Assembly: GCF_001421565.1 (NCBI RefSeq)
Contig: NZ_LMKQ01000002.1
Coordinates: 62,001-126,000, forward strand
DNA: 64,000 nt
Origin: Agromyces sp. Leaf222
GTDB lineage: Bacteria; Actinomycetota; Actinomycetes; Actinomycetales; Microbacteriaceae
Direction: 5' to 3'
In this document: piece by piece, positions 1 to 64,000 of the stretch
How the letters are laid out: the number at the start of each line of letters is the position of its first letter
Numbering within the stretch: position 1 is the stretch's first letter
The notes under the pieces: model-generated
Seen by the model: only the letters and a program-made list of their open reading frames with translations
What the model was told of the DNA's origin: nothing
Database searches by the model: none
Program-made: the position numbers and the translations under genes

Positions 1-1
1 G

Positions 2-235
2 CTGGTGAAGATCGCGGGCTACCACGGCGCGTTCGTGCTGCTCTACTTCATTCCGATCGTGAACATCGTCGCCGCGATCATCGTCGCCTTCGGCGTCGGG
101 CGGGCATTCGGCAAGGGCGGCGTCTTCAGCTTCTTCCTGCTGTTCTGGTTCTCGCTCATCGGATACCTCATCGTCGGCCTCGGCTCATCGAAGTACCTCG
201 GCCCCGGCGGTCGCTCCGGCCTCGTCACGGCCTGA
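2..235 (+). CDS. C-terminal part of a small membrane protein (DUF5684-like), cut by window edge
   Basis: The frame is open from the first bases, so the true start lies outside the window. About 77 residues remain. They form two hydrophobic membrane segments (around YFIPIVNIVAAIIVAFGV and FFLLFWFSLIGYLIVGLG) joined by a short GRAFGKGG loop and ended by a Gly-rich tail. The spacing and the LGSSKYLGP ending resemble the C-terminal part of DUF5684-type actinobacterial membrane proteins. No function is known for that family. Family assignment is from memory of the pattern and is tentative. Confidence 0.6.
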   Translation: MVKIAGYHGAFVLLYFIPIVNIVAAIIVAFGVGRAFGKGGVFSFFLLFWFSLIGYLIVGLGSSKYLGPGGRSGLVTA

Positions 236-318
236 GCCTCTCCCGTTCGCGCCCGGTCTGCACGCGCAGCCCGGGGCGCGTCGCATTCGGTGGCCGGATG
301 CCGCGGGATGATGGATCC

Positions 319-756
319 ATGCCTGCCGCCCACCGTCCCGGTCTTCGGGTCGACTCCGCACTCACGATTCCCGAGTCGGAGCTGTCGTGGCGGTTCTCGC
401 GGTCGTCGGGCCCCGGCGGGCAGGGCGTGAACACGGCCGACTCCCGAGCGGAGCTGGTCTGGGATGTCGCGGGCTCCGCCGTGCTCTCGCCGCTGCAGCG
501 CGAGCGGCTCCTCGAGCGCCTGGGCAGTCGCCTGGTCGACGGCGTGCTGACGATCGCGGCATCCGAGCATCGCGCGCAACTGCGCAACCGGGATGCCGCG
601 CGGGAGCGGCTCGCCGCGCTCGTGGCCGAAGCCCTGCGGCCGCCGTCGCCGAAGCGACGGGCGACGAAGCCGAGTCGTGGCTCGAAGGAGCGTCGCCTCG
701 ATGCGAAGAAGCGGCGCACCGACGTCAAGCGACTGCGGCGCCCGCCTCACGACTGA
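319..756 (+). CDS. arfB: ArfB-like peptidyl-tRNA hydrolase / ribosome rescue factor
   Basis: A 145-residue protein with the class-I release-factor catalytic motif GGQ in the context SGPGGQGVNTADSR near residue 38. A Lys/Arg-rich tail (PSPKRRATKPSRGSKERRLDAKK region) follows, as in ArfB/YaeJ, where the tail enters the empty mRNA channel of stalled ribosomes and GGQ hydrolyses the peptidyl-tRNA. There is no codon-recognition domain, which separates it from RF1/RF2. The ATG at 319 follows GGGATGATGG; an in-frame ATG at 298 would add seven residues. It stands alone, convergent with the next gene. Confidence 0.88.
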   Translation: MPAAHRPGLRVDSALTIPESELSWRFSRSSGPGGQGVNTADSRAELVWDVAGSAVLSPLQRERLLERLGSRLVDGVLTIAASEHRAQLRNRDAARERLAALVAEALRPPSPKRRATKPSRGSKERRLDAKKRRTDVKRLRRPPHD

Positions 757-792
757 TGAGCGAGACGGGCGCCGGCCCGGGAAGTCGGAAGC

Positions 793-1206
793 TCAGGCCG
801 CGAGCGGAGTGAGCTGCAACACCGGGATCCGGCGATCGGTCTTCTCGAGGTAGTCGCCGAACTGCGGCTCCTCGGCCACGATCGCCGCGTATGCCTGCTG
901 CCATTCGTCGTCAGAGATCTGCGTCGCCGTCACCGTCTGCGTCACGACCTCGCCGTCGACGAGCGCCTCGAGCTCGAACGTCGGGTTCGCGCGCAGGTTG
1001 TGGTACCAGGCGGGGTTCTCGGGCGAGCCGCCCTTCGACGCCACGACGCGCCACCCGTGCTCGTTGCGGAAGCCGACGACGGGATTCAGGTGCGTCTCAC
1101 CCGACTTCGCCCCGATCGAGTGCAGGATGACCAGCTTCGGACCCCAGTAGTTCTCGGTGCCGTTGCTGTTGCGGAACTTCTCTATGACGTCTTCATTCCA
1201 ACCCAT
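793..1206 (-). CDS. F420-dependent nitroreductase (Ddn) family protein
   Basis: A 137-residue split-barrel protein of the deazaflavin-dependent nitroreductase family. It has the family pattern LVILHSIGAKSGETHLNPV, then a VVASKGGSPENPAWYHNL loop that in Ddn-like proteins contacts F420, and the segment NLRANPTFELE. Such enzymes move hydride from reduced F420 to quinones or nitro-compounds, but the substrate here is unknown. I prefer the ATG at 1206 (MGWNEDVIEKF); an earlier in-frame start at 1218 is possible. It is divergent from paaJ and shares that upstream region, so it could be affected by the operator at 1314-1335. Confidence 0.85.
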   Translation of the reverse strand: MGWNEDVIEKFRNSNGTENYWGPKLVILHSIGAKSGETHLNPVVGFRNEHGWRVVASKGGSPENPAWYHNLRANPTFELEALVDGEVVTQTVTATQISDDEWQQAYAAIVAEEPQFGDYLEKTDRRIPVLQLTPLAA

Positions 1207-1313
1207 GCAGTGGGGCAACGCAGGCGCATCCCGGAATCTTCCCGAGGGCGCCGTGATCGGAGCCGGGACATGATCGCGGTGGCGGCCTCGCCCGTGAGCG
1301 TGCCATAATTACT

Positions 1314-1335
1314 TCCTGAACGGTCGGTCACTAAT
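1314..1335. promoter_or_regulatory. Putative PaaR operator in front of paaJ
   Basis: The segment contains CTGAACGGTCGGTCAC, almost the same as CCGAACGGTCGGTCAG before paaR (9727) and close to ACTGAACGATCGGTTAG between paaI and paaA (11638). A CATAAT hexamer at 1304-1309 could be the -10 element, placing the operator over the start of transcription. TetR-type PaaR proteins bind such ACCGACCGTTCGGT-like palindromes in other actinobacteria and proteobacteria. Recurrence at three paa promoters is seen; PaaR binding is inferred. Confidence 0.7.
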
Positions 1336-1382
1336 TCGATCGGACACGAACTTCGAAACGGACGATGACGTCAGGAGAGCAG

Positions 1383-2582
1383 ATGGCCGAGGCCTACCTC
1401 GTCGGAGGCGTGCGCACGCCCGTCGGTCGATACGGGGGCGCGCTCGCGAGCGTGCGGCCCGACGACCTCGCCGCGCTCGTGGTCGGTGAACTCGTGCGCC
1501 GCGTCGGCCTCGACGCCGCCGGGGAGCTCGGCGCGATCGACGAGGTCATCCTCGGCGCCGCCAACCAGGCGGGCGAAGACAACCGCAACGTCGCCCGCAT
1601 GGCGGTGCTGCTCGCGGGGCTCCCCGATGAGGTGTCCGGCATCACGGTCAACCGCCTCTGCGCCTCGGGCATGTCGGCGATCACGATGGCGGCCCAGGCG
1701 ATCCGCGCCGGCGACGCCGACCTCATCATCGCGGGCGGCGTCGAGTCGATGACACGGGCGCCATGGGTGCAGGCCAAGCCCGAGAAGGCGTGGGCGCGTC
1801 CGGGTGCCGCCTACGACACCTCGATCGGCTGGCGGTTCCCGAATCCCGAGCTGCTCGCCCGCGACAAGGCCACCTACGCGATGCCCGAGACCGCTGAAGA
1901 GGTCGCCAGGATCGACGGCATCACACGCGAGGAGGCCGACGCCTTCGCGCTGCGCAGCCAGCAGCGCGCCGCCGCCGCGATCGCCGCGGGCCGGTTCGAG
2001 GCGGAGATCGTCGGCGTGCCCACCCACCGCGGCGAGGTGCTCGTCGACGAGGGCCCACGCCCCGAGACGACGCTCGAGGCGCTCGCCCGCCTGCGTCCGG
2101 TCGTCGCCGGCGGCTCGGTCGTCACGGCGGGCAACTCCAGCGCGTTGAACGACGGCGCCTCCGCGATCCTCGTCGCGAGCGCCGAGGCGGTCGAGCGGCT
2201 CGGACTCACGCCCCGTGCCCGGGTCGTCGTCGGCGCCTCCGCCGGCCTCGCGCCCGAGATCATGGGCCTCGGACCCGTTCCGGCGACCGAGAAGGCGCTC
2301 GAGCGCGCGGGCATCGACCTCGACGAGATCGGGTCGATCGAACTCAACGAGGCCTTCGCGACGCAGTCCCTCGCCTGCATCCGTCGCCTCGGACTCGACC
2401 CCGAACGCGTCAATGCCGACGGCGGGGCGATCGCCCTGGGGCATCCGCTCGGCTCGTCGGGCTCGCGACTGATCGTCACCCTGCTCGGCCGCATGGAGCG
2501 CGAGGGCTCGCGCTACGGCCTCGCGACCATGTGCGTCGGCGTCGGCCAGGGCTCGGCCCTCATCGTGGAGCGGCTCTCATGA
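1383..2582 (+). CDS. paaJ: Beta-ketoadipyl-CoA / 3-oxo-5,6-dehydrosuberyl-CoA thiolase
   Basis: A 399-residue thiolase. The nucleophilic cysteine lies in NRLCASGMSAI, the His motif is GGAIALGHPLGSSGSR, and the second catalytic cysteine is in MCVGVGQGSALI near the C-terminus, all as expected for acetyl-CoA acyltransferases. In the paa pathway PaaJ acts twice, cleaving 3-oxo-5,6-dehydrosuberyl-CoA and 3-oxoadipyl-CoA to release acetyl-CoA. The ATG at 1383 follows AGGAGAGCAG; an in-frame ATG at 1365 lacks such a site. Its stop overlaps the start of paaF (ATGA), so paaJFH are translationally coupled. The PaaJ name rests on context, since thiolases are similar across pathways. Confidence 0.9.
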   Translation: MAEAYLVGGVRTPVGRYGGALASVRPDDLAALVVGELVRRVGLDAAGELGAIDEVILGAANQAGEDNRNVARMAVLLAGLPDEVSGITVNRLCASGMSAITMAAQAIRAGDADLIIAGGVESMTRAPWVQAKPEKAWARPGAAYDTSIGWRFPNPELLARDKATYAMPETAEEVARIDGITREEADAFALRSQQRAAAAIAAGRFEAEIVGVPTHRGEVLVDEGPRPETTLEALARLRPVVAGGSVVTAGNSSALNDGASAILVASAEAVERLGLTPRARVVVGASAGLAPEIMGLGPVPATEKALERAGIDLDEIGSIELNEAFATQSLACIRRLGLDPERVNADGGAIALGHPLGSSGSRLIVTLLGRMEREGSRYGLATMCVGVGQGSALIVERLS

Positions 2583-3361
2583 CGGATGCCGCAGCCGGCA
2601 GCCCGACGCCCGCCGACGTTCCCGACGACTCCCCGCTGCGCATCGAGCGGCGTGCCGACCGGGTGGTCGCGACGCTCAACCGGCCAGGCGTGCGCAACGC
2701 GATCGACCAGCGCACCATCGACGCCCTGCACGTGCTGTGCGCCGAGCTCGAGGCGATCCCGCGCATCCTGATCCTCACCGGCACGGGCGGGGTGTTCGCG
2801 TCGGGCGCCGACATCGCCGAGCTGCGCGAGCGTCGCGCCGACGACGCGCGCCGGGGCATCAACGCGAACGCGTTCATCCGCGTCGCCGAGCTGCCCATGC
2901 CCGTCATCGCCGCGCTCGACGGCTACGCCCTCGGCGGCGGGGCCGAGCTCGCGTATGCGGCCGACATCCGCATCGCCACGTCGTCGCTGAAGATCGGCAA
3001 CCCCGAGACCGGGCTCGGCATCCTCGCCGCGGCGGGCGCGAGCTGGCGGCTCAAGGAGATCGTCGGCGACGCGCGCGCGGCCGAGCTGCTGCTCACCGGG
3101 CGCACCGTCGAGGCCGACGAGGCCCTCGCGATCGGGCTCGTCAGCTCGCTGCATCCGCAGGCGTCCCTCCTCGACGCGGCGCATGCGATCGCCGACCGTA
3201 TCGCCCGCAACGACCGCGATGCGACCATCGCGACGAAGCGCGTGTTCCGAGCGCCGCGCGCGGAGCATCCCGTGGCCGACCTCGAGGCCCAGGCCGTGCT
3301 CTTCGAGAGCCCCGAGAAGTTCCGCCGCATGACCGAGTTCCTCGAGAGGAAGCAGAAGTGA
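2579..3361 (+). CDS. paaF: Enoyl-CoA hydratase, 2,3-dehydroadipyl-CoA hydratase
   Basis: A 260-residue crotonase-fold protein. The oxyanion-hole segments are ASGADIAEL and GYALGGGAELAYAADIRIA, and the second acidic region is KIGNPETGLGI, with Glu at both positions used by hydratases. The C-terminal FLERKQK is typical of the fold. PaaF hydrates 2,3-dehydroadipyl-CoA to 3-hydroxyadipyl-CoA. It overlaps both neighbours by four bases (ATGA with paaJ, GTGA with paaH). An N-terminal extension of about 20 residues rich in Ala and Pro precedes the fold. Confidence 0.88.
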   Translation: MTDAAAGSPTPADVPDDSPLRIERRADRVVATLNRPGVRNAIDQRTIDALHVLCAELEAIPRILILTGTGGVFASGADIAELRERRADDARRGINANAFIRVAELPMPVIAALDGYALGGGAELAYAADIRIATSSLKIGNPETGLGILAAAGASWRLKEIVGDARAAELLLTGRTVEADEALAIGLVSSLHPQASLLDAAHAIADRIARNDRDATIATKRVFRAPRAEHPVADLEAQAVLFESPEKFRRMTEFLERKQK

Positions 3362-4233
3362 GCGACCGCCTGACCAACGCCGGAGCCCCGCGCGACGTCG
3401 GCGTGCTCGGCGGTGGCCGCATGGGCGCGGGCATCGCGCACGCGTTCCTCCTCGCCGGGTCGCGCGTCACCGTCGTCGAACGCGATGCGGATGCCGCGGC
3501 CGCGGCGAGGGCGCGCGTGCTCGAGTCCGTCGCGGCATCCGTCGCCCGCGGCACCGCCGACGAGGGCGCCGAGGCGATCGGTGCGCGATTCGCCGTGAGC
3601 ACCGAGGTCGGCGCGTTCGCGACCTGCGGCCTCGTGGTCGAGGCCGTGCCCGAGCAGCTCGAGCTGAAGATCGACGCCCTGACCCGGGTCGAGGCGGTGC
3701 TCGCCGACGACGCGGCGCTCGCCTCGAACACGTCGTCGATCTCGATCGACGAGCTCGCGACGCTGCTCGAACGCCCCTCGCGGTTCCTCGGCATGCACTT
3801 CTTCAATCCCGTGCCCGCGTCGGCGCTCGTCGAGATCGTGCGCGGGCGCGCCACCGAGCCGACGCTCGTCGACGCGTCGCGCGACTGGGTGCGCGCCATC
3901 GGCAAGACGCCGATCGTGGTCGCCGACGCCCCGGGCTTCGCGTCGTCGCGCCTCGGCGTCGTGCTCGGCCTCGAGGCGATCCGCATGCTCGAGTCGGGCG
4001 TCGCCTCGGCTGAAGACATCGACCAGGCGATGACGCTCGGCTACAAGCATCCGGTCGGACCGCTTCGCCTGACCGACCTCGTGGGCCTCGACGTGCGACT
4101 CGGCATCGCCGAGTACCTCGCCTCGACCCTCGGCGAACGCTTCGAGCCGCCGACCCTCATGCGCCGCATGGTCGCCGAGGGCAAGCTCGGCCGCAAGACG
4201 GGCGAGGGCTTCTACGTGTGGGACACCCCGTGA
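3358..4233 (+). CDS. paaH: 3-hydroxyadipyl-CoA dehydrogenase
   Basis: A 291-residue short 3-hydroxyacyl-CoA dehydrogenase. The N-terminal Rossmann motif is VGVLGGGRMGAGIAHAF, followed by ASNTSSISID and the HFFNPVP segment carrying the catalytic His. The C-terminal domain has YKHPVGPLRLTDLVGLD and ends GRKTGEGFYVW. It oxidises (S)-3-hydroxyadipyl-CoA with NAD+. The GTG start at 3358 overlaps the paaF stop. A hairpin-rich gap of 106 bases separates it from paaZ. Confidence 0.9.
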   Translation: MSDRLTNAGAPRDVGVLGGGRMGAGIAHAFLLAGSRVTVVERDADAAAAARARVLESVAASVARGTADEGAEAIGARFAVSTEVGAFATCGLVVEAVPEQLELKIDALTRVEAVLADDAALASNTSSISIDELATLLERPSRFLGMHFFNPVPASALVEIVRGRATEPTLVDASRDWVRAIGKTPIVVADAPGFASSRLGVVLGLEAIRMLESGVASAEDIDQAMTLGYKHPVGPLRLTDLVGLDVRLGIAEYLASTLGERFEPPTLMRRMVAEGKLGRKTGEGFYVWDTP

Positions 4234-4255
4234 GTGCTCGCGACCAACTCCTCCT

Positions 4256-4312
4256 CGAGAAGTCGCGAATGGCGACCTCCGCCACCCTGACATCGCCATC
4301 TGCGACGTCTCG
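4256..4312 (+). other. Imperfect 20-bp inverted repeat between paaH and paaZ
   Basis: The left arm at 4256-4275 (CGAGAAGTCGCGAATGGCGA) and the right arm at 4293-4312 pair at 17 of 20 positions around a 17-base loop. It begins 22 bases after the paaH stop and ends 27 bases before the paaZ start, with an AAAGG ribosome binding site in between. It could be an attenuator or an mRNA-processing or stability element that sets PaaZ level apart from PaaJFH. A dispersed repeat is also possible. Confidence 0.45.
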
Positions 4313-4339
4313 ACGTCCGTTCGAAGAAAGGCACCCCGA

Positions 4340-6439
4340 ATGATCACGATCCTGCCGAGCTACATCGAGGGCGCGTGGTGGACTCCGGATGCCGCGGGGT
4401 CGCCCGATGCGGCACCCGCGACCGAGGTGCGCGACGCGTCGACCGGCGAGGTCGTGGCGCGGGTCTCGACCGCCGGCCTCGACCACGGCGCCGCGCTCGA
4501 GTACGCGCGCACCGTCGGGCAGCGATCGCTCGGCGCCCTGACCTTCCACCAGCGGGCCGTGGTGCTGAAGCAGATGGCCCTCGCGCTCACCGAGCGCAAG
4601 CAGGAGCTCTACGAGCTGTCGAGCCGCACGGGCGCCACGAAGCAGGACTCGTGGGTCGACATCGACGGCGGCATCGGCGTGCTCTTCGCCTACTCGTCGA
4701 AGGGTCGCCGCGAGCTGCCGAATTCGCAGGTGTACGTCGACGGCGGTGTCGAGCCGCTCTCGAAGGACGGCTCGTTCCTCGGGCGGCACATCTACACGCG
4801 CCTGCCGGGCGTGGCCGTGCAGATCAACGCCTTCAACTTCCCGGTGTGGGGCTCGCTCGAGAAGTTCGCGCCCGCGTTCCTCGCGGGGGTGCCCAGCCTC
4901 GTCAAGCCCGCGACGCCGACCGGATACCTCGCCGAGGCGTTCGTGCGCATCCTCGTGGAGTCCGGGCTGCTGCCCGAGGGGTCGCTGCAACTCGTCTCGG
5001 GCAGCGTGCCCGACCTCTTCGACCACCTGCGGCTCGGCGACCTCGTCGCCTTCACCGGCTCGGCCTCGACGGCCGAGCGGCTGCGCGCGAACGACTCGGT
5101 GCAGACCGGCGGCGTGCGGTTCACGAGCGAGACCGACTCGATCAACGCCTCCGTGCTCGGTCCGGATGCCGTCGCCGGCACGCCGGAGTTCGACGCGTAC
5201 GTGAAGCAGCTCGTCGCCGAGATGACCACGAAGGCGGGGCAGAAGTGCACCGCGATCCGCCGGGCCGTTGTGCCCGCGGCATCCGTCGATGGGGTGATCG
5301 AGGCGGTGCGGGCGCGCATCGCCGAACGCGTCGTGATCGGCGACCCGCGGGTCGACGGCGTGACCATGGGCCCGCTCGCGTCGCTCGAGCAGCGCGACGA
5401 GGTGCTGCGCCAGGTGCGACGGCTCGCCGGTGAGGGCGGCGAGGTCGTGATCGGCTCCACCGAAGCGCCGAGCGTGCGGCTCGCCGACGGCTCGACGGGT
5501 GAAGCCTCCGACGGCGCGTTCGTCGAACCCGTCATGCTGCGGTTCGCGGATGCCGCGAGCCCCGCCCTGCACGAGGTCGAGGCGTTCGGGCCGGTGACCT
5601 CGATCGTCGGCTACGAGACCGTCGACGAGGCGGTGCGGCTCGTGGCACTCGGCGGTGGATCGCTCGTCACGAGCGTCGCGACGCACGACCCCGCGGTCGC
5701 CGTGGCGCTCGCCTCGGGCATCGCGGCCTACAACGGCCGACTGCTGCTGCTCGACCGCGACGACGCGCGCACCTCGACCGGCCACGGCTCGCCGCTGCCG
5801 AACCTCGTGCACGGTGGTCCGGGTCGTGCGGGCGGCGGCGAGGAGCTCGGCGGCATCCGCGCGGTGCTGCATCACATGCAGCGCACCGCGGTGCAGGGTT
5901 CGCCCGAGATGCTCACGGCCCTCACGGGCGTGTGGCATGCCGGCGCGACGTCGACCCCGTATGCCGACGCCGGCGAACCGCACCCGTTCCGCAAGTCGCT
6001 CGCCGAGCTGCGCATCGGCGACCAGGTCGTGTCGGGTTCGCGCACCGTGACGCTCGAGGACATCGAGACGTTCGCGCACTTCACCGGCGACACGTTCTAC
6101 GCCCACATGGACGAGGCCTCGGCCGCGGCCAACCCGTTCTTCCCTGGCCGGGTCGCGCACGGGTACCTGCTCGTGTCGTGGGCGGCCGGCCTCTTCGTCG
6201 ACGCCGCGCCCGGCCCGGTGCTCGCGAACTCCGGACTCGAGAACCTGCGCTTCGTGACGCCGGTCTCGCCGGGCGACTCGATTCGCGTCGAGCTCACGGC
6301 GAAGCAGATCACGCCGCGCGAGACCGACGAGTACGGCGAGGTGCGCTGGGACGCCGTGCTGCGCAACCAGCGCGACGAGCTCGTGGCCAGCTACGACGTG
6401 CTGACCCTCGTGGCGAAGGAGCTCGAGCCGGCGGCCTAG
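4340..6439 (+). CDS. paaZ: Bifunctional oxepin-CoA hydrolase / 3-oxo-5,6-dehydrosuberyl-CoA semialdehyde dehydrogenase
   Basis: A 699-residue two-domain enzyme of the length expected for PaaZ. Residues about 1-520 form an aldehyde dehydrogenase: INAFNFPVWG, AFTGSASTAERL, the catalytic cysteine in KAGQKCTAIRR, and EAFGPVTSIVGY. Residues about 550-690 form a MaoC-like (R)-hydratase with HFTGDTFYAHMDEA and NPFFPGRVAHGYLL, which opens the oxepin ring. The product is then oxidised with NADP+. It is preceded by AAAGG before an ATG. The fused domains indicate the aerobic CoA-epoxide route rather than the split version seen in some bacteria. Confidence 0.95.
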   Translation: MITILPSYIEGAWWTPDAAGSPDAAPATEVRDASTGEVVARVSTAGLDHGAALEYARTVGQRSLGALTFHQRAVVLKQMALALTERKQELYELSSRTGATKQDSWVDIDGGIGVLFAYSSKGRRELPNSQVYVDGGVEPLSKDGSFLGRHIYTRLPGVAVQINAFNFPVWGSLEKFAPAFLAGVPSLVKPATPTGYLAEAFVRILVESGLLPEGSLQLVSGSVPDLFDHLRLGDLVAFTGSASTAERLRANDSVQTGGVRFTSETDSINASVLGPDAVAGTPEFDAYVKQLVAEMTTKAGQKCTAIRRAVVPAASVDGVIEAVRARIAERVVIGDPRVDGVTMGPLASLEQRDEVLRQVRRLAGEGGEVVIGSTEAPSVRLADGSTGEASDGAFVEPVMLRFADAASPALHEVEAFGPVTSIVGYETVDEAVRLVALGGGSLVTSVATHDPAVAVALASGIAAYNGRLLLLDRDDARTSTGHGSPLPNLVHGGPGRAGGGEELGGIRAVLHHMQRTAVQGSPEMLTALTGVWHAGATSTPYADAGEPHPFRKSLAELRIGDQVVSGSRTVTLEDIETFAHFTGDTFYAHMDEASAAANPFFPGRVAHGYLLVSWAAGLFVDAAPGPVLANSGLENLRFVTPVSPGDSIRVELTAKQITPRETDEYGEVRWDAVLRNQRDELVASYDVLTLVAKELEPAA

Positions 6440-6790
6440 CGTCGCGCCGTGCCTGTGTCCTGCCCGTGCCAGTCGTGGGGGGCCTGCGTGCGGCGCCCGT
6501 TGCACTGCGCTCGCCGCCCACCGGACTGCGGTGCTCGTTCGGAACTCCACGATCCCGGGCGCGGCCTGGCCGCACGTTGTTCAGAATCGGTATGCCAGTT
6601 CCCCCTCAAATGGGAAACCCAGTGGTCGAGTGGCGGCGCGCACGCGAACACGGGCCCGTTCGTGTGGTGAGCGCGAGAGCGGAACATCGAGCCGAGGCGT
6701 GGATCCGACCCAGGCAGACGTGAGTCAGGGACGCGAGCAGAGGGCCGGAGCCCGAGCCGAGTCGTGCGTGGCGACCCTCAGACGCTCAGC
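6440..6790. other. Intergenic stretch with no recognisable gene
   Basis: Between the convergent paaZ and recQ genes lie about 440 bases. I see no plausible coding frame: short open frames on both strands have Arg/Ser-rich shadow composition and no good ribosome binding site. Bases 6570-6625 are less GC-rich than their surroundings (TTGTTCAGAATCGG, CCCCCTCAAATGGG) and may hold termination or promoter signals. The right end merges into the 39-bp tandem repeats. Confidence 0.5.
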
Positions 6791-6907
6791 CTCACGGGCG
6801 GGTGCCAGCCGCGCAGTGCGACTCTCAGGCTCACGGGCGGGTGCCAGCCGCGCAGTGCGACTCTCAGCCTCGCGGGCGGGTGTCAGCCGCGGAGTGCGAG
6901 CACGAAC
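6791..6907. repeat. 39-bp tandem repeat, three copies, overlapping the 3' end of recQ
   Basis: Copies lie at 6791-6829, 6830-6868 and 6869-6907. The first two are nearly identical; the third differs at a few positions and contains the last codons and the TGA stop of recQ. In copies 1 and 2 the base corresponding to that stop reads CCA instead of TCA on the + strand (TGG instead of TGA in the gene direction). The period is a multiple of three. It looks like a local duplication of the gene end. Confidence 0.9.
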
Positions 6908-9009
6908 GGCAGCACCGACGTGGCACCGGCCAGTCGCAGCTCGCGCGCGGCGACGGTGAGCGACCACTTGCTGTCGGCGAGGTCGTCGACGAGCAGTACG
7001 CCGCCGCTCGGCACGTCGATCCCCGAGGCGGAGAACCGCTGCCAGACTCCCGCCAGGCGGAACGCGCTGTTGCCGCCCGGCTGCCCGCTCGGTCCGCCGT
7101 TCGCGGGTTCGAGCGCGCCGAGGTAGGGCAGTCGGCCGATGCGGGCGATGCCCTCGGCGAGCGAGCGCACCAACTCGGGGTGCGAGCGCGAGGGCATCGA
7201 GACGACGGCGACGGGACGCTCTGCCCAGCCCCAGTCGGCGAGCACGCGCACGCACGCGTCGAGCATCTGCGGGGTCACGGGTGCGTCTGGTGCACCGGCA
7301 GCGAAGACCTCGCGGAGCGTGCCGCCCCAGCCGAGATCGGTCAGGCGGGCGAGCGCCCGGCCCTCGCCGGCCTGCTCGCCGGGGGCGATGCGCCCCTTGA
7401 CGGGCACGCCGAGCCGGTCGGCGCCCGTCGGCCACGCCTTGCGAGGCTCGACGGGCACGCCGACGCGATCGAGGGCTCCGGATGCCGCCTCGGCGGCGCC
7501 CTCGGCGAGGTCGCCCGGGTACCAGACGCCGGCGCAGTTGTCGCAGCGGCCGCACGGCGCGGCCGTCTCGTCGTCGAGGGAACGCTGCAGGAACTCCATG
7601 CGGCAGGCGTCGGTCTGCTCGTAGTCGATCATGTGCTGCTGCTCGGCCTCGCGCTCGGCCGCGATGCGCGAGTACCGCTCGGCGTCATACGTCCACGGCT
7701 GACCCGTGGCGACCCAACCGCCCGACACGCGGCGCACCGCGCCGTCGACGTCGAGCACCTTGAGCAGGAGTTCGAGCGGCGTGCGGCGGATGTCGACCCT
7801 GGCCTCGAGGGCGGGGGTCGAGAGCGGCACGTCGGAGAGCTCGCCGATGACCCGGTGCGCACGTTCTTCGTCGGGCATCGACGCGGTGGCGAAGTAGTGC
7901 CAGATCGCGCGGTCTTCGGTGCCGGGCATGAGCAGCACGTCGGCGCTCTCGCTCGCGCGGCCCGCGCGGCCGACCTGCTGGTAGTACGCGACGGGCGACG
8001 ACGGGGCGCCGAGGTGCAGCACGAACCCGAGGTCGGGCTTGTCGAAGCCCATGCCGAGCGCGCTCGTGGCGACGAGCGCCTTGACCTCGTTGCGCTTGAG
8101 CATGCCCTCGGACTCCTCGCGCTCGTCGGTGTCGGTCTGCCCGGTATAGGCGCGCACCTCGTGTCCGCGTTCGCGGAGCACCCTGGCGATGTCGGTCGCG
8201 GCCGAGACGGTGAGCGTGTAGATGATGCCGGAGCCCGGCAGGTCGTCGAGGTGGCTGAGCAGCCACGCGAGGCGGCTCGCCGAGTCGGGCAGCCGCAGCA
8301 CGCCGAGGCGCAGCGACGTGCGGGCGAGCGGCCCGCGGATCGTGAGCACGCCCTCGCCCGCGTCGCCGCCGGCCGCGGTCGACCCCAGTTGCTCGGCGAC
8401 ATCCGCCACGACGCGGCTGTTGGCGGTGGCCGTGGTCGCGAGCACCGGCACCGAGGCCGGCATCTGCGCGATGAGGTCGCGCAGGCGACGGTAGTCGGGT
8501 CGGAAGTCGTGCCCCCAGTCGCTGATGCAGTGCGCCTCGTCGACGACGAGCATGCCCATGCGTCGCACGAGCGCGGGCAGCTGCTGCTCGCGGAACGACG
8601 GGTTGTTGAGCCGCTCGGGGGAGACGAGCAGCACGTCGACCTCGTCGGCGTCGAGTTTCGCCAGCACGTCGGCCCACTCGTGCGCGTTCGTGGAGTTGAT
8701 GGCCACCGCACGCACTCCCGCGCGCTCGGCGGCCGCGATCTGGTCGCGCATGAGGGCGAGCAGCGGCGAGACGAGCACGGTGGGCCCGGCGCCCTCGCGG
8801 CGCAGCAGCAGCGTCGCGACGAAGTACACCGCCGACTTGCCCCACCCGGTGCGCTGCACGACGAGTGCCCGCCTGCGCCCCTCGACGAGCGCCCGGATCG
8901 CCTCGAACTGGCCGTCGTGGAACGTCGCATCGTCGCGCCCCACGAGTTCGCGCAGCGCGCCGAGCGCCGCCGCGTGCAGGTCTAAGAACACGGAGTCGGC
9001 AGGGGTCAT
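6883..9009 (-). CDS. recQ: RecQ-family ATP-dependent DNA helicase with phosphoribosyltransferase-like tail
   Basis: A 708-residue superfamily-2 helicase. The Walker A segment QRTGWGKSA is at residues 52-60, the DEAH box at 157-160 in VVDEAHCISDWGHDFR, then LATTATANSR and the second RecA domain with VGRAGRA. A RecQ-type zinc site follows (CRMEF...CGRCDNC). The last 40 residues contain LLVDDLADSKWS (672-683), resembling the PRPP-binding loop of type-I phosphoribosyltransferases. This tail replaces the usual HRDC domain. The enzyme unwinds DNA 3'-5' in repair. It lies 70 bases downstream of paaR on the same strand and may be read from the paa promoter. The tail assignment is my inference. Confidence 0.9.
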   Translation of the reverse strand: MTPADSVFLDLHAAALGALRELVGRDDATFHDGQFEAIRALVEGRRRALVVQRTGWGKSAVYFVATLLLRREGAGPTVLVSPLLALMRDQIAAAERAGVRAVAINSTNAHEWADVLAKLDADEVDVLLVSPERLNNPSFREQQLPALVRRMGMLVVDEAHCISDWGHDFRPDYRRLRDLIAQMPASVPVLATTATANSRVVADVAEQLGSTAAGGDAGEGVLTIRGPLARTSLRLGVLRLPDSASRLAWLLSHLDDLPGSGIIYTLTVSAATDIARVLRERGHEVRAYTGQTDTDEREESEGMLKRNEVKALVATSALGMGFDKPDLGFVLHLGAPSSPVAYYQQVGRAGRASESADVLLMPGTEDRAIWHYFATASMPDEERAHRVIGELSDVPLSTPALEARVDIRRTPLELLLKVLDVDGAVRRVSGGWVATGQPWTYDAERYSRIAAEREAEQQHMIDYEQTDACRMEFLQRSLDDETAAPCGRCDNCAGVWYPGDLAEGAAEAASGALDRVGVPVEPRKAWPTGADRLGVPVKGRIAPGEQAGEGRALARLTDLGWGGTLREVFAAGAPDAPVTPQMLDACVRVLADWGWAERPVAVVSMPSRSHPELVRSLAEGIARIGRLPYLGALEPANGGPSGQPGGNSAFRLAGVWQRFSASGIDVPSGGVLLVDDLADSKWSLTVAARELRLAGATSVLPFVLALRG

Positions 9010-9079
9010 GCGCCCACTCTGTCGGATGCCGCCGACAACCGCCTGTGCGGCGGCAAGCGCTGCGCGGCCGGGCGACCGA

Positions 9080-9709
9080 TCAGGCCAGCAGGTCGGCGAC
9101 GCGGTTCGACGTCGGCATGCGCAGGCCGTCGAGGGCGACCGCGACGACGTCGTCGGCCAGCCGGTCGGCGGTCTCGGTGCCGCCGGGGCGGTACCACTCG
9201 ACGATCGAGTTGATCATGCCGAACGTGAGGCGCGAGACGACGCTCGCGTCGAGGTCGCTGCGGAGGGACCCCTCGCCCTGCGCTTCGGAGACGAGGGCGG
9301 TGACCCGCTTGTCGAACGCGCGCCGGCGTTCGAGCGCCCGCCGCTCCACCTCCGTGTTGCCGCGTACGCGCAGCAGCAGGGTGACCGAGGGCAGGCGGTC
9401 GACGAGCACGTGCACGGCGCCGCGCAGCACGAGGTCGAGGCGATCGGCAGCGCGCCCGCCCGCGGCATCCGCGTCCTCGAGCACGCCCTCGAGCGCGGCC
9501 AGCGCGGAGTCGAGCGCCCGGTCGAGGATCTCGTCCTTCGAGGTGAAGTGGTGATAGATCGCCGACTTCGAGAGCCCGAGCCGTTCGGCGAGCACGCCCA
9601 TCGAGGTCGCGTCGTAGCCGAACTCGTTGAAGGCCGCGACGGCGACGTCGAGGATGCCCTGCTGGTCGTAGCCGGGGCGTCCACGGCGAAGTGAGGTGTT
9701 CTCTGACAT
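9080..9709 (-). CDS. paaR: TetR/AcrR-family repressor of the paa genes
   Basis: A 209-residue TetR regulator. The N-terminal helix-turn-helix is at residues about 12-60, with FNEFGYDATSMGVLAERLGLSKSAIYHHF condensed around AERLGLSKSAIYHHF. The C-terminal ligand domain ends in ADLLA. PaaR proteins repress phenylacetate genes and are released by phenylacetyl-CoA. It is the third gene of the paaI-paaK-paaR unit and has its own operator-like site 18 bases upstream, pointing to autoregulation. The role is inferred from context and the shared operators. Confidence 0.87.
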   Translation of the reverse strand: MSENTSLRRGRPGYDQQGILDVAVAAFNEFGYDATSMGVLAERLGLSKSAIYHHFTSKDEILDRALDSALAALEGVLEDADAAGGRAADRLDLVLRGAVHVLVDRLPSVTLLLRVRGNTEVERRALERRRAFDKRVTALVSEAQGEGSLRSDLDASVVSRLTFGMINSIVEWYRPGGTETADRLADDVVAVALDGLRMPTSNRVADLLA

Positions 9710-9726
9710 CGCCCCCAGTCTCCCAT

Positions 9727-9742
9727 CCGAACGGTCGGTCAG
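9727..9742. promoter_or_regulatory. Putative PaaR operator upstream of paaR
   Basis: CCGAACGGTCGGTCAG lies 18-33 bases ahead of the paaR start codon, in the 61-base gap after paaK. It shares GAACGGTCGGTCA with the site before paaJ. Its position would let PaaR control its own internal promoter. Confidence 0.65.
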
Positions 9743-9770
9743 CGCGCAGGCCGCTCGGCGAACCAGCGGC

Positions 9771-11135
<1,365 letters not shown>

Positions 11136-11160
11136 GTGGTGCTCCTGGTTCGCGGACAGG

Positions 11161-11577
11161 TCAGAAGGTTCGGTTGGTGGAGACGGAGCGGCCCCGGAAC
11201 TCGGCGACGGGCTCACCGTGCTCGTCGACGACCGTGACGTCGTAGATGCCCGTGCGGCCCGACCGGGTGCGACGCACCGCCGTGGCGGTCAGGGTCTGGC
11301 CGGCGGCGGTGGACTTCAGGAACGTGATGTCGGCTCCGGCGGCGACCGTGACGGTCTCGTCCTCGTTGCAGGCGATCGCGAACGCGGTGTCGGCGAGGGC
11401 GAACACGAAGCCGCCGTGGGTGATGGCGAACCCGTTCGTCATGTCCTCGCGCACGAGCATGGATACGACGGCGTGGCCGGGGTCGTCGCGTTCGACGACG
11501 AGGCCGAGGGATGCCGCAGCACGGTCGCGCTGCATCATCTCGCGGTTGATCGGGGCGGCGGTCGCGGCATCCGTCAT
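11161..11577 (-). CDS. paaI: Hydroxyphenylacetyl-CoA thioesterase
   Basis: A 138-residue hotdog-fold thioesterase. The PaaI signature is [22 protein letters not shown], with HGG and the catalytic Asp of the LADTAFA helix. It hydrolyses ring-hydroxylated phenylacetyl-CoA to free trapped CoA and prevent build-up of dead-end products. A clear GAGGAG site precedes the ATG. It is the first gene of the leftward unit and is divergent from paaA across a 141-base region holding the strongest operator. Confidence 0.92.
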
Positions 11578-11607
11578 GTGAAGCTCCTCGTCGAGTTCCG
11601 GGCGCCA

Positions 11608-11636
11608 TTGCTGCGGCGCATCTCCGACTATATACT
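11608..11636 (+). promoter_or_regulatory. Candidate promoter for paaABCDE
   Basis: TTGCTG at 11608-11613 and TATACT at 11631-11636 are separated by 17 bases, a good match to a housekeeping promoter. The -10 hexamer overlaps the left arm of the operator at 11633-11656, so a bound repressor would block it. Confidence 0.6.
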
Positions 11637-11656
11637 AACTGAACGATCGGTTAGTA
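11633..11656. promoter_or_regulatory. PaaR-type palindromic operator between paaI and paaA
   Basis: The outer arms TACTAAC (11633-11639) and GTTAGTA (11650-11656) are exact inverted repeats around a ten-base core TGAACGATCG. The core carries the GAACGRTCGGT sequence shared with the sites at 1314 and 9727. Its place between two divergent paa units suits a single operator that controls both. Confidence 0.75.
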
Positions 11657-11718
11657 TTATGTTCGGAGACGAACGGATGCCGCCGGCACCCGCAACCGCG
11701 AACACACAGGAGTCGACG

Positions 11719-12708
11719 ATGACCTCACCCGCTGACCTCAGCGTGGTCGAACCCGAGCGCTCGCCCGAGCAGGCGCAGTTCGACGACCTCATCGCCGCGG
11801 ACTCGCGCATCGAGCCCCGCGACTGGATGCCCGACGCGTACCGCAAGACGCTCATCCGCCAGATCAGCCAGCACGCGCACTCCGAGATCATCGGCATGCA
11901 GCCCGAGTCCAACTGGATCACGCGCGCGCCGAGCCTGAAGCGCAAGGCGATCCTCATGGCCAAGGTGCAGGACGAAGCCGGTCACGGGCTCTACCTCTAC
12001 TCCGCCGCGCAGACGCTCGGCATCACGCGCGACGAGATGATGAACCAGCTCATCGAGGGCCGCGCGCGCTACTCGTCGATCTTCAACTACCCCACCCCGA
12101 CGTGGGCCGACATGGGCGCGATCGGATGGCTCGTCGACGGCGCCGCGATCTGCAACCAGGTTCCGCTGTGCCGCGCGTCGTACGGCCCCTACGGTCGGGC
12201 GATGGTGCGCATCTGCAAGGAGGAGTCGTTCCACCAGCGCCAGGGCTTCGAGATCCTGCTCGAGCTCATGCAGGGCACCGACGCCCAGAAGCAGATGGCG
12301 CAGGACGCCGTGGACCGCTGGTACTGGCCCGCGCTGCAGATGTTCGGCCCGCCCGACGACCAGTCGCCGAACTCGGCGCAGTCGATGGCGTGGAACATCA
12401 AGCGCTTCTCGAACGACGACCTGCGCCAGCGCTTCGTCGGCATGCTCGTGCCGCAGGCCGAGGTCATGGGCGTCACGCTGCCCGACCCGAACCTGCGCTT
12501 CAACGAGGAGACCGGCGAGTACGACATGAGCGAGATCGACTGGACCGAGTTCGAGGAGGTGCTCGCCGGCCGCGGACCGGCCAACGCCGAGCGCATCCGC
12601 CGACGCCGCGAGGCCCACGACGAGGGCGCCTGGGTGCGCGAGGCCGCTGCCGAGTACGCCCGCAAGCAGTCCGAGCGGCAGCTCGCGGCATCCGGGGCGG
12701 TGGCGTGA
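11719..12708 (+). CDS. paaA: Phenylacetyl-CoA 1,2-epoxidase subunit A (catalytic)
   Basis: A 329-residue ferritin-fold diiron monooxygenase subunit. It shows [17 protein letters not shown], the ExxH pairs EAGH (in [11 protein letters not shown]) and ESFH (in [11 protein letters not shown]) that ligand the diiron centre, and [17 protein letters not shown]. With PaaC it forms the core that epoxidises the ring of phenylacetyl-CoA using O2. A good CACAGGAGTCG site precedes the ATG. It starts the coupled paaABCDE unit: its stop overlaps the paaB start as TGATG. Confidence 0.96.
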
Positions 12709-13013
12709 TGAGCACCCCCGGCGAGATGGGAACCGAGCCCTGGCCCCTGTGGGAGGTCTTCGTGCGCGCCAACCGCGGCCTGAGCCACGTGCACGTCGGC
12801 TCGCTGCACGCGCCCGACTCCGACATGGCCGTGCGCAACGCGCGCGACCTCTACACGCGCCGCAACGAGGGCGTGTCGATCTGGGTGGTGCCCGCCGATG
12901 CGATCACCACGAGCGACCCCGACGCGAAGGGCGCCTTCTTCGAGAGCCCCGCCGGCAAGAACTACCGGCACGCCGTCTACTACACGAAGAGCGAAGGGGT
13001 GAAGCACCTGTGA
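12708..13013 (+). CDS. paaB: Phenylacetyl-CoA 1,2-epoxidase subunit B
   Basis: A 101-residue protein with the PaaB signature WPLWEVFVRANRGLSHVHVGS, then ALHAPDSDMAVRNARDLYTRR and EGVSIWVVPA. PaaB bridges PaaAC dimers and helps couple the reductase. Both ends overlap neighbouring genes, giving tight stoichiometric coupling. Confidence 0.95.
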   Translation: MSTPGEMGTEPWPLWEVFVRANRGLSHVHVGSLHAPDSDMAVRNARDLYTRRNEGVSIWVVPADAITTSDPDAKGAFFESPAGKNYRHAVYYTKSEGVKHL

Positions 13014-13906
13014 GCACGCCCTCCCTGCACGATGCCGGGCACGACACGGGCCACGATGCCGGCCACGACGCCCACGGCTCCGTCACCGTCGACGAGCTCG
13101 CGCTCGCCGAGGAGCTCGCCGGCGCCGGCATCCTCGGCGCCGGTCGCGTGGCATCGGCGGATGCCGCGGAGTACGCCATGCGCCTCGGCGACGACGCCCT
13201 TGTGCTCGCCCAGCAGCTCGGCATGTGGATCACGCGCGCCCCCGAACTCGAGGAGGATGTCGCCCTCGGCAACATCGGCCTCGACCTCATCGGCCACGCC
13301 CGCTCGCTGCTGCACTACGCGGGCACGGCGACCGGCCGCAGCGAGGACGATCTCGCGTACTGGCGCGGCGAGCCCGAGTTCCGCAACGCGTGGCTCTTCG
13401 AGCAGCCGAACGGCGACTTCGCGCACACGATCGCGCGCCAGCTCGTCGCGTCGCTGTACCTCTACGAGCTCTACGGCGCGCTCGAGGGCTCGACCGACGA
13501 GACGATCGCGGCCATCGCGGCGAAGTCGGTCAAGGAGGTCGACTACCACCGCGACCACGCCGTGCAATGGGTGCTGCGCCTCGCGGGCGGCACCGACGAG
13601 TCGCGCCGCCGCATGATCATGGCCGTGACCGATACCTGGCCGTACGTCGACGAGCTCTTCGCCGACGACGCGCTCGTCGAGCGGCTCGCCGCCGACGGCG
13701 TCGCCGTGCTGCCGTCGACCCTGCGCCCCGCGTTCGAGGCGGCCGTCGACGCCGTGTTCGCCGAGGCGGAGCTCGAACGCCCGACCGGCCGCACGGCGTT
13801 CATCGCCTCCGGCGGCGGACGCGAGGGCCGGCACACCGAGCACCTCGGGCCGCTCCTGGCCGAGATGCAGGTGCTCGCACGCCGGCACCCGGGTGCATCG
13901 TGGTGA
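13010..13906 (+). CDS. paaC: Phenylacetyl-CoA 1,2-epoxidase subunit C (structural)
   Basis: A 298-residue ferritin-fold partner of PaaA. It has the PaaC patterns LGNIGLDLIGHARSLLHYAG, EPEFRNAWLFEQPNGDFAHT and KEVDYHRDHAVQWVLRL; the metal site is degenerate in this subunit family. The GTG start overlaps paaB. The first 20 residues are an unusual His-Asp run (GHDTGHDAGHDAHG) before the fold begins at about residue 24 (TVDELALAEEL), which could bind a metal or be a neutral extension. Confidence 0.94.
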   Translation: MSTPSLHDAGHDTGHDAGHDAHGSVTVDELALAEELAGAGILGAGRVASADAAEYAMRLGDDALVLAQQLGMWITRAPELEEDVALGNIGLDLIGHARSLLHYAGTATGRSEDDLAYWRGEPEFRNAWLFEQPNGDFAHTIARQLVASLYLYELYGALEGSTDETIAAIAAKSVKEVDYHRDHAVQWVLRLAGGTDESRRRMIMAVTDTWPYVDELFADDALVERLAADGVAVLPSTLRPAFEAAVDAVFAEAELERPTGRTAFIASGGGREGRHTEHLGPLLAEMQVLARRHPGASW

Positions 13907-14490
13907 CCGCGCTCGCCCGGCCCGCGGCATCCGCTGGTCTCGATACGGGCGCTGTGCGCCCTACTCGACCGGCGGAGACCGTCGCCGTGCGCCCGACGCG
14001 CCCGGCCGACGCACGCGTATGGGACGTCGCGGCGACCGTGACCGACCCCGAGATCCCGGTGCTGACGATCGAGGACCTCGGGGTGCTGCGCTCGGCGGTC
14101 GTCGACGACGACGGCGTCGTGCGCGTGCAGCTCACGCCCACGTACAGCGGATGCCCCGCCCTCGACGCCATGCGCGACGACGTCGTGCTGGCGCTCACCC
14201 ACGCCGGCTACGACGACGTGCACGTCGACCTCGTGCTCGCGCCCGCCTGGACCACCGACTGGATGAGCGAGACGGGCAAGGCGAAGCTGCGCCGCTACGG
14301 CATCCAAGCGCCCACCGGCCGGGCCGCCGCGCGCGACGCCGGACCGGTGCGCGTGCAGCTCGCGGTCAAGTGCCCGCGCTGCGACTCCCTGAACACCCGC
14401 GAACTCGCCCGCTTCGGCTCGACCTCGTGCAAGGCGCTCTACGAGTGCCGCGACTGCCTCGAGCCCTTCGACTACTTCAAGGTGCTCTGA
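13903..14490 (+). CDS. paaD: Phenylacetate epoxidase Fe-S maturation protein PaaD
   Basis: A 195-residue protein of the MIP18/SufT-related family. The core runs from residue about 39 (VWDVAATVTDPEIPVLTIED) through LTPTYSGCPALDAMR to a C-terminal zinc-ribbon-like part with CPRCDS, CKALYECRDC and the ending FDYFKVL. PaaD is needed for activity of the epoxidase system, probably through cluster assembly on PaaE. The GTG start overlaps paaC as GTGA. Residues about 11-25 are encoded by a dispersed palindromic repeat (13933-13976), giving an N-terminal extension in which VRPTRPA occurs twice. Confidence 0.93.
   Translation: MTALARPAASAGLDTGAVRPTRPAETVAVRPTRPADARVWDVAATVTDPEIPVLTIEDLGVLRSAVVDDDGVVRVQLTPTYSGCPALDAMRDDVVLALTHAGYDDVHVDLVLAPAWTTDWMSETGKAKLRRYGIQAPTGRAAARDAGPVRVQLAVKCPRCDSLNTRELARFGSTSCKALYECRDCLEPFDYFKVL
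13933..13976 (+). repeat. Dispersed small palindromic repeat inside the paaD coding region
   Basis: The sequence begins GCTGGTCTCGATACGGGCG, has a short GC-rich centre and ends CTACTCGACCGGCGGA. The same ends occur at 36274-36314 and, inverted, at 36222-36257. Here it stays in frame and is translated as AGLDTGAVRPTRPAE. Such elements are normally intergenic. Confidence 0.8.
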
Positions 14491-15689
14491 TGGCCGCGCG
14501 CAACCTCGGGTCGACGACGACCCGACCGACGGATGCCGCGGCCGAGGCGTTCCTCGCCTCCACCGTGGGCGGCGGCCACCTGCCGACCCGCCGCCGTGCG
14601 AGGTTCCACCGGCTCGAGGTCGCCGAGGTGCGTCCACTCACGGCCGACGCCGTCGAGGTCACGTTCGCGGTGCCGCCCGAGCTCGCCGACGAGTACGCCT
14701 ACCTGCCGGGGCAGTACGTGGCCCTCCGCACCGACCTCGAGGGCCACGAGCGCCGCCGCAGCTACTCCATCTGCCGCCCGCCCGAGCGGTCCGCCGACGG
14801 GAGCGCCACGATCTCGGTCGGCATCAAGCGCGACCTCGGCGGCATCTTCTCGACGTGGGCGAACGCCGAGCTGAAGGCCGGTGACGCCCTCGACGTGATG
14901 AGTCCCCAGGGCACCTTCACGTCGACCCTCGACGCACTCGACGGCAAGCACGTCGTCGCGATCGCCGCAGGATCGGGCATCACGCCGCTGATGGCGCTCG
15001 CGCACACGGTGCTGGCCCGCTCCGCGACATCCGAGTTCGAGCTCATCTACACGAACCGGTCGACGCTCGACGTGATGTTCCTCGAGGAGCTCGCCGAACT
15101 GAAGGACCGCTACCCCTCGAGGATCGCGCTGCACCACGTGCTCTCGCGGGAGCAGCGCACCGCGCCGCTGCTCTCGGGCCGCATCGACGCCGAGAAGCTC
15201 GGCACGATGCTCGACGTGCTCATCCGCCCCGAGACGGTCGACGAGTGGTTCCTCTGCGGGCCGTTCGAGCTCGTGCAGCTCGCCCGCGACACCCTCGCCG
15301 AGCGCGGCGTGCCCACCGAGCATGTGCGGTACGAACTGTTCACGACCGACGCCGACCGCGTCGAGCCGCAGCGCGGCCGGCCCGTCGAGGTGCTGCAGGG
15401 CGAGCGCACGTTCGCGATCGAGTTCACGCTCGACGGGCAGTCCTCGACCGTCGAGAGCCCGGTCTCGGCGCACGAGTCGATCCTGAACGCGGCGCTCCGG
15501 GTTCGGCCCGACGTGCCGTTCGCCTGCGCCGGCGGCGTGTGCGGCACCTGCCGCGCCCGGCTCGTCGACGGCGACGTGACGATGACCGAGAACTACGCGC
15601 TCGAGCCCGACGAGCTCGAACGAGGGTACGTGCTCACGTGCCAGTCGCATCCGACCTCCGACCGCGTCACGGTCGACTACGACGTGTGA
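14490..15689 (+). CDS. paaE: Phenylacetyl-CoA epoxidase reductase subunit
   Basis: A 399-residue ferredoxin-NADP+ reductase-type protein. Residues about 40-150 bind FAD (LPGQYVALRT, RRSYSICRPP). Residues about 155-280 bind NADPH (IAAGSGITPLMALA, WFLCGPFELV). The C-terminal 90 residues are a plant-type [2Fe-2S] domain with CAGGVCGTCRARL and a fourth Cys in YVLTCQSHP. It passes electrons from NADPH to the PaaA diiron site. The ATG overlaps the paaD stop. Confidence 0.95.
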   Translation: MAARNLGSTTTRPTDAAAEAFLASTVGGGHLPTRRRARFHRLEVAEVRPLTADAVEVTFAVPPELADEYAYLPGQYVALRTDLEGHERRRSYSICRPPERSADGSATISVGIKRDLGGIFSTWANAELKAGDALDVMSPQGTFTSTLDALDGKHVVAIAAGSGITPLMALAHTVLARSATSEFELIYTNRSTLDVMFLEELAELKDRYPSRIALHHVLSREQRTAPLLSGRIDAEKLGTMLDVLIRPETVDEWFLCGPFELVQLARDTLAERGVPTEHVRYELFTTDADRVEPQRGRPVEVLQGERTFAIEFTLDGQSSTVESPVSAHESILNAALRVRPDVPFACAGGVCGTCRARLVDGDVTMTENYALEPDELERGYVLTCQSHPTSDRVTVDYDV

Positions 15690-15768
15690 GCACCGGAATC
15701 GACCGACCCATCCGATCGGCCGTGAGCCGACCATCGAACGGACCATCTTCTACAGGAACGGAACGAGC

Positions 15769-16554
15769 ATGATCGAGATCACCGTGGCCGACGGCGTCGC
15801 CGAGATCGTGCTGAACGCCCCCGAGAAGCTCAACGCACTCGACGAGCGGGGGCTCGACGAGCTCACCGCCGCCTACGCCGAGGCCGAGCGCCTCGCCGAG
15901 GCCGGCGACGTGCGCGCCCTCGTGCTGCGCGGCGAGGGCCGGGCGTTCTGCGCCGGCCGCGACATCTCGGGCGTCGACCCGCGCGACGACGACGTGCTCG
16001 GCTACCTCGGCGGCCGAGTGCAGCCGCTGCTCGAGCGCATGGCCGCGTTCCCGGCGCCCACCTTCGCGATCGCGCACGGCGCGTGCCTCGGCGTCGGGCT
16101 CGGACTGCTCGTGGCGAGCGACATCGTCTACGTCGCCGACACCGCGAAGATCGGCTCGCCGTTCGCGAACCTCGGCGCGACCCTCGACTCCGGCGGGCAC
16201 GCGCTCTTCGTCGAGCGGCTCGGCGCGCACCGCACCATGGACCTCATCGTCACCGGCCGCCTCATGACGGGCGCCGAGGCGGTCGCGGCCGGGCTGTTCT
16301 CGCAGGCGTTCCCCGCCGACGAGGTGACGGATGCCACCCGCTCCGCGGCCCGCGCCGCGGCCTCCGGGGCCACGCAGGCGTTCATCGCCTCGAAGGCGCT
16401 CGTCGCGTCGCTCCGCGACGACCGGCTCGGACTCTGGGCGTCGATGGCCGACGAGAACCGCGCCCAGGCGGCGCTCTGCGACACCGACGACTACCGCGAG
16501 GGCTTCGCCGCGTTCCAGCAGAAGCGTCGGCCGGTCTTCACCGGTCGCGTCTGA
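15769..16554 (+). CDS. paaG: 1,2-epoxyphenylacetyl-CoA isomerase (oxepin-forming)
   Basis: A 261-residue crotonase-fold protein with AFCAGRDISGVD and HGACLGVGLGLLVASD as oxyanion segments. Where hydratases carry a catalytic Glu, this protein has FANLGATLDSGGHALF, an Asp followed by SGG, which matches the Asp used by PaaG isomerases. It would convert the ring epoxide to oxepin-CoA. It lies 79 bases after paaE with its own ACAGGAACGG site, and completes the pathway otherwise lacking this step. A general enoyl-CoA hydratase is the alternative. Confidence 0.82.
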   Translation: MIEITVADGVAEIVLNAPEKLNALDERGLDELTAAYAEAERLAEAGDVRALVLRGEGRAFCAGRDISGVDPRDDDVLGYLGGRVQPLLERMAAFPAPTFAIAHGACLGVGLGLLVASDIVYVADTAKIGSPFANLGATLDSGGHALFVERLGAHRTMDLIVTGRLMTGAEAVAAGLFSQAFPADEVTDATRSAARAAASGATQAFIASKALVASLRDDRLGLWASMADENRAQAALCDTDDYREGFAAFQQKRRPVFTGRV

Positions 16555-16719
16555 CCTGGCCTGCGTCGGCCGCTCGGCGGCCCGCGGCATCCGCGACTTG
16601 TGCCCGAAGGGTTGCCGGTCGGGCCGGGTGCGCGTAGATTACGCGCGCATTCCCTGCGATGAGTACTCGGCTCCGTACGGCGCGACCCGACACCGTGCGG
16701 TTCAGCGGAAGGACGTCTC

Positions 16720-17562
16720 GTGCCCGCTCGTCGTAGGATCCGATACGCACTGGGTGCGACCGCCGCGGCGTTCGCACTCGTCGCCACGACGTTCTTCGGG
16801 GCCGCCGGAGCGCAGGCCGCGGCGCCGCCGCCACCGTCGATCGCGGCACTGGGCGACTCGATCTCGCAGGCGTACGACGCGTGCGGATACCGTGCGTGCC
16901 CGACCTACAGCTGGTCCACGGGCAGCGTCGCCTCGGTCAACTCGCACGCGTCGCGCATCCGCGCCGCCGGCGTGCCCGCGCTCGTCGTCAGCAACAACTC
17001 GGTCGTCGCGGTGAAGGCGGCGGGCCTGCAGGCGCAGGCGCAGCTCGCGGTGACCAAGCAGGCGCAGTACGTCACGGTGCAGATCGGCGCGAACGACGCC
17101 TGCACCCCGACGGTCGCGACCATGACCCCGGTCGCCGCGTTCGAGGCGTCGGTGCTCGCCGCGCTGACGACGATCAACCAGGGCTCGCCGAACACCAAGG
17201 TGTTCGTCGCGAGCATCCCGAACCTGAAGCGCATGTGGGAGCTCAGCAAGGGCAAGGCGGGCGCGCGGCTGATCTGGGCCGCCGGTCGCATCTGCCAGTC
17301 GATGCTCGTCAAGCCGACGAGCACGGCCGCGGCCGACGTGGCGCGCCGCGACCAGGTGCAGGCGAGGGCGAACGAGTTCAATGCCGCCCTCGCCCGGGTC
17401 TGCACGCCCGCGAGGAACTGCTCGTTCGACGGCAATGCGGTCGCGAACTACGTGTTCACGGCGAGCCAGGTATCGACGCTCGACTACTTCCATCCGAGCA
17501 TCGCGGGCCAGGCCAAGCTCGCCGAGATCACGTGGCCGCTCACCCCGTACGGCGCCCCCTGA
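16720..17562 (+). CDS. Secreted SGNH/GDSL hydrolase
   Basis: A 280-residue exported hydrolase. A Sec signal peptide (RRRIRYA then a hydrophobic core) ends near AQAAA at residue 33. The SGNH blocks are ALGDSIS (Ser47), the Gly block near SHASRIRAAG, GANDAC with the Asn, and DYFHPS carrying the Asp/His pair near the C-terminus. Six cysteines, including CGYRACP, suggest disulfides. The GTG start at 16720 follows GGAAGGACG. The substrate is unknown; lipid or acetyl esters are usual. It converges on a second SGNH gene with a strong terminator between them. Confidence 0.87.
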   Translation: MPARRRIRYALGATAAAFALVATTFFGAAGAQAAAPPPPSIAALGDSISQAYDACGYRACPTYSWSTGSVASVNSHASRIRAAGVPALVVSNNSVVAVKAAGLQAQAQLAVTKQAQYVTVQIGANDACTPTVATMTPVAAFEASVLAALTTINQGSPNTKVFVASIPNLKRMWELSKGKAGARLIWAAGRICQSMLVKPTSTAAADVARRDQVQARANEFNAALARVCTPARNCSFDGNAVANYVFTASQVSTLDYFHPSIAGQAKLAEITWPLTPYGAP

Positions 17563-17596
17563 TCGCCTGAGCCGCCGGTGCCCCTCACCGGCGAAG

Positions 17597-17625
17597 GGCC
17601 CGGGTGTCTCGCGAACGCCCGGGCC
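17597..17625. terminator. Bidirectional hairpin terminator between two SGNH hydrolase genes
   Basis: GGCCCGGGTGT (17597-17607) pairs with ACGCCCGGGCC (17615-17625) over 11 bp with one G-U, around a seven-base loop. A smaller 7-bp hairpin lies just before it (17574-17592). There is no T-run, as is common in high-GC actinobacteria. It sits between convergent genes. Confidence 0.65.
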
Positions 17626-17670
17626 GACCACCCGATCGTGCGCTGGGTCGAGCGCGTCGGTCGCGCTCCG

Positions 17671-18507
17671 TCAGTCGAGGTCGGATACCGCGAGGAACGC
17701 CGCGACGAACCGCGCTGCGAGGTACGCGTACCCGGAGTCGTTCAGGTGCAGGCCGTCGCCGAGGTCGAGCAGGTCGCTGTTGCGCTCCGTGATCCAGGCC
17801 CGCGGGCTCGAGGGATCGATGAACACGGCACCGGCCGACTCGCTCGCCGTGCGGATGGTGGCGAGGTGCACGAGACGGGCCGTGCCCTGGGCGATCGGCT
17901 CGGCCGGTCCGAACACGACGACGACGGCGTCGGGCCATTGCGTGCGGGCCGCCCGCACGGCCTGCTGCACCGCCGTGTACTCCGCTTCGGCAGTGGCCTC
18001 CAGGTCGTTGAGCCCGCCCTGCAGCACGATCAGGTCGTAGTCCGACCCGGTGCGCGCCTCGGCCAGCAGCCGTTGCCGGAATCCGACGTCCGTGGATCCG
18101 TCGGTCGCCGTCGTCTTCGTGAAGCCGGTGCCTCCGACACCGTCGATCGTGGCGCGCCACCCGAGGGAGCTCGCGGCGATGGTCGCCCAGTTCGCCGATG
18201 CGGAGGTGGCTCCGTAGCCCTCCGTGAACGAGTCGCCGACGATGAGCGCACGGGCGTTCGCCGGCAGGTCGGCCACGGAGGGGGCGGTCACGGCAGGCGT
18301 CGGGATCGGGGTCGGCGTGGGGGAGGGCATGGGGGAGGGCGACCCGCTCGACGGCGACGCCGAGTGCGTTCCGCCCGGTGCGCCCGACAGGGGCAGCGTC
18401 GCGCCGAGCGCGATGGGTGCCGCGACGATCGCCGCGCAACCGGCCGCGCCGATGAGGACGAGCACGGTCGTTCGCGCTCGTAACCGCGCTGACCCCCCTC
18501 GGACCAT
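17671..18507 (-). CDS. Membrane-anchored or secreted SGNH/GDSL hydrolase
   Basis: A 278-residue protein. An N-terminal hydrophobic segment (TVLVLIGAAGCAAIVAAPIA, residues about 13-33) acts as a signal or anchor. A Ser/Pro/Thr-rich linker follows (residues about 45-75), then the SGNH domain: ALIVGDSFTEGYG, GVGGTGF, LQGGLNDLE and GLHLNDSGYAYLA. The linker suggests the catalytic part spans the cell wall. It is divergent from the acyltransferase-3 gene at 18610, and such pairs usually modify cell-envelope glycans by adding or removing acyl groups. Confidence 0.85.
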   Translation of the reverse strand: MVRGGSARLRARTTVLVLIGAAGCAAIVAAPIALGATLPLSGAPGGTHSASPSSGSPSPMPSPTPTPIPTPAVTAPSVADLPANARALIVGDSFTEGYGATSASANWATIAASSLGWRATIDGVGGTGFTKTTATDGSTDVGFRQRLLAEARTGSDYDLIVLQGGLNDLEATAEAEYTAVQQAVRAARTQWPDAVVVVFGPAEPIAQGTARLVHLATIRTASESAGAVFIDPSSPRAWITERNSDLLDLGDGLHLNDSGYAYLAARFVAAFLAVSDLD

Positions 18508-18609
18508 GCAGTGAGCATAACCGCGCATTCCTTCGGATAGCATGCAGGTTGCGTTCGCTGACCCCCACGGGCGCCCACCATCCACCTGGTACCCCCGAGA
18601 AGGTGACTC

Positions 18610-19728
18610 ATGCCTGCTGCCCGGAGCCGTCTGCGGTCGCTCGACGGCTTGCGCGGACTCGCAGCGCTGATCGTGCTCGTGCACCACTCGCTGCTGGTCG
18701 TCCCCGGCCTCGCCGCCCCGTACTTCGGCCAGCCCGCCGAGCCCGGCGTGACCTGGCTCCTCGTGCACACCCCGCTGCACCTGCTGTGGGGCGGCACCGA
18801 GGCCGTGTACCTCTTCTTCATCCTGTCGGGCCTCGTGCTGTCGCTGGCCGCGCGGTCGTCGTCGTTCTCGTGGGGCTCGTACTTCCCGTCGCGCATCGTG
18901 CGCCTCTACGTGCCGGTCGTCGCCGCGGTCGTCCTGGCGGCCGTCGTGATCGCGTTGCTCCCCCGCAGCGGGCCGACCGAGAGCATCTGGCTCGCCGGGC
19001 GAGGCGACGCGTACCCGCTTCGCTCGATGTTCGCCGACATGCTGCTCATCGGCGGCCCGAGCGGCATCGTCAGCCCGCTGTGGTCGCTGGAGTGGGAGGT
19101 GCTGTTCTCGCTCCTGCTCCCCGTCTACCTCTACGCCGGTCGGCGCATGCCCGCGTGGCTGCAGGCCGTCGCGGCGATCGCGCTCTCCACGCTGGGTGCG
19201 CTCGTGAGCCTCCCGGCGCTCATGTACCTCCCGATGTTCGCGCTGGGTGTCGCCCTCGCCTCCGGGTGGGAGCGCATCGCCGAGATCCTGGGTCGCATGC
19301 CACGTCGGGTCGCGATCCCGGTGTGGACCGTCACGGTGACGGGCGCGCTCCTGCTCACGAACTCCTACTGGATGCTCCTGCCGTTCACGAGCGCCGGCAT
19401 CGCGCGTGCGGTGACCATGCCGCTCATCCTCGCGGGCGTCGCGATCCTGATCGTCGCCGCGGTGCACGCGGGGCTCCCGAACCGCATCCTGTCGTCGCGA
19501 CCGCTGCTGTTCCTCGGCACGATCTCGTTCAGCCTGTACCTCGTGCACGAGCCGCTCGTGATCGCGATCGGCCACCTCGTTCCGCGCCCGTTCCTGACGG
19601 TGCTCATCGCGGTTCCGGTGTCGCTCGTCGTCGCCGTGGTGTTCTATCGGGTGGTCGAACGTCCGGCGCACATCCTGGCGAAGCGCGTGCGCGATCACGC
19701 CGCTCGCGAGGTCGTGCTCGCGGCCTGA
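18610..19728 (+). CDS. Acyltransferase-3 family membrane protein
   Basis: A 372-residue integral membrane acyltransferase with about ten hydrophobic segments. The family start is SLDGLRGLAALIVLVHHS, with the conserved His in LVHH and the Arg of LDGLRG. Later come LFFILSGLVLS, the R-x10-H-like region RIVRLYVPV, LWSLEWEVLFSLLLP and the LYLVHEPLV segment. These enzymes O-acylate exported sugars. No SGNH domain is fused here, but separate SGNH hydrolases flank it. Confidence 0.9.
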   Translation: MPAARSRLRSLDGLRGLAALIVLVHHSLLVVPGLAAPYFGQPAEPGVTWLLVHTPLHLLWGGTEAVYLFFILSGLVLSLAARSSSFSWGSYFPSRIVRLYVPVVAAVVLAAVVIALLPRSGPTESIWLAGRGDAYPLRSMFADMLLIGGPSGIVSPLWSLEWEVLFSLLLPVYLYAGRRMPAWLQAVAAIALSTLGALVSLPALMYLPMFALGVALASGWERIAEILGRMPRRVAIPVWTVTVTGALLLTNSYWMLLPFTSAGIARAVTMPLILAGVAILIVAAVHAGLPNRILSSRPLLFLGTISFSLYLVHEPLVIAIGHLVPRPFLTVLIAVPVSLVVAVVFYRVVERPAHILAKRVRDHAAREVVLAA

Positions 19729-19757
19729 CCGGCGCCGGTACACGCCCGATCGCGAGG

Positions 19758-19799
19758 GTGCCTTAGGCCGCCTCGCACGTGCCTTAGGCCGCCTCGCAC
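19758..19799. repeat. Exact 21-bp tandem duplication
   Basis: Two identical 21-base units starting GTGCCTTAGGCC lie head to tail at 19758-19778 and 19779-19799, just after the acyltransferase stop. No coding role is apparent. Confidence 0.9.
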
Positions 19800-19845
19800 G
19801 AATAGGGCGGATGCCCGATACCCCGTGGGCACCTCAGCGACGAAT

Positions 19846-19873
19846 GTCGACTCCAGACGAACAAGGAGTCGAC
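19846..19873 (+). promoter_or_regulatory. Hairpin that would sequester the ribosome binding site of the next gene
   Basis: GTCGACTCC (19846-19854) and GGAGTCGAC (19865-19873) form a perfect 9-bp stem with a ten-base loop, AGACGAACAA. The right arm includes the GGAG Shine-Dalgarno core and abuts the ATG at 19874. In the mRNA the site would be paired, so translation may depend on melting or on a factor. As DNA it could also be an operator. Confidence 0.65.
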
Positions 19874-20107
19874 ATGATGATCTCGGAACACAGCCACCTC
19901 CACCTCCTGCGCGCCGAGGAAGAGCGGATCACGCGGGAGCTCGAGCGTCGACGTGAGCAGTTCGAACGCTCGCTCGAGGACGCAGCGGCGGCGGAGCCCG
20001 TGCGCGACGGCGGGCGTTCGGCCGGCCACTCCTGGTGGGCCGGCCTCCTGCACCCGCGCGCTCGGCACGACGGCGCCGCCGCGCACGGCCACGCCCACGC
20101 CGCCTGA
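19874..20107 (+). CDS. Small His-rich protein of unknown function
   Basis: A 77-residue protein that I do not recognise. Residues 1-38 are charged and likely helical (HLHLLRAEEERITRELERRREQ). The middle has GHSWWAGLLHPRARHDG, a small amphipathic or membrane-touching part, and the end is His-rich (AAHGHAHAA). An AAGGAG site lies inside the hairpin just upstream. Tandem ATG codons at 19874 and 19877 are both possible starts. The His content suggests metal binding, but this is only inference. Confidence 0.6.
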   Translation: MMISEHSHLHLLRAEEERITRELERRREQFERSLEDAAAAEPVRDGGRSAGHSWWAGLLHPRARHDGAAAHGHAHAA

Positions 20108-20211
20108 CGGAAGGTTCGACCGGCGGGCGGCAGGGTGGCGCCGGCCGGTGGCCTTCCGGCCGCGCCGCCGCTGCGCTTGACCGGCGCCCGCCGGTCGGAC
20201 ACGCTGAGGGC

Positions 20212-20592
20212 ATGAGCGAAACGACGCGTGGCTCCGTGCGCGGGGCGGCCTTCTGGATCTGTTACGCGATCACGCTGATCAGCGCCCTCACGAGCGTCAC
20301 GTTCGCGATCATCGCCGTGGTCGACGCCGGGCTCGATGCGACCGACGCCCTCTACGCGGCATCCCGCAGCATCGCCCTCGTCGTGCTCGCCCTGGTCGCA
20401 CCGCTGTTCCGGTCGGATGCCGCGCTGCTCGCGGTCGCCGTGGCCATGACCATCGTGCAGGGCATCGACGCCTTCATCGGGGCCCTGCAGGGTGACGTCG
20501 GCAAGACCATCGGGCCCGTCGTGCTCTGCCTCGCCACGATCGTCGCCGCCACCTTCCTCGCGCGGAGCGACCGCACGCGCGACCGCGACTGA
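20212..20592 (+). CDS. Small four-helix membrane protein, unknown function
   Basis: A 126-residue protein with four hydrophobic segments: FWICYAITLISALTSVTFA, SIALVVLALVAPLF, ALLAVAVAMTIVQGIDAFIG and GPVVLCLATIVAATFLA. It ends in a charged RSDRTRDRD tail. The pattern resembles small DUF4267- or DUF4345-like proteins, but I cannot name the family. GAGGGC precedes the ATG, and the next gene starts two bases after its stop. Confidence 0.7.
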   Translation: MSETTRGSVRGAAFWICYAITLISALTSVTFAIIAVVDAGLDATDALYAASRSIALVVLALVAPLFRSDAALLAVAVAMTIVQGIDAFIGALQGDVGKTIGPVVLCLATIVAATFLARSDRTRDRD

Positions 20593-20594
20593 CC

Positions 20595-21344
20595 ATGCCG
20601 CACCAGTACGCGCTGCACACCGACGTCGAAGCCCGCTGCCTCTGCTGCGAGAGCATGCAGCACTTCGTGTTCGCCTCGCCCACCGACCACGTCGTCTGCG
20701 AGCACTGCCGTCGGCACCTCGGCGACGAGAAGGCCGAGCGGCGCGACCGCGAGCATGTCGCACTGTGGCGGGGCATCGTCGCGGCTCGGGATGTCGCGGC
20801 CGCCGACGCGGCCACGACCGCCGAGACCGCGGCGGGTGAAGCCGCGCGAACGATCGCCGGGCTGACCGCCGAACGCGACCAGCTGCGTGCGGGCGCGATC
20901 GACGCAACCGGCGAGACCGGAGCCGCGCTGCGCCGCGACCTCGAGGGCGAGCTCGTGCGCCGCGCCGAACGTGCGACCGAGCTGACGAATCGGCGGCTCG
21001 ACCGCGGCATGCTCGCGCTGTGGCGCCTGCAGGCGTACCACCACCCCGACCCGCGCAAGCCAGGCGCCTGCACCTGCGGCAAGCCGCTGCCGACATGCCC
21101 CGAGAGCCGAGTGCTCGAGGGCGTGCGCCAGGAGATGCGCGACTGGGAGGCCCGCAACCTCGCGCTGCTGCGCGACGGCAAGCGGCACGGACTCCCGCCG
21201 GAGCACCCCGAGGTCGCCGCTGCCGGCGGCGGGAGCGGTGGGGATGATGGCCGTACCGGTGGTGCTGCTGGTGGCGCCGCACGTGGCAGCGCCGCTCCGA
21301 ACCGGGGCTCCGGCCCGCGCCGGCCGGGTGTCGGCGGTCGCTGA
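20595..21344 (+). CDS. Hypothetical protein with two Cys clusters and a coiled middle
   Basis: A 249-residue protein without a recognised family. The N-terminus has a zinc-ribbon-like CLCCES...CEHCRRH pattern. Residues about 50-150 are Ala/Glu-rich and probably coiled-coil. A second cluster, CTCGKPLPTC, lies near residue 157. The last 40 residues are Gly-rich low complexity. It is probably co-transcribed with the small membrane protein before it (2-base gap). The clusters suggest metal binding; a nucleic acid role is only a guess. Confidence 0.6.
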   Translation: MPHQYALHTDVEARCLCCESMQHFVFASPTDHVVCEHCRRHLGDEKAERRDREHVALWRGIVAARDVAAADAATTAETAAGEAARTIAGLTAERDQLRAGAIDATGETGAALRRDLEGELVRRAERATELTNRRLDRGMLALWRLQAYHHPDPRKPGACTCGKPLPTCPESRVLEGVRQEMRDWEARNLALLRDGKRHGLPPEHPEVAAAGGGSGGDDGRTGGAAGGAARGSAAPNRGSGPRRPGVGGR

Positions 21345-21356
21345 CAGACTGGGCGT

Positions 21357-22094
21357 ATGGCCTCCCCGATCGGCACCCCCGGCGGCACGCCCGAGCGCCC
21401 GGCGATCTTCTTCGCCGATGCCGCCGAGTTCCGCGCATGGCTCGAGGCGAACCACGAGACCGCGCCCGAGCTGTGGATGGGCCTCTACAAGAAGCACGTC
21501 GACGAAGCCGGGCTCACCTGGGCCGAGGCCGTGCCGGAGGCGCTCTGCTTCGGGTGGATCGACTCGGTTTCGCAGCGCATCGACGACGACGCCCGGCGCC
21601 AGCGCTGGAGTCCGCGCAAGCCCACGAGCATCTGGTCGGCGGTGAACCTCGCCCACGTCGAGCGGCTCACCGCCGAGGGCCGCATGCGCCCGGCCGGGCA
21701 GGCCGCCTACGAGCGGCGGCGGGCAGAGCGAACGGCCGTCTACTCGCACGAGGCGGGCGACGTGCAGTTGCCGCCCGAAGCCGAGGCCAGGCTCGAGGCC
21801 GACGCCGCGGCATCCGCCTTCTGGGCCCTGGCGACCGGCTCGTATCGGCGTATGGCGATTCACTGGGTGCTCACCGCGAAGCAGGAGGCCACGCGCGAGC
21901 GCCGTCTCGTGCAGCTCATCGACGACTGCGCCGCCGGGCGTCTCGTGCCCCCGCAGCGCTTCGGCACCACGCCGAAGTGGGTCGAGCGTGCGGCCGAGGC
22001 GGCGCGCAGAGCCGCCGATGGTGCGGCGGGCGGCGGTGCAGCGGGCGATGGTTCCGACAGCGGCGGCGGTTCCGACAGCGGCGACGAGCGCTGA
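21357..22094 (+). CDS. YdeI/OmpD-associated family protein
   Basis: A 245-residue protein with the YdeI pattern: FADAAEFRAWLEANHETAPELW, MGLYKKHV, TWAEAVPEALCFGWIDS and RWSPRKPTSIWSAVN. Then comes the PPEAEARLEADAAA region and the C-terminal IHWVLTAKQEATRERRL. The family is often labelled bacteriocin-protection, but its biochemical role is unclear. The last 40 residues are Gly/Ser/Asp low complexity with two copies of GSDSG. A related domain protein lies at 47418. Confidence 0.83.
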   Translation: MASPIGTPGGTPERPAIFFADAAEFRAWLEANHETAPELWMGLYKKHVDEAGLTWAEAVPEALCFGWIDSVSQRIDDDARRQRWSPRKPTSIWSAVNLAHVERLTAEGRMRPAGQAAYERRRAERTAVYSHEAGDVQLPPEAEARLEADAAASAFWALATGSYRRMAIHWVLTAKQEATRERRLVQLIDDCAAGRLVPPQRFGTTPKWVERAAEAARRAADGAAGGGAAGDGSDSGGGSDSGDER

Positions 22095-22120
22095 CCCTCA
22101 GCGCAGACGAGCGCTGAGCC

Positions 22121-22477
22121 TCAGCGCGAACCCTCCTGGTCGTGCGCGGCGATGTCGCGGTCGAGCTCGTCCTCGATGAGCAGGTCGCGGCGCACGTGGT
22201 CGCTGCGGTAGGCCGCGCGCCCGAGCATGTGCGCCGTCATCGGCTGCGTCAGCAGCTGGAACGTCATGATGAGCACGACGGTCGTCAGCACGCCCCAGGT
22301 GGGCACCTGCACGACGATCGCGACGAGCACCGCGGCGAGCCCGAGCACCTGCGGCTTGGTCGCCGCGTGCAGGCGGGTGAGCACGTCGGGGAACCGCACG
22401 ATGCCGATGCCGGCGGCCATCGACAGGAACCCGCTCACCACGATGAGCAGGCCGACGGCGATCTCGGCGGCGCTCAC
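22121..22477 (-). CDS. mnhG: Mrp Na+/H+ antiporter subunit G
   Basis: A 118-residue membrane protein with three hydrophobic segments and the MnhG signature GIGIVRFPDVLTRLHAATKPQ. It is the last gene of the operon. The GTG start at 22477 overlaps the mnhF stop (GTGA). A charged C-terminal tail (LLIEDELDRDIAAHDQEG) is cytoplasmic. It belongs to the hetero-oligomeric cation/proton antiporter. Confidence 0.93.
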   Translation of the reverse strand: MSAAEIAVGLLIVVSGFLSMAAGIGIVRFPDVLTRLHAATKPQVLGLAAVLVAIVVQVPTWGVLTTVVLIMTFQLLTQPMTAHMLGRAAYRSDHVRRDLLIEDELDRDIAAHDQEGSR

Positions 22478-22746
22478 GAGGCATCCTGCTTTCCCATGTA
22501 GCGCGCGATCGAGATCGACCCGACCACTGCGAACATCGCCAGCACGAGCAGGACGACGAGCGTGTCGGTGTGCCGGTTCACGGCCATCTCGGCGCCGAGC
22601 GCGCAGATCGCGATCGCGAGCAGCACGTCGGTCGCGAGCGCTCGATCGAGGATCGACGGGCCGCGGATGATGCGGATGACGGCGGCGATCGCGCCGATGC
22701 CGAACATGATGCCCGCGGCGATGCTCGCGAGCGTGAGGAAGCTCAT
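22474..22746 (-). CDS. mnhF: Mrp Na+/H+ antiporter subunit F
   Basis: A 90-residue membrane protein with three transmembrane segments and the MnhF pattern RIIRGPSILDRALATDVLL. The ATG overlaps the mnhE stop and its stop overlaps mnhG. Its length is normal for the family. Confidence 0.93.
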   Translation of the reverse strand: MSFLTLASIAAGIMFGIGAIAAVIRIIRGPSILDRALATDVLLAIAICALGAEMAVNRHTDTLVVLLVLAMFAVVGSISIARYMGKQDAS

Positions 22747-23378
22747 CTCTCCTCCTTCGAACGGATGTCGCGGGGCAGCCCCTCGCGGCGCTGCCGGCGC
22801 CGTTCGCGCCTGGCCTCTCGCACCGACGCGGCCTGGGCGTGCGTGCCGATGGCGAGCACGATGCGCTCCTCGGTGCCGAGCACGTCGCGGTGGGTGCGTT
22901 CGAGGTCGGCTTCGGTGCGCGTGCCGAGGGCGTGCAGGTAGAGCAGCCCGCGCTCACGGTCGATGTCGACCACGACCGTGCCGGGCACGACCGAGATCGC
23001 CTCGGCCGTGAGGGTCGTCACGAGGTCGGACCGCGTGAGCAGTTGCACGGCGATGATCGAGTTCATCGGCTTCCACCACGGGTTGATCGAGAACCACGCG
23101 ACCTGCAGCGAGGCGACGACGACGTCGAACATCATGCGGAGGCCGAGCAGCAGGCCCCGCCACGGGTTGAAGCGGCCGCTGAGCAGCACGGGCGGCAGGT
23201 AGAGGGTGCGCGTCACCAGGACGGCGAGCAGGATGCCCGAGACGACCGTGAGCAGGTCGATGTGATCCCAGAGAAAGCACCAGAGGGCCACGAGCGCGAC
23301 GAGCAGCGGCAGCTGCCGCCAGACGCTCCACCACCGGTTGACGGTGGGCACCGAGTCGGTCGACGGGCCGGTCGTCAT
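22743..23378 (-). CDS. mnhE: Mrp Na+/H+ antiporter subunit E
   Basis: A 211-residue protein, longer than the usual 160 or so because of an N-terminal lead and a basic C-terminal tail (RREARRERRRQRREG type). The MnhE core has LPPVLLSGRFNPWRGLLLGL, VAWFSINPWWKPMNSII and ISVVPGTVVVDIDRE. It overlaps mnhD and mnhF by four bases each. Confidence 0.92.
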   Translation of the reverse strand: MTTGPSTDSVPTVNRWWSVWRQLPLLVALVALWCFLWDHIDLLTVVSGILLAVLVTRTLYLPPVLLSGRFNPWRGLLLGLRMMFDVVVASLQVAWFSINPWWKPMNSIIAVQLLTRSDLVTTLTAEAISVVPGTVVVDIDRERGLLYLHALGTRTEADLERTHRDVLGTEERIVLAIGTHAQAASVREARRERRRQRREGLPRDIRSKEER

Positions 23379-24955
23379 CGCACACCCCCGGGGAAGACGA
23401 GCGAGACGTAGACCGACGGGTCGATGAGGTTCTCTGCCGCACGGTCGGCGAATCCGAACAGCGGGCCGGCGAACACGGTGAGCAGCACCGTGACGACCAC
23501 GAGCACGGTCGTCGCCGCGACCATGAGCTTGGGCGTGGTCTTCGTCTCGGTGACCGTGGCGCCCTCGGGAGCCTCCTGCACGGATCCGAGCAGCACCGAC
23601 TCGTAGCCGTCGAGCTCCTCGCGCCGGCGCCAGAACGCCATGTTCCAGAACCTCGTGAGGGCGTAGAGCGTGATGAGCGAGGTGATCGCGCCCGCCGCGA
23701 CGACGGTCCAGACGAGCCAGGCCGTCGCCGGGTCGGCCGCGGCCTGCTCGCCGCCGGCGAGGAAGAGCCCGGTCTTGCCGAGGAAGCCCGAGAACGGCGG
23801 GATGCCGCCGAGGTTCAGCGCGGGGATGAAGAACAGGATCGCGAGGAACGGCGAGGCCTTCAGCAGCCCGGCGAGCCGGTTGATCGAGGTCGCCCCGCCG
23901 AACCGCTCGATGAGCCCGGTCGTCAGGAACAGCGTCGTCTGCACCGTGATGTGGTGCACGACGTAGTAGATCGTCGCGGCCATGCCGAGCTGGGTGCCGA
24001 GCGCGATGCCGAAGATCATGTAGCCGATGTGGCTGACGAGCGTGAACGAGAGCAGTCGTTTGATGTCGGCCTGGGTGAGCGCACCGAGGATGCCGATGAC
24101 CATCGTCAGCCCGCCCACGACCATGAGCAGCAACGAGAGGTCCTGCTCGGAGAAGATCACGGTCTCGGTGCGGATGATCGCGTAGACGCCGACCTTCGTG
24201 AGCAGGCCGGCGAACACGGCCGTGACCGGCGCAGGCGCCGTCGGGTACGAGTCGGGCAGCCAGAACGAGAGCGGGAATACGGCGGCCTTGATGCCGAACG
24301 CGATGAGCAGCAGCAGGTGCAGGATCAGCTGCACCTGGTCTGGCAGCGCGCCGATGCGCACCGACAGCTGCGCGATGTTCGCGGTGCCGGTCGCACCGTA
24401 GATGAGCGCGATCGCGCTGAGGAAGAAGAGCGACGAGACGAGGCTCACGATGATGTACGTGACGCCGGCGCGGATGCGCTCGCCCGTGCCGCCGAGCGTC
24501 AGCAGCACGTAGCTCGCCGACAGCAGGATCTCGAACCCGACGTAGAGGTTGAACAGGTCGCCGGCGATGAACGCGTTGAACACGCCGGCCGACAGGATCA
24601 GGTAGCTCGGGTGGAAGATCGACACCGGCGTCTCCCGGTGCCGGTCGGCGACGCCCTGCCCGACGGCGTACACGAGCACCACGAGCAGCACGATGGCCGA
24701 CACGAGCAGCATGATCGCCGAGAGCCGGTCGACGACGAGCACGATGCCGAACGGCGCCGGCCAGCCTCCGACGGTCACGGCGATCGGCTCGCCGGCATCG
24801 ACGACCGCGAGCAGCACCGACGCGATCACGACGACGCCCGCGAGCACCGCGGTGCTGACGAGCATCTGCGCACGCCGGTGGCGTCCGAGGATCAGGGCGG
24901 ATGCCGCGCCGAGGAGGGGCAGCAGCACCACGAGGGGCACGAGCGCGGCGGTCAT
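23375..24955 (-). CDS. mnhD: Mrp Na+/H+ antiporter subunit D (proton-channel-like)
   Basis: A 526-residue complex-I NuoN/M-like subunit with about 14 transmembrane helices. The key Glu lies in YVGFEILLSASYVLL and the key Lys in FGIKAAVFPLSFWLPDSYP, followed by VTAVFAGLLTKVGVYAIIR. The conserved LLSFTLVSHIGYM follows. MrpA and MrpD together form the antiporter channel. Stop/start overlaps link it to mnhC and mnhE. Confidence 0.94.
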   Translation of the reverse strand: MTAALVPLVVLLPLLGAASALILGRHRRAQMLVSTAVLAGVVVIASVLLAVVDAGEPIAVTVGGWPAPFGIVLVVDRLSAIMLLVSAIVLLVVLVYAVGQGVADRHRETPVSIFHPSYLILSAGVFNAFIAGDLFNLYVGFEILLSASYVLLTLGGTGERIRAGVTYIIVSLVSSLFFLSAIALIYGATGTANIAQLSVRIGALPDQVQLILHLLLLIAFGIKAAVFPLSFWLPDSYPTAPAPVTAVFAGLLTKVGVYAIIRTETVIFSEQDLSLLLMVVGGLTMVIGILGALTQADIKRLLSFTLVSHIGYMIFGIALGTQLGMAATIYYVVHHITVQTTLFLTTGLIERFGGATSINRLAGLLKASPFLAILFFIPALNLGGIPPFSGFLGKTGLFLAGGEQAAADPATAWLVWTVVAAGAITSLITLYALTRFWNMAFWRRREELDGYESVLLGSVQEAPEGATVTETKTTPKLMVAATTVLVVVTVLLTVFAGPLFGFADRAAENLIDPSVYVSLVFPGGVR

Positions 24956-25494
24956 CGGTCGCCCTCCCCTTCGGTGCGGTCGCGGTCACGGTCTGCGGGG
25001 GCCTGCTCGGCCCGGTCGCGGGCGGCGGCCTCGAACTCGAGGTCCTCGTCTGGCTCCTCGTCGCTCGCCTCGATGAGCTCCTGGATCGCGGCGTCGTCTG
25101 CGGCGGAGATGCGGATGAGGTCGGCCGCCTCTTCGGCGTCGTGCAGGTCTTCCTCCTCGTCGTCGATGAGATCGCCCTTGGCGCCGAGCTGAGCGAGCCA
25201 CCAGGAGCGGTAGATGAGGGCGAGCATGAACGCCGTGATGCCGAGGTTGATGACGATCGCGGTGAGCACGAACGCCTGCGGCAGCGGGTCGGAGATCTCG
25301 CCGGCATCGACGCCCTCGCCGAGGATCGGCGCGAGCCCGGGCGCCCCGCTCATCAGGTAGATGAGCACGTTGACGGCGTTGCCGACGAGCAGGAACCCGA
25401 TGAGCACCCGCGTCAGGCTGCGCTCGAGCATGATCGAGATGCCCGCGCCGAACATGACGGCCATGAGCACCACGAGGGTCAGGGAGCCGGTCAT
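24952..25494 (-). CDS. mnhC: Mrp Na+/H+ antiporter subunit C, with long acidic tail
   Basis: A 180-residue NuoK-like subunit. The first 115 residues give three helices with GIFLMLERS-like GISIMLERSLTRVLIGFLL, GNAVNVLIYL and the FVLTAIVINLGITAFMLAL motif. The remaining 65 or so residues are strongly acidic (LIDDEEEDLHDAEEAADL, SDEEPDEDLEFEA), whereas typical MnhC proteins stop near residue 115. The tail would be cytoplasmic and might bind cations or partners. Confidence 0.92.
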   Translation of the reverse strand: MTGSLTLVVLMAVMFGAGISIMLERSLTRVLIGFLLVGNAVNVLIYLMSGAPGLAPILGEGVDAGEISDPLPQAFVLTAIVINLGITAFMLALIYRSWWLAQLGAKGDLIDDEEEDLHDAEEAADLIRISAADDAAIQELIEASDEEPDEDLEFEAAARDRAEQAPADRDRDRTEGEGDR

Positions 25495-28466
25495 GCGCGC
25501 GCCCCCTCGGTCGGAGCGGGCTCGGGGTCGTCGACGTCGTCGTCGGCGTGCTCCTGCTGCCGGTCGACCTCGCCGCCGAGCGAGCGGAGGATGTCGAGCA
25601 CGAGGCCGACGACCACGAGGTACACGCCGATGTCGAACAGCGTCGACGTGCCGATCGAGATCGTGCCGAGCACCGGCACCTCGGTCTCGAACCAGGCCGA
25701 CTCGAGCGGGATGCCGCTGAAGAACAGCGACGCCGTGGCCGTTCCGGCGGCGAGCAGCAGGCCCGTGCCGAGCAGGCGCCCGGCGTCGACGGGCGCGGCC
25801 TCGCCGAGCTCGTAGCGGCCGCCGGCGAGGTAGCGCGCCACGAGCGCGAGCCCGGCGAGCAATCCGCCCGCGAACCCGCCGCCCGGGGCGTTGTGCCCGA
25901 CGAAGAGCAGGAACACCGAGACGACGATCGCCGGGTGGAAGAGCAGGCGCACGAGCACCTCGATGAGGATCGAGCGGTTGCGCGGCGAGATCGTGCGGCC
26001 CGCGAGCAGCCACGTCTGGCGCGTCGACGCGGCCTCGCCCGCGGCATCCGTCTCGCCCGAGGTGTTCGCCAGGCTCGTGCGGGGCGCCCGGATGCTCGAC
26101 GCCGGCTCGGGCAGCGGACGCATGCGGTCGCGGCGGTCGAGGCCGAGGTCGACGTCGTCGAGGCGGGGCGCGCCGCCCGTGCGGCCCGAGACGAAGATGA
26201 GGCTCGCGACGCCCGTGGCGACGGCGACGAGCACCGAGATCTCGCCGAGCGTGTCCCAGGCGCGGATGTCGACGAGCATCACGTTCACGATGTTCTTGCC
26301 GTGCGCCTCGAGGGCGAGCGCCGGAAGGCCGCCGGCGATGGTCGGCTCGATGCGGGCGCCGAGGGCGACGAGCCCGATCACGCCCATGACGAGACCCGCC
26401 AGGCCGCCGATGATGCCGCGGGCGAGCTTGTGCACCGGAGGATTGCGCTGGGCGATCTGCTTGGGCAGCCGCCGCAGCACGAGCACGAAGACGACGATCA
26501 CGATGGTCTCGACGAGCGCCTGCGTGAGGGCGAGGTCGGGTGCGCCCGACATGCCGAACAGGAGTACGAGTCCGTAGCCGGTGACGCTCACGAGCAGCAC
26601 CGCGGCCATGCGCTGTCGCACGATGACGGCCGCGATCGCCGCCACGCACATCACGAACGCGATGAACGGCTGCGACGTGAAGTCCCAGAGGCGGATGTCG
26701 GCGGGCCACGCCGAGTTGAGGATCGTCGCCGTGCCGAGCCCGCCGATGAACACCGCGACGATGATCGTGAGGTAGCCGGGCAGGCCGCGGGCCTGGATGG
26801 CGGTCGTGACGGCTGCCGCCGTGCGGTCGACGGCCGACACGATGCCGAGGTACCCGCGGCTCGAGTCGACCATCGGCACGACGGCCGCCTGCAGGCGCGC
26901 GACCTCGCGCCTGGCCCACACCAGCAGCGCGCCGACGGCGAAGATGCCGAGTGAGATGAACAGGGCGGGCTCGAACCCGTGCCAGAGCGCGAGATGCATG
27001 TCGTGGGGACCCGGCAGCTCATCGGCGTAGGCCGCGAGCAGCGGTTCGATGAACGAGATCGCGAACGCCGCGACGAGGCTCGCGACGGCCAGCGTCGCCG
27101 GGGCGATCGCGATCGCCGCACCCGGTGCGTGCAACGGCGTCGGCGCGACGTCGGGCTTCGTCGAGAAGGCCCCCCAGAGGAAGCGCGAGGTGTACGCGAA
27201 CGTGAGCACCGATCCGGCGACCGAGCCGATCAGGGCGATCCACGCCCAGATCGCGATCGCCCCGCCCTCGGCGGTGGCGTCGAGGAACGCCGTCAGCACG
27301 CCCTCCTTCGCCACGAACCCGAGCAGGGGCGGGATGCCCGCCATCGACGCGGCTGCGAGGCCCGCGATCACGGTGATCACGGGCATGCGTCGCCCGAGCC
27401 CCGAGAGCTTGCGCCAGTCGCGGGTGCCGGCGGCATGGTCGACGATGCCGACCGTGAGGAACAGGGTCGCCTTGAACATGGCGTGCGCGAGGAGCAGCGC
27501 GATGCCCGCGAGCGCCGCGTCGCGCGTGCCGAACCCGGTGACGAGCACGAGGAACCCGAGCTGGCTCACGGTGCCGTAGGCGAGCAGCAGCTTCAGGTCG
27601 TACTGGCGGAGGGCGCGCCATCCGCCGACGAGCATGGTGAAGACGCCGAGTGCGATGACGATCGGATGCCACACCGAGAGGTCGGCGTACCCGGGGGCGA
27701 GGCGCGCGACCAGGTAGACGCCGGCCTTGACCATCGCCGCCGCGTGCAGGTACGCGCTCACCGGGGTCGGGGCGGCCATCGCGGCCGGGAGCCAGAAGTG
27801 GAACGGCACGAGTGCGCTCTTGGAGATCGCGCCGACGAGCACGAGGGCGATGCCCCACTCGGCCGCGGCGCCCGTGACGGGGTTCGCGATGAGCTCGGAG
27901 AGCGAGGTCGTGCCTCCGGCGACGGCGAGCAGCACGAGGCCGACGAGCATCGCGAGCCCGCCGAACGTCGTGACCGTGAGCGCCTGCAGTGCGGCACCGC
28001 GGCTCTCCTTGCGGCCCGTGTAGTGGCCGATGAGGAGGTACGAGAGCACGCTCGTGGCCTCCCAGAACGTGAAGAGCACGAACACGTCGTCTGAGGTGAC
28101 GAGGCCGAGCATCACGCCGGCGAACGCGAGCAGCAGCGAGGCGAAGCGGCCGAGCGCCGGCTCGTCGTCGGCGAAGTACCACGTGCAGTAGAGCAGCACC
28201 AGCGCGCCGATGCCGGTGACGACGAGCGAGAGGATCAGCGCGAGCGCGTCCATGCGGAAGCTCAGGGCGATGTCGAGCTCGGGGATCCACGGGACCGACT
28301 CGACGACGGGCGTGCCGGCGATCACGCCGGGCAGCCACGTCAGCAGCACGACGAAGGTCGCGGCGGGCACCAGGGCGATGACGGCGAAGACCCGGCGACC
28401 GAGGCGTCTCGTGAGCCACGGCGTGAGCACCGAGACGGCGGCGAAGATCGCGAGGCTGGTGATCAT
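25491..28466 (-). CDS. mnhA: Mrp Na+/H+ antiporter subunit A fused to subunit B
   Basis: A 991-residue membrane protein. Residues 1 to about 750 are the NuoL-like MrpA part: FTFWEATSVLSYLLIGHYTG with the key Glu, KSALVPFHFWLPAAMAAPTP with the key Lys, HAAAMVKAGVYL, and LLGFVAKEGVL. Residues about 840-970 are an MrpB domain (LLFHPAIVVSVFLLFVGHNA, GGGFAGGLLAG). GTGAGGAGGGTGG precedes the ATG at 28466. It is the first gene of the operon and exports Na+ in exchange for H+, giving salt and alkali tolerance. A GTCCG-TT-CGGAC inverted repeat at 28498-28509 upstream could be an operator. Confidence 0.95.
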   Translation of the reverse strand: MITSLAIFAAVSVLTPWLTRRLGRRVFAVIALVPAATFVVLLTWLPGVIAGTPVVESVPWIPELDIALSFRMDALALILSLVVTGIGALVLLYCTWYFADDEPALGRFASLLLAFAGVMLGLVTSDDVFVLFTFWEATSVLSYLLIGHYTGRKESRGAALQALTVTTFGGLAMLVGLVLLAVAGGTTSLSELIANPVTGAAAEWGIALVLVGAISKSALVPFHFWLPAAMAAPTPVSAYLHAAAMVKAGVYLVARLAPGYADLSVWHPIVIALGVFTMLVGGWRALRQYDLKLLLAYGTVSQLGFLVLVTGFGTRDAALAGIALLLAHAMFKATLFLTVGIVDHAAGTRDWRKLSGLGRRMPVITVIAGLAAASMAGIPPLLGFVAKEGVLTAFLDATAEGGAIAIWAWIALIGSVAGSVLTFAYTSRFLWGAFSTKPDVAPTPLHAPGAAIAIAPATLAVASLVAAFAISFIEPLLAAYADELPGPHDMHLALWHGFEPALFISLGIFAVGALLVWARREVARLQAAVVPMVDSSRGYLGIVSAVDRTAAAVTTAIQARGLPGYLTIIVAVFIGGLGTATILNSAWPADIRLWDFTSQPFIAFVMCVAAIAAVIVRQRMAAVLLVSVTGYGLVLLFGMSGAPDLALTQALVETIVIVVFVLVLRRLPKQIAQRNPPVHKLARGIIGGLAGLVMGVIGLVALGARIEPTIAGGLPALALEAHGKNIVNVMLVDIRAWDTLGEISVLVAVATGVASLIFVSGRTGGAPRLDDVDLGLDRRDRMRPLPEPASSIRAPRTSLANTSGETDAAGEAASTRQTWLLAGRTISPRNRSILIEVLVRLLFHPAIVVSVFLLFVGHNAPGGGFAGGLLAGLALVARYLAGGRYELGEAAPVDAGRLLGTGLLLAAGTATASLFFSGIPLESAWFETEVPVLGTISIGTSTLFDIGVYLVVVGLVLDILRSLGGEVDRQQEHADDDVDDPEPAPTEGARA

Positions 28467-28604
28467 CCACCCTCCTCACGCTTCAGTTTCAGTCACAGTC
28501 CGTTCGGACAGTTTACCGGGGGCTCCGGCGCCGCCGGTCCGCCGCGTCGAAAGACATGGCCCGCGAGGGATGCCGCGGGCGGCCGGATGGCGCAGGATGG
28601 ACGG

Positions 28605-29474
28605 ATGCCGATCCTCATCACCGCCGACGAACTCGCCTCACGCCTGGCCGTCGGTCGTGCCGTCGCCCCGTCCGCCGCCGCCGACGGCCGAACGGTGGTG
28701 CTCGACGTGCGGTGGACGCTCGCGACGCCCGACGGCACGGAGGCATACCTGGCCGGGCATATCCCCGGTGCCGTGTACGTCGACCTCGACGCCGAACTCG
28801 CCGACCACGACGTCGTCGGCGCCGGCCGGCATCCGCTGCCCTCCGAGGCGGCGCTCACCGCGGCGATGCGGCGATGGGGCCTGCGCGACGGCGACACGGT
28901 GGTCGTCGTCGACGACCTCGGCAACCAGTCCGCCGCCAGGGCCTGGTGGTTGCTGCGGTACGCCGGGTTCGGTGACGTGCGCCTGCTCGACGGCGCGCTC
29001 GCCGCGTGGCGGGCCGCGGGGCATCCGCTCGAGACCGGCGACGTCGTGCCTGAGCCCGGTGACGCGACCGCGCGATACGGCGGCATGCCCGTGCTCGACA
29101 TCGACGCCGCCGCGGCGCTGCCCGGGCACGGGGTGCTGATCGACGTGCGCGCAGCCGAGCGCTATCGCGGCGAGATCGAGCCCGTCGACCCGCGCGCCGG
29201 CCACATCCCGGGCGCGCGTTCGGCCCCCACCGCGACCACGCTCGACGCCGACGGGCGGTTCCTCCCGGCCGAGGTTCTGCGTGCGCGCTTCGCCGACCTC
29301 GGCGTCGAGCCCGGCGTCGAGGTGGCGACGTACTGCGGATCGGGCGTCACGGGTGCGCACGCCGTCGCCGCGCTCGCGATCGCGGGCATCGACGCGTCGC
29401 TGTTCCCCGGATCGTGGAGCCAGTGGTCGAACGACGCCTCCCGGCCCGCCGCGACCGGCGGCGAGCCGGGCTAG
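28605..29474 (+). CDS. Thiosulfate / 3-mercaptopyruvate sulfurtransferase
   Basis: A 289-residue two-domain rhodanese. The N-terminal inactive domain has VLDVRWTLATPDG and GHIPGAVYVDLD. The C-terminal domain has LIDVRAAERYRGEIEPVDPR, AGHIPGARSAPT and the active-site cysteine in TYCGSGVTGAH. It moves sulfane sulfur to cyanide or thiols. The ATG at 28605 follows CAGGATGG; an earlier in-frame ATG at 28587 is possible. The stop lies inside the 14-bp tandem repeats that follow, so the C-terminal residues (TGGEPG) come from repeat DNA. Confidence 0.9.
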   Translation: MPILITADELASRLAVGRAVAPSAAADGRTVVLDVRWTLATPDGTEAYLAGHIPGAVYVDLDAELADHDVVGAGRHPLPSEAALTAAMRRWGLRDGDTVVVVDDLGNQSAARAWWLLRYAGFGDVRLLDGALAAWRAAGHPLETGDVVPEPGDATARYGGMPVLDIDAAAALPGHGVLIDVRAAERYRGEIEPVDPRAGHIPGARSAPTATTLDADGRFLPAEVLRARFADLGVEPGVEVATYCGSGVTGAHAVAALAIAGIDASLFPGSWSQWSNDASRPAATGGEPG

Positions 29475-29604
29475 GCGAGCCGGGCTCGGCGAGCCGGGCT
29501 CGGCGAGCCGGGCTCGGCGAGCCGGGCCAGAGTGGACGGGCCAGAGTGGACGGGCCAGAGTGGACGAGCCGGGGGGACGAGCCGGGGGGACGAGCCGGGG
29601 CTGG
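29461..29604. repeat. Compound minisatellite of three related tandem arrays
   Basis: Array 1 is a 14-base unit GCGAGCCGGGCTCG repeated about four times from 29461. Array 2 is a different 14-base unit, GGGCCAGAGTGGAC, in three exact copies at 29524-29565. Array 3 is a 13-base unit, GAGCCGGGGGGAC, in two copies plus a decayed third at 29566-29604. Arrays 1 and 3 share GAGCCGGG. It lies between convergent genes and covers the end of the sulfurtransferase gene. Confidence 0.9.
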
Positions 29605-29627
29605 TGCCCGGCCGGCCCGCTGCGCGA

Positions 29628-30464
29628 TCAGGCCGGGCGGTGCCCGACGCCGATCAGGGTCGAGACGTCGACGCGCGTGATGTCGCGCTCGGCGAGCAGC
29701 TCGTGGAACCTCGTCGCCACGGCCTCGCGCGTCTCGTCGTCGAGGTCGGCGATCAACCTGGCCCGCGACATGCCGACCACGAGCCGCCACGAGAGGTCGT
29801 GGTCGAGATCGAGGTGCCGCGGCACGAGCTCGGCGCGCGTGTGCTCGAGTCCCAGGCGCCCCAGCCACTGGGCCAGTGCGCCCGGCGTCTCGGGCAGATC
29901 GGGCCGTGACCGGTCACGGTACGCGGCGACCGCCTCGGCCCCGGCCTCGCCGCCCTCGGCCTCGACCGCATCGCAGAGCGCCTTCGTGAACTCGCGGAAC
30001 GCGGGCGGCGCCCACAACGTCACGGCGAACCGACCGCCGGGCTTCGCGCGCTCGATCAGGCGCTCGGCACCGGCGTCGACGTCGCCGAGGAAGAACACGC
30101 CGAGCACGCACTGCACGAGGTCGTACCCCGTCGGCTCCCACTCGAGCACGTCGGCCGCGTGCAGCCGCAGCTGCGGCAGCGGGGCGGACTCGCGCTCCGC
30201 GCGTTCGCGGGCGAGTTCGATCATCGTCTCCGACAGGTCGACCGCATCGACCACGCCCGACGGCCCGACGAGCTCGGCGGTCGGCAGGGCCGATGCGCCG
30301 TCTCCGCAGCAGGCGTCGAGCACGAGCTCGCCGAACTGCGGCGCCGAGCGCAGCACGGTCGCCATCGAGACCGGATCCCACACCACCGAATCCAGATCCG
30401 CGAACGCCGAGGCATGCTCGACGAAATGCCGGACGGTACCCCGAACGTCAGACTGTTCCCCCAT
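29628..30464 (-). CDS. Class I SAM-dependent methyltransferase
   Basis: A 278-residue methyltransferase. The SAM motif I is VLDACCGDGASALPTAEL, motif II VVDAVDLSETMIELARERA, then LHAADVLEWEP and LVQCVLGVFFLGD. The pattern resembles UbiE/Coq5-like and small-molecule methyltransferases; the substrate is unknown. The ATG at 30464 (MGEQSD) is preferred to an upstream TTG. It is divergent from the FKBP lipoprotein. Confidence 0.85.
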   Translation of the reverse strand: MGEQSDVRGTVRHFVEHASAFADLDSVVWDPVSMATVLRSAPQFGELVLDACCGDGASALPTAELVGPSGVVDAVDLSETMIELARERAERESAPLPQLRLHAADVLEWEPTGYDLVQCVLGVFFLGDVDAGAERLIERAKPGGRFAVTLWAPPAFREFTKALCDAVEAEGGEAGAEAVAAYRDRSRPDLPETPGALAQWLGRLGLEHTRAELVPRHLDLDHDLSWRLVVGMSRARLIADLDDETREAVATRFHELLAERDITRVDVSTLIGVGHRPA

Positions 30465-30577
30465 GGCCCCATTCTGGCGGGGATCGCGCCCGGATATCCG
30501 GAATTCAGGCAATCGAAAGCCCGAACGTGCAGACTGGAACCTTCCTGACGTTTCGATCGAATCGAGAAGACCCCCTC

Positions 30578-31528
30578 ATGAATCGTGCCCTGCGCCGCAT
30601 CGCGCCCGTCGCGCTCGCCACTGCGGCTGCCGCCCTGCTCCTCGCCGGCTGCGCGGGCGGCGGTGAATCCGAAGCCACGAAGACGCCCGCCGCCGCCGAC
30701 TGCATGGACCTCTCCGCAGGCGAGCTGAGCGACGGCGTCAAGGTCGAGGGCGACTTCGGCGGCGTGCCGAAGGTCACCTTCGACACGCCCCTCGAAGCCG
30801 AGGAGCTCCAGCGCACCATCGTCACCGAGGGCGACGGCGAGGTCACCGCGACCGGTGACAGCGTCAACGCCGTCGTCAGCGCGTTCGCCGGGTCCTCCGG
30901 CACCCAGCTCTTCTCCCAGCCCGCCACGATCACCGCGGGCGGCGAAGGCGTCTACGAGGCCTTCCTCGCGGGCATCGACTGCGTGCCCACCGGCACCCGC
31001 ACGGTCACCGTCGCCCCCGCCTCCGCGCTCTACGACGGCGAGGGCAACGAGCAGGTCGGCCTCGCCAAGGGCGAGAGCGTCGTCATCGTGGTCGACGTCA
31101 AGGAGCCGCTGAAGGCGAAGGAGTGGACCGAAGACGTGCCAGAGGTGAAGTTCGGCGCCGAGGGCGAGGCCCCCACCGTCACGCTCCCCGACACCGCACC
31201 GCCCGCCGACTACCAGATCAAGGTGCTCGAAGAGGGCGACGGGGCCGAGGTCGCGACCGGCGACACCGTCACGCTCAACTACCAGGGCACCAGCTGGGAC
31301 ACCGGCGAGGTCTTCGACCAGAGCTACGGCGGCGACCCCGCCCAGTTCTCGACCGACCAGGTGATCCAGGGCTTCGGCGCCGCGCTCGTCGGCCAGAAGG
31401 TCGGCACCAAGCTCATCGTCTCGATCCCGCCGGAGTACGCCTACGGCACCGACAAGGAGGCCGCGGAGCTCGGCGGCCAGACCCTCGTGTTCCTCGTCGA
31501 GATCCTCGACACGACGCCGGCCGCATAG
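30578..31528 (+). CDS. FKBP-type peptidyl-prolyl isomerase lipoprotein with two FKBP-like domains
   Basis: A 316-residue exported lipoprotein. The lipobox LLLAGC places the modified Cys at about residue 25. Residues about 60-170 form a degenerate FKBP-like domain (GDGEVTATGDSVNAVVSAF). Residues about 210-315 form a more canonical one, with VTLNYQGTSWDTGEVFDQSY, VIQGFGAALVGQKVGTKLIV, IPPEYAYG and TLVFLVEILD. It would help fold exported proteins at the outer face of the membrane. A strong hairpin terminator follows. Confidence 0.92.
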   Translation: MNRALRRIAPVALATAAAALLLAGCAGGGESEATKTPAAADCMDLSAGELSDGVKVEGDFGGVPKVTFDTPLEAEELQRTIVTEGDGEVTATGDSVNAVVSAFAGSSGTQLFSQPATITAGGEGVYEAFLAGIDCVPTGTRTVTVAPASALYDGEGNEQVGLAKGESVVIVVDVKEPLKAKEWTEDVPEVKFGAEGEAPTVTLPDTAPPADYQIKVLEEGDGAEVATGDTVTLNYQGTSWDTGEVFDQSYGGDPAQFSTDQVIQGFGAALVGQKVGTKLIVSIPPEYAYGTDKEAAELGGQTLVFLVEILDTTPAA

Positions 31529-31545
31529 CCGACGCACGAACGACG

Positions 31546-31579
31546 AACGGGCCGCAGCGAGTGATCGCTGCGGCCCGTT
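31546..31579 (+). terminator. Hairpin terminator after the FKBP gene
   Basis: AACGGGCCGCAGCGA (31546-31560) and TCGCTGCGGCCCGTT (31565-31579) form a perfect 15-bp stem with a GTGA tetraloop, 18 bases after the stop codon. Only two T residues follow the GC stem, so it is a strong but T-poor terminator, possibly bidirectional because the next gene converges. Confidence 0.85.
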
Positions 31580-31742
31580 CCGCGTCTCCGGCCGGCTCCA
31601 TGCGGACGCAGGCGAACGCGCGCTGGTCAGGCTGGAATCCGTGCACCTGTCCTGATCTGCGCGCGACGTCCTGATCCGCGTGCGATGCCCCGCGGCGCCG
31701 GCCGAGGCCGCGAGCGGGACCGGCGGGCGGATGTCTCGGGCG

Positions 31743-32351
31743 TCAGGCCGCAGAGGCCGGCGTCGTCGCGGCATCCGCCGGCGCACCGGCATCCGTCGCC
31801 CTGATGCGCCGCACCGGGCGCTGCAGGCCGCGCGCGACGCCCGTGCGCTCGAGGCGGCCGGCGATGAGCAGGCCGAGCCAGACGCCCGCGAGGTTCGAGA
31901 GCACCGAGAGCACGGGGTACGCGATCTGCGCCCACAGCGGGAACCGGTCGACGCCGAGGAACGGCATCGAGTAGAGCGCGTACGGGAGCGCGAACGCGGC
32001 GGCGCCGACGTAGAAGATCCACGGGCGGAACGAGCGGTAGAGCCCGATCGCGAGGGGGATCTCGACCATCGCGCCGATCATGAGGCAGGTGAGGATCGCC
32101 GACGGACCCTGCGGCGTGAGCACCGCGTTGATGAGGCCCGCGATGAGCGAGGTGAGCAGGCCGACGCCGGGCTGGCGCAGCAGCGCGAGGGCGATCACGA
32201 ACGGGATGCTCCAGACGCCGGCGAACGCGGCGTAGAGCAGCGGCACGGCGGGTGCGAGCGTCGTCGAGAGCACGAACGCGGGGATGAGCACGAGGCCCGC
32301 GGCGGCGCCGATCGCGGCGCAGGTGAGCAGCAGGCGGGTGGGGGTCTTCAT
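31743..32351 (-). CDS. ECF transporter substrate-binding (S) component, YkoE-like
   Basis: A 202-residue membrane protein with about five or six helices. The Ala/Gly-rich N-terminus (LLLTCAAIGAAAGLVLIPAF) and the LLTSLIAGLINAVLTPQGPS block fit YkoE/ABC_cobalt-type S components, often assigned to hydroxymethylpyrimidine or thiamine. The ATG at 32351 is chosen; a GTG at 32357 is equally near the upstream stop. It ends the EcfA-EcfT-SIP-S operon. Linkage to a ferric-siderophore reductase and an iron box argues for an iron-related ligand instead; the specificity is open. Confidence 0.75.
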   Translation of the reverse strand: MKTPTRLLLTCAAIGAAAGLVLIPAFVLSTTLAPAVPLLYAAFAGVWSIPFVIALALLRQPGVGLLTSLIAGLINAVLTPQGPSAILTCLMIGAMVEIPLAIGLYRSFRPWIFYVGAAAFALPYALYSMPFLGVDRFPLWAQIAYPVLSVLSNLAGVWLGLLIAGRLERTGVARGLQRPVRRIRATDAGAPADAATTPASAA

Positions 32352-32360
32352 ACGCACGGC

Positions 32361-33230
32361 TCAGGCTCCGATCAGCTGGGAGGTCTCGACCGCGGGTGCG
32401 CCCTTCGGCAGCCGCCAGTATCCGCAGAAGCTCACGTCGCCCTTGGCCCAGCCGCGCTCGTTCACGAGCAGACGACGGATGCCGGTGGCCAGCCCCGATT
32501 CGCCGACCGCGTAGGCATGGGTGACGACGTCGCCGGGCAGTTCGAGGCCGGCGACGGCCGAGTACGCCGCTGCGCCGGGCCGCTCGTCGTGGTCGCGCAC
32601 GATCCAGTGCACGGCGACGTCGGCCGGGGTCGGGAACTTCTGCGCGTCTTCGGCGTGCGGCACCTCGACGATCGCGACGCCGCGTGCGTCGGCCGGGAGC
32701 GAGGCGCAGATGCCCGCGATCGCCGGGACGCCCGTCTCGTCGGCGACGAGGAGGAACCAGGCGGCCGTGTCGGGTGCGTCGAAGCCGTAGCCCTCGTCGA
32801 GGATGCCCACCCGGTCGCCGACCCGGCAGGTGCTCGCCCACGAGGCCGCGACGCCCTCGAGCCCGCCCGTCTCGGGGTTCTCGTGCAGCACGAAGTCGAT
32901 GTCGAGTTCGGCGCCGCGGTCGGCGGTGGCGGGGCGGTACTCGCGCACGGTGTAGTTGCGCATGGTCGGCCGCACGGCCTTCGGCGTGCGCAGCAGCTGC
33001 GCGTAGCCGAGGTAGCCGTCGCGGTCGGGCAGGCGCACCTCGTCGGCGCCCTCTGGCGGAAGGAACAGGCGGAACCACTGGTCGTAGCCGCGCGGCGTGA
33101 AGCGGTCGATCTCGGCCCCGCCGACGGTGATGCGCGTGAACGACGGGCTCACGCGCCTGGTGGCGAGCACCTCGAGCTCGATCGGGGCGGTGCGCTCGGT
33201 CTTCACCTGGCGGCTATGCGTCTTGGACAT
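32361..33230 (-). CDS. Siderophore-interacting protein (ferric-siderophore reductase)
   Basis: A 289-residue flavoprotein of the SIP/ViuB family. The FAD-binding segment is MRNYTVREYRP. VLHENPETGGLEGVAASWAS follows with the flavin loop, then WFLLVADETGVPAIAGI and the family ending DVSFCGYWR. These enzymes release iron from ferric siderophores in the cytoplasm with NAD(P)H or ferredoxin. An AAGGATCCCCG site precedes the ATG. It sits between the EcfT and S-component genes, an unusual partner for an ECF transporter. Confidence 0.9.
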   Translation of the reverse strand: MSKTHSRQVKTERTAPIELEVLATRRVSPSFTRITVGGAEIDRFTPRGYDQWFRLFLPPEGADEVRLPDRDGYLGYAQLLRTPKAVRPTMRNYTVREYRPATADRGAELDIDFVLHENPETGGLEGVAASWASTCRVGDRVGILDEGYGFDAPDTAAWFLLVADETGVPAIAGICASLPADARGVAIVEVPHAEDAQKFPTPADVAVHWIVRDHDERPGAAAYSAVAGLELPGDVVTHAYAVGESGLATGIRRLLVNERGWAKGDVSFCGYWRLPKGAPAVETSQLIGA

Positions 33231-33299
33231 CGGGGATCCTTCCGGATGGGGGAGTCTGGGTGCCTGGGGTCGCGCGGGCGGCCCGCCACTCGGTGCCGG

Positions 33300-34292
33300 T
33301 CACAGCCCGACCTCGGTGCGGTCGGAGGTGACGCCGCCGAGCCCGGCCTGCAGTGCCCACCAGTAGATGGCGACCGAGACCGCCCAGAACGCGATGACGA
33401 ACACGGTGTCGCGCACGCGCCACCGGCTGATCGTGCGCTCGGTGCGGGTCGGGTGGGCGCCGAAGGCCCGCGCGTCCATCGCGAGGGCGACGCGCTCGGC
33501 ATGGCGGATCGCGCTCGCGAGCAGCGGGATGGCCGTGCCGATCGTGCGGCGGACGGCCGCGATCGGCCCGCGACCGGCATCCGTTCCGCGCACGCGATGC
33601 GCGGCCCGGATCACCTCGAGCTCGTGCCCGAAGCGCGGCACGAACCGCAGCGCGGCGAGGGCGGTGTAGCCGATGCGGTAGGGCACGCGCAGGTTCTGCA
33701 CGAGCGCGCGCACGAGCTCGGGGCCGCTCGTCGTGAGGCCCGCGATGAGCGAGAGCATGAGCAGCGCGGCGATGCGCAGGGCGGTGGCGAGCCCCGTGAG
33801 GTAGGCGGCGAGCGTGAACTGCCAGTCGCCGATCTCGAAGATGACGACGGATGCCGCCGCGCCGCCGCCCGAGATGCGCTCGGGGTCGACCCAGAGCCCG
33901 AAGCTGAGCCCGAGCACCGCGATCGCGACGGGGACGCCGAGCAGCAGCACCGCCAGCGCGCGGCCCGAGAGCCGTGCGCCGACCACGAGCAGCGCGAGCG
34001 CGAGCACGATGAACGCGGTCGGAATGGCGAGGCCGCGCGTGAAGATCAGCGCGAGCATCACGGGCAGCGGCGCGGCGAACTTCGCGAGCGGGTTGAGGTG
34101 GTGCAGGAAGCGGATGCCGGGCGCGGGCGCCTGCTCCGCGTAGGGGTCGTGCGGGCGCGTGCTCGCGTGGGCGGCCGTCGCCGCGGCGTCGGCTGCGGGT
34201 CGGGTGGCCCCAGCGGTCGCGGAGGCGGTGGGCGCCACGGACGGCGCGGACGGCGCGGCGTCGGGCGTCAGGTCGGGCGTGACGGCGCTCAT
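33300..34292 (-). CDS. ECF transporter transmembrane (T) component
   Basis: A 330-residue EcfT-type protein. An N-terminal 60-residue Ala/Pro/Thr-rich lead is followed by FLHHLNPLAKFAAPLPVML, the classical EcfT start. About five helices and the two coupling motifs for the ATPases follow: AAHRVRGTDAG and MDARAFGA (variants of ARG). The ATG overlaps the ATPase stop. The long N-terminal lead is not usual and may mean a later true start, although no better one is obvious. Confidence 0.87.
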   Translation of the reverse strand: MSAVTPDLTPDAAPSAPSVAPTASATAGATRPAADAAATAAHASTRPHDPYAEQAPAPGIRFLHHLNPLAKFAAPLPVMLALIFTRGLAIPTAFIVLALALLVVGARLSGRALAVLLLGVPVAIAVLGLSFGLWVDPERISGGGAAASVVIFEIGDWQFTLAAYLTGLATALRIAALLMLSLIAGLTTSGPELVRALVQNLRVPYRIGYTALAALRFVPRFGHELEVIRAAHRVRGTDAGRGPIAAVRRTIGTAIPLLASAIRHAERVALAMDARAFGAHPTRTERTISRWRVRDTVFVIAFWAVSVAIYWWALQAGLGGVTSDRTEVGL

Positions 34293-36112
34293 GCGGCGGC
34301 CTGCCTGGCGACGGGCAGCTGCGACATCCGAGTCACCGCATGCCATTCGGGGTGCGACGCGAGGCCGCGGGTCGCGCGGGCGAGGGGCGGATGCCGCAGT
34401 CCGGCCGCCTCGATCAGCGGGCCGGCGAGCACCTCGGCCGTCGTGCCGACGCCGAGCAGGCGTCCGTCGCGCATGACGGCGACGTGGGTGGCGTGGTCGG
34501 CGACGAGCTGCAGGTCGTGGGTGACGACGAGCACGGTGGTGCCCTCGGCGTTCAGGCCGCTGAGGATGTCGAGCAGCTCGGAGGCGCGGGCGCGGTCCTG
34601 CCCGAACGTCGGCTCGTCGAGTGCGAGCACAGGGGCGCCGGCGACGAGTGCCGTGCCGACCGAGAGGCGGCGCTTCTGCCCACCCGAGAGGAGGAACGGA
34701 TGCCGGTCGCGGTGCTCGGTCAGGTCGAAGCGGGTGAGCATGCGGTCGACCTCGACGCGCCGGGCCTCGTCGTCGACGCCCTGCAGCCGCAGTCCGAGCT
34801 CGAGTTCCTCGGCGACCGTGTGCGCGACGAACTGGTGCTCCGGGTTCTGGAACACGAAGCCGATCTGCCGAGCGCGGGCGCGGGCGTCGGCCCGCGAGGG
34901 GTCGAGGCCGAGCACGTCGACGCTGCCCTTCGGCGAGGGGATCACGCCCGCGATCGCCTGCAGCAGCGTGGTCTTGCCCGCGCCGTTCGTGCCGACGATC
35001 GCGAGGAAGTCGCCGGATGCCACGTCGAGGTCGACCCCGTCGACGACGACGGGCCCGCGGCGGCCGCCGCGCCGCACCGAGCAGTCGCGCACGCGGATGG
35101 CAGGCCGCCTCGCCGCCACTGGCTCCGCTCGCGGGGACGCGTGGTGCTGCCTCGCGTCGACGGAGGTCGCCACGGGCGTCCCCGCGACGGAGGGAACCGC
35201 CGCTGCGCGGGGTTTCGCGTGCACGTCGGCGCTCGCGAGGAGCGGGGTGGGCAGCACGTCGACGGCGTCGAGCGCCGCGGCGAGCTCGGACGGGCTCAAC
35301 GGCAGCGGATCGAGCACGACGCCCGCGTCGCGCAGGCGCATCGCCGCGAGCGTCGACACCGGCAGCCAGACGCCGAGCTCGAGCAGTTGCTCGGCCCGGT
35401 TCTGCAGCACCTCGCGCGCGGGCCCGTCGATCACGAGCCGGCCGGCGGCGTCGAGCACGATCACCCGGTCGACGATGTCGACGGCGGCGTCGAGGTTGTG
35501 CTCGACGAGCACGATGGCGTGGTCGCGCTCGCTCGCGAGGTCGCGGAGCACGGCGTAGACCTCGTCGATGCCGGCGGGGTCGAGGTTCGCGGTCGGCTCG
35601 TCGAGCACGAGCACCGGTGCGGCGAGCGCGAGGGCGCACGCGACCGCGAGGCGCTGGCGCCCGCCGCCGGAGAGCACGTCGGGATTGTCGGCTCGGCGCT
35701 CCCAGAGGCCGACGAGCTTCAGCGCACGCTCGGCGCGTTCGAGCACCTCGGCGGCCGGCACGAGCTGGTTCTCGGGGCCGAAGCAGACCTCGTCGAGCAG
35801 GGTGCCGGTGACCACCTGCGCGTCGGGGTCCTGGAACACCATCGCGACGTGCTCGCTGAGCTCGGCCACGGTGTGCTCGGCGCTGTCGAGCCCGGCGACG
35901 CGCACCGTGCCCGCGAGCGTGGCCGGCACGGCGTGCGGGATGAGCCCGTCGAGTGCGAGGGCGAGCGTCGACTTGCCGCACCCCGACGGTCCGAGCAGCA
36001 GCACGACCTCGCCGGCACGCACCTCGAACGAGACCTCGCCGGGCGTCGCCCGCTCGGACCCGTCGTGGCGGATGCTCACGGCGTCGAGGCTGATGAGGGG
36101 AGCGGCGGTCAC
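34289..36112 (-). CDS. ECF transporter ATPase, two nucleotide-binding domains fused (YkoD-like)
   Basis: A 607-residue protein with two ABC ATPase domains. The first has LLGPSGCGKSTLALA, the signature LSGGGRQRLAVA and VLVLDEPTANLDPAG. The second has IVGTNGAGKTTLLQA, LLSGGQKRRLSVG and VLALDEPTFGQDRA. Both are complete, so both sites should hydrolyse ATP. The GTG start is 72 bases downstream of the iron box. It is the first gene of a four-gene operon and energises uptake. Confidence 0.92.
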   Translation of the reverse strand: MTAAPLISLDAVSIRHDGSERATPGEVSFEVRAGEVVLLLGPSGCGKSTLALALDGLIPHAVPATLAGTVRVAGLDSAEHTVAELSEHVAMVFQDPDAQVVTGTLLDEVCFGPENQLVPAAEVLERAERALKLVGLWERRADNPDVLSGGGRQRLAVACALALAAPVLVLDEPTANLDPAGIDEVYAVLRDLASERDHAIVLVEHNLDAAVDIVDRVIVLDAAGRLVIDGPAREVLQNRAEQLLELGVWLPVSTLAAMRLRDAGVVLDPLPLSPSELAAALDAVDVLPTPLLASADVHAKPRAAAVPSVAGTPVATSVDARQHHASPRAEPVAARRPAIRVRDCSVRRGGRRGPVVVDGVDLDVASGDFLAIVGTNGAGKTTLLQAIAGVIPSPKGSVDVLGLDPSRADARARARQIGFVFQNPEHQFVAHTVAEELELGLRLQGVDDEARRVEVDRMLTRFDLTEHRDRHPFLLSGGQKRRLSVGTALVAGAPVLALDEPTFGQDRARASELLDILSGLNAEGTTVLVVTHDLQLVADHATHVAVMRDGRLLGVGTTAEVLAGPLIEAAGLRHPPLARATRGLASHPEWHAVTRMSQLPVARQAAA

Positions 36113-36183
36113 GTGGGTCCCGGGGATCGGCCGGAGCGGCGGGGGTCCGGTGCGGCGGTGGGTGGGCTCGCCGAGCGATCGGC

Positions 36184-36202
36184 TTAGGACAGCCTAACCT
36201 TT
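36184..36202 (-). promoter_or_regulatory. DtxR/IdeR-type iron box upstream of the ECF operon
   Basis: TTAGGACAGCCTAACCTTT matches the actinobacterial iron box TTAGGTTAGSCTAACCTAA at about 15 of 19 positions, with both half-site cores TTAGG and CCTAA kept. It lies 72-90 bases before the EcfA start, where Fe(II)-loaded DtxR/IdeR would repress when iron is plentiful. Confidence 0.75.
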
Positions 36203-36221
36203 GGTGGCGGATGCCGCGACA

Positions 36222-36257
36222 ACCGCCGGTCGAGGAGCGCAGCGTCTCGAGACCAGC
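36222..36257 (-). repeat. Dispersed small palindromic repeat, inverted copy
   Basis: ACCGCCGGTCGAGGAGCGC...TCTCGAGACCAGC is the reverse complement of the element type seen at 13933 and 36274. It sits head to head with the next copy, 16 bases away, making a larger inverted arrangement between the iron box and the glycosyltransferase end. Confidence 0.75.
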
Positions 36258-36273
36258 GCGTTCGGACGTGGGC

Positions 36274-36314
36274 GCTGGTCTCGATACGGCGCAGGCGCCT
36301 ACTCGACCGGCGGA
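36274..36314 (+). repeat. Dispersed small palindromic repeat
   Basis: GCTGGTCTCGATACGGCGC, a short GC centre, then CCTACTCGACCGGCGG. The ends match the element in paaD. It lies just after the glycosyltransferase stop codon (36334 on the - strand), in a normal intergenic position. Confidence 0.8.
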
Positions 36315-36333
36315 GGCTGCTCGACCCGCGAGA

Positions 36334-37662
36334 CTACTCGGCCGGCGCAGCCGCCGGCATCCGCGACTCGTGTGCGAGCACGGCCGCCTCGAGCTCGCCC
36401 TCGATGAGGCCGAAGGTGTCGTACCCCGCGATCGCGTCGGCGAGCTCCTGAGCACGATCGGTGAACGAGGCGTCGGCGAGCACTCGATCGACCCCGTCGC
36501 GCACCGCCTCGGCGGTCGGGGTGCCGGTGCGCAGGTTCACGCCGACGCCCGACCACTCGACGCGCATCGAGACCTCCGGCTTGTCCTCGGTGTCGCCCGC
36601 GGCGACGATCGGCACGCCGTGGCTCAGGGCGAACTGGGTTCCGCCGTAGCCGGCATTCGTGATGAAGACGTCGGTCTTCGTCATGAGCAGGTCGTAGGGC
36701 AGGAACTCCGCGGCCCGCGCGTTGGCGGGCAGCTCGCCGAGCTCGGCGACGGGGCGTCCGCCCGTCGAGACGACCACGAGCACGTCGCGGTCGGCGAGCC
36801 CTGCGAGGGTCGGCCCGATCAGGCGGTCGAGGTCCTTGTTGTCGATCGTGCCCTGGGTGACGTGCACTACCGCGCGGGAGCCGTCGAGCTCCGCCCACCA
36901 CTCCGGCAGCGGTCCGGTGGCTGGGGCGGGCGGCAGCACCGTGCCCACGAAGCGCACGGTCGGCGTCAGGTCGCGCCGCGGCGGCTCGAAGCCCGACGGG
37001 CCGAGCTGCAGGAACCGCTCGTGCACCCGCGACAGGTCGAGCACGAACGACGGCAGGCTCGGGCGTCCGAGCGAGTGCATCAGCTCGTTCGCGAGGCGTT
37101 GCGTCGCCCGGAACGCGATGCGCTGCACGAGCACGTTCAGCAGGCGGTTGCGCACGCGGCCGAGCACGCCCGGCCTGGGCAGGAGCCCGAGGCCGTACGG
37201 CGCGACATCCGCGCTGGACTGGCTGAAGGGGAGCACGCCGACGGCGAGCACCGGCGGATGCGTCACGACGCCCCGACGCCCGTCGAGCAGCAGCGGCAGC
37301 ACTCCCGCGAACGCGGCCTCCACGAGGATCGCGTCGGGGGCGCACTCCTCGATCGCCGACTCGACGGCCGCGAACTGGTCGGGCACGGTCCTGATGAAGA
37401 TGGTCTGCACGTCGTACTGCAGCTTGGCGATGCCGCGGTACCGGTCGCGGTCCGGCAGGTGGTCCTGCATCTCGCGATCGTCGTAGTCGGCGATGCCGCC
37501 GAGCGAGCGGTGGGCGGCGCCGGTGGCCTCGACGGCGTCGCGGAACCGCGAGCCGGTCAGCACGGTCACGGTGTGGCCGCGCTCCACGAGGTCGCGGGCG
37601 ATGGCGATGATCGGGGCGACATGGCCCTGGATGGGATTGGAGCAGAGCAGGTAGTTCGACAT
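36334..37662 (-). CDS. UGT/MGT-type glycosyltransferase (GT-B fold)
   Basis: A 442-residue GT1-family enzyme. The N-terminal domain starts with NYLLCSNPIQGHVAPIIAIA, a GHVxP acceptor motif. The C-terminal domain has VVHVTQGTIDNKDLDRLIG, LPYDLLMTKTDVFITNAGYG and GGTQFALSHGVPIVAAGDTEDKP-like donor motifs. It transfers a sugar from a UDP- or TDP-sugar to a small lipophilic acceptor; macrolide or flavonoid-type inactivation is a family theme. The substrate is unknown. It is not obviously in an operon. Confidence 0.87.
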   Translation of the reverse strand: MSNYLLCSNPIQGHVAPIIAIARDLVERGHTVTVLTGSRFRDAVEATGAAHRSLGGIADYDDREMQDHLPDRDRYRGIAKLQYDVQTIFIRTVPDQFAAVESAIEECAPDAILVEAAFAGVLPLLLDGRRGVVTHPPVLAVGVLPFSQSSADVAPYGLGLLPRPGVLGRVRNRLLNVLVQRIAFRATQRLANELMHSLGRPSLPSFVLDLSRVHERFLQLGPSGFEPPRRDLTPTVRFVGTVLPPAPATGPLPEWWAELDGSRAVVHVTQGTIDNKDLDRLIGPTLAGLADRDVLVVVSTGGRPVAELGELPANARAAEFLPYDLLMTKTDVFITNAGYGGTQFALSHGVPIVAAGDTEDKPEVSMRVEWSGVGVNLRTGTPTAEAVRDGVDRVLADASFTDRAQELADAIAGYDTFGLIEGELEAAVLAHESRMPAAAPAE

Positions 37663-37926
37663 GTGGTTCTCTTCGACGGATGCGGCGAGCCGAGCGGATG
37701 CGCCCGGCGCATGCCGGTGAACACCCGGCACGAGGGGCGACGCTAGCGAGGCGACGACCGCCCCCACCAGCGATTCGGGCCGATCTCGGTGCTGGCACCG
37801 CGCCGAATCAGGGCGGGCACCGAGAGAACCGGCTTCCCGGGCGTCGATCCCCGGGAATGCCGGGTTCACCGGCGGTGTTGTATCAATGTCCGGGTGCGGA
37901 AGACCCCGCGCCGGAGGGAGGACAAC

Positions 37927-38343
37927 GTGGGAATCAGTTACGTCGAGTTCGAAGACGAAGCCGGGGTCCTGCGTCGCTACCGCAAGCACGTGAACGGCCG
38001 GGGCCTCGTCTCGACGACGGCGAAGGTCGACCAGAGCGCCTTCGTCGACCCGACGGCGTACGTCGACCCCGGAGCCGAGGTGCAGCGCGGAGCGCGCATC
38101 GAGCACGGTGGGTGGGTCGAAGCAGGGGCGATCGTCGCCGAGCGCGCGGTCGTGGGCGTGAACGCCCGCATCGGCCAGCGCGCCGTCGTCGGCCGCAGTG
38201 CCGTCGTCGGCCCCTTCGCCCAGGTCGGCAAGGAGGCGCGCGTGCAGAACGCCGCCCGCGTTCCGCGCGAGTACGTGGTCGATGCCGGCGCCGAGTACAC
38301 CGCCTCGGGCGACGACCTGCGGCGCCTCGGCCTCGCGGCCTAG
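37927..38343 (+). CDS. Left-handed beta-helix (hexapeptide repeat) protein
   Basis: A 138-residue protein. A short N-terminal part (VEFEDEAGVLRRYRKHV) is followed by about nine imperfect hexapeptides of [LIV]-G-x4 type, for example AFVDPTAYVDPGAEV, ARIEHGG and AVVGVNARIGQRAVVG. This is the trimeric beta-helix of gamma-carbonic anhydrase-like proteins and acyltransferases. No catalytic tail is visible, so the role is open. The GTG follows an exceptionally good GGAGGGAGG site. Confidence 0.75.
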   Translation: MGISYVEFEDEAGVLRRYRKHVNGRGLVSTTAKVDQSAFVDPTAYVDPGAEVQRGARIEHGGWVEAGAIVAERAVVGVNARIGQRAVVGRSAVVGPFAQVGKEARVQNAARVPREYVVDAGAEYTASGDDLRRLGLAA

Positions 38344-38370
38344 GCCTAGGCCAGGGCCAGAACGAACCGG

Positions 38371-38421
38371 AGGACGGGTTCCAGTGGTGGGCACGCGCCC
38401 ATGACCGCCGGAACCCGTCCT
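38371..38421. terminator. Hairpin terminator between convergent genes
   Basis: AGGACGGGTTCC (38371-38382) pairs with GGAACCCGTCCT (38410-38421) over 12 bp and is followed by TTT. The 27-base interior has its own small TGGGC/GCCCA stem. It separates the hexapeptide protein from the convergent LLM gene. Confidence 0.75.
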
Positions 38422-38460
38422 TTCGCGTGCCGGCGGCGCAGTCGCGCCGCCTGAGCGTGC

Positions 38461-39519
38461 TTACTCGACCGGCGGCAGCAGTTCGCCGGCCAGCAGCGAG
38501 AGGGTCTGCTCACGGCCGGGTGCGGCATCCGTCGCCTCGGTCGCGTACGAGCCGGCGATGGGCGAGACCATGATCTCGTCGATGCCGTGGCGGGTCGCGA
38601 GGGTGCGCAGCTCGGATGCCGCGGCCGCCGCGTCGCCGATGATCCAGCGTCGTTCCATGCCGGCGATGAGCTCCTCGACCATGCTGTCGACGGGAGCCGA
38701 CTGCGCCTCCTCGACCGTCTCGAGCTCGCGCATCGGACGGTTCGTGCGCAGACGGGCCATGGCGCGCAGCTGCGGCAGGGCGCGGGCGCGGGCCTCGTCG
38801 TACGTGGGGGCGACCGACGCGTTCGCCGTGAGGAACGTCTGCGGGGTCGGATGCGCCTCGCTCGGCTGGTACTCGGTGCGGTACAGCTCGAGCGCGCGCT
38901 CGAGGCCCTCGCCCGAGAAGTGGTTCGCGAACACGTAGGGCAGGCCGAGCTCGGCGGCCAGCTTGGCCGAGTAGTCGCTCGAGCCGAGCAGCCACACGAG
39001 CGGCACGCCCGCCGCCGCCGGCGTCGCCGTGATCGCGTACTCGCGCCCGCTCGTGAGGCGCAGCGTCGCTCCGTCGGGCGAGACGAGGCCCAGGATGTCG
39101 GTGACGTGGTCGGGGAACCGGTCGACGTCGGCCGTCGGCCCCGAGATGCGCAGCAGCTGCGTGATGACGGGGTCGCTGCCCGGCGCGCGGCCGAGCCCGA
39201 GGTCGATGCGGCCCGGCGCGATGGCCTCGAGGGCCGCGAACTGCTCGGCCACGACGAACGGCGCGTGGTTCGGCAGCATGACGCCGCCCGAGCCGACGCG
39301 GATGCGCTCGGTCTGCGCGACCGTCGCCGCGATGAGCACCGGCGGCGTGGTCGAGGCGACCGAGCGCATGTTGTGGTGCTCGGCGAACCAGTAGCGGGTG
39401 TACCCGAGCCGGTCGGCGAGCTTCGCCAGGCCGACGGATGCCGCGACGGCCCCCGCGCTGGTCTGGCCGCTGCGGACGGGAACGAGATCGAGCACGGACA
39501 GGCGCAGTGTTTCGGACAT
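38461..39519 (-). CDS. LLM-class flavin-dependent oxidoreductase (luciferase-like, MsnO8 type)
   Basis: A 352-residue bacterial-luciferase-like monooxygenase. It shows LRLSVLDLVPVRSGQTSAGA, YTRYWFAEHHNMRSVAST, RIRVGSGGVMLPNHAPFVVAEQF, and LDLGLGRAPGSDP, all typical of the MsnO8 group. It uses FMNH2 or F420H2; the substrate is unknown. The ATG at 39519 is chosen over a TTG at 39531. The stop is TAA and lies in TTACTCGACCGGCGG, which matches one end of the dispersed repeat. Confidence 0.88.
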   Translation of the reverse strand: MSETLRLSVLDLVPVRSGQTSAGAVAASVGLAKLADRLGYTRYWFAEHHNMRSVASTTPPVLIAATVAQTERIRVGSGGVMLPNHAPFVVAEQFAALEAIAPGRIDLGLGRAPGSDPVITQLLRISGPTADVDRFPDHVTDILGLVSPDGATLRLTSGREYAITATPAAAGVPLVWLLGSSDYSAKLAAELGLPYVFANHFSGEGLERALELYRTEYQPSEAHPTPQTFLTANASVAPTYDEARARALPQLRAMARLRTNRPMRELETVEEAQSAPVDSMVEELIAGMERRWIIGDAAAAASELRTLATRHGIDEIMVSPIAGSYATEATDAAPGREQTLSLLAGELLPPVE

Positions 39520-39743
39520 CGACAAGGCCAACCGCCGGGACGCGTCGGGTATTCCGGATGCCGCGGCATCCGATCTTCGCGGGATAACCCTGAGGAGCTC
39601 GCAGGGGTGCCACTGGCGCGCGGCGCCGCGGCAGATCGTTCACTGGTTCCTGCGTTCGTGCGTGCCGATGGGAAGTCCCGCGGCCGTCCGCCTCACCGAG
39701 TGGGGCCAGGGCCCGCGGCGCATCCCATCGAAAGGAACCACCA

Positions 39744-41312
39744 GTGAACACCCCTCTGTCCGGCGCCGCCTCGAGCGCCGCCGTCCCCGCGGAGTCCGTA
39801 TCGTCCATTGTCGACTCCCCGATCGCGTCAACCGCACCTGCTGCACCTGCCGCGCCGGTCGCGCCGGTCGCGCCGGTCGCACCGGTCGCACCGGTCGTCG
39901 ACCTCGCGTCGGCACGCGTCCGCCACGAGCTCGGCGTGCTCGCCTCGCGCCTCGACGGGCGCCTGAGCGTCCCGGGCGACCCTGGTTGGGACGCCGACCG
40001 CGCCGCCTGGAACCTCGCGGTCGACCAGCGCCCCGCCGCGGTCGTCGTGGCCGCCAGCACCGCGGATGCGGTCGAGACCGTTCGCGCCGCCGCGGCCGCC
40101 GGCCTCGGGGTCGCCGCCCAGTCCACCGGCCACAACGCGAGCCCGCTCGCCGCGCAGGCCGACTTCGACCGGGTCGTGCTGCTGCGCATGCACGAACTGC
40201 GCGGGGTCGAGATCGACGCCGAGGCGCTCGTCGCCCGCATCGAGCCCGGCGCCCAGTGGGGCGACGTGGTCGCTGCCGCTGCGCCGCACGGCCTCGCCGC
40301 GCTCGCCGGATCGTCGCACGACGTCGGCGTCATGGGCTACACGCTCGGCGGCGGCGTCAGCTGGCTCGCCCGCTCGCACGGCCTCGCGGCCAACCAGGTG
40401 CTCGCGGCCGAGATCGTGACCGCCGACGGCCGCCTGCGCCGCATCGACCCCGAGCACGACGCCGACCTGTTCTGGGCGATCCGCGGCGGCGGCGGCGACT
40501 TCGGCGTCGTCACCGCGCTCGAGTTCCGCCTCTTCCCGATCGCCGAGGTCGTGGCGGGCATGATGCTCTGGCCACTGGATGCCGCACCCGACGCGCTGCA
40601 GGCCTGGGCCGCATGGACCGGCGGGCTGCCCGACAGCGTCACCTCGACGGCTCGCGTCATGCGCCTGCCCGCCCTTCCGGAGCTGCCGCCGTTCCTGTCG
40701 GGTCGGTCGCTGCTCCTCGTCGAGGCCGTCTGCCAGGAGACGCCCGAGCGCGCCGACGAGCTGCTCGCCCCGCTGCGCGCCCTCTCGCCCGAGATGGACA
40801 CCGTGCACCCGCAGCCCGTCGCGGAACTGCTGCAGCTGCACATGGACCCGCCGGAGCCCTCGCCCGGATTCGGCGACGGCATGATGCTCTCGGAGCTCTC
40901 GCCCGCGACCGTGCGCGCGTTCCTCGAGGCCGTCGGCCCCGGTGCCGACACCGCCCTGCTCGTGGCCGAGCTCCGTCACCTCGGCGGCGCGCTCGACCCC
41001 GACGCGGCCCTGGCACTCGCGGACGATCGCGGCGTGCCGGCCCCCGGCGCCATCGCGGGCTTCGAGGCGCAGTACCTCGTGTTCGCCGGCGGCATCCCGA
41101 TGCCCGGCATCGGCGACGCGCTCGTGGCCTCGCTCGGGCGCCTGTTCTCGCGCATCGAGCCGTGGCGCGCCCCGGTCGAGTACCTGAACTTCGCCGAGCA
41201 CGCCCGATCGGCCGAGCAGCTCTTCGGCGAGCGGGTGCACCGCCTGCGCGCGGTCAAGCTCGCCGTCGACGCCGAGGGGGTCATCCGCTCGAACCACCCG
41301 GTTCGGCGCTGA
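39744..41312 (+). CDS. FAD-linked (berberine-bridge/PCMH-type) oxidoreductase
   Basis: A 522-residue flavoprotein. The FAD-binding PCMH domain begins near residue 85 (RPAAVVVAASTADAVETV) with VAAQSTGHNASP, GYTLGGGVSWLARSHGLAAN and LFWAIRGGGGDFGVVTALEF. The C-terminus ends VDAEGVIRSNHPV, a berberine-bridge feature. The His in GHNAS could hold the flavin covalently. An unusual 50-residue Ala/Pro/Val-rich lead with five A-P-V repeats precedes the fold. The GTG follows AAAGGAACC. No signal peptide is seen; the substrate is unknown. Confidence 0.88.
   Translation: MNTPLSGAASSAAVPAESVSSIVDSPIASTAPAAPAAPVAPVAPVAPVAPVVDLASARVRHELGVLASRLDGRLSVPGDPGWDADRAAWNLAVDQRPAAVVVAASTADAVETVRAAAAAGLGVAAQSTGHNASPLAAQADFDRVVLLRMHELRGVEIDAEALVARIEPGAQWGDVVAAAAPHGLAALAGSSHDVGVMGYTLGGGVSWLARSHGLAANQVLAAEIVTADGRLRRIDPEHDADLFWAIRGGGGDFGVVTALEFRLFPIAEVVAGMMLWPLDAAPDALQAWAAWTGGLPDSVTSTARVMRLPALPELPPFLSGRSLLLVEAVCQETPERADELLAPLRALSPEMDTVHPQPVAELLQLHMDPPEPSPGFGDGMMLSELSPATVRAFLEAVGPGADTALLVAELRHLGGALDPDAALALADDRGVPAPGAIAGFEAQYLVFAGGIPMPGIGDALVASLGRLFSRIEPWRAPVEYLNFAEHARSAEQLFGERVHRLRAVKLAVDAEGVIRSNHPVRR
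39852..39896 (+). repeat. 9-bp coding tandem repeat, five copies
   Basis: GCGCCGGTC (three copies) then GCACCGGTC (two copies) encode Ala-Pro-Val repeats in the N-terminal lead of the FAD oxidoreductase. Slippage here would change linker length without breaking the frame. Confidence 0.9.
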
Positions 41313-41345
41313 CCCCGGCGACGCCTCCGGCTCGTCACCCTCCTT

Positions 41346-41413
41346 CACCTTTTCAGGACCACGTCGGCCATCCCTGCGATATGCAGCCATGACCGGTGTG
41401 GTCCTGAATTGGT
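41346..41413. repeat. Long imperfect palindrome, copy 1 of a pair flanking the DUF4407 gene
   Basis: The left arm at 41346-41370 (CACCTTTTCAGGACCACG...) and the right arm at 41390-41413 pair imperfectly around a 19-base loop ending TGCGATATGCAGCCA. The same arms and loop recur at 42909-42979 as a perfect palindrome. It lies between the FAD oxidase stop and the DUF4407 start. Confidence 0.85.
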
Positions 41414-41539
41414 TCCGGGGGCACCGCGCTCAGGGTCGATTCGGGGGATTCCCCCAGTGACGTCGATCGCACCTCGGAGTAACGTGTCGAGCCGGATGCG
41501 GGCCGGGGTGGACCGATCCCGAACGGATCGGGGGGACCG

Positions 41540-42892
41540 ATGAGCCGGCTCGGCGACAGACTTGCGACCTTCGGCGGGGCGAGGCCCGACGCGCTCGAGC
41601 TCGCGCCCGGGCAACGCCAGAGGTACCTCGCGATGGGGCTCGTGCTCATCGCCACCGCGGCGGTCTCGGCCGCCGCGGCCTCGTTCGCGCTCGCGATGGC
41701 GCTGAAGACGCCGACGTGGGTCGCCGTCGTCGTCGGCATCTGCTGGGGACTCGTGATCCTCGCCATCGACCGGATGCTCGTCGTCGGCATGCCGAGGCAG
41801 CCCCGTGCACCGGCGAACCTGCTGCTCGCGATCCCCCGCGTGGCGCTCGCCCTCGTGATCGGCGTCGTCGTCGCCACCCCGCTCACGCTGCAGGTGTTCG
41901 AGCGCGAGATCGCCGCCGAGACTGAGGTCATGGTGCTCGAGGCCAAGCAGGCGTTCGAGGAGGAGCTGGCCGCGGACCCCCGTTACGACGAGATCCCGGC
42001 CCTCACCGAGAGCGTCGCCGCGCAGCGGGCGCTCATCGCCGACGGCGGGCGGGCCGAGCTCGCGGCCGACGCCGACTACGTCGCCGCTCAGGCCGCGACC
42101 GCCGCCGCGCAGGCGGCCTACGACGAGGCGAATCGCGTCTGGCTCTCCGAGCTCGACGGCACCGAGGGCACGGGCATCGTCGGCGACGGCCCCATCACGC
42201 AGTCGAAGAAGCTCGACCGCGACGGCAAGCTCGCGGCCCTCGACGCCGCGAAGGCCGCGGAGGCCGAGGCGAAGGCCCAGGCCGAGGCGCGCATCGAGGC
42301 GGGCTCGGTCGAGGCCGTCGCCCAGGCCGAGCAGACGCTCGCCGCCGACAGCGCCGAACTCGAGCGGCTCACGGCGGCCCGCGACCTCGAGGCCGCCCGC
42401 TACGACGCGGCGGCCGACCAGAGCACCGGCATGCTCGCCAGGCTCGACGCGCTGTGGCGCATCGGCGAGCGCAACGGTATGCTCGGGTTCGCCCACCTCA
42501 TGATCGCCCTGCTGTTCGTCTGCATCGAGCTCATGCCCGTGCTCACGAAGACGCTGCAGAACCTCATGGCGCCCACGGCCTACGACGAGGTCGCGCAGAT
42601 CACCGACGAGACGATCGTGGCAGCCGAGCGCGAACGGGCCGCCGAGCGGCTCCGCAGCGCGCGCGACGAGTCGGCGCCGAGACTCGACGTCGCCGAGTAC
42701 CGTGCCGGACTCCGCCGCGAATCGGGCCGTCGGGTCGCCGATGCCTTCGTCGCAAAGCAGGAGGAGGCCGAACTCGCCGCCGTCGACGAGTGGGCCGAGC
42801 AGCGGGCGCCGTTCATCGCGGCGCGCGCAGTGCGCGAGTGGGAGCAGGATGCCGACGGCGCTCCCGCCGTCACGGCACCGAACCGGGGCTGA
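41540..42892 (+). CDS. DUF4407 domain membrane protein
   Basis: A 450-residue protein. Three N-terminal hydrophobic helices lie at residues about 30-52, 60-80 and 98-118, with the DUF4407 motif LVILAIDRMLVVG between them. A long Ala/Glu-rich coiled region spans about 120-300. A fourth helix (FAHLMIALLFVCIELMPVL) lies at about 315-335 and a charged C-terminal region follows. The function of the family is unknown. It is flanked on both sides by related long palindromes. GATCGGGGGGACCG precedes the ATG. Confidence 0.85.
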   Translation: MSRLGDRLATFGGARPDALELAPGQRQRYLAMGLVLIATAAVSAAAASFALAMALKTPTWVAVVVGICWGLVILAIDRMLVVGMPRQPRAPANLLLAIPRVALALVIGVVVATPLTLQVFEREIAAETEVMVLEAKQAFEEELAADPRYDEIPALTESVAAQRALIADGGRAELAADADYVAAQAATAAAQAAYDEANRVWLSELDGTEGTGIVGDGPITQSKKLDRDGKLAALDAAKAAEAEAKAQAEARIEAGSVEAVAQAEQTLAADSAELERLTAARDLEAARYDAAADQSTGMLARLDALWRIGERNGMLGFAHLMIALLFVCIELMPVLTKTLQNLMAPTAYDEVAQITDETIVAAERERAAERLRSARDESAPRLDVAEYRAGLRRESGRRVADAFVAKQEEAELAAVDEWAEQRAPFIAARAVREWEQDADGAPAVTAPNRG

Positions 42893-42908
42893 ACTCCCCG
42901 CCTCCCGT

Positions 42909-42979
42909 GCACCTTTTCAGGACCACAGCGGTCAGACGTGCAATATGCAGCCATGACCGCTGTGGTCCTGAAAAGGTGC
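42909..42979. repeat. Perfect 26-bp palindrome with conserved loop, copy 2
   Basis: The left arm starts GCACCTTTTCAGGACCACAG at 42909 and the right arm ends at 42979. The 26 bp pair without a mismatch around the 19-base loop GACGTGCAATATGCAGCCA. The loop shares TGCRATATGCAGCCA with copy 1. It follows the DUF4407 stop by 16 bases. It lacks the T-run of a classical terminator and is a likely dispersed repeat. Confidence 0.9.
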
Positions 42980-43077
42980 GGAGCGTTCCTCGCTTGGGGG
43001 TGTCGCATGGCAGCCCCGCTTCATAGGCTGGGGGTCTGCGACGTCGTCGTCGCACGATTCCACGGGGGAGGAAACGA

Positions 43078-44256
43078 ATGACGGTTCATCACGAGCTGCC
43101 CACCGGCGCCGATTTCGCGACGCTGGCAGGTCCGCATCATCCGGCCATCACGATCTACGCTGCGACCTCACCGGTGGTGAACGAGCGCGAACGCGCCGAA
43201 GTCTCGGTCAAGAGCGCGTTCGATCACGCGATCGACCAGGTCAAGCAGGGCGGGGCCTCGACGGCCGACCTCGACGCCCTCCGCCGCGAGCGCGACGGCG
43301 TGCTGGGCGACTTCGGCCTCTGGGGTGCCCTGTCGCGCTCGCTCGCCATCTTCGTCGCACCGGGCTTCACCGAGGTCTTCGTGCTGCCGAACCGCCTCGA
43401 CGACGCCTGGCATGTCGGGTCGCACTTCACGCTCGGCCAGTTGCTGCGCGCACCCAGCCAGGACCAGGAGGCGTACGCGCTCACCCTCTCGTCGAACGAG
43501 TGGGCCCTCTGGCATGCGACGCCCACGGCACGTGCGACGCACCTCGAGACCGACCCGTCGCATCCGGCCAACCTCGACGCGGCGACCAACCGCGAACCCG
43601 GAGAGAACAGCCCGCGCGGCGGACAGCACGGTGACCGCGGCGAGGTCGGCGACGAGCGCGGCAAGAAGCTGCTCGACATCTACGCCAAGCGCATCGCCGA
43701 CGCCACCAAGCACGAGCTGGCCGCCCTCGACCCCGATGGGCGTGTCCCGCTCTTCGTCTTCGCCGCGGAGCCGCTGCTGAGTGCGTTCCTCGACCGGTCG
43801 CGCAACGGCCGCCGCATCGTCGGCGTCCCCGGCTCGCCCGACCGCATCACCGCCGCCGAGATCGACGCGGCCCTGCGCGAGCAGCTGGCCCGGCTCAACA
43901 TCGACGAGGCCTCGCAGGCACTCGGAACCCTCGCCGAGGGCGCCGCGGGGCGTGTCGAACGCGACCTCGCCGCGATCGCGAGGCTCGCGGCCGACGGCGC
44001 GGTCGAGATCCTCTGGTTCGACTTCACCACCTCGGTCAACGGCACGCTCGACCGCGAGACGGGCGCCGTGGAGTTCGCGGTCGCGAACGGCGACGGCGAC
44101 GCACTCGTCGACGGCACCCCGGCCGGCGACCTGCTGCCGCAACTGGCGCTGCTGGTGATCGCCAAGGGCGGCCGCGTCGTCACCGTGCGCGGTGAGGACC
44201 TCGGCGAGGGGTGGACCGGCCCGGTCGTGGCCGAGCTGCGGTTCGCGCTCGCCTGA
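43078..44256 (+). CDS. Bacterial archaeo-eukaryotic release factor (baeRF)-like protein
   Basis: A 392-residue protein resembling baeRF families: an N-terminal half with AITIYAATSPVVNERERAEV and SLAIFVAPGFTEVFVLPNRLDD, then KRIADATKHELAALDPDGRVPLF-type and the eRF1-like LIWFDF-type core (VEILWFDFTTSVNGTLD). A Gly-rich hydrophilic loop (GENSPRGGQHGDRGEVGDERG; residues about 178-200) contains a GGQ triplet in the place where eRF1 proteins have their catalytic GGQ loop. GGGGGAGGAAACGA is a strong site before the ATG. A ribosome-rescue role is inferred only. Confidence 0.7.
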   Translation: MTVHHELPTGADFATLAGPHHPAITIYAATSPVVNERERAEVSVKSAFDHAIDQVKQGGASTADLDALRRERDGVLGDFGLWGALSRSLAIFVAPGFTEVFVLPNRLDDAWHVGSHFTLGQLLRAPSQDQEAYALTLSSNEWALWHATPTARATHLETDPSHPANLDAATNREPGENSPRGGQHGDRGEVGDERGKKLLDIYAKRIADATKHELAALDPDGRVPLFVFAAEPLLSAFLDRSRNGRRIVGVPGSPDRITAAEIDAALREQLARLNIDEASQALGTLAEGAAGRVERDLAAIARLAADGAVEILWFDFTTSVNGTLDRETGAVEFAVANGDGDALVDGTPAGDLLPQLALLVIAKGGRVVTVRGEDLGEGWTGPVVAELRFALA

Positions 44257-44263
44257 GCGCGAC

Positions 44264-44288
44264 GGCGGGCTGCCTCGGGCGGCCCGCC
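44264..44288. terminator. Hairpin between convergent genes
   Basis: GGCGGGC (44264-44270) pairs with GCCCGCC (44282-44288) around an 11-base loop, eight bases after the baeRF stop and ahead of the converging gene end at 44320. It is short but GC-rich and well placed. Confidence 0.45.
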
Positions 44289-44319
44289 CGGCCGGCGGCC
44301 GGTTCTGTACGGGGCCGGC

Positions 44320-44712
44320 CTACGACGCGGTGACGGATGCCGCGGCGGACCGCCGTGCGGCACCCGCCCCGTTCCGTGCGTTCAGCCCGTCGAACTCGAC
44401 CACCGGGATCGAGAACGGCTCGCGCCACGAGAAGCGCACGACGACCTCGGTCGCGCGCTCGTCCTCGATGATCGCCTCGACGCTCGTGTCGACGAGCACG
44501 CGGGCGCTGCCGTGCGGCGCCTGCTCGCGAAGCTCGAGCCACAGGCTCTCGGGGTGCGGGACGACGCCCTGGTTCGTCGAGACGAGGGCGAGCTCCCAGC
44601 CCGCCGACGGGCAGAGGCCGAAGCCCGAGACGCGGACGACGCGTCCGCTCGAACTCGTGAAGGCGGTGGCGCTGAAGTCGTGTGGGGAGAAGTCGCAGTG
44701 AAGATCGCTCAT
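44320..44712 (-). CDS. Conserved hypothetical protein (actinobacterial)
   Basis: A 130-residue soluble protein without a recognised domain. It has a beta-rich pattern (FTSSSGRVVRVSGFGLCPSAGWELALVS condensed as VSGFGLCPSAGWELALV) followed by VLVDTSVEAIIEDERATEVVVRFSWREPF. It may be a single beta-sandwich or barrel. It is convergent with baeRF and divergent from the LLM gene. No operon partner is seen. Confidence 0.65.
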   Translation of the reverse strand: MSDLHCDFSPHDFSATAFTSSSGRVVRVSGFGLCPSAGWELALVSTNQGVVPHPESLWLELREQAPHGSARVLVDTSVEAIIEDERATEVVVRFSWREPFSIPVVEFDGLNARNGAGAARRSAAASVTAS

Positions 44713-44865
44713 CCGCTGAACGCTACGCACGACGCGGGCGCGCGACATCAGGGACAGCGCTGAGACGGGCGGGCGTCGGACGCCCGAACGCCGCACGCGA
44801 CATCCGACGCCCGAGCGCCGCCACCGGCATCCGCTCGGCCATCGCGGCGGCATAGGCTGGCTCGC

Positions 44866-45867
44866 ATGCGTTTCGGAATGTTCATCCCCCAGGGCTGGCG
44901 CCACGACCTCGTCGACATCGACCCGGCCGAGCACTGGCAGACCATGCACGACCTCGCCGCGCACGCCGATGCGCCCGACTCCGGCTGGGAGTCGATCTGG
45001 GTCTACGACCACTTCCACACGGTGCCGGTGCCGAGCGAGACCGAGGCGACCCACGAGGCGTGGACCCTCATGGCGGCGTTCGCCGCGTCGACCTCGCGCG
45101 TGCGCCTCGGGCAGATGTGCACCTGCGTCGCGTACCGCAACCCCGCCTACCTCGCGAAGATCGCCGCGACCGTCGACCTCATCTCGGGCGGACGAACCGA
45201 GATGGGCATCGGCGCCGGCTGGTACGAGCACGAGTGGCTCGCGTACGGCTACGGGTTCCCCGACGCACCCGCCCGGCTGCGAGCGCTCCGCGAGGGCGTC
45301 GAGGTCATGCACCAGGCCTGGACCACCGGCCGGGCGACCCTCGACGGCGAGTTCTGGCAGATCGACGACGCCATCGTGCAGCCCAAGCCCCTGCAGCAGG
45401 GCGGCATCCCGATGTGGATCGCCGGCGGCGGCGAGAAGGTCACGCTGAAGATCGCGGCGAAGTACGCGAGCTACACGAACTTCAACGGCGGCGCCGAGGT
45501 CTTCAGCCAGAAGAGCGAGATCCTGCGCGGCCACGCCGAGACGCTCGGCCGCGATTTCGACTCGATCGTGCGCAGCTCGAACTTCAACACGGTCGTCGGC
45601 ACCGATGCCGCGGACGTCGAGCGCCGCCTCGCCGTCATCGAGGCTCGCGTCGCGCCGTACCTCGGCCAGGCCGGCACCGAACGGTACCTGCAGGGCATGC
45701 ACTCCGACGAGTCGCTCGTCGGCACCGTGAGCGAGGTCGTCGCCAAGCTCGAGCAGCGCCGCGACCTGGGTCTGGGCTACGCGATCCACTACATGCCCGA
45801 GCTCGCGTACGACCGCAGCGGGCTCGAGCTGTTCGAGGCCGAGGTCATCCCGGCGCTGGCCGACTAG
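44866..45867 (+). CDS. F420-dependent LLM-class oxidoreductase
   Basis: A 333-residue TIM-barrel enzyme. It begins MRFGMFIPQGW and has WESIWVYDHFHTVP, VRLGQMCTCVAYRNPAYLAKIAATVD, GGRTEMGIGAGWYEHEWLAYGYGFP and VQPKPLQQGGIPMWIAGGGE, a strong F420-LLM pattern. It uses the deazaflavin F420; the substrate is unknown. The presence of F420 enzymes supports an actinobacterial host. Confidence 0.9.
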   Translation: MRFGMFIPQGWRHDLVDIDPAEHWQTMHDLAAHADAPDSGWESIWVYDHFHTVPVPSETEATHEAWTLMAAFAASTSRVRLGQMCTCVAYRNPAYLAKIAATVDLISGGRTEMGIGAGWYEHEWLAYGYGFPDAPARLRALREGVEVMHQAWTTGRATLDGEFWQIDDAIVQPKPLQQGGIPMWIAGGGEKVTLKIAAKYASYTNFNGGAEVFSQKSEILRGHAETLGRDFDSIVRSSNFNTVVGTDAADVERRLAVIEARVAPYLGQAGTERYLQGMHSDESLVGTVSEVVAKLEQRRDLGLGYAIHYMPELAYDRSGLELFEAEVIPALAD

Positions 45868-45955
45868 GGTTCGGCCCGCGGGGCGGGAGGAGCTCGCGCG
45901 CACGGGCGGAAGGTACGGCGTTCGGCGTCCTCCGCAGCGTGCGTTCTCCTCCCGC

Positions 45956-45991
45956 GGGTCGAGTGCGGGGTCGAGTGCGGGGTCGAGTGCG
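45956..45991. repeat. 12-bp tandem repeat, three exact copies
   Basis: GGGTCGAGTGCG occurs three times head to tail between the LLM gene and the next gene. It has no visible coding role. It may be a slippage product or protein-binding iterons, since it is 89 bases before the next start. Confidence 0.85.
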
Positions 45992-46079
45992 GAGTTGTGC
46001 GCCGGCCGTCGGCAGCGGCCGAGGCTGGCGCCCCGCCTCCCCTGCATGATGCACTGGAGCTCTGGGGAGGGAGCTTCCG

Positions 46080-46988
46080 ATGCGATGGCAGCCGGATGTC
46101 GCGCGCGGCGCGTGGATCGCGGAGCGGCTCGACGCCGGCGCCCTCACGGCGTCGATGCACTCCGTCGTGCCGCGAGGGTTCGCCGCCTACGCGCGCATCT
46201 TCCATCCGCTCGAGGGGCAGCGGCCCATCGGGATGACGTGGCAGGAGCTGCGCCGCGACCCCGAGCACTGGCCGCGCGGGTGGGAGCAGCGGTCGACGAC
46301 CTGGCGGTCGCTCGCCCGCGAACTCGGCGTGACGTGGCATCCGCTCGTGCAGTGGGAGTCGATCGTGCGCGCGAGCGGCGAGGACGGCAGATGGAACGGC
46401 GTTCCCGGGCTCGACGGCTGGCGCTACGGCGATCCGATGACGGGGTCGCCCGGAACGCCGGCGTTCGCGACGATCGCACGCGTGCTCGAACGCCATACCG
46501 CGACCCCGGATGCCGGACAGGCGGCCGTCTGGGAGGGGCACGGAGGCCTCTTCTCGAACGACGGCGTCTCGGTGCTCAGGTGGTTCGCCGACGACGAGGT
46601 GGAGTCCGAGCGCGACTCCGACGCCGAGCCCTCCGCGGCGCCGCCCCTCGGGCCCGAGGTCGACGCCGGGCCGCGCCTGGAGCTTCCGGCGCGGTCGCAT
46701 GTGCTGTTCGACGCCGGAGTCGGCGAGCTGACCGACGACTCGTGGCCGGAGCGCGCGCCATGGACGCGTGATGCGGGGCCGTGGTCGGTCACGCCGAGCC
46801 TCGTCTGGCCCGACGACCGCGCGTGGGTGCTCGTCGGCGAGGTCGACTACGACTCGACGATCGTCGCGGGCAACGCCGAGCTCGTGGCCCAGCTGCTCGA
46901 CACGCCTGGGCTCGAGGTCGAGGAGATCCCCGAGGGCGCCGACCTCAGCTCGACGGGCGACGCGCTGAACGGCCCGCGCGGCGGGTAG
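46080..46988 (+). CDS. Hypothetical actinobacterial protein
   Basis: A 302-residue protein not recognised by family. The N-terminal part is Trp/Arg-rich (MRWQPDVARGAWIAERLD, HPLEGQRPIGMTWQEL, WPRGWEQRSTTWRSL). The middle has an acidic Ala/Pro-rich stretch (residues about 178-200) and the C-terminal part has SLVWPDDRAWVLVGEVDYDSTIVAGNAEL, with a final acidic segment. It looks soluble and two-domain. A GGGAGGGAGC site precedes the ATG. Confidence 0.7.
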   Translation: MRWQPDVARGAWIAERLDAGALTASMHSVVPRGFAAYARIFHPLEGQRPIGMTWQELRRDPEHWPRGWEQRSTTWRSLARELGVTWHPLVQWESIVRASGEDGRWNGVPGLDGWRYGDPMTGSPGTPAFATIARVLERHTATPDAGQAAVWEGHGGLFSNDGVSVLRWFADDEVESERDSDAEPSAAPPLGPEVDAGPRLELPARSHVLFDAGVGELTDDSWPERAPWTRDAGPWSVTPSLVWPDDRAWVLVGEVDYDSTIVAGNAELVAQLLDTPGLEVEEIPEGADLSSTGDALNGPRGG

Positions 46989-47024
46989 GCCTGCGCCCGC
47001 GCCGCCGCGCGAGCCACGTGCGGG

Positions 47025-47300
47025 CTACGCGGCGATGGCCTCGTCGAGCTTCTCGGCCAGCTCGGCGTCGGTCGGCTCGGTGAAGTGCGTGCCGTCGGGG
47101 AACACGACCACGGGGATCCGCGTGCGGCCCGAGATCGCCTTCGCGCGGTCGGCGCCGTCGAGCTCGACCTCGAGGTCGACGTAGTCGTAGTCGACGCCGC
47201 GGCCGTCGAGCAGCGCCTTCGAGCGACGGCAGTCGATGCACCACTCGGCGCCGTACATCGTGATGCGGGCAGGGTTCAGGTCAGAAGAGGGGGAGGTCAT
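47025..47300 (-). CDS. Mycoredoxin / glutaredoxin-like protein
   Basis: A 91-residue thioredoxin-fold protein with ITMYGAEWCIDCRRSKALLD, a CIDC active site, and the cis-Pro loop RIPVVVFPDGTHFTEP. Mycoredoxins reduce mycothiol mixed disulfides in actinobacteria. It stands alone. The CIDC motif differs from the CGYC or CPYC of well-studied members. Confidence 0.87.
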   Translation of the reverse strand: MTSPSSDLNPARITMYGAEWCIDCRRSKALLDGRGVDYDYVDLEVELDGADRAKAISGRTRIPVVVFPDGTHFTEPTDAELAEKLDEAIAA

Positions 47301-47417
47301 ACAGAGAACCTACGTTCCGCGGCTGAGTGGTATTCCCAGCATGAATGGCCCCAGCATGGAACGACGGATGCCGCAACGGGGGTGCGGCGGACACGCGGGC
47401 GGTGACAGACTCGCCGC

Positions 47418-47846
47418 ATGCGATTCGAGTCGACGATGTTCCAGACCGGAAACAACACCGGCATCGAGGTGCCCGAGCACGTGATCGAGGAGCTCGGCGC
47501 CGGACGCAAGCCCCCCGTCGTCGTCACGGTCAACGGCTACGAGTACCGCAGCACGGTCGCCGTGATGGGCGGGCGCTACCTGATCGCGTTCAGCGCCGAC
47601 AAGCGTGCGGCGACCGGCATCGAGGGCGGCGACGCGATCGTGGTCGACCTCGAGGTCGACACGGCTCCGCGCACGGTCGAGGTGCCGTCGGACCTGGGCG
47701 CGGCGCTCGCGACGGCCGGTCTTCGCGACGCGTTCGATGCGCTGTCGCCGAGCGCGCGCAAGGCGCACGTGACGAGCGTCGAATCGGCCAAGGCCCCCGA
47801 GACCCGGCAGCGCCGCGTCGATGCCGTCATCGCCAAGCTCGGCTGA
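47418..47846 (+). CDS. DUF1905 / YdeI-associated domain protein
   Basis: A 142-residue protein. Residues 1-95 form a DUF1905 barrel (FESTMFQTGNNTGIEVPEHVIEEL, VTVNGYEYRSTVAVMGGRYLI, GDAIVVDLEVDTAPRTVEVP). Residues about 96-142 form the OmdA/YdeI C-terminal helical part (AFDALSPSARKAHVTSVESAK, ETRQRRVDAVIAKL). The role is unknown. It is a distant relative of the protein at 21357. Confidence 0.83.
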   Translation: MRFESTMFQTGNNTGIEVPEHVIEELGAGRKPPVVVTVNGYEYRSTVAVMGGRYLIAFSADKRAATGIEGGDAIVVDLEVDTAPRTVEVPSDLGAALATAGLRDAFDALSPSARKAHVTSVESAKAPETRQRRVDAVIAKLG

Positions 47847-47880
47847 CGCGGTTCGCGCGGCTGACGGGCCGGCCCGCCAC

Positions 47881-50800
47881 TCAGGCCACCGGCCTCAGCT
47901 CGCCGCCGGTCGCTGCGGTGCGACGTTCGACGCCCGTCCGGTCGGCGCCTACGAGCCGCACGAACGCGCTGAGCTGCGCGACGCCCGCGGGCGTGTACGG
48001 CAGCGCGTCGAGCAGGCCGGGGGAGTAGAGCAGGTACGCCGCCCACTTCGCGCGTGAGATGGCCACGTTGAGCCGGTTCTTCAGCAGCAGGAACTCCACG
48101 CCGCGCGGCGCGGAGGTCGCGCTCGACGCGGCGAGCGAGACGATCGCGACCGCGGCCTCCTGACCCTGGAACTTGTCGACCGTGCCGACGGGAACGTCGG
48201 GGAACCCGGCGTCGTCGATGGCCTGCCGCACGAGGGTGAGCTGGGCGTTGTAGGGGGTGACCACGATGAGGTCGCGCTGTTCGAGCGGGCGGCCGCGCGC
48301 GGCATCGGGATCGGTCGGATCGACCCAGGTGCGCCCGAGCAGCGCTTCGACGTGCGCGACGACGGCGTCGGCCTCTTCGGCGGAGGCGACGGTGTTGCCC
48401 TCGTGCGCGACCGGCACGGGGGTGAGCCCGGGGTGCACGCCGTCGAGCGAGCGGGTCGACGCGACCTCGTGCGAGTGCAGCTCGCCCTCGTACGAGAGGC
48501 GCGATACGGGGGCGGCGACCGCGGGGTGCATGCGACGGCTCTCGGCGAGGAAGAAGCCGAACTCGGCCGGCAGCACGTCGTGGCCGTCGGCGATCCAGCC
48601 GAGGGCCGAGGTGTCGACCGGCTCGAGGTGGATGCCCTGGCTCACCTGCGGCAGCTGCTGGGGGTCGCCGAGCAGCAGCAGGTTCCGGGCGGAGACCGCC
48701 GCGGCGATCGTCGAGGCGAGCGAGAACTGGCCTGCCTCGTCGATGACGAGCAGGTCGAGCGACGCGCGGGGCACGCGCTCGTCGTTGGCGAAGTCCCAGG
48801 CGGTGCCGCCGATCACGAACCCGGTGCGGGCGTGCGCCTCGGCGAACTGGGCGAGCCCGTTGCGCTTCTTGTCGAGCCGTGTGTAGGCGTGATCGGCGGT
48901 GTCGCCGTCTTTCGGGGCCTTGCCCACGAGGTCGGGCGCGAGCCCGGCGCGGATCGTGGCGTCGAGCACGTTCTCGACTACGGCGTGCGACTGGGCGACG
49001 ACGCCGACCTTCCACCCGTGCCGGGCGACGAGCGCGGCGATGACGTGCGAGGCGACGTAGGTCTTGCCCGTGCCGGGAGGGCCCTGCACGGCGAGGTAGG
49101 AGTCGTCGAGCTGCTGCAGGCCCGCGGTGACGGCGGCGACGTAGTCGTGGTGGGCCGCGAGGCTCGCGCTCGCGGCGAGGCCGAGGCCGTCGCGCGTGCG
49201 GGGAGCTGTTCGCCGAAGGAGATCGACGGCGGGGCTCTTCGGCCAGCGCGGCCAGGTGCGGAGGAGCTGCTCGGCCCAGCCGGCGATGGCGCCCTTCTGG
49301 CGGCCGGCGGCGGGCGGCGGCCCGGGCACGACGGCCATCGGCAGCCCCGACCAGGTCTCGCCGTCGACGGCGAACTCCTCGACGACCACGCCGTCGTCGA
49401 GCACCTCGACGACCCTCACCCCACGTGCCGTGCGGGCGCCGGGCCGCTGGGGCCGCCCTCCGCTGAACGGCGCGGGCGAGGCGTAGAGCACGTTGACCTC
49501 GCCGCCCACCGAGAACCGCGAACCGGGGGCGATGCGCCCGAGCAGCCGCACATGGCGTCGCTCGGCCCGCTTGCCCTCTTCGACGAACCAGGGCTCGACC
49601 ACGGCGGATGCCGCGGGGTCGACGACGAGTACGTCGCGGTGCTCCTCCCATGCCTCGAGCGGCTGCTCGAGACGGAAGTAGTGCGCCCACCAGAAGCTCT
49701 TGGCCTCGCGGTCGTGGTAGTCGATCGCGGCGGCCGCGAGCGCGAGCGCCGTGTGGTCGGCGTCGCGCGAGGGGTCGTCGCGCGGACCGGCGAGCTGCTG
49801 CAGGTGCAGGGCGATCGGCGACGGCTCGGCGACCTTGCCCTCGGCCTTCAACGCCTCGATCAGCTCGGACTCGGGCACCGACGGCACGCCGGCCTCGCGG
49901 GCGAGCGCGAGCAGCCAGTCGCGGAGCCGCAGCGTGGACACGCAGTCGTAGCGGTTGTAGTCGGCGAGGTCGTCGAGCACGTGCTGCGCGGCCTCCTCGC
50001 CCGACAGCCCGGTGACCGGGTCGAGGCCGCCGTTCGCGAGCAGGTCGCGAGCCCGCACGTACTCGAGGATCGAGTCGCCGCCGGACTTCACCTCGGCCTC
50101 GCGCAGCTCGTCGCCCATGTAGAGCGGCTCGAGCTTCTTGATCGAGTACGAGCGGCTGCCGACGCGCACCGCCCGCTTCACGATGGGGTAGAGGTCGACG
50201 AACACCCCGTCGCGCAGCAGCCGGTCGACCTCGACCTCGCGCACGCCGTGGCGTGCGGCGATCGAGAGCAGGTGCGCTTTCTCGTAGTTGGCGTAGTGGT
50301 AGATGTGCAGGTTCGGATGCGCGGCGCGGCGGGCGGCCACGAGGTCGAGGAACCGCTCGAGCGCGACCTTCTCCTCTGCGAAGCTGTGCGCCCAGAGCGG
50401 GGTGAACGCCTCGTCGACGTCGACCATGCCGAACAGGTAGTCGATGCCCCAGTCGCGCGCCGGACCCTCGGTGTAGAGCGGGTCGCCCTCGAAGTCGAAG
50501 AAGAGGTCGCCCGCGTCGGGCTCGGGGATCGCCGCGAGCGCCGACGGGTCGCGCACGTCGACCGGGGGCGGCAGCGGCGGGTCGTCGGGGGAGCGGGTGC
50601 CCGCGGCGTCTGCTGCGCTGAGCGCCGCCTCGGCCTCGAGCTGCAGCCGCGCCTGCACCCGCAGGTTCGCGAGGGTCGCGTCGAGCACGCCGGCAACGGG
50701 GGCGTCGGATGCCGCGAGCGCGTCGATCGTCGTGATGCCGGCCTCGGCGAGGGCGCCGCGCTGCGTCACGCGGAGCCCGGCGACCAGCAGCACGTCGCGG

Positions 50801-51495
50801 TGCGCCTGCACCTCGAGGTCGCAGGTGGCGCAGCGGCCGTCGAGGCCGTAGCGGGGATCGCCCCACGCCACCGGGGCGGTGTCGGCGAGGCGCTCGGCGA
50901 TGACGCGCTCGAGCCGGTCGCGGCGCAGCCGGTAGACGGGCGCGATGTCGTCGAGGCGGTGCGTGCTCGTGGTGCCGTCGCCGAGCAGCAGCTCGACGGT
51001 GTCGGCCCGTGGCACGCCGATGCGGTCGAGCTGCTCGGCGTAGGCGGCGAGCTGCAGCAGCGCCGTGACCTTCGCGCGGCGGGCGAGCTTGCTGTCCTGC
51101 ACGAGGTAGCGGCCGTCGGGCTGCCGGACGATGAAGTCGGCGAACCCGATGAAGCCGTCGTCGGCGAACGTCGCCTGGAACACGACCCGTGCGCCCGCGG
51201 CGAACGCGGCGTTCGTCGCCTCGACCGCCGCGGCGACGGCGGCGGCGTCGCGCACCGACGACCGCTCGATCTCGACGACGCCGGTGCCGAACTGTTCGCG
51301 GTAGCGCTCGAGCACGCGCAGTTCGTGCGCGTCGCCCATGCGCCCCGATCGCTCGAGCATGGCGTCTTCGGGATCGGGCACGGCCTCGATGCGGCCGAGC
51401 TTGGCGTCGAGTGCGCGCAGGAACGCGAACTCGCATTCGGACGCCTTCTTGAGGTCGCTCGCGCTCGTGACCACCGTGCCTTCGACCAGGTACAT
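47881..51495 (-). CDS. TM0106-family RecB-like nuclease fused to superfamily-1 helicase
   Basis: A 1204-residue multidomain protein. Residues about 1-260 carry a RecB-like nuclease (FADFIVRQPDGRYLVQDSKLA, LLQLAAYAEQLDRIG). A CATC cysteine pair lies near 230. Residues about 330-530 resemble an RNase H-like exonuclease (LFFDFEGDPLYTEGPARDWG). From about 780 there is an SF1B helicase: VQGPPGTGKTYVASHV (Walker A), LVIDEAGQFSLAS, LLLGDPQQLPQVSQG, VGTVDKFQGQEAAVA and RLNVAISRAKWAAYL. It probably processes DNA ends or RNA-DNA. It stands alone; its length fits actinobacterial homologues. Confidence 0.87.
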   Translation of the reverse strand: MYLVEGTVVTSASDLKKASECEFAFLRALDAKLGRIEAVPDPEDAMLERSGRMGDAHELRVLERYREQFGTGVVEIERSSVRDAAAVAAAVEATNAAFAAGARVVFQATFADDGFIGFADFIVRQPDGRYLVQDSKLARRAKVTALLQLAAYAEQLDRIGVPRADTVELLLGDGTTSTHRLDDIAPVYRLRRDRLERVIAERLADTAPVAWGDPRYGLDGRCATCDLEVQAHRDVLLVAGLRVTQRGALAEAGITTIDALAASDAPVAGVLDATLANLRVQARLQLEAEAALSAADAAGTRSPDDPPLPPPVDVRDPSALAAIPEPDAGDLFFDFEGDPLYTEGPARDWGIDYLFGMVDVDEAFTPLWAHSFAEEKVALERFLDLVAARRAAHPNLHIYHYANYEKAHLLSIAARHGVREVEVDRLLRDGVFVDLYPIVKRAVRVGSRSYSIKKLEPLYMGDELREAEVKSGGDSILEYVRARDLLANGGLDPVTGLSGEEAAQHVLDDLADYNRYDCVSTLRLRDWLLALAREAGVPSVPESELIEALKAEGKVAEPSPIALHLQQLAGPRDDPSRDADHTALALAAAAIDYHDREAKSFWWAHYFRLEQPLEAWEEHRDVLVVDPAASAVVEPWFVEEGKRAERRHVRLLGRIAPGSRFSVGGEVNVLYASPAPFSGGRPQRPGARTARGVRVVEVLDDGVVVEEFAVDGETWSGLPMAVVPGPPPAAGRQKGAIAGWAEQLLRTWPRWPKSPAVDLLRRTAPRTRDGLGLAASASLAAHHDYVAAVTAGLQQLDDSYLAVQGPPGTGKTYVASHVIAALVARHGWKVGVVAQSHAVVENVLDATIRAGLAPDLVGKAPKDGDTADHAYTRLDKKRNGLAQFAEAHARTGFVIGGTAWDFANDERVPRASLDLLVIDEAGQFSLASTIAAAVSARNLLLLGDPQQLPQVSQGIHLEPVDTSALGWIADGHDVLPAEFGFFLAESRRMHPAVAAPVSRLSYEGELHSHEVASTRSLDGVHPGLTPVPVAHEGNTVASAEEADAVVAHVEALLGRTWVDPTDPDAARGRPLEQRDLIVVTPYNAQLTLVRQAIDDAGFPDVPVGTVDKFQGQEAAVAIVSLAASSATSAPRGVEFLLLKNRLNVAISRAKWAAYLLYSPGLLDALPYTPAGVAQLSAFVRLVGADRTGVERRTAATGGELRPVA

Positions 51496-51608
51496 CGGGC
51501 CCCCTTCGCGTGATGCCGTGCCTCAACGGTAGCCGCGGCATCCGACATCGAACCGGGAGATCGCGGTGCCGGATGCCGCGTGGCGGCGCCGAGCCGATGT
51601 CTCCGCCG

Positions 51609-52235
51609 CTACGGCCCCGAGAGCGCTCCGCGCTGGACGCCGAGCATGCCCTCGACGGCCTCGCCGAGGCGAGATCCGCGGTCGGCGGCCTGCCCCCACC
51701 GCACGAGGGCGTGGGCGTTCAGGCCGTCGATCATGCCGAGGAGCTGCCAGGCGACGGAGGCCGCGTCATCCGTCACGAACTCCCCCGCCTCGATGCCCGC
51801 GGTGACGATGCCGTGCAGGAACGCCTGCCAGTCGTCCATCTCGTCGCGCACGCGCTGGGCGAGGGCCTCGTTGCGGCGGCCCATGGCCCAGGCCTCGACC
51901 CAGATCACGGTGACGTCGTCGCGCGTGCCGTCGAGCAGGGTGTCGAGCAGGTGCGCGAGTTGCGCGCGCGGGGTCTCGAGTGGGGCTACGAGCGAGCCCA
52001 CCTCGACGAGCTCGGTCGCGACGATGGTGCCGAAGGTGCGCGCGATCAGGGCGTCCATGTTCGGCTCGTAGTGCGCGACGAGCGCGGGGGCGACGTCGAT
52101 GCGTGCGGCGATGCTGCGCAGGGTGACCGCGTAGAGGCCCTGCTCGAGGGCGACGTCGCGCGCGGCATCCGCGATCTCGGCCGATCGTTCGGCCGGGGTC
52201 TTGCGGGCGGCCTTCTTGCGGACCGGTCTTGACAT
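51609..52235 (-). CDS. TetR-family regulator (BetI-like) of the adjacent operon
   Basis: A 208-residue TetR protein. The helix-turn-helix is VTLRSIAARIDVAPALVAHYEPNMDAL condensed around IAARIDVAPALVAHYE (residues about 35-55). The C-terminal domain ends in MLGVQRGALSGP. It is divergent from the permease gene and separated by a 106-base region with a perfect palindromic operator. It probably represses both and is released by the transported compound or its product. Confidence 0.88.
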   Translation of the reverse strand: MSRPVRKKAARKTPAERSAEIADAARDVALEQGLYAVTLRSIAARIDVAPALVAHYEPNMDALIARTFGTIVATELVEVGSLVAPLETPRAQLAHLLDTLLDGTRDDVTVIWVEAWAMGRRNEALAQRVRDEMDDWQAFLHGIVTAGIEAGEFVTDDAASVAWQLLGMIDGLNAHALVRWGQAADRGSRLGEAVEGMLGVQRGALSGP

Positions 52236-52267
52236 GGTGACCTCGTGTCGGTAGCGTCGCTGCAACT

Positions 52268-52287
52268 TATTGATCGTCTGATCAATA
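52268..52287. promoter_or_regulatory. Palindromic operator between TetR gene and permease gene
   Basis: TATTGATC (52268-52275) and GATCAATA (52280-52287) are exact inverted repeats around GTCT. It is AT-rich and central to the divergent region, 33 bases from the TetR start and 55 from the permease start. It is a fitting site for the BetI-like regulator. Confidence 0.75.
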
Positions 52288-52341
52288 GTAGATCGAGTCC
52301 CCGATCCTGTCGAGAGATCGACGAGCAGAGAGTCCTCAACG

Positions 52342-53865
52342 ATGAGCAACACCACCACCGCGACCCCGGATGCCGCACCGACGCCGCAGCCGAACGCACC
52401 CGTCACCGCAGCCGACCGCGCCGGCCACGTCGAGACGCACGGTGCGGACTTCATCCCCGAGACCGAGCGCCACGGCAAGCCGCGCGAGCTCTTCTGGGTG
52501 TGGATGTCGGCCAACGTCATCTACCTGTACTTCGTCGTCGGCGGCGTGCTCATGCTGCTCGGCCTCCCCGTCTGGGAGGCGCTGCTGATCACGGTGCTCG
52601 GCAACCTGTGGTGGGCGGCCGTCGGCCTGCTCGCGATCAGCGGCCCGGCGTCGGGCACCCCGAGCGTCGCGATCATGCGCGCCATGTTCGGCATCCGGGG
52701 CAGTCGCGTGTTCGGCGCCGGACTCGGCGTGGCCATCGGCATCTTCTACGAGATCATCAACATCGCGTTCGCCACCCTCGCGGCCCTCGCCCTCATCGGG
52801 CAGATCGGCATCGTGCTGCCGGCCGGAGCCGAATGGGGCGTGCTCGTCGTGGTCGCCGCGCTCAGCTTCGTGATCGGCATCTACGGCCACGCGACGATCC
52901 TGAAGCTCGCGCCGTACTTCTCGGCCGCGCTCGCCGTCGTCTTCGTCGTGCTCGCCGTCTTCGTGTTCGGCGCGGCCGACTTCTCGTACGCCCCGGCGCC
53001 GCTCGAGCCGGGCGAGCACTGGGCGATGCTGCTGCTCGGCTTCGCGATCGTCGCCTCGAGCCCGCTCTCATGGGGCACCGGCGCCGACTACGCCCGCTAC
53101 CTGCCGACGGATGTCTCGAAGACGAGGGTCGCGGTCTGGACCGCGCTCGGCGGCTTCATCCCGGCCATCTTCATCGGCACGCTCGGCGTCATCGCCGGCA
53201 CGGCGATCGACATGACCGACCCGCAGCTGACGATCTCCGAGATCGTGCCCGGCTGGTTCACGCCCGTCTTCCTCGCGATGATCGTGCTCTCGAGCATCAC
53301 GAACAACGTGCTCGTCGCGTACTCGACGGGCCTCTACGCGCAGGGCCTCGGGTTCCGGATGCCGCGGGCCCTCACCGTCGTCGTGACGGGTTTCGCCGCG
53401 ACCGCAGCTGCCGCCTGGCTGCTGTTCATCGCCCCGAGCTTCCTCGACGCCCTGAACTCCTCGCTCGAGCTGGCGGTCACCGTGCTCGGTCCGCTCGTCG
53501 CGGTCTACGCCGTCGACATCGTGCTGCGCCGCAACCGCTACGACGGCCGCGCCCTCACCGACGAGCGCCGCGGCAGCCCGTTCTGGTACCGCGGCGGCGT
53601 GTTCTGGCCGGGCGTCATCGCCATGGCCGGCGCGACGACGGTGGCCGTGCTCATGGCCAACACGACGCTGTACGTCGGCCCGATCTCGGGCGCGCTCGGC
53701 GGGGCCGACCTCTCGGCGATCGTCGGTCCGCTCCTCGCCGGCGGGCTCTACGCCGTGCTCTGGCTGACCACGAAGCCCTACCGCGACCCGGCGGCCCGCC
53801 CCGCCCCCGCGATCACCGAAGCGGATGCCGCGGCATCCGACCGAACCGAAGGAGCCCTCGCATGA
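52342..53865 (+). CDS. NCS1-family nucleobase/cation symporter
   Basis: A 507-residue permease with about 12 helices. It has the N-terminal ETERHGKPRELFWVWMSANV, GTPSVAIMRAMFGIRGSR, SPLSWGTGADYARYLPTD and DALNSSLELAVTVLGPLVAVYAVDI regions of NCS1 purine/cytosine/hydantoin-type transporters. The substrate is not given by sequence; neighbouring nitrogen-releasing hydrolases suggest an N-rich amide or guanidino compound. It overlaps the next gene by ATGA. Confidence 0.9.
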   Translation: MSNTTTATPDAAPTPQPNAPVTAADRAGHVETHGADFIPETERHGKPRELFWVWMSANVIYLYFVVGGVLMLLGLPVWEALLITVLGNLWWAAVGLLAISGPASGTPSVAIMRAMFGIRGSRVFGAGLGVAIGIFYEIINIAFATLAALALIGQIGIVLPAGAEWGVLVVVAALSFVIGIYGHATILKLAPYFSAALAVVFVVLAVFVFGAADFSYAPAPLEPGEHWAMLLLGFAIVASSPLSWGTGADYARYLPTDVSKTRVAVWTALGGFIPAIFIGTLGVIAGTAIDMTDPQLTISEIVPGWFTPVFLAMIVLSSITNNVLVAYSTGLYAQGLGFRMPRALTVVVTGFAATAAAAWLLFIAPSFLDALNSSLELAVTVLGPLVAVYAVDIVLRRNRYDGRALTDERRGSPFWYRGGVFWPGVIAMAGATTVAVLMANTTLYVGPISGALGGADLSAIVGPLLAGGLYAVLWLTTKPYRDPAARPAPAITEADAAASDRTEGALA

Positions 53866-54908
53866 CCTGGCGCATGCCCGCAGAGACCGCACGCCACGAC
53901 CGCACGTGGATGGCCTTCCCGCGCGAGGGCCTGACCCTCGGCGAGAGCGAGTCCGAGCGCGAGGCCGGCTACGCCGCGTGGGCGGACGTCGCCAACGCGA
54001 TCGTGCCGTTCGAACCGCTGACGATGGTCGTCGACCCGACCGAGACCGCGCGCGCCCGCCGCATGCTCGACGGCGCGATCGAGCTCGTCGAGGCGCCGCT
54101 CGACGAATTCTGGATGCGCGACTTCGGCCCCACCTTCGTGGTCGACGACGAGCGCCCGGGCGTGCTCGGCGCCGTCGACTGGATCTTCAACGGCTGGGGC
54201 GCCCCCGAGTGGGCCGAGTGGACGAAGTCCGCCGAGATCGCGCGCTTCGTCGCCGACCGCGTCGGTGCCGAGCTCGTGTCGAGCGTGCTCGTGAACGAGG
54301 GCGGCGGCATCCACGTCGACGGCGAGGGCACCGTGCTCGTCACCGAGACCGTGCAGCTCGACCCGCGCCGCAACCCGTACGCCGACAAGGCCCGCGTCGA
54401 GGCCGAGCTCGCGCGCACGATCGGCACGACGAAGGCGATCTGGCTGCCCCGCGGCCTCGAGCGCGACTACGACGACTTCGGCACGAACGGCCACGTCGAC
54501 ATCGTCGCGACGATCCCCTCGCCCGGCCTCCTGCTGCTGCACCGTCAGGACAACCCCGAGCACCCCGACTTCGAGGTGACGCGCGTCCTGCGCGCCCAGC
54601 TCGAGCAGGAGGCGGATGCCGCGGGCCGCCGCTTCGAGATCGTCGACCTGCCGGCACCCGAGACCCTTCGCGACCACGAGGGCTTCGTCGACTGGAGCTA
54701 CGTGAACCACCTCGTCGTGAACGACGGCGTCATCGCCTGCGGGTTCGGCGAGGATCGGGCGGATGCCGCGGCGCGCGAGGTCCTCGCCGACGCGTACCCC
54801 GGCCGTCGCGTCGTCACGGTCGACTCGCGCGAGATCTTCGCCCGCGGCGGCGGCATCCACTGCATCACGCAGCAGCAGCCCGCGCTCGAGGTGGAGGCGG
54901 CTCGATGA
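53862..54908 (+). CDS. Agmatine deiminase family protein
   Basis: A 348-residue guanidine-modifying enzyme (PPAD/agmatine deiminase fold). It has TWMAFPREGLTLG, FWMRDFGPTFVV, VNEGGGIHVDGEGTVLVTETV, GTNGHVDIVA and the catalytic cysteine in FARGGGIHCITQQQP. The family turns agmatine into N-carbamoylputrescine and ammonia, but several members act on other guanidino compounds. It overlaps both the permease and the amidase by four bases. Confidence 0.88.
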   Translation: MTWRMPAETARHDRTWMAFPREGLTLGESESEREAGYAAWADVANAIVPFEPLTMVVDPTETARARRMLDGAIELVEAPLDEFWMRDFGPTFVVDDERPGVLGAVDWIFNGWGAPEWAEWTKSAEIARFVADRVGAELVSSVLVNEGGGIHVDGEGTVLVTETVQLDPRRNPYADKARVEAELARTIGTTKAIWLPRGLERDYDDFGTNGHVDIVATIPSPGLLLLHRQDNPEHPDFEVTRVLRAQLEQEADAAGRRFEIVDLPAPETLRDHEGFVDWSYVNHLVVNDGVIACGFGEDRADAAAREVLADAYPGRRVVTVDSREIFARGGGIHCITQQQPALEVEAAR

Positions 54909-56677
54909 GCGGCGCATTCGACGTCGTCGAGGCGTCGATCGCCGACCTGCGGGCCGCCCTCGAGTCGGGCCGCGTCACCGCGGTCGAGCTGCTCGACGCC
55001 TACCTCGCCCGCATCGCGGCGTACGACGACCCCGAGACGGCGACCGCGCTGAACGCGCTCGTCGTCATGAACCCCGACGCACGGGCCGACGCGCTCGCCT
55101 CCGACGCGCGCCGTGCGAGCGGCGACGTGCGCGGACCGCTCGACGGCATCCCGTACACGGCCAAGGACAGCTACCTCGCACGCGGACTCACCGCCGCGGC
55201 CGGTTCGCCGGCCTTCGAGCACCTCGTCGCCCAGCGCGACGCCTTCACGATCGAGCGGCTCCGCGGCGCCGGCGCCGTGCTGATCGGCCTCACGAACATG
55301 CCGCCGATGGCGAACGGCGGCATGCAGCGCGGCGTCTACGGCCGCGCCGAGAGCCCGTACAACTCGGACTTCCTCACCGCCGCCTTCGGCTCGGGCTCCT
55401 CGAACGGGTCGGGCACCGCGACGGCGGCCTCGTTCGCGGCGTTCGGCCTCGGCGAGGAGACCTGGTCCTCTGGCCGAGCGCCCGCGTCGAACAACGCGCT
55501 CTGCGCCTACACCCCGTCGCGCGGCGTGATCTCGGTGCGCGGCAACTGGCCGCTCGTGCCCACCATGGACGTCGTCGTGCCGCACACCCGCACCATGGCC
55601 GACCTGTTCGAGGTGCTCGACGTGATCGTCGCCGACGACGCCGAGACCCGAGGCGACTTCTGGCGCGTGCAGCCCTGGGTGTCGATTCCGGCCTCCTCCG
55701 AGGTGCGCCCCGACTCCTATGTCGCGCTCTCGGCGACGGATGCCGCTGGCGCGACGGATGCCGCGGGCGGGCGTGCCGCGTCGGCGCGCGCCGTGCTCGC
55801 CGGCCGTCGCCTCGGCATTCCGCGCATGTACGTGAACGCCGATCCCGAGGCCGGCACGGCCGAGCCCGGACGGACCCCCGGCATCGGCGGATCCACCGGG
55901 CGGCGCATCGAGACCCGCGTCTCGGTCGTGGAGCTCTGGGAGGCGGCGCGCCGCGACCTCGAGGCCGCCGGCGCCGAGGTCGTCGAGGTCGACTTCCCGG
56001 TGGTGTCGAACTACGAGGGCGACCGTATCGGCGCCCCGACGATCGCGACCCGTGGAATCGTCTCACCGGAGTACCTGCGCCGCGAGATCGTCGACCTCTC
56101 GGCGTGGGCGTGGAACGACTTCCTCGACGCCAACGGCGACCCCGCCCTGCGCGCGCTCGCCGAGGTGGACGGCCCGCGCATCTTCCCGCACCCGGAGGGC
56201 TCGCTGCCCGATCGGTATGCGGGCTTCGACGACGACATCGCCGAGTACCCCGAGTGGGCGCGCACGCACCCCGGGGCGACCTTCGACGACATGCCCGAGC
56301 TCGAGGACGGCCTGCGCGGGCTCGAGGAGACCCGCCGGGTCGACCTCGAGGCGTGGATGGACGGCCTCGGTCTCGACGCCGTCGTCTTCCCGGCCGTCGC
56401 CGACGTCGGCCCGGCCGACATGGACGTGAACGAGGCATCCGCCGATCTCGGCTGGCGCAACGGCGTGTGGGTCGCGAACGGCAACCTCGTGCCGCGGCAC
56501 CTGGGCATCCCGACGGTCACCGTGCCCATGGGCACCATGGGGGACATCCGGATGCCGGTCGGCCTCACGTTCGCCGGCCGCGCCTACGACGACACGGCGC
56601 TGCTGCGCGTGGCCGCGGCCTTCGAGGCGACGGGAACGCGCCGCACGGAGCCGCCGCGCACCCCGCGCCTCGCCTGA
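54905..56677 (+). CDS. Amidase signature family hydrolase
   Basis: A 590-residue amidase, longer than the usual 450-500. The catalytic Lys lies in GIPYTAKDSYLARG and the Ser-cisSer region is GSGSSNGSGTATAASF followed by FGLGEETWSSGR. The C-terminal part ends GIPTVTVPMGT and TFAGRAYDDTALLRVAAAFEATG. It hydrolyses an amide or carbamoyl group, so it could act on the carbamoyl product of the previous enzyme. An extra domain-like segment lies at residues about 270-310, rich in Ala and Asp. It is the last gene of the TetR-controlled operon. Confidence 0.88.
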   Translation: MSGAFDVVEASIADLRAALESGRVTAVELLDAYLARIAAYDDPETATALNALVVMNPDARADALASDARRASGDVRGPLDGIPYTAKDSYLARGLTAAAGSPAFEHLVAQRDAFTIERLRGAGAVLIGLTNMPPMANGGMQRGVYGRAESPYNSDFLTAAFGSGSSNGSGTATAASFAAFGLGEETWSSGRAPASNNALCAYTPSRGVISVRGNWPLVPTMDVVVPHTRTMADLFEVLDVIVADDAETRGDFWRVQPWVSIPASSEVRPDSYVALSATDAAGATDAAGGRAASARAVLAGRRLGIPRMYVNADPEAGTAEPGRTPGIGGSTGRRIETRVSVVELWEAARRDLEAAGAEVVEVDFPVVSNYEGDRIGAPTIATRGIVSPEYLRREIVDLSAWAWNDFLDANGDPALRALAEVDGPRIFPHPEGSLPDRYAGFDDDIAEYPEWARTHPGATFDDMPELEDGLRGLEETRRVDLEAWMDGLGLDAVVFPAVADVGPADMDVNEASADLGWRNGVWVANGNLVPRHLGIPTVTVPMGTMGDIRMPVGLTFAGRAYDDTALLRVAAAFEATGTRRTEPPRTPRLA

Positions 56678-56692
56678 CGGCAGGTGATTCGC

Positions 56693-56723
56693 CTCGAGCC
56701 CGCTCGTTCAGAGCGGGCTCGAG
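56693..56723. terminator. Bidirectional hairpin terminator with embedded stop codon
   Basis: CTCGAGCCCGCTC (56693-56705) and GAGCGGGCTCGAG (56711-56723) form a perfect 13-bp stem with a five-base loop. The stop codon of the leftward gene lies at 56708-56710, so its last codons encode part of the stem. It separates the convergent amidase and RHH genes. Confidence 0.75.
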
Positions 56724-57226
56724 CATTCGACCGACCGTGCGAGTCGCTCGGGCGCGAACATCGCGAGGGACGTCATCGAGGTGACCTCGACGCGGACGCC
56801 GAGCATGCGGCTCGCGATGCCCGAGAGCACCGAGGCAGCCTCGCCGCCCATCATGATGTCGGTCTCGGCGAGCAGATCGATCGCCTCGTCGGCGGTGCCG
56901 TCGTCGCTGCCGCTGTGGTCGTCGGAGCCGACGGCCCCGGCCACCCCGGCTTTCGCGAACGGTGCGATCGGATCGAGCACCCGCACGTTCGACGCACCGT
57001 GCCTCGCGAACGCCCGGAGCACCTCGTCCCTGCGCAACCGAAGGCGCTCGCGCGGAGAGAGCTCCGAGAAGCCCGGCCGGTCGGTGGTGAGCGCCGGCAG
57101 CCGTGCCTCGGCGTATGCGGCCACGGCATCGGCCATGACGGACCTCTTCGTCGACTCCATCAGATGCGCGAGCTGGGCGACGAGCCGAGCGGTGTCCGCA
57201 TCGACCCTGATGGCTTCGGCGACCAT
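56708..57226 (-). CDS. Ribbon-helix-helix protein fused to a degenerate nucleotidyltransferase (MNT-like) domain
   Basis: A 172-residue protein. Residues 1-43 fit an RHH DNA-binding fold (EAIRVDADT strand, ARLVAQLAHLME helix, STKRSVMADAVAAYAEAR helix). Residues 60-172 resemble a minimal nucleotidyltransferase: RDEVLRAFARHGASNVRV, then where GSVARG is expected the sequence reads LDPIAPFAKAG, an Asp/Gly/Ser insert (100-112), EAIDLLAETD in place of SDIDL, and LGVRVEVTSMTSLAMF. It has lost key residues, so catalysis is doubtful. AAAGGAGG is an excellent site before the ATG at 57226. Upstream are 8-bp iterons and a palindrome. The MNT resemblance is inference. Confidence 0.7.
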   Translation of the reverse strand: MVAEAIRVDADTARLVAQLAHLMESTKRSVMADAVAAYAEARLPALTTDRPGFSELSPRERLRLRRDEVLRAFARHGASNVRVLDPIAPFAKAGVAGAVGSDDHSGSDDGTADEAIDLLAETDIMMGGEAASVLSGIASRMLGVRVEVTSMTSLAMFAPERLARSVECSSPL

Positions 57227-57247
57227 CGGCCCTCCTTTCGGGAGTTT

Positions 57248-57291
57248 CGTTCTGAGAACGTGTTGCAAAGTTGCAAAGTTGCAAAGTTGCG
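57248..57291. promoter_or_regulatory. Iterons and palindrome in front of the RHH gene
   Basis: CGTTCT-G-AGAACG (57248-57260) is a perfect palindrome. Directly after it, GTTGCAAA occurs three times in tandem with a partial fourth at 57262-57291. The run is strikingly AT-rich for this genome. RHH proteins bind short direct repeats near their own promoters, so autoregulation is likely. The repeats start 35 bases before the start codon. Confidence 0.75.
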
Positions 57292-57475
57292 TGACTTCGT
57301 GAGGGAAACTCTTCACCGCGGATCGCTCCGAAGGGGAACGTCGGTCCGCCAAGGACGACCTGCCGCCGTGCAGGCGGTCCTGTGGAGGAGCGGTGGCGGA
57401 GCATGCGGGTGTCGGCAGGTGCGGTGGCGGAGCAGGAGGGGTGGCGGGTGAGCGCGGGCGCGCAGGCGGCGCGGG

Positions 57476-59071
57476 TCAGCCGACGGTGACGTCGCGCGAG
57501 TCGAGACCGGTGGCGCCGTCGGGCACGACGCCCTGCCTGGCCGAGGTCTGCACCTCGCCGTCGGCGCCGGTCGCCCGCACGCGCAGCGTGTGCGAGCCCG
57601 AGGTCGCGTCCCAGTCGAACCGCCACTGCACCCAGGTGTCCTCCGAGATGGCCGTGGCGAGCGTCGCCGGGAGCCACGGGCCGTCGTCGACCTGCACGTC
57701 GACCGCGGCGACGCCGACGTGCTGCTGCCAGGCGACGCCGGCGACGACGACGGGTCCGGCCGACAGCGACTGCCCCGACCGCGGCACGTCGATGCGCGAC
57801 GAGAGCTTGATCGGTCCGCGCTCGCTCCACCCGCGATCGGTCCAGTAGGCGGATGCCGCGTCGAACCGGGTGACCTCGAGCTCCGTCACCCACTTCGTCG
57901 CCGACACGTACCCGTAGAGCCCGGGCACGACCATGCGCACGGGGAACCCGTGCTCCGCCGGCAGCGGCTCGCCGTTCATGCCGACCGCGAGGATCGCCTC
58001 GCGGTCGTCCTGCAGCACCTCGAGCGGCGTCGAGGCCGTGAACCCGTCGATGCTGCGCGAGAGCACCATGTCGGCGTCCGCACCGGGCACGGCCCGCGCG
58101 AGCAGTTCACGGATCGGGTAGCCCAGCCACACCGCGTTGCCGATGAGCGTGCCGCCCACCTCGTTCGAGACGCACGCGAGCGTCGTCACCGACTCCTCGA
58201 GCGGGAGCGAGATCAGCTCCTCCCAGGTGAGCGTCACCTCCTGCTCGACGTCGCCGTGGATGCGCAGGCTCCAGTCCGCCGGCTCGACGGCCGGCACCGC
58301 GAGCGCGGTGTCGATGCGGTAGAACTCCGCGTTCGGCGTGACGATCGGCGTGAGCCCCTCGAGGTCGAGTTCCGCCCCAGGAGGTATCGACGCGGTGGTC
58401 GTCGGCACCGGCAACCGGATCGCCTGGCGCGCCGCCGTCACTGCGCGGGAGCCGGCCTGCAGGGCGTACCCGCCCACGGCGGCGAGGACGCCGATCGCGG
58501 TGGCGCCGCCCGCCCAGAGGAGGAACCGGCGACGCTCGATCGCGGGCGTGCCCGCGGCATCCGCTCGTCCTTCGCCCGCTCCATCGACCTCGGCCGCGCC
58601 ATCCGTCGTCGGAAGTCGCCGGATCAGCAGCCGAAGCGCGACGACGCCCGCGATCGCGGCCAGCGCCGAGGGCGCGAACGCGAGCATCGACGCGTTCGCC
58701 CTCGTCACCGAGGCGAGCACGCCGACCCCGCCGATCGCCCAGATCACCACCTGGCCCCACGGCGGCCGGCGGGCCTCGAGCACGCCGGCGAGGCCGGCGA
58801 CGGCCAGCAGCACCAGCGCGATGCCCACCAGCAGGGCGACCTTGTCGGCCGTGCCGAACAGGGCGATCGCGGCATCCTTCGCCCACGGGGGAGCGAGGTC
58901 GATCATCATCGAGCCGACCACCGCGAACGGACTCGAGGCCGACGCCAGCAGTGCGGCGGCGAGCTCGCCGACGCCGGCGGCCACGACGACCGAGGCCACC
59001 CCGGCGGCGGCGGGCAGCAGCCACCGCGTCGACGTCCGGACGGAGCGGCCGGCGGTCTCGGTCTGCGGCAT
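57476..59071 (-). CDS. Membrane-anchored molybdopterin-dependent oxidoreductase (sulfite oxidase family)
   Basis: A 531-residue protein. Four or five N-terminal helices span residues about 15-160, followed by an internal RRRFLLWAGGATAIG segment that may act as a Tat-like second anchor. The Moco domain starts near residue 250 (FYRIDTALAVPAVEPADWSL) with LTWEELISLPLEESVTTLACVSNEVGG holding the Mo-ligand cysteine in LACVSNEVGG, then PAEHGFPVRMVVPGLYGY and KWVTELEV. A Mo-co dimerisation beta domain ends the protein. It may oxidise or reduce a small sulfur or nitrogen oxide outside the membrane. Substrate unknown. Confidence 0.88.
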   Translation of the reverse strand: MPQTETAGRSVRTSTRWLLPAAAGVASVVVAAGVGELAAALLASASSPFAVVGSMMIDLAPPWAKDAAIALFGTADKVALLVGIALVLLAVAGLAGVLEARRPPWGQVVIWAIGGVGVLASVTRANASMLAFAPSALAAIAGVVALRLLIRRLPTTDGAAEVDGAGEGRADAAGTPAIERRRFLLWAGGATAIGVLAAVGGYALQAGSRAVTAARQAIRLPVPTTTASIPPGAELDLEGLTPIVTPNAEFYRIDTALAVPAVEPADWSLRIHGDVEQEVTLTWEELISLPLEESVTTLACVSNEVGGTLIGNAVWLGYPIRELLARAVPGADADMVLSRSIDGFTASTPLEVLQDDREAILAVGMNGEPLPAEHGFPVRMVVPGLYGYVSATKWVTELEVTRFDAASAYWTDRGWSERGPIKLSSRIDVPRSGQSLSAGPVVVAGVAWQQHVGVAAVDVQVDDGPWLPATLATAISEDTWVQWRFDWDATSGSHTLRVRATGADGEVQTSARQGVVPDGATGLDSRDVTVG

Positions 59072-59184
59072 GCGCACAGCGTACGCTCGCGGGCTGTGCA
59101 CGGGCGGCGAGTTCGCGCCGGTGCGGATGTCGGCAGCCCCTGCCAGAATCGAGAACCGCGGGCACGCCGCACGGAAGGGGCACC

Positions 59185-61504
<2,320 letters not shown>

Positions 61505-61506
<2 letters not shown>

Positions 61507-61532
61507 GCCCGGCGGGCGGTGATCCCGGGCTC
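61505..61532. terminator. Bidirectional hairpin between uvrA-like and hydrolase genes
   Basis: GAGCCCGG (61505-61512) pairs with CCGGGCTC (61525-61532) around a 12-base loop. It overlaps the uvrA-like stop codon and ends just before the convergent hydrolase gene. Confidence 0.5.
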
Positions 61533-61534
61533 GA

Positions 61535-62278
61535 CTACGCCGGGTTCGCGCGCATGAAGTCGACGACGGATGCCGCGAGCGAGGCGCCGATCTCGTGGGC
61601 CGGGCGCTTTCGACCCTTGATCTCGAAGGAGTGGTTGGCGTCGGCGATCCACTCGAGGTCGACGGCGCAACCAGTCGTGCCTCGTTCGGAGCGAAGCCGC
61701 GCGACGAGGTCGTCGAGCTGCTCGTTCGGAGCGGCGAAGGGGTCGTTGCGCCCCTGCAGGAACAGTATCGGCGCGGCCAGGTCGGGCAGGTGCTCGTCGC
61801 GCGCCTTCTCGGGGCGTCCGGGCGGGTGCAGCGGATAGCCGAGGAAGGCGAGGCCTGAGGCCGGCATGCCGTCGGCGACGGCCATCGACGCCATGCGGCC
61901 TCCGAACGACTTGCCCGACACCCAGATCGGCTCGCCGGCATCGGCGCTGGCATCGATCGCGCGCTCGCGGGCGTACGCCGCCGCCGCACGCCACGTCGCG
62001 ATCGCGACGGGCGGGCGATCGGGGAACTTGCGTCCCGCCTCGCGATACGGGAAGTCGAAGCGCAGGGTCGCGACGCCGAGCGCCCGCACGGCCGAGGCGA
62101 ACCCCGCGAGGAACGGGTGCTCCATGCCGGTGCCTGCGCCGTGTGCGACGACGAGCGTCGCCCACGCGTCGGCGGGTCGGGCGTAGAGCGCCGAGACGGA
62201 GTCGACGCCACCGACGGGGCTCGCGGCATCCGCCGGACCGTCGTCGCCGAGGCGGATGCGCACGGCCTCGTCGCTCAA
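61535..62278 (-). CDS. Alpha/beta-family hydrolase (dienelactone-hydrolase-like)
   Basis: A 247-residue alpha/beta hydrolase. The oxyanion region is LVVAHGAGTGMEHPF and the nucleophile Ser lies in VSGKSFGGRMAS. The Asp is near GRNDPF and the His near ADANHSF. The start is a TTG at 62278 that overlaps the previous gene's stop (TTGA), so it is coupled to the DUF2207-like gene; a later start cannot be excluded. The substrate is unknown. Confidence 0.8.
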   Translation of the reverse strand: MSDEAVRIRLGDDGPADAASPVGGVDSVSALYARPADAWATLVVAHGAGTGMEHPFLAGFASAVRALGVATLRFDFPYREAGRKFPDRPPVAIATWRAAAAYARERAIDASADAGEPIWVSGKSFGGRMASMAVADGMPASGLAFLGYPLHPPGRPEKARDEHLPDLAAPILFLQGRNDPFAAPNEQLDDLVARLRSERGTTGCAVDLEWIADANHSFEIKGRKRPAHEIGASLAASVVDFMRANPA

Positions 62279-63396
62279 TCGAGGCTCCCGAGCACGCTGC
62301 CGACGCCGTCGGCGAGATCGACGAGGCCGCCCGACACGTCGACGAGGTCGCCGAGCGCGACCGTGAGGTGCGCGACGTCGTCGACGAGAACGATGAGTTG
62401 GGCGAGGTGCCCGGTGAGCTCGGCGAGGTCGGCCGTGCCGCTCACCAGATCGCCGAGCGTGTCGACGTTCGTGCGTTCGAGCGTCTGCACGTCGAGCTTC
62501 AGCGTCGCGATCCAGTCGCGTTCGACGCCGAAGAGCACGGCGTAGGGCAGCAGCTTCTCGTGCAGGTGGAAGCGGGCGAGAGGGCCGGATGCCGCGGCCG
62601 GCGAGGTGTCGGCGGGTGCTGTCGTCGCGGCATCCGTCGTCTGGGGCACCGGGATCAGCTGGGCGCCCGTCGGGGACTGCAGCACGCGCATGCGGTCGGC
62701 CTCGGCGAGCACGAGGTACTGGCGGAGGCCGTCGAGGTGTTCGCGGCGTTCGCGTGCCGCGGGCAGGAACCGGCGCCACGACGCCGGAGTCACGACGATG
62801 GTCGCGATCGTCACGGCGAGGGCCGCGAGCGTCGCGATGAGCGCCGGCCAGTCGCCGGAGCCGAGGGTGATGACGAGGAGCAGCGCCTCGACGAGCATGC
62901 CGAGGTAGGCGAGCACGGTGAGGGTGGTGCCGGGCCAGGCCATGCGGCGCTGGGCGACGAGTCCGGCGCGGGCGAGCGCGTAGTCGGCGTTGCGCACGAC
63001 CGACTTCAGGCGTGCCGAGAGCGCACGCCGGTCGGTCGAGAAGCGACGAAGGCGCGTGCTCGTGTGTTCTGGGCCGAAGAGCGCTTCGAGCACGGCGAGC
63101 TCGTCGCCGGTGAGGGGTGCCCCTGGCTGCAGTTCGATGCCGATCGGTTCGCGCTTCGTCTCGTTCGCGATGATGCGGATGCGGCGCGACACCGCGAGGT
63201 CGACGATCACCGCGGCTGCCGCGCGCCGGTCGGCCTCGACGAGCAGCGCGTCGTGCAGCACCGATGCCCCGCGTGCCCTCGTGTACTGCACGACCGGGGA
63301 GTGCACCGGCTGCCGGGACACGATGCGCGCGACGATGCCGAGCGCGAAGATGACGAGCGCTGGGGCGATGGCGAGCAGGATGACGGCGGGGAGCAC
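62275..63396 (-). CDS. DUF2207-like membrane protein
   Basis: A 373-residue protein with an N-terminal helix (VILLAIAPALVIFALGIVARIV), two central helices (TLTVLAYLGMLVEALLLVIT and ALIATLAALAVTIATIVV), and a charged region with ERREHLDGLRQYLVLAEADRMR, which matches the C-terminal half of DUF2207 proteins. HLHEKLLPYAVLFGVERDW follows, a typical DUF2207 feature. Only the C-terminal half of a classical member is present. The C-terminal tail has an amphipathic valine/leucine pattern. GTG start. Confidence 0.78.
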   Translation of the reverse strand: MLPAVILLAIAPALVIFALGIVARIVSRQPVHSPVVQYTRARGASVLHDALLVEADRRAAAAVIVDLAVSRRIRIIANETKREPIGIELQPGAPLTGDELAVLEALFGPEHTSTRLRRFSTDRRALSARLKSVVRNADYALARAGLVAQRRMAWPGTTLTVLAYLGMLVEALLLVITLGSGDWPALIATLAALAVTIATIVVTPASWRRFLPAARERREHLDGLRQYLVLAEADRMRVLQSPTGAQLIPVPQTTDAATTAPADTSPAAASGPLARFHLHEKLLPYAVLFGVERDWIATLKLDVQTLERTNVDTLGDLVSGTADLAELTGHLAQLIVLVDDVAHLTVALGDLVDVSGGLVDLADGVGSVLGSLD

Positions 63397-63449
63397 GCGC
63401 TCAGTCTAGGGATCCGCGCGCATGCTCCGCGGGACGGCGACGCCGAACG

Positions 63450-64000
63450 TCAGGGGGCCGGCGGGGGCGTGACGGGCACGAGGCGGGCGTCGGCGAGTGC
63501 GGCCACCGCGTCGATCGCGGCGCGATGCGCGGCGGGCGATGCGGTGAGCCGGAAGTGCCCGGCCGCCGGCACGATCACGTTCGTCGCGCCCGCGAGCGCG
63601 CTGCCCTCTGGCACGTGCGCGTCGAGGGTGCCGAAGATCGAGACGATGTGCTCGTTCACCGTGGCATCGCGTTGCAGTTCGACGATCGTGACGTCGGTGG
63701 GCAGGAACGCGCGCATGCTCGGGTCGAAGAACCAGCGGGCCCTCGCCGAGCCGGCGTACGGCGTCGCGAGCGTGACCGCGCCGCGCACGTCGAGGCGATC
63801 GGAGCCCGCCGATCCGAGTGGGCCCGAGCCGCGCACGAGGTCGGTCAGCAGGTGCTTGCCGATGAGGCCGCCCTTGCTGTGCGCGACGATCACGCGTCCG
63901 GCGGGCGGTGGGTCGACCCGCGCGAGGGCGCGCTGCAGCAGCCTCGAGGTGTCGGGCACGGATCGACGGTTCATGCCGAGGCCATGCACGATCGTGATGC
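63450..64000 (-). CDS. Alpha/beta hydrolase (lipase-like), cut by window edge
   Basis: At least 183 residues are visible and the frame continues past the right edge; the start lies outside the window. The visible part begins ITIVHGLGMNRRS, the oxyanion segment of bacterial lipase-like hydrolases. The nucleophile Ser lies in VIVAHSKGGLIGKHLL. The Asp is expected near GTLDAHVPEGS and the His in PAAGHFRLT. It probably acts on lipid or ester bonds; the cut N-terminus prevents judging export. Confidence 0.82.
   Translation of the reverse strand, partial: ITIVHGLGMNRRSVPDTSRLLQRALARVDPPPAGRVIVAHSKGGLIGKHLLTDLVRGSGPLGSAGSDRLDVRGAVTLATPYAGSARARWFFDPSMRAFLPTDVTIVELQRDATVNEHIVSIFGTLDAHVPEGSALAGATNVIVPAAGHFRLTASPAAHRAAIDAVAALADARLVPVTPPPAP

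Follow-up and report, generated by a model that had tools for sequence, protein, structure and literature searches.

The window (the whole 64,000-nucleotide stretch of Agromyces sp. Leaf222 that was analysed) was found to contain a gene for a small protein, P0002, with a short tandem array immediately upstream, and the question raised by this locus is what such a protein does with such an array. In the preliminary description, P0002 seemed to be a ribbon-helix-helix (RHH) module joined to a catalytically dead MNT-like domain, and it was suggested to be a self-contained new kind of regulator or the relic of a toxin-antitoxin pair. Its open reading frame, ribosome-binding site, array and palindrome were confirmed, and the locus was found to contain the following features.

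complement(56708..57226), minus strand: coding sequence of P0002, 172 amino acids plus stop, with the ATG at 57226 (open reading frame, profile matches and family alignment)
P0002, residues ~4-45: RHH DNA-binding domain; residues ~60-172: degenerate MNT-like domain (profile matches and family alignment)
57231..57238, minus strand: ribosome-binding site AAAGGAGG, from the sequence
57241..57260, plus strand: arm motif GGAGTTTCGTTCTGAGAACG (right arm), 1 nt from the array and inverted relative to the other arm
57248-57260: palindrome CGTTCTGAGAACG, read from the sequence, inside the arm GGAGTTTCGTTCTGAGAACG
57262..57290, no strand assigned: 8-bp tandem array GTTGCAAAGTTGCAAAGTTGCAAAGTTGC, that is (GTTGCAAA)3.6
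57293..57312, minus strand: second arm motif AGAGTTTCCCTCACGAAGTC (left arm), 2 nt from the array
57476..59221, minus strand: preceding gene, molybdopterin oxidoreductase (PF00174, 151.9 bits)

The array unit was found to read GCAACTTT in the direction of the gene, in 3.6 copies upstream of it. The right arm was strong, scoring 14.7 against a control 99th percentile of 8.2, with the window element itself among the 76 elements from which the arm motif was built; the left arm scored 6.5 against a control 95th percentile of 6.6 and was weak alone. A 17-mer of two window units was found to occur 18 times at six places in the strain's own 4.43-Mb genome and its reversed control 0 times, which excludes an origin of the window array by chance. 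The 21-mer of the array was found in 1/60 genomes searched, the strain's own.

The RHH-MNT family and its neighbourhood

The RHH domain was recognised from the family rather than from any one sequence. The profile of 29 members was found to match the CopG-type chains 6iya and 7etr weakly (E 0.04-0.05) and 2gpe PutA at E 1.1, followed by the matches of single sequences, in which 4/20 members matched RHH_1 (best E 0.015) and 8/20 matched PSK_trans_fac (best E 0.007). The signal, weak per sequence and consistent across the set, points to membership of the RHH fold.

Over its positions 74-159 the 29-member profile was also found to match 1wot (E 6e-5), which is annotated as a 'putative minimal nucleotidyltransferase', and the hhalign comparison of the degenerate profile with eight intact RHH-MNT relatives gave a probability of 99.5 (E 3e-22), which argues for a fold or sequence homologous to MNT / NTP_transf_2. 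P0002 alone matched zero Pfam families at E up to 10; its two matches in NCBIfam were both far under the cut-off, and its match to PADLOC PDC-S09 (E 0.0014) covered 25 residues only. The same model was matched by the intact L203 at E 4e-26 and by the intermediate L199 at E 4e-8, and PDC-S09 may be read as an MNT model from the match of L203, which itself contained PF01909 (44.5 bits). The domain pairing of the preliminary description is supported by the matches to 6iya, 7etr and 1wot and by the hhalign comparison.

The catalytic GS...D.D motif was absent, as read by eye, from P0002 and 20 aligned members, in which the active-site hairpin of MNT was replaced by a variable linker according to the family alignment. 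The intact relatives (L192, L203, L045 and others) were found to contain GSVARGD..SD.DLLVD in 8/8, and the intermediates L199, L200, L190 and L034 kept part of the motif region, again by eye. In a tree from which the DNA-reading strand had been left out, with the intact group as root by the analyst's choice, the intermediates were found to branch before the clade of all core members. The supposed loss of GS and of the first Asp agrees with the intact relatives (GSVARGD..SDIDLLVD) as well as with the intermediates. In L097, L107, L187 and L189, long and variable Ala/Gly/Pro/Ser repeats were found in the RHH-MNT linker or in place of the active-site hairpin.

The dN/dS among L095, L104, L105 and L179 was 0.17-0.20 for the whole gene and 0.15-0.19 for the C-terminal part, and the dead MNT domain is therefore kept by selection within this subgroup; the values are limited to close relatives of the own-genome paralogue, and P0002 had no close-enough orthologue among the loci compared.

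A search with P0002 at E 0.001 was found to retrieve relatives in 18/60 genomes, all 18 of the same genus, followed by a search with a 20-member profile at E 1e-5 that matched 35/60 Agromyces genomes and established a real gene family. Of the 35 matching genomes, by the analyst's reading, 28 contained degenerate members, and the other 7 had nothing but intact or partial ones. The counted sets comprise 33 degenerate and 8 intact RHH-MNT members; L188 (G076), with its two halves read in different frames, was left out of the 33, the divergent L202, L210, L212, L213 and L215 were placed in neither set, and the weak matches G081:C4 (nothing at E 1e-4 on re-reading) and G076:C26 stand outside the counts. 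No description of such arrays or of the protein family was found in the literature listings searched, mostly without the genus name.

The immediate neighbours of the P0002 gene were the molybdopterin oxidoreductase and, on the other side, an amidase-like gene (read by eye); no HEPN gene was found among them, nor any other adjacent toxin gene at the window locus, and the earlier observation that P0002 lacks a HEPN partner was borne out for these two neighbours. No ParA-like gene was noticed in the open reading frames read by eye near the window gene and its paralogue. The C-terminal motif of the window molybdopterin oxidoreductase was found within 450 nt upstream of 10/33 degenerate family genes. 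The own-genome paralogue (L095:4165-4620, unit CGGCACTC) was located with moa-like genes (as read by the analyst) on one side and nar genes, identified by Pfam as narH and narI, on the other, and a link to molybdenum is possible, with the paralogue near moa-like and nar genes and the window gene after a molybdopterin enzyme.

Upstream arrays and their match to the resident protein

A strict 8-bp array was found at most 450 bp upstream of 23/33 degenerate members as against 0/8 intact RHH-MNT members. Among the 10 degenerate members that failed the strict test, five contained imperfect TCCACA-type arrays, followed by L180, L186 and L108 with short or interrupted CGGYAC repeats, L111 with 106 bp upstream only, and L113 with no array visible upstream. 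The divergent L202, L210, L212, L213 and L215 showed no 8-bp array upstream. The operator units were found to be as follows, with an AC step common to those listed.

GCAACTTT: window gene
GCTACATC: L096
GCCACATC: L097
CGGCACTC: L095, L104, L105, L179
CGGTACTT: L109, L110, L112
CGGCACTT: L106, L107, L182
CGGAACTT: L184
GGGCACTT: L187
ACCGCACM: L199 (register ambiguous)
TCCACAAG-like: L098-L102

The iterons belong to the P0002 gene, and arrays stand upstream of most degenerate homologues. Their expected conservation held for the presence of 8-bp arrays (at 23/33) and failed for the unit itself, which differs between lineages.

This variation tended to follow the resident protein. TGCAACTT was found in 1/60 genomes, the strain's own. 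Among the 60 genomes, G015 was alone in having pure GCTACATC arrays and G028 in having pure GCCACATC arrays, each being the operator unit there. Arrays of CGGYACTY were found in 11/12 genomes with a degenerate K-type protein as against 6/25 without one (Fisher p=2e-4), with the classes assigned by the analyst and the family gene's own operator counted as an array; each of the 11 K-type genomes also contained such an array elsewhere than at the family gene. A scan of the glutaminase loci for 8-bp tandem repeats of whatever unit found AC-type arrays at 8/30 (30 loci examined of 44 glutaminase matches). All of these (8/8) belonged to the same class as the operator of the genome concerned (permutation p=2.8e-4), at a locus picked since arrays had already been seen there in G000 and G009 and with classes that were the analyst's. 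The 22/30 loci without an AC-type array included those of protein-bearing genomes, e.g. G026, G008 and G015; among these remaining loci G062 contained other repeats only, and 21 contained no repeat at all.

Arrays were also found apart from a matching protein. The genomes G018, G021 and G034 contained CGGYACTY arrays and no family match below E 0.09, the broader profile included, and the array of G034 reached 9.8 copies; G007 and G020 contained only partial family matches near E 1e-6, and in G020 the match overlapped the XRE-MNT gene. Arrays of GCCACTTC were found with no matching operator read in G030 (C1:754935, C3:586334, 595569, 616431, 722098) and G036 (C1:227966), followed by an array of GCTACTTC in G082 (C28:20711) and CCACA repeats in G065, G074 and G075; in phase, GCCACTTC is one base from the CGGCACTT of L107 in G030. 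The genome G013 contained CGGYAC arrays without a K-type protein.

A candidate code was read from the DNA-reading strand. At base 3, G accompanies [ILVM]K and C accompanies [IV]R; base 4 corresponds to the preceding residue, being T for P, C for S/T and A for A. The exceptions were L096, L108 and L199, if the register is right, and L188 was mixed. The near-sisters L103 (KPIK, CGGTAC) and L106 (KTIK, CGGCAC) were found to switch residue and base together, and the changes along the tree (same/opposite/none) were about 2/0/1 for P/T, 2/0/1 for R/C and 1/0/0 for A/A. Since the tree-corrected covariation of residue and base was not significant, with too few independent changes, the code is a lead only.

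Two of the alternative explanations bear on these arrays. The first would make them unrelated VNTRs whose upstream location is a coincidence, and other tandem repeats were indeed found upstream of L185, L186, L112 and L111, while a period-8 run was present in 9% of random 450-mers from the same array-rich loci; the arrays are nevertheless period 8 upstream of 23/33 members as against 0-3 of 33 for other periods, and their units match the protein, so that coincidence is hardly credible. In L112, L185 and L186 second, unrelated tandem repeats were found between the array and the gene (GCGGAGGC, GCGTGCAG and the 7-bp CAGGCAA).

The second alternative would have the protein descend from an MNT toxin-antitoxin component, as a relic or derivative in which control of the own promoter persists, with the dispersed arrays as functionless slippage repeats. 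The common ancestry with intact RHH-MNT proteins fits this account, but the missing HEPN gene among the immediate neighbours, the arrays that match the cognate protein classes and carry phased arms, and the purifying selection in one subgroup all speak against it, and it is judged very unlikely. The relic of the preliminary description could at best stand for the origin of the MNT domain.

Dispersed composite elements

The array of the window was not confined to the promoter. In the strain's own genome the exact array was found at six places, followed by a variant array at C2:271689, and the paralogue unit CGGCACTC was found at C2:18669, C2:271467 and C3:193098; putative sites, as judged from sequence, are present both in the protein's own promoter and elsewhere in the replicon, as in RHH partition or organising proteins. 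With its own unit dispersed in composite elements that are mostly intergenic, the protein looks like more than a self-contained single-gene promoter regulator. A 51-aa open reading frame close to the longest array of the strain's own genome was found to resemble the C-terminus of a nearby glycosidase-like gene and is perhaps a partial duplication of it (L012:3217-3372 and 4817-6376).

Among the 60 relatives searched, 37 of which belong to the genus, CGGYACTY arrays were found in 17, all 17 in the genus, with a reversed control of 0. The CCACANNN arrays were found in 8/60 genus genomes, dense in G033, G028, G013, G019 and G029 and few in G065, G074 and G075, and their single matches are weak, the reversed control having matched in G065, G069, G013, G011, G073, G030, G031 and G036. 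The GCYACWTC arrays were found in 5/60 genomes (G015, G028, G030, G036 and G082), with a reversed control matching G015 only (24 matches); these are probably the same arrays, since a GCTACATC array can also satisfy the reversed pattern. With the patterns used, G020 and G034 had a single place each, and the highest numbers, about ten per genome, were reached in G015 and G033. Two TCCACA-type arrays of G033 (C1:974682-974764 and 1280887-1280969) were found to contain a 31-bp higher-order period of three 8-bp units plus 7 bp.

The same gap, with both neighbours homologous, was found to contain different units in different species, the array-flanking genes having been clustered by blastp at 45% identity or more. 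Such pairs were G000:C1:1024759 (TGCAACTT) and G015:C21:186309 (GCTACATC); G033:C1:974682 (CCACAAGT) and both G018:C2:1192824 and G021:C5:86972 (CGGTACTT); G015:C5:17480 (GCTACATC) and G028:C6:92331 (GCCACATC); and G018:C3:352541 (CGGTACTT) and G021:C6:112104 (mixed CGGCACTT and CGGTACTT). The loci that shared one neighbour included YCII, an XRE-MNT gene, the glutaminase and a NUDIX gene.

The 118 site rows comprised 48 tandem, 43 convergent and 21 divergent gaps, followed by 1 inside a called gene and 5 undetermined; the genes were called with the analyst's crude caller, family-gene operators are included and three rows repeat a place, and the counts cover the places read, with array places in G014 (C146), G027 and some others outside them. 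Convergent gaps were enriched, with 40/106 array gaps as against 54/270 other gaps of at least 60 bp at the same loci (p=5e-4, seven glutaminase-derived loci excluded).

These contexts bear on the alternative of an ordinary transcription factor, an autorepressor with a small and perhaps molybdenum-enzyme-linked regulon that carries its operator arrays in promoters. MetJ and NikR are autorepressors of this type. The arrays in the promoters of the family genes themselves, the molybdopterin-oxidoreductase motif just upstream of 10/33 members, the paralogue beside narH/narI and moa-like genes, and some dispersed arrays located 5′ of genes, e.g. YCII (G000, G026) and XRE-MNT (G000, G029), agree with such a regulon. 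The enrichment lies in convergent gaps and not in promoters, however, which weakens a simple promoter regulon; the glutaminase array was found 5′ of the gene in G000 but 3′ of it in the remaining seven genomes, and the array neighbours were functionally mixed by the analyst's reading. A regulon of this kind is considered unlikely.

In six single- or nearly single-contig genomes, 24/27 sites were found in the origin-proximal half relative to dnaA, with one operator (G019) added by hand and two G033 sites of off-type units, and the farthest site lay at 0.58 of the half-chromosome. The origin-side p per genome was 0.0097, 0.037, 0.058, 0.057, 0.45 and 0.33, a modest signal, and the genomes are not independent since positions are inherited. 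An orientation rule of the KOPS kind, the model considered for array direction, was rejected: the six exact own-genome arrays run in the same direction on their contigs, but those of other genomes were mixed.

The elements were found to have a composite layout of arm, 8-bp array and inverted arm, in which the arm motif is about GGGG..TCCGCTCCGGAACC and weak (6 bits). Its total over 76 elements was 720 as against 473 +/- 10 in 20 base-composition shuffles, 41 rows, mostly CCACA-type, having been dropped, and the arms stood 1-3 nt from the array at 42/76 elements on the left and 48/76 on the right. At the CCACA-type sites the best arm position was exactly 4 nt to the left in 12/33 and 1 nt to the right in 12/33, by the analyst's count and with many scores within the control range. 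The arms of the same element were no more complementary than arms across elements (36/70, p=0.99), so that a protein-bound site is likelier than a hairpin. On this pairing result, together with zero Rfam matches at E up to 1 in positions 56500-57600, a hairpin or RNA element was rejected.

The REP/REPIN-RAYT systems resemble the present elements in that short dispersed repeats are tied to one protein family; REPs are palindromic and go with a transposase, whereas arm-array-arm elements with an RHH protein are found here, and the arms are inverted but pair no better within an element than between elements. A related alternative would make the composite elements REP/REPIN- or MITE-like, small mobile or selfish units that spread together with the array. 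The RHH protein would then owe its autoregulation to one captured copy, and gene conversion through the conserved arms would replace arrays and drive their concerted evolution. The intergenic and convergent placement, the lineage-specific amplification, the conserved inverted arms, the arrays with no detectable protein in G018, G021 and G034 and the units without a matching operator would all suit such elements. The copy number is low, however, at about ten places at most in the genomes searched and with the patterns used; positions are shared between species, the arrays match the cognate protein class, and no transposase-like gene tied to the elements was noticed in incidental reading. A mobile origin is rated improbable.

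Proposed role and known systems

The preferred reading has parts of unequal strength. On the sequence evidence, P0002 is very probably an array-binding protein with dispersed cognate sites. Its RHH domain would bind its own 8-bp unit in tandem, with a dimer on each copy by analogy with MetJ and omega. Binding in the promoter of P0002 would result in autoregulation, and the protein would also bind at several dispersed intergenic elements of arm, array and inverted arm, most of which lie in the half of the chromosome nearer the origin. The MNT fold, with its catalysis lost, may have been retained as an oligomerisation or partner module and could so bridge bound copies. The dispersed elements would then most likely anchor or bookmark the chromosome, in the manner of SegB sites, matS or RHH-type parS, and would not act as promoters. 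That P0002 is an autoregulated protein of this SegB/MatP/omega-like kind is an evenly balanced proposal, and an architectural role of the dispersed sites, taken by itself, is plausible at or slightly below an even chance.

The repeat spelling that changes with the protein suggests a fast-evolving lock-and-key marking system, in which the array unit and the RHH specificity would diverge together between species while the element positions are partly retained. In its fullest form, the proposal is a genus-wide chromosome marking in which the RHH-dead-MNT protein would read 8-bp tags in mostly origin-side arm-array-arm elements, the tag spelling would switch by species with two residues of the DNA-reading strand (K/G and R/C at base 3; P/T, S/T-C and A/A at base 4), and the specificity and the dispersed sites would be rewritten together at partly kept positions; this is offered tentatively and is somewhat doubtful as a whole. 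A single-site regulator changes its specificity easily, whereas many dispersed sites should lock the specificity in. The partly shared positions with different units that tend to fit the resident protein would make the evolution of RHH recognition, and the rewriting of a set of sites, testable with natural variants. If the sites organise the chromosome, an actinobacterium would have, on the origin side, its counterpart of MatP or SegB, derived from a retired module of toxin-antitoxin type.

MetJ, an RHH protein, recognises met boxes, which are tandem operator units of 8 bp; it governs the methionine regulon with SAM as corepressor, and its box is palindromic and conserved in sequence. The matS sites are single sites rather than arrays. 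The P0002 family shares with MetJ the 8-bp tandem units and differs from it in the palindromic, conserved box and probably in the SAM corepressor and the met regulon of the latter.

Omega, the ParB of pSM19035, is described as an RHH protein that binds tandem non-palindromic 7-bp repeats, with 7-10 copies per site and one dimer per repeat, and its sites are described as overlapping its own and other promoters, with six plasmid parS at promoters and a ParA partner (PMC9499535). P0002 is similar to it in the combination of an RHH protein with short tandem repeats that include its own promoter, whereas omega has a 7-bp unit, a plasmid and ParA, and P0002 has an 8-bp unit, chromosomal sites, no ParA noticed and a dead MNT domain.

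SegB of the Sulfolobales is reported as an RHH protein whose sites lie ahead of the segB operon as well as elsewhere on the chromosome, with enrichment in one compartment; its 13-bp motif is palindromic, mostly located within genes and well conserved between genera, and its partner SegA is ParA-like (PMC12284271). The likeness to the P0002 family lies in the RHH protein and in the sites at the own operon and scattered with compartment enrichment; unlike SegB, the P0002 family has intergenic 8-bp arrays with a unit that changes between species. MatP of E. coli, an RHH protein, is described with more than 20 dispersed matS sites in one chromosomal region (PMC12756933). It is comparable in having an RHH protein with regionally dispersed sites and different in its terminus region and in its four-helix bundle and coiled coil, where P0002 has the MNT domain.

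The MNT-HEPN system is described as a two-gene module (PMC2701414). With this module and with the solitary RHH-MNT proteins, the intact forms of which were found in the same genus, the P0002 family shares a homologous MNT fold, but it has lost the catalytic motif, gained the tandem arrays and has no HEPN gene as immediate neighbour. A pair of XRE-HTH-MNT and HepT-like genes was found elsewhere in the strain's own genome (L011:5328-6148; G000 C2, ~193.3-194.2 kb), containing PF01909 (48.7 bits) and PF01934 (61.4 bits), with an array of GTTGCAAA 122 bp upstream, and XRE-MNT genes were also found to adjoin arrays in G029 (C5:441551) and G020 (C1:3101231).
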